8,704 nucleotides of DNA. Source: Candidatus Iainarchaeum sp. (GTDB taxonomy: Archaea; Iainarchaeota; Iainarchaeia; JAGGVJ01). Positions 1 to 8,704 of the stretch are shown in pieces. Location of the stretch: NCBI GenBank assembly GCA_021158055.1, contig JAGGVJ010000030.1, positions 1 to 8,704 of the forward strand, read 5' to 3'. The notes beneath the pieces are model-generated. The model searched no databases. It was not told the DNA's origin and saw only the letters and a program-made list of their open reading frames with translations. Position numbers and translations under genes: made by a program. The stretch's first letter is position 1. Every line of letters begins with the position of its first letter.

Positions 1-107
1 ATCTTACACCTTTTCCAATCTTACACCTTTTCCAATCTTACACCTTTTCCAATCTTACACCTTTTCCAATCTTACACCTTTTCCAATCTTACACCTTTTC
101 CAATCTT
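1..107. repeat. 17-bp perfect tandem array over the cysS 3' end
   Basis: Six identical head-to-tail copies of atcttacaccttttcca occupy 1-102, followed by a 5-base partial copy (103-107). Read on the minus strand, the first copy supplies the last codons of cysS (Leu-Glu-Lys-Val-stop), and the other five lie just past the stop. The protein is therefore unaffected, and the array would be transcribed as 3' untranslated sequence. The array runs off the left edge, so its true copy number is unknown. It is either a genuine tandem duplication of the gene end or an assembly artefact at a contig edge; the sequence alone cannot decide. Confidence 0.95.
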
Positions 108-1528
108 GGTCCGCCGGAACCGTCAACTATCCTATATCCCATGGATGTGATCTCGTCACGCAGCTTGTCTGCCTGAACCCAGTCACTTTGTTTTCTTGCA
201 TTTTCTCTTTCTTCAAGCAAATCCATTACATCCTGCGGAATGACCAATTCCTCCCGCTCCATGTCTTTTATGCCCAAACCCAACACCTTGTCAAAATCAA
301 CCAACAAGGCATATTTTTCATTGGCCGGAACCGAATCATCACGCAACATGGTCCACATTGTTGCAAGCGCTTCCGGAGTGTTAAGGTCATCAAACAATGA
401 CTCTTTAAACTCAAGCAAATACTTCTTGCCTGCACTGCCCAAATCCATTTCAGAAACTTGGGTCTGACCTGCTGACCCGCCTTTAAGCTGTTCCTTTAAC
501 TCAATCACTTTTTCTTTTAACTTGGAAAACGTAATGGCTGCTGTTTTAAGGATCTTTTCACCGAAAAGCAATCTTTTGCTGTACTGCGCATTCAAACACG
601 TGTACCTGAAAGCCATTGGAGAAAACCCTTTTTTCTTGATCGTATCCAGATCAATCACATTGCCCAACGACTTGCTCATTTTTTCCTGATCGCTCAAAAC
701 CAAAAACTCGGAATGCAGCCAATAATTCACAAACTTTTTACCTGTGCCGCACTCCGACTGGGCAATCTCGTTTGTGTGGTGGACTGAAATGTGATCAATG
801 CCCCCGGTGTGAATGTCAAAAGTTTCTCCAAGGTACTTCATTGACATTGCAGAGCATTCGATATGCCAGCCCGGAAAACCCCTGCCCCAGGGAGAATCCC
901 ACTCCATATCACGTTTTTCTTCAGGTCTTGAAAACTTCCACAACGCAAAATCAGTCTTGTTTTTCTTCTCACCCATGTCAATTCTTTTTCCCGCTTCAAG
1001 ACCCTCGACATTCAGCCTCGCAAACTTCGGGTAATCAGGAAACCTGGAAGTGTCAAAATACACGCCGTCAGAAATAACGTACGTAAAACCGTTTTCTTCA
1101 AGCCTTTCAACCAACCTGATCTGCTCGGGAATATGGTCTGTGGCCCTGCACAAGACATGAACAGGAAGCATATTCAATTCCTTTGCATCCTGCAAAAACA
1201 TATCCGTGTACTTCTTTGCAACATCCCACGCAGTAATACGCTCCAGCCTTGCGCTCTTCTGCAACTTGTCCTCGCCTTCGTCAGCATCAGAAGTCAAGTG
1301 GCCGACGTCAGTGATATTCATGACATGCTTTACATTATAACCCGCGTACTCAAGGGTTCTTCTAAGCACATCTGCAAAAACATATGCTTTCAAATTGCCG
1401 ATGTGCGCCCTGCTGTACACAGTCGGACCGCAAGTGTAAACGCCGACTTCCTCTTCGTTAATCGGGACAAAGTCCTCTACTTTTCTTGACAAAGTATTAA
1501 AAAAACGCAGTTTAGATTTAGATGCCAT
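89..1528 (-). CDS. cysS: Cysteinyl-tRNA synthetase (CysRS)
   Basis: Class I aminoacyl-tRNA synthetase that charges tRNA-Cys with cysteine using ATP, in the cytoplasm. At 479 residues it is full length (bacterial enzymes are about 460). The N-terminal Rossmann domain has the CGPTVY segment with Cys33 and the HIGH-type signature HIGN (42-45). The zinc site that selects cysteine is complete by family alignment: Cys33, Cys225 (in WHIECSAMS), His250 and Glu254 (in HHTNE). The KMSKS loop is intact at 283-287. The C-terminal part (about 360-479) fits the helical anticodon-binding region. The ATG at 1526-1528 is chosen because a TATA-like box lies about 25 bp upstream, implying a leaderless mRNA. The gene is divergent from the serpin gene. 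Its last codons and stop form the first unit of a 17-bp tandem array that continues downstream. Confidence 0.97.
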
Positions 1529-1549
1529 ACATAACTAACCCCCAAAAAC

Positions 1550-1559
1550 ATATTTATAA
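1550..1559 (-). promoter_or_regulatory. TATA-like box of cysS
   Basis: On the minus strand the sequence reads ttataaatat, centred about 27 bp upstream of the cysS ATG. This is the usual distance from an archaeal TATA box to the transcription start, so the mRNA would begin at or next to the ATG. No Shine-Dalgarno sequence is present between them, which agrees with leaderless translation. Confidence 0.6.
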
Positions 1560-1560
1560 C

Positions 1561-1700
1561 TTATCTTTTCTTATCTTCTGGCAAACCCGCTTGTTACCCT
1601 TATCAAATTACTTCCTTTTTAGCATTATCAAAACCATTTCTTTTCAATGCTCAACACAAACCAAAAGCCAAAAAGGGTCGCGAACCAAACATAACAACAC
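1561..1700. other. Divergent intergenic spacer
   Basis: This is the AT-rich spacer between the cysS and serpin promoters. Its plus strand is rich in pyrimidines over 1561-1650. I see no RNA gene, credible short ORF or clear inverted repeat in it. A small reading frame that crosses it (1522-1728) has no recognisable protein features and overlaps both promoters. Confidence 0.5.
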
Positions 1701-1710
1701 AATTATATAT
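1701..1710 (+). promoter_or_regulatory. TATA box of the serpin gene
   Basis: The sequence aattatatat lies with its centre about 26 bp upstream of the ATG at 1732, the canonical archaeal TATA-to-start distance. No ribosome binding site is visible between it and the ATG, so a leaderless transcript is likely. Confidence 0.65.
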
Positions 1711-1731
1711 CAAATAAGACATTTCTAAAAC

Positions 1732-3015
1732 ATGGATCAAAAACTCATTGCAATCGGATTAGTGTTGATAGCTGTAATCGGAGCAGGCCTCTTTTTTTAT
1801 GATTACGGGGGAAACTTAATCCCCGCACCTGATAACGGCATCGCCGATGTCTTTTTGGCCGACGACAGCCAGTCGACACCAGAAAAAGTCAGGGCAGTCA
1901 CGCAGGTAAACAACCGGTTCGCATTTGATCTATATCGCACACTCAGCAGCCAGCCCGGCAGCGAAAACCTGTTCTTTTCACCTTACAGCATCTCAACCGC
2001 GCTGGCCATGACTTACGAGGGGGCAAAAGGGCAAACAGCCGACGAAATGCAGTCCGTGCTTCACTTCCCGCAAGACGCCGACATCCGAAGACCAGGGTTT
2101 GCCAAAATTTACAACGACCTCAACAAAAAAGACAAAAACTACGCGCTCTACACCGCAAACGCCCTCTGGGCGCAAAAAGACTACCCTTTCCTGGACGAAT
2201 ACCTTCACACCGCAAGCCAGTACTACGCGGGAAAAACCACCAACCTTGACTTTAAAAAAGAAAACGAAAAATCACGCCTGACAATCAACGCGTGGGTTGA
2301 AGACCAGACAAACAACAAAATAGAAAACCTGATTGAAAAAGGCGACCTGCCCCCAATAACGCGCCTGGTTCTCACAAACGCAATTTACTTCAAAGGCAAA
2401 TGGCTCAAGCAATTCGACGAAAAAAACACAACAGAACAGGACTTCAAAATAAACAATAAAACAACCGTCAAAGTGCCCTTGATGAGCTTAACAGGTGAAG
2501 AAGCCACTTTCAGCTACGGCGAAACAAACGAGCTTCAGATCATTGAACTTCCATACCAAGGAGAAGAACTGTCAATGCTGATCCTCCTGCCGAAAGAAAA
2601 CGAAAAACTGGCTGAAATCGAAAACCGGCTGAATGCAGAAACCGTGACCGGATTCAAAAACACAATGGCAAAACAACACGTAAACGTGTTCCTGCCCAAA
2701 TTCACATTTGAAACCAAATACTACTTAAAAGCAACCCTGAGCGGCATGGGAATGCCTACGGCGTTCTCAGACAGCGCAGACTTCTCAGGCATGGACGGAA
2801 CCGAAATCCTCAAGATAGGCAAAGTCATTCACCAGGCATTCGTTGAAGTAAACGAAGAAGGCACCGAAGCCGCCGCCGCAACCGCAGTGATAATGGTGCT
2901 AAAAGAATCAGTCGTGCCGAAAACAACCTTCCGCGCAGACCACCCGTTCATATTCATCATCTGGGACAACAACGAAAACATACTGTTCATGGGCAAAGTA
3001 ATTGACCCGAGATAA
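1732..3015 (+). CDS. Serpin-family protease inhibitor, membrane-anchored or secreted
   Basis: Serpins inhibit proteases, mostly serine proteases, by a suicide mechanism: the reactive-centre loop is cut and inserts into a beta sheet, trapping the enzyme. This 427-residue protein starts with a short charged end (MDQK) and a hydrophobic segment (about 5-23), a signal peptide or membrane anchor that places the inhibitor outside the cell. There is no lipobox cysteine. The serpin fold follows from about residue 55. It contains the breach and shutter motifs FSPYSISTALAM and TNAIYFKGKW, and ends with HPFIFII and FMGKVIDP. The loop hinge GTEAAAATA (377-385) has the small residues needed for insertion, so the protein should be inhibitory. 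Spacing like that of antithrombin puts Lys391-Glu392 at P1-P1', predicting a trypsin-like target. It has its own promoter and no obvious functional link to its neighbours. Confidence 0.95.
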   Translation: MDQKLIAIGLVLIAVIGAGLFFYDYGGNLIPAPDNGIADVFLADDSQSTPEKVRAVTQVNNRFAFDLYRTLSSQPGSENLFFSPYSISTALAMTYEGAKGQTADEMQSVLHFPQDADIRRPGFAKIYNDLNKKDKNYALYTANALWAQKDYPFLDEYLHTASQYYAGKTTNLDFKKENEKSRLTINAWVEDQTNNKIENLIEKGDLPPITRLVLTNAIYFKGKWLKQFDEKNTTEQDFKINNKTTVKVPLMSLTGEEATFSYGETNELQIIELPYQGEELSMLILLPKENEKLAEIENRLNAETVTGFKNTMAKQHVNVFLPKFTFETKYYLKATLSGMGMPTAFSDSADFSGMDGTEILKIGKVIHQAFVEVNEEGTEAAAATAVIMVLKESVVPKTTFRADHPFIFIIWDNNENILFMGKVIDPR

Positions 3016-3021
3016 ACTGCC

Positions 3022-3085
3022 TCCGGACAAATGCTTTCCGGGCACTGCTTCCAAAAATCGGATTCATCTTCTTGCTTTCTTTTTG
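3022..3085 (+). terminator. Possible serpin terminator: weak hairpin and T-rich tract
   Basis: Just after the serpin stop, CCGGA (3023-3027) can pair with TCCGG (3037-3041), extended by one G-T pair, with a 9-base loop. A pyrimidine-rich stretch with short T runs follows at about 3068-3085, the kind of sequence at which archaeal RNA polymerase terminates. The stem is short and the T runs are interrupted, so this is tentative. Confidence 0.3.
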
Positions 3086-3130
3086 CAGCTGACAAAACAC
3101 TTGGTTAACCGCACTTAACAAAAGATAAAA

Positions 3131-3139
3131 AATATAAAA
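3131..3139 (+). promoter_or_regulatory. TATA box of the hydrolase pseudogene
   Basis: The sequence aatataaaa is centred about 25 bp before the ATG at 3160. The promoter looks intact although the gene downstream is broken, so a non-functional transcript may still be made. Confidence 0.55.
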
Positions 3140-3159
3140 CCCAACCCCGTTATTTTACC

Positions 3160-3725
3160 ATGGCAAAAAAAGCATTCATTATTCACGGCTGGGAAGGATT
3201 CCCGGAAGAAGGCTGGTTTCCCTGGTTAAAACAACAACTTGAAAACAACGGCTTCACTGTTTGCGTCCCTGAAATGCCTGACACCAAACACCCCAAAATC
3301 AACGAATGGGTCAATACCATAAAAAAAACTTGTCGGAACCGCAACTGAAAACACAATCCTTATCGGGCACTCGGTCGGCTGCCAGGCGATACCTTCAAAC
3401 CCTTGAAAAAAACACAAAAATCAAGGGAATCGTGTTTGTTGCAGGATAGGTGCACCTCACAAATCTGACCGAAGAAGAAAAAACAACAATTGCGCCGTGG
3501 CAGAACACCCCAATTCAATTTGACAAAATCACAGGACATATAAACAAATGCACAGCCATTTTTTCAGACAACGACCTATGGGTGCCGATAACTGACTCAA
3601 GAATATTTGAAGAAAAACTAAACGCAAAAATACTCATTGAACACAACAAAAACCACATTTGCGGAGACGACAACATCACAGAACTGCCTGTCATATTGCG
3701 CGAAGTGCTGGAAATGACCCAATAA
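3160..3725 (+). pseudogene. Broken RBBP9/YdeN-family serine hydrolase
   Basis: Three segments in two further frames together spell one alpha/beta hydrolase of the RBBP9/YdeN family (about 185-190 residues). Segment 1 (from 3160) has the oxyanion-side start KAFIIHGWEGFPEEGWFPWL. An A8 run at 3321-3328 shifts the frame. Segment 2 (3329-3388) carries the nucleophile elbow ILIGHSVGCQA, with Ser at 3371-3373. A second shift near 3389 leads to segment 3, YLQTLEKN...VFVAG, which meets an in-frame TAG at 3447-3449. The frame then continues to 3725 with the acid (SDNDLWVP) and the His (NKNH). One extra A in the homopolymer, a loss of about 8 bp (the residues Leu-Arg expected between QAI and YLQ are missing) and a nonsense codon would explain it. 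All three catalytic residues survive, suggesting recent inactivation. Sequencing error could explain one lesion but hardly all three. Confidence 0.88.
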
Positions 3726-3728
3726 AAG

Positions 3729-3738
3729 TGTTTATTAA
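3729..3738 (+). promoter_or_regulatory. TATA-like box of the HD-domain gene
   Basis: The sequence tgtttattaa lies about 27 bp upstream of the GTG at 3762 and directly behind the stop codon of the pseudogene. It is weaker than the other TATA boxes in the window. No Shine-Dalgarno sequence is seen before the start. Confidence 0.4.
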
Positions 3739-3761
3739 TTTCAATCTTCAATAACTATACC

Positions 3762-4748
3762 GTGAAAAACATGGAAATAAACGACCGCGTCTACGGAAAA
3801 ACCACGGTAAACGAACCTGTCTTTATTGAACTGATCAACTCAAAACCCATCCAAAGGCTCAAAGGGATAAACCAGGCAGGTGCATCCCAATACGCAATTA
3901 AAGGAAAAACAGTCAGCAGATATGACCATTCAATCGGGGTAATGATCCTGCTTGAAAAACTGGGCGCAAGCGCGGAAGAACAAATTGCCGGATTACTGCA
4001 CGACGCTCCGCACACCGCTTTTTCACACGTAATCGACTTTGTATTCAAAAGCGACAAGCAGGAATTTCACGAAAAATTCCACGAAAAAATAATCAAAAAC
4101 TCTGAAATCCCATCAATACTTCGCGAATTTGGGTTTGACACAAACAGGATCATTGACGAAAACAACTTCCCTTTGCTGGAAAGATCTCTGCCTGACCTGT
4201 GCGCGGACAGGATAGACTACACATTGAGGGACATGGTTGCAAGCGACGGGTTCAGCGAAAAAATAAACAGATACCTTTCAAGTCTTGCAGTGAAAAACAA
4301 CGAAATCGTCATTTCAGACAAGGACACTGCCATGCGGCTCGCTGAAGACTACCTGTACATGGACAAGCAAAGATGGACCCGCCCGCTGGAAGTCTCACTG
4401 TTCCAGATACTTGCAGACGCAATCAAAATCGCTCTCGAGGAAAAAACACTCACTCAAAACGACCTGTTTCAGGACGACCTGCATGTTTATTCAAAACTCA
4501 AAAATTCAGGCAACAAAGACATCCTGAAAAAACTGGCAATGATCAACCCCAACCTGAAAGTAATTGACAACCCCCGCGACTATGACTTTTACACAAAAGC
4601 AAAAGTAAGATTCATTGATCCGAAATTCCTGAACCCTGACAACTCGCTCGGCCGCGTCACAGGCAACTTCCCTGACCTCAAAAAAAGGATAGCTGAACAC
4701 ACAACACAAGTAAAAAGAGGAAACTTCATTAAAATCGTTTCATTTTAA
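3762..4748 (+). CDS. HD-domain phosphohydrolase (dNTPase/COG1078-like)
   Basis: HD-domain proteins bind divalent metal through a His...His-Asp...Asp set and cleave phosphate esters; relatives include dNTP triphosphohydrolases. The set is complete here: His56 (RYDHSIG), His80-Asp81 (LLHDAPHTAFSH) and Asp149 or Asp152 (ADRIDYTLRD). The opening DRVYGKTTVNEPVFIELINSKPIQRLKGINQ is the usual lead-in of this group. At 328 residues it is shorter than many COG1078 members. The substrate cannot be told from the sequence. The start could be GTG at 3762 or ATG at 3771, three codons later; the TATA spacing favours the first slightly, family likeness the second. Its stop codon overlaps by two bases the stop of an ATPase remnant on the other strand. 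It appears to be transcribed alone. Confidence 0.9.
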   Translation: MKNMEINDRVYGKTTVNEPVFIELINSKPIQRLKGINQAGASQYAIKGKTVSRYDHSIGVMILLEKLGASAEEQIAGLLHDAPHTAFSHVIDFVFKSDKQEFHEKFHEKIIKNSEIPSILREFGFDTNRIIDENNFPLLERSLPDLCADRIDYTLRDMVASDGFSEKINRYLSSLAVKNNEIVISDKDTAMRLAEDYLYMDKQRWTRPLEVSLFQILADAIKIALEEKTLTQNDLFQDDLHVYSKLKNSGNKDILKKLAMINPNLKVIDNPRDYDFYTKAKVRFIDPKFLNPDNSLGRVTGNFPDLKKRIAEHTTQVKRGNFIKIVSF

Positions 4749-4960
4749 CCCAAAAACCTTTCAAAAACCCGCGCCAATTCCACAAAGACAAAATCAACTT
4801 CAAAATACTCTGCAATAACAAATTTTAAAAGCGTGGTTTTTCCGGCCTGCCTCGACCTGATAACTGCAACTATCTCCGGGGCGTCCATGTTTTTCAGCAT
4901 CGCTTCTTCAAGATTGCGTTTTATGTATTCATGACAATCATTTTTGAAAGCTTTTTTGGG
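4745..4960 (-). pseudogene. Remnant of an AAA ATPase (COG1373-like), N-terminal end only
   Basis: The minus strand is open from 4960 to a stop at 4745-4747 and encodes about 71 residues that look like the N-terminus of an archaeal or bacterial ATPase of the COG1373 (AAA plus DUF4143) type. The segment HEYIKRNLEEAML is followed by APEIVAVIRSRQ, the Walker A core AGKTTLLK, then EYFEVDFVFVEL. In this family the P-loop is usually preceded by Gly (GxRQxGKTTLL); here that position reads Arg-Ser-Arg. Full proteins run to roughly 400 residues, so Walker B, the sensors and the C-terminal domain are missing, and no good start codon lies in frame before the conserved part. I read it as a deletion remnant. 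An 11-bp inverted repeat brackets it. Confidence 0.75.
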
Positions 4961-4963
4961 TTA
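4746..4963. repeat. 11-bp inverted repeat bracketing the ATPase remnant
   Basis: TAACCCAAAAA at 4746-4756 is matched by its exact complement TTTTTGGGTTA at 4953-4963, so the two form perfect ends of a 218-bp block. No target-site duplication is evident in the flanks, and the sequence is of low complexity (a C3 and an A5 run). A miniature element is possible but not shown. Confidence 0.5.
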
Positions 4964-4993
4964 CTATTATTTATTAAATGTAAATAATAACCC
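4958..4993. repeat. AT-rich imperfect hairpin upstream of the operon
   Basis: GGGTTA (4958-4963) and TTATTTA (4967-4973) pair with TAAATAA (4981-4987) and TAACCC (4988-4993). This gives a 13-bp stem with a 3-base bulge (cta) and a 7-base loop. It sits at the edge of the ATPase remnant and shares the GGGTTA motif with the 11-bp inverted repeat. It could act as a terminator-like or protein-binding structure, or as the scar of an element. Confidence 0.5.
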
Positions 4994-5104
4994 TGCTAAA
5001 ATTTACTTATTGCAAATTATAGTAAAATATGTATTAAGCTTTTCTTTACACGGCACATTTCCCTTCACACAACATACAATTCAGAATCAGGCAAAAACAA
5101 AAAG
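4994..5104. other. AT-rich intergenic spacer before the operon
   Basis: Apart from the hairpin on its left edge I see no gene or RNA here. An open frame in phase with the downstream DUF134 gene runs through it from 4944. Its translation is low in complexity and unlike DUF134 N-termini, and it lies upstream of the TATA box, so it is unlikely to be translated. Confidence 0.5.
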
Positions 5105-5112
5105 TTTATATA
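5105..5112 (+). promoter_or_regulatory. TATA box of the cofactor operon
   Basis: The sequence tttatata is the best TATA box in the window, centred about 27 bp upstream of the ATG at 5136. It predicts transcription starting at or next to that ATG, hence a leaderless first gene. This argues that the in-frame ATG at 5118 is not used, since it would lie outside the transcript. Confidence 0.7.
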
Positions 5113-5114
5113 AG

Positions 5115-5133
5115 ATAATGCATTATAATGCAT
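5115..5133. promoter_or_regulatory. Palindromic, 10-bp-phased operator candidate
   Basis: ATAATGCATTAT at 5115-5126 is a perfect 12-bp palindrome. Its half ATAATGCAT recurs at 5125-5133, exactly 10 bp downstream, one helical turn. The block fills the space between the TATA box and the predicted transcription start, where a bound protein would block polymerase recruitment in archaea. A dimeric helix-turn-helix repressor is the natural candidate, and the first gene of the operon encodes one. Confidence 0.6.
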
Positions 5134-5135
5134 AT

Positions 5136-5669
5136 ATGGTTAAGCCAAGAAAAATCAAAATCGTAAACTTCAAACCAGACGTCACTTACTTCAAACCAAA
5201 AGCAGTGCCTTTAAGCCAATTGAAGGAAATTGAATTAACTATTGACGAGCTGGAAACAATGCGGCTGGCAAACCTTGAAAAACTGAATCAGGCAGACGCC
5301 GCCGTTAAAATGAAAATTCACCAGTCAACTTTTCAAAGGACACTGACAAGGGCAAAAGAAAAAATTACCAACGCCCTGGTCAACGGCAAGGCAATAAAAA
5401 TCCATGGAGGCGATTATACAATGCCAGGAAGAGACAGGACCGGACCGCCCGGAGCAGGTTTTGGAAGAGGGCGAGGGGCAGGAATAGGAAGAGGATTAGG
5501 AAGAATGCAGGGACCGCTGGCTGCCGGACCGCTGGGCAACTGCAAATGCCCGAAATGCGGATTTGAACAGATGCACACAAGAGGACAGCCATGCAACCTG
5601 ACAAAATGCCCAAAATGCGGCACCCTGATGGTCAGGATCGACTTACCCCAAAATCAACGGGAAAATTGA
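5136..5669 (+). CDS. DUF134 HTH regulator with DUF5320-like tail and zinc ribbon
   Basis: Likely DNA-binding regulator of the operon. Residues 1-93 match DUF134 (COG1342): PRKIKIVNFKP...YFKPKAVPL, then DELETMRLANLEKLNQADAA, then TFQRTLTRAKEKITNALVNGKAI. This is a sigma-70-region-4-like helix-turn-helix. Residues 96-134 start MPGRDRTGPPGAG and are rich in Gly and Arg, resembling DUF5320, usually a separate small protein next to MTH1175-type genes. The end carries a zinc ribbon with CPKCG at 138-142 and again at 158-162, plus Cys136 and Cys153, which might instead bind iron-sulfur or another metal. The start at 5136 (177 residues) is chosen because the promoter spacing fits and DUF134 begins there; a longer frame from 4944 would add 64 unrelated residues. 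The Cys-rich tail suggests metal or redox sensing (inference). Confidence 0.85.
   Translation: MVKPRKIKIVNFKPDVTYFKPKAVPLSQLKEIELTIDELETMRLANLEKLNQADAAVKMKIHQSTFQRTLTRAKEKITNALVNGKAIKIHGGDYTMPGRDRTGPPGAGFGRGRGAGIGRGLGRMQGPLAAGPLGNCKCPKCGFEQMHTRGQPCNLTKCPKCGTLMVRIDLPQNQREN
5406..5421 (+). promoter_or_regulatory. Internal Shine-Dalgarno-like site before Met96
   Basis: GGAGG at 5406-5410 lies 10 bases before an in-frame ATG at 5421. That ATG is exactly where the DUF5320-like part begins (MPGRDRTGP). Internal initiation would give a separate 82-residue Gly/Arg-rich zinc-ribbon protein. The same bases encode the conserved Gly-Gly of DUF134, so the match may be fortuitous. Confidence 0.35.
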
Positions 5670-5700
5670 ACAACACAAAATAAAGGCAATAAAAACAAAA

Positions 5701-5708
5701 AGGAGGGG
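5701..5708 (+). promoter_or_regulatory. Strong Shine-Dalgarno of the NifX-like gene
   Basis: AGGAGGGG ends 5 bases before the ATG at 5714. It is the only strong ribosome binding site at an annotated gene start in the window. It shows that the host ribosome uses Shine-Dalgarno pairing for genes inside an operon, while first genes appear leaderless. Confidence 0.8.
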
Positions 5709-5713
5709 TAAAA

Positions 5714-6469
5714 ATGAAAATTGCAATAAGCACTGAAAAAAAAACAATGGACAGTCTGGTAGACCAGAGGTTCGGAAGATGCAAGTACTTCTTGATAATG
5801 GAACTTGAAAACGGAAACCCGGTTAACGTAAAAGCCGTGGAAAACCTGGGGGCGTTGCAGGGGCACGGAGCCGGGATTCAGGCATCCCAGCAACTAGGTG
5901 AACTGGGAATTGAAGCAGTAATCACCGGAAACCTCGGGCCAAACGCAACAGAGGTGCTTAACCAGTTAGGCATCAAGGCATACGCTGCATCCGGCACTGC
6001 AAAAGACGCGGTTGAAAAATTCAGCCAGGGAACACTGGGGAAAATAAACAAAACTGCCGAACCTCACGCAGGAATGGGTTTCCAGACACAGAAAGAAAGC
6101 GAAGATAAAACAAGTGAAAAAATATTTTTTCCTTTGCTGGATGACAACGGAACAGATTCAAAAATATCACCTCATTTCGGGCACGCTCCATTTTTTGGTT
6201 TGTTTGATACGGGAACAAAAAAACTCACAATAACCGAAAATACATTAACCCACACAGACCCAAACAAATCACCAGTTGACCAGATTATTGAAGCCGTCAA
6301 CCCCACTATTGTGTTTGCGCAGGGAATCGGGGGCAGAGCCATTGCGCTGTTCAACGAAAAAGGCATTTCCCTCAAGACAGGACCTTACACAACAGCAGGG
6401 GAAGCAATAAATAACCTTGACAAGCTGTCGAAACTAACAACAGACTGCGGGCAAGGGGTCTTTGACTAA
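5714..6469 (+). CDS. Tandem NifX/MTH1175-type cofactor-binding protein
   Basis: This protein contains two copies of the dinitrogenase iron-molybdenum cofactor fold (NifX/NifY/NifB C-terminal family, also MTH1175). These small domains hold metal clusters during assembly or transfer. Copy 1 spans about 1-112: MKIAISTEKKTMDSLVDQRFGRCKYF, then GHGAGIQASQQL, IEAVITGNLGPNA and GIKAYAA. Copy 2 spans about 136-245: IFFPLLDDNGTDSKISPHFGHAPFF, then VNPTIVFAQGIGGRA and GISLKTGPY. A linker of about 25 residues joins them. MTH1175-type proteins usually have one copy, so this is a fusion or internal duplication. Both copies keep the F-G-R/H loop (RFGRC, HFGHA); Cys23 in copy 1 and Cys245 near the end are possible ligands. 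A strong Shine-Dalgarno precedes it. Regulator upstream and MinD/ferredoxin ATPases downstream place it in cofactor handling. There is no sign of nitrogenase genes. Confidence 0.9.
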   Translation: MKIAISTEKKTMDSLVDQRFGRCKYFLIMELENGNPVNVKAVENLGALQGHGAGIQASQQLGELGIEAVITGNLGPNATEVLNQLGIKAYAASGTAKDAVEKFSQGTLGKINKTAEPHAGMGFQTQKESEDKTSEKIFFPLLDDNGTDSKISPHFGHAPFFGLFDTGTKKLTITENTLTHTDPNKSPVDQIIEAVNPTIVFAQGIGGRAIALFNEKGISLKTGPYTTAGEAINNLDKLSKLTTDCGQGVFD

Positions 6470-6508
6470 CCAAACCAAGTATAAACAACTGAAAAAACGA
6501 GGGTTCAA

Positions 6509-7399
6509 ATGACAATAGTAGTGGGAATAACAGGTGGAAAAGGCGGGACAGGCAAATCCACGGTAGCCACGGCTCTTGCGTGCGAGCTGGCAAAAGAACA
6601 CAAGGTCCTTTTAGCGGACGCCGACGTTGACTGTCCCGACGACCACCTGCTGCTGAACATAAAAAGGGAATTTCACAGCACAGTCGAGCAAAGGATACCG
6701 AAATGGGATTTTGACAAATGCATCAAATGCGGTTTGTGCGGGACTGTCTGCAAAACAAACGCCATCGTGTCAATCAAAAACAAAAACCCCTTATTCATAC
6801 AGGCCCAGTGCAACGGCTGCGGATCATGCGTATTAAAATGCCCGGTAAACGCCATCGGGTGGAACAAGAAAGACATCGGAACAGTATTCACGGGTTCAAA
6901 TCACGGCATTGACCTCTTGTCAGGGGAACTGAAAACCAGCGAGCCCACTTCAGAGTTCATTGTGAACGCGTTAAACGAAGTAATTGAAGAAAAAAAATCC
7001 GAATACGACTACATCTTTATTGACACTGCGGCGGGAACACACTGCCCGGTGATTGCCGCACTTGAAATGTGCGACGTTGTCTACGCAGTCACAGAACCCA
7101 CGCCTTTGGGCTGCCACGACCTGGAAATAATTTTGAATCTCCTGAAAAGGCTCAAAATTGAGGCAAACATCGTATTAAACCGCTCGGACATCGGGGACAA
7201 AAAAATAATTCATGACCTTGCTAAAAAATTTGACTCAAGCATAACCGCTGAAATCCCTTACTCAAAAGAAATAGTCAAACAATACTCGCACGGAGAACCG
7301 ATTACAAACAGTGACATCATAAAAATAGCTAAAGAGCTGGTTGAAAAAATAGCTAAAGAGCTGGTTGAAAAAACAGCTGAAGAGATGATCAAAAGATGA
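6509..7399 (+). CDS. MinD-family ATPase with inserted 2x[4Fe-4S] ferredoxin (first copy)
   Basis: A P-loop ATPase of the MinD/Mrp group with a ferredoxin domain inserted in it (COG1149). It probably couples ATP hydrolysis to electron transfer or metal-cluster delivery. The deviant Walker A motif GGKGGTGKST (9-18) has the signature Lys11 used in dimer catalysis. DADVDCPDDHL follows at 37-47. Two 4Fe-4S motifs come next: Cys71, 74, 77, 81 and Cys101, 104, 107, 111-Pro. The family motif IDTAAGTHCPV (171-181) is present. The segment after the ferredoxin is shorter than in the second copy and lacks the GESGSGK-type stretch seen there. The last 25 residues contain a duplicated KIAKELVE. A gaggg sequence 5 bases before the ATG serves as ribosome binding site. 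The last four bases overlap the next gene (ATGA), so translation is coupled. Confidence 0.93.
   Translation: MTIVVGITGGKGGTGKSTVATALACELAKEHKVLLADADVDCPDDHLLLNIKREFHSTVEQRIPKWDFDKCIKCGLCGTVCKTNAIVSIKNKNPLFIQAQCNGCGSCVLKCPVNAIGWNKKDIGTVFTGSNHGIDLLSGELKTSEPTSEFIVNALNEVIEEKKSEYDYIFIDTAAGTHCPVIAALEMCDVVYAVTEPTPLGCHDLEIILNLLKRLKIEANIVLNRSDIGDKKIIHDLAKKFDSSITAEIPYSKEIVKQYSHGEPITNSDIIKIAKELVEKIAKELVEKTAEEMIKR
7322..7384 (+). repeat. 24-bp tandem duplication at the end of the first MinD gene
   Basis: Bases 7322-7345 and 7346-7369 are identical, and 7370-7384 is a third, partial copy with two differences. The unit is a multiple of three and encodes KIAKELVE, so it lengthens the C-terminal helix by whole turns without changing frame. 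The exactness of the two full copies points to a recent event. Confidence 0.95.
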
Positions 7400-7809
7400 A
7401 AGGAGTGTACTGCCTGGTGATAAGCGTTCAAAAAGACATTAATGTGAAAATCGGTGCAATCGGCAGGACAACCTTCAAAAAAGGAAAATACGTTTACGTC
7501 GGCTCGGCTCAAAACAGCCTTGAAAAAAGAACTGCAAGGCATTTCCGGGAAGGCGAAGGCAAAAAGACAAGGTGGCACATTGACTACCTGCTTGAAAATG
7601 CTGACGCAAAACCGGAAAAAGCGCTTTACAAAAACGCAGGAAAAGAAGAAGAGTGCGCAATTGCACTGCACCTGGCAAAAACCGAAGAGCCGGTAAAAGG
7701 GTTCGGGTGCTCTGACTGCAAATGCAGTTCGCATTTGTTCAGAATGAAATCATTAAAGGAATTAAACAATTTAAAACTGAAAAACTTAAAACTGAAAAAA
7801 CTGGTTTGA
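7396..7809 (+). CDS. DUF123 (Uri-type) GIY-YIG endonuclease
   Basis: A compact member of the DUF123/COG1833 branch of the GIY-YIG nuclease superfamily, common in archaea and little studied. The domain is complete: GVYCLVI (3-9), YVYVGSA (32-38), the arginine helix LEKRTARHF (42-50), RWHIDYLL (59-66), EEEC with the likely metal-binding Glu86, and the Cys-rich end GFGCSDCKCSSHLF (102-115). Residues 116-137 form a Leu/Lys-rich tail made by a 15-bp repeat and are probably dispensable. The start is fixed by the four-base overlap with the upstream ATPase gene and by the GVY motif directly after it. One base separates its stop from the next ATPase gene. A nuclease between two paralogous cofactor ATPases is unexpected; its link to them may be shared expression only. 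No intron or intein is seen, so it is not evidently a homing enzyme. Confidence 0.9.
   Translation: MKGVYCLVISVQKDINVKIGAIGRTTFKKGKYVYVGSAQNSLEKRTARHFREGEGKKTRWHIDYLLENADAKPEKALYKNAGKEEECAIALHLAKTEEPVKGFGCSDCKCSSHLFRMKSLKELNNLKLKNLKLKKLV
7771..7800 (+). repeat. 15-bp tandem duplication at the end of the DUF123 gene
   Basis: ttaaaactgaaaaac at 7771-7785 is followed by a copy at 7786-7800 that differs at one position. It encodes the LKLKN-LKLKK part of the tail. The unit is a multiple of three, so the frame is kept. Confidence 0.85.
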
Positions 7810-7810
7810 A

Positions 7811-8704
7811 ATGAAAACAATAACTATACTAAGCGGAAAAGGAGGCGTGGGAAAAAGCAGCATCACAGCGTCTTTAGCCATTGCCATGTCCAAAAGCAGG
7901 AAAATCATCTGCGCTGACTGCGACGTCGACGCTTCAAACCTTGCCTTGGTTTTCGGCATTTCCGAAGACAGCTTTGAAGAATGGGATCTGCTTTCAACAA
8001 ACCAAAAAGCAGAATTTGACCTGGAAAAATGCAACTCCTGCAGGCAATGCGTTGAAACCTGCTATTTCAACGCAATAAGCTGGGTGGACAACAAGCCCAA
8101 GCTAAAAGAATTCGGGTGCGAGGGGTGCAAAGCATGCAAGATTGTCTGCCCAAAAGACGCAATCAGGTTAGTTGACGTATTCAATGCAAAAATCGGCTAC
8201 TCAAAAACAAAATACGGCTTTACAGTTGTTTCGGCACAGCTGACCATGGGAGAATCAGGCTCAGGAAAAGTGGTCAGCGAAGTAAAGAAAAAAGCCACAC
8301 TTTTAGCCGGCAACAGCGAAAACTCAACTGAAATCATGCTGGTTGACTCGGCGGCAGGCATCGGCTGCCCGGTCATTGCGTCAGTTGCAGGCAGCGACTT
8401 TGTGATTATTGTCACCGAACCCACGGTTTCAGGGTTTTCCGACATGAAAAGAGCACTGGAAGTTGTAAACCACTTCCGGATTCCCTGCGAGATCATAATA
8501 AACAAATTTGACATAAACATGGATCAAACTGAAAAAACAGAGCGGTTTGCAAAAGAAAACGGAATTGAAATCCTTTCCAGAATCCCGTACGACAAAGCAT
8601 TTTCAGAAGCGCTGGTCAACATGACTCCCATTGCAGTGCATGAAAAAAAATACGAAAAACTGTTTGACGATCTTTCAGAAAAACTGCTTTTTGATTTCAG
8701 GTAA
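7811..8704 (+). CDS. MinD-family ATPase with inserted 2x[4Fe-4S] ferredoxin (second copy)
   Basis: This is a paralogue of the ATPase encoded at 6509 and the more canonical COG1149 member. The deviant Walker A motif is GKGGVGKSS (9-17) with signature Lys10. ADCDVDASNL (35-44) is the usual MinD/Mrp switch region. The inserted ferredoxin has Cys74, 77, 80, 84 and Cys103, 106, 109, 113-Pro. The stretch FTVVSAQLTMGESGSGKVVSEV (about 137-158) is the family's lid segment, which the first copy lacks. The Walker B-like motif LVDSAAGIGCPVIAS follows at 177-191, then VTEPTVSGFSD. The ATG lies one base after the preceding stop, with no Shine-Dalgarno, so translation is probably coupled. The protein is complete, its stop being the last three bases of the window. 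With the first copy it may form a heterodimer, as MinD-type ATPases work as dimers (inference). Confidence 0.94.
   Translation: MKTITILSGKGGVGKSSITASLAIAMSKSRKIICADCDVDASNLALVFGISEDSFEEWDLLSTNQKAEFDLEKCNSCRQCVETCYFNAISWVDNKPKLKEFGCEGCKACKIVCPKDAIRLVDVFNAKIGYSKTKYGFTVVSAQLTMGESGSGKVVSEVKKKATLLAGNSENSTEIMLVDSAAGIGCPVIASVAGSDFVIIVTEPTVSGFSDMKRALEVVNHFRIPCEIIINKFDINMDQTEKTERFAKENGIEILSRIPYDKAFSEALVNMTPIAVHEKKYEKLFDDLSEKLLFDFR

Follow-up and report, generated by a model that had tools for sequence, protein, structure and literature searches.

A DUF134-led archaeal operon with a tandem NifX protein and paired MinD/ferredoxin ATPases, and its relation to bacterial ORP loci

Background

The closest described systems are the orange-protein (ORP) clusters of Desulfobacterota and the archaeal NifX-domain scaffold IssA. 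In Desulfovibrio vulgaris, Orp3, Orp4 and Orp8 co-purify and receive Fe-S from MrpORP (PMC6345978). The NifX domain of IssA is a thioferrate scaffold, and MTH1175 is assigned to the IssA clade (PMC5524996). The role of the ORP complex has been an open question for two decades, and DUF134, a family that recurs in such loci, has no known function.

Here, we describe a five-gene operon in a stretch of 8,704 nucleotides from Candidatus Iainarchaeum sp. (the window). A core, a regulator family and a predicted operator shared by small-genome archaea and sulfate reducers suggest that this metal-sulfur system is old and conserved.

Results and discussion

Gene content of the operon

The window is an entire contig (C9), whose final 127 bp are identical to the initial 127 bp of contig C35. 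TATA-type promoters and gene content agree with an archaeal source. Positions 5136-8704 encode, in order, DUF134, a NifX-type protein, a MinD/ferredoxin ATPase, a DUF123 protein and a second MinD/ferredoxin ATPase, densely packed on a single strand (spacings of 44 bp, 39 bp, a 4-bp overlap and 1 bp). This order, given by an earlier note made from the letters alone, is confirmed by ORF and Pfam analysis. The features are as follows.

5105-5112, + strand: TATA-like element TTTATATA, 5 nt upstream of the palindrome
5118-5133, no strand assigned: perfect 16-bp palindrome ATGCATTATAATGCAT, predicted DUF134 operator, 2 bp upstream of the start codon
5136-5669, + strand: transcription-factor-like DUF134 protein (PF02001); it has a sigma-region-4-like HTH, a linker rich in Gly and Arg, and a Cys ribbon at the C-terminus
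5541-5648, + strand: Cys ribbon CxCPxCGx5HxRGxPCx4CPxCG, fused to DUF134 (alignment A1, 12 invariant columns)
5714-6469, + strand: tandem NifX protein, N-domain (PF02579) at 5750-6025 and C-domain at 6155-6418
6509-7399, + strand: MinD/ferredoxin ATPase of the 'first' clade, 2x[4Fe-4S] insert at about 6698-6865, switch-II Cys179 at 7043-7045
7396-7809, + strand: DUF123 (GIY-YIG-like, Uri-type) protein, overlapping the first ATPase by 4 bp; a recurrent, not universal member
7811-8704, + strand: MinD/ferredoxin ATPase of the 'second' clade, 2x[4Fe-4S] insert at about 8009-8173, switch-II Cys186 at 8366-8368

Both the regulator and the carrier family named earlier were recovered in profile searches: DUF134 matches PF02001 over its full length (E=2.4e-22; 79.8 bits against a curated cut-off of 27) and the ORF at 5714-6469 matches PF02579 twice (E=1.4e-39). 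The DUF123 ORF is PF01986 (E=8.1e-30; 103.6 bits against 25), and its PF01541 score falls slightly below the cut-off for that family. Both ATPases have CbiA/ParA and Fer4 matches, and alignment shows all eight ferredoxin cysteines and a deviant Walker A with the signature lysine in each. The reported absence of nitrogenase holds for NifD/K-like proteins, as PF00148 (NifDK/EN homologues) has no match in the 94.9% complete genome. MrpORP is found neither in the operon nor in the C35 continuation; a canonical Mrp is encoded on contig C21 of the same genome. An MBL-fold gene lies on C35, about 1.3 kb beyond the window end. The second NifX domain, the Cys ribbon, the TATA-like element with the palindrome, the overlap with C35 and the MBL-fold gene are all additions to the earlier note. 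An Rfam search in and near the operon gave nothing useful.

Comparison with ORP loci

Like the ORP cluster of D. vulgaris Hildenborough (Orp3/Orp4/Orp8, orp1/orp2 operons), the window operon combines two paralogous MinD/ferredoxin ATPases with a NifX-type protein. It differs in having no MrpORP or Orp5, in its fused NifX domains, in the DUF123 gene between the ATPases and in the Cys ribbon on DUF134. The sigma54 regulator gene (OrpR, DVU2106) is likewise absent from the window, where DUF134, a TATA-like element and a palindrome stand in its place. The first four genes of the Peptoclostridium acidaminophilum locus EAL2_RS11320-RS11300 (DUF134-NifX-ATPase-ATPase-MrpORP) are ordered as in the window, although its NifX is a separate single-domain protein, MrpORP comes next, DUF123 is missing and DUF134 has no ribbon.

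Taken as an ordered pair, the window ATPases are orthologues of those adjoining ORP in Desulfobacterota, including the loci of Desulfovibrio sp. W18 and D. cuneatus retrieved with D. gigas ORP. DUF134 also belongs to bacterial ORP loci, frequently as a fusion with ORP. Both results support the ORP-like core proposed in the earlier note. In addition, the ATPase pair, NifX and DUF134 are found together repeatedly across loci, and NifX lies within 15 kb on the same contig at 27 of 35 MinD/ferredoxin loci, so the conserved neighbourhood on which that proposal depended is present. Across 113 genomes, MinD/ferredoxin ATPases co-occur with NifX (p=3.9e-19) and with DUF134 (p=1.1e-7), and the ribbon co-occurs with DUF134 (p=2.9e-8); these p values are descriptive, because the genomes are related. 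From sequence comparison, the window operon is best explained as an ORP-type operon of a kind present in both domains, here in an archaeal form with slight rearrangement.

As to function, we consider it reasonably probable that this is a DUF134-autoregulated operon in which a NifX scaffold works with an obligate heteromeric pair of NifH-like ATPase/ferredoxin proteins in handling metal-sulfur species. DUF123 has no obvious part in this scheme.

The paired MinD/ferredoxin ATPases

In a 62-row tree, which takes in D. cuneatus and other ORP loci and leaves out the D. vulgaris sequences themselves, the two ATPase clades are monophyletic (bootstrap/SH-aLRT 100/99, in 100% of bootstraps). One 'first' ATPase is followed by one 'second' in all 48 loci holding both, and the ordered pair is found across small-genome archaea, Clostridia, Chloroflexota and Desulfobacterota. 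The loci compared include that of P. acidaminophilum. That the two ATPases differ, as noted earlier, is borne out by clade-specific positions (P64 versus A67; S8, SG151-152, R214 and F222 in the second clade, among others), while the difference then placed in a lid segment could not be mapped.

Fold comparison gives Z of 22-24 with BchL, NifH, ApbC, HypB and MinD, and the SIMIBI fold is thus common to the window ATPases, NifH/BchL and Mrp/NBP35 (ApbC). What sets the window proteins apart from both groups is the inserted ferredoxin domain and the existence of two distinct obligate paralogues; neither sequence nor fold searches returned a solved MinD ATPase structure that contains an inserted ferredoxin. 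Mrp/NBP35 carries a CxxC in the P-loop domain, whereas the window ATPases have none outside the ferredoxin insert.

The switch-II cysteine is present in 46 of 48 first-clade and 48 of 48 second-clade proteins. When full ATPases were compared with NifH by hhalign, only the P-loop or C-terminal part aligned; with the ferredoxin insert removed, the first-clade cysteine aligns with the NifH cluster cysteine. For the second clade the correspondence is one of equal spacing only, because the switch II alignment is still shifted. NifH/BchL has two cluster-ligating cysteines per protomer, and in the window ATPase one is aligned and the other is missing, which makes an interface cluster of the NifH kind uncertain.

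The proteins can be described as an obligate MinD/NifH-fold pair, each with a 2x[4Fe-4S] ferredoxin domain and probably a cysteine at the NifH cluster-ligand position. The pair most likely acts as a heterodimer, which would use ATP hydrolysis and low-potential electrons to load a NifX-bound cluster, reduce it or release it. A MinD-like positioning system at septum or pole, as proposed for the D. vulgaris ORP complex, seems very unlikely to us. It would fit the MinD/FleN folds that are the top matches of the ATPase, the amphipathic-looking repeat in which the first ATPase terminates, and the link of D. vulgaris ORP proteins to cell division (PMC3897727); however, the operon has no MinC/MinE-like partner, neighbouring genes encode redox and metal proteins (FTR-like, thioredoxin/PDI, CcdA, CDF), and the ferredoxin cysteines are nearly invariant in both clades.

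The tandem NifX protein and its possible cargo

The NifX-like carrier of the earlier note keeps its PF02579 identity but is not a single-domain protein. It joins two NifX types, which relatives encode as separate genes, with the C-domain (6155-6418) belonging to the second type. The N-domain falls on the ORP/MTH1175 side of the NifX tree, with an SH-aLRT of only 85 over about 115 columns. Its closest structure is MTH1175 (E=9.3e-22), and D. gigas ORP (2WFB) is of the same family (E=2.9e-11).

Like IssA of Pyrococcus furiosus and MTH1175, the protein is built on the NifX domain (IPR003731) of a known scaffold. IssA has a cationic Gly/aromatic-rich C-terminal tail, in contrast to the window protein, which runs into its second NifX domain; Gly/Arg-rich tails are borne by NifX proteins of related archaeal operons. 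By analogy with IssA, the window protein may bind thioferrate. The two-domain chain would act as a scaffold for, or carry, an anionic metal-sulfur species, of which an Fe-S or thioferrate-like one is the most likely.

Handling of a thiometallate with Mo-Cu or another heterometal, on the model of D. gigas ORP, would agree with the 2WFB match and with the same gene set in bacterial ORP loci. We judge it improbable, given that the closer structure is the IssA-clade MTH1175 and that no molybdenum-related genes are seen within the window.

CDF exporters with NifX C-terminal domains share these operons and rank with the most common neighbours, at 16 loci; some CDF proteins carry the same Cys ribbon at their end. 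A metal export or detoxification regulon could be imagined on this basis, with DUF134 sensing free metal, NifX delivering metal or metal-sulfide to the exporter, and the ATPases working as HypB/CooC-like metal-insertion NTPases rather than electron donors; HypB is among their best fold matches. This explanation is unlikely, if the least so of the alternatives. The window organism has no CDF-NifX, since PF02579 matches in its genome are limited to the two domains of the window protein, and the ferredoxin inserts with eight conserved cysteines suggest electrons or Fe-S over simple metal insertion.

A predicted palindromic operator of DUF134

The 1.15-Mb genome holds two exact copies of the window palindrome and none of the reversed control pattern. 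Further matches with 2 mismatches, on contigs C14, C16 and C19, are near chance level. Its position and geometry are those of the conserved DUF134 operator of relatives, which have TTTAAATA where the window has its TATA-like element.

The consensus, TTATGARC-N4-GYTCATAA, precedes DUF134 genes in archaea and bacteria. Among 67 DUF134 upstream regions, 25 score at least 10/12 (0.67 expected), 16 at least 11/12 (0.03 expected) and 7 the full 12/12 (0.00 expected). A scan of 1.24 Mb returned 36 sites of at least 11 (control, 2), with strong sites nearly all at DUF134 starts. In related genomes the palindrome is missing from many DUF134 genes, in a number of cases because the gene does not lead its operon. 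The window operator matches the consensus at 8 of 12 positions, and its putative link to it is by position, symmetry and covariation only.

The predicted recognition helix begins at residue 63, in the sigma-4-like HTH. An arginine at the start of this helix co-occurs with C at half-site position 6 (19 CC, 2 CA, 1 AA) and a glutamine with T (4 TT, from four genomes of about three lineages). Compared with the DUF134 family (PF02001, COG1342), the window protein has HQS for SR/SQ in the helix, its own operator variant and the added C-terminal ribbon.

DUF134 appears to control the cluster in both domains of life via a common short palindrome. In the window, a DUF134 dimer most likely sits on the 16-bp site, which lies downstream of the TATA box and ahead of the DUF134 start codon, and would most likely repress the operon. 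There is little probability that the palindrome serves another regulator, with DUF134 as a structural or accessory protein, even though the D. vulgaris orp operons are run by a sigma54 activator (DVU2106) via palindromic sites (PMC3897727). The site tracks DUF134 and not other genes, and covariation links its bases to the DUF134 recognition helix. It also precedes DUF134 genes in archaea, which are not known to have sigma54 systems. The motif letters were not found in the relevant publications searched. A predicted operator for DUF134 in both domains makes the role of these loci in metal-sulfur biology directly testable.

The Cys ribbon

The ribbon on DUF134 matches no Pfam family above cut-off, and would be a likely metal, sulfide or redox sensor. 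A wider reading, which we regard as evenly balanced, is that ORP-type operons had DUF134 as their ancestral autorepressor, acting through a single operator in Archaea and Bacteria by a readable residue-base code (Arg:C, Gln:T), and that the unnamed ribbon (on DUF134, CDF exporters and NifX) is a common sensor or ligand-transfer module of cross-domain metal-sulfur homeostasis, the catalytic core of which would be a NifH-like ATPase heterodimer whose subunits contain their own ferredoxins. Orp5, the [2Fe-2S] protein of the ORP operon, was considered as a possible counterpart of the ribbon; the Desulfovibrio loci L110 and L142 lack the motif. Judged by its distribution, the ribbon is specific to these loci: 23 of 27 copies lie within 1.5 kb of DUF134, and elsewhere it is stand-alone or fused to CDF or NifX.

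Operon content and genomic context

Five genes on the + strand, with intergenic gaps of 44, 39, -4 and 1 bp, were identified in the window, which makes up all of contig C9 (8704 bp) in a 1.15-Mb assembly (94.9% complete) whose promoters and gene content point to an archaeal host:

5136-8704, + strand: DUF134, two-domain NifX (PF02579), MinD-type ATPase, DUF123, second MinD-type ATPase

This is the order of regulator, NifX-like carrier, ATPase, nuclease and ATPase described in the earlier note; the carrier does belong to the NifX family, but it is not a single unit, since two PF02579 domains are present. Each ATPase contains an inserted 2x[4Fe-4S] ferredoxin. The terminal 127 bp of the contig are identical to the initial 127 bp of another contig of the genome (C35), which is an assembly-graph overlap. 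C35, which carries a cupin, an EEP-type hydrolase and an MBL-fold gene beyond the overlap, is likely, though perhaps not uniquely, the continuation.

Two further features were seen in the window. The first, at 1732-3015, is a serpin of full length (PF00079, E=1.8e-127) that has a hydrophobic segment at its N-terminus. At 3160-3725, a serine hydrolase match (PF06821) falls in a 62-aa frame with an early stop; a second frame of 91 aa comes next, an arrangement that suggests a frameshift or pseudogene.

Conserved neighbourhood and the ATPase pair

The neighbourhood survey proposed earlier was run on 113 genomes around that of the window, which are related, so that p-values are descriptive. The ATPases are present in 35 genomes, and 31 of these also contain NifX (p=3.9e-19). 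In maps of 39 stretches, recurrent ATPase neighbours are NifX, a CDF transporter, DUF134, CcdA/DsbD-like and MBL-fold proteins and DUF123, and a single lineage adds ferredoxin-thioredoxin-reductase-like, glutaredoxin and thioredoxin/PDI proteins. The fullest cluster, found in three relatives (L082, L083 and L085), reads DUF134 - DUF5320-like - ribbon - CDF - NifX - MBL - NifX - DUF123 - ATPase - ATPase. DUF123, found in 34 of 113 genomes and within the ORP-type operon in 9 of these, is therefore a recurrent member and no intruder. Some relatives have a radical-SAM protein within the cluster (L077 2989-3756, L089 9694-10383), and the L077 copy has its best, though weak, match in NCBIfam to a tungsten-oxidoreductase maturase.

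Using the D. gigas ORP (PDB 2WFB) as query, 33 named Desulfobacterota-type loci were fetched. In most of them the ATPase pair adjoins ORP and a second NifX protein comes after the pair; many have a DUF134 domain fused in front of ORP (L110 3152-3856, L111 9599-10348, L122 9605-10363, and others). For example, Desulfovibrio sp. W18 contains DUF134 - DUF134::ORP - ATPase - ATPase, and its ORP shares 93% identity with that of D. gigas. A Peptoclostridium acidaminophilum replicon carries DUF134 - NifX - ATPase - ATPase - MrpORP, and a Chloroflexota plasmid NifX - ATPase - ATPase - DUF59.

In a tree of 113 ATPases, 48 upstream and 48 downstream copies separate with zero exceptions, and in a 62-row tree under a mixture model each group forms one side of a branch (support 100/99, all bootstraps). 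This clean split points to an ancient pair with retained order, evidence in favour of an obligate heteromer. Co-purification of Orp3, Orp4 and Orp8 was reported in D. vulgaris (PMC6345978).

From the above, the likeness to the ORP cluster noticed earlier holds for the core and for the orthology of the ATPase pair, and the two systems appear to work alike; it does not extend to MrpORP, Orp5 and sigma54 control. Because these are absent, the operon counts as an ORP-type variant, distinct from the ORP complex proper.

A NifX protein of two types

The closest match of the NifX N-domain is MTH1175 (E=9.3e-22), with ORP also matched (2.9e-11), and the C-domain matches TM1816 and PH0822. In a 107-domain tree, the N-domain is on the ORP side, while the partners of the C-domain are the second NifX in two related operons and the DUF134-linked NifX in another two (98% SH-aLRT, on few columns). 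Since the domains place with different NifX types, the gene is a fusion of two types that other operons encode separately. Further fused copies were not seen among the 113 genomes. In its own genome no other recognisable PF02579 domain was found except a decayed piece with a stop on contig C43, which lies between a second DUF134 (C43:30273-30790; L105 8267-8790) and two permease-like genes.

CDF transporters encoded in these operons have C-terminal NifX domains (L082 6396-7613, L089 7156-8409, L096 9089-10390, and others), or a Cys ribbon instead (L087 and L092). Support of metal export by the operon is a rival explanation.

DUF134, its ribbon and a predicted operator

DUF134 is predicted, with moderate scores, to be a sigma-region-4-like HTH protein with its recognition helix from residue 63. 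The promoter region of DUF134 holds a perfect palindrome, ATGCATTATAATGCAT, 5 nt past TTTATATA and 2 nt ahead of the DUF134 start; only two exact copies exist in the genome, here and on contig C39. Relatives have TGAACATATGTTCA-type palindromes at the same place, and in Desulfobacterota the motif overlaps the -10 of TTGACA-type promoters ahead of DUF134. Such placement, either across the -10 or in the interval from the TATA element to the start codon, suggests that the predicted operator acts in repression.

Among 67 upstream regions, 25 score at least 10 of 12 consensus positions (0.67 expected from dinucleotide-preserving shuffles), 16 at least 11 (0.03) and 7 the full 12 (0.00), although chance is somewhat underestimated by the expected values, since some of these sequences served to define the motif. 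As an independent control, a scan of 1.24 Mb of loci gave 36 sites scoring 11/12 or better, and the reversed sequence gave 2; of the 36, 17 were automatically assigned to DUF134 starts, 7 more full-score sites are there by position, and one is 41 bp ahead of an ORP gene.

The helix covaries with the palindrome where the latter is present: when residue 63 is Arg, position 6 of the half-site is C (19 CC, 2 CA, 1 AA), and when it is Gln, the base is T (4 TT, from roughly three lineages, window included). Arg usually recognises G:C and Gln A:T. In the window DUF134, Ser at residue 62 is also replaced by His, and position 4 of its palindrome is changed. One DUF134 with a Gln-type helix (L194, around 1450-1521) has two upstream palindromes, ATGAATCATTATTCAT and TGAGACATATGTCTCA.

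At the C-terminus of DUF134, a Gly/Arg-rich stretch precedes a 50-residue ribbon, CxCPxCGx5HxRGxPCx4CPxCG, with 12 residues invariant across archaea and Desulfobacterota. In family searches, Pfam gave only zinc-ribbon matches that were weak and below threshold, and NCBIfam gave no match. The ribbon stands alone (about 50-60 aa) or behind DUF134, CDF or a NifX-like domain. It is found in 23 of 113 genomes, 19 with the ATPases (p=1e-8) and 22 with DUF134, and 23 of 27 copies have a DUF134 gene no more than 1.5 kb away. The other exact palindrome copy precedes a stand-alone ribbon gene (C39:29087-29351; L146 9087-9351, - strand). Because a DUF134 tail (KAIKIHGGECE) is retained ahead of its ribbon, this gene looks like a DUF134-ribbon duplicate that lost the HTH and kept promoter and palindrome. 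It is followed, some 0.3 kb downstream, by a CcdA-like gene.

ATPase anatomy and proposed mechanism

The eight ferredoxin Cys and a deviant Walker A are conserved in nearly all ATPase copies. Both clades have a switch-II Cys, D-x3-G-x2-C (46/48 first, 48/48 second), which in the first clade aligns with the NifH cluster ligand (GDVVC) after removal of the ferredoxin insert; the other NifH ligand and the Mrp-type CxxC are absent from the ATPases. For the first ATPase, structure prediction (pLDDT 84) gives a model that matches FleN, BchL, ApbC, HypB, MinD and NifH (Z 22-24), a common NifH/MinD fold that alone would not separate electron transfer from a MinD-like positioning system. The ferredoxins and neighbour genes favour electron transfer, with MinD-like positioning as a rival explanation.

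We propose that DUF134 would keep its own operon repressed until the ribbon senses a change in metal, sulfide or redox. Both ATPases may then form a NifH-like heterodimer, with electrons from their own ferredoxins, and act on metal-sulfur species bound by NifX. The closest NifX structure to the N-domain, MTH1175, is in the IssA clade (PMC5524996), and no NifD/K homologue is found in the 94.9% complete genome, in agreement with the earlier note; for these reasons, Fe-S/thioferrate is preferred to Mo-Cu as the cargo, with thiomolybdate handling as the rival.

At the end of the first ATPase (7325-7399), a 24-bp unit is repeated in tandem almost perfectly and encodes IAKELVEK twice; the resulting tail looks amphipathic and is predicted with low confidence.
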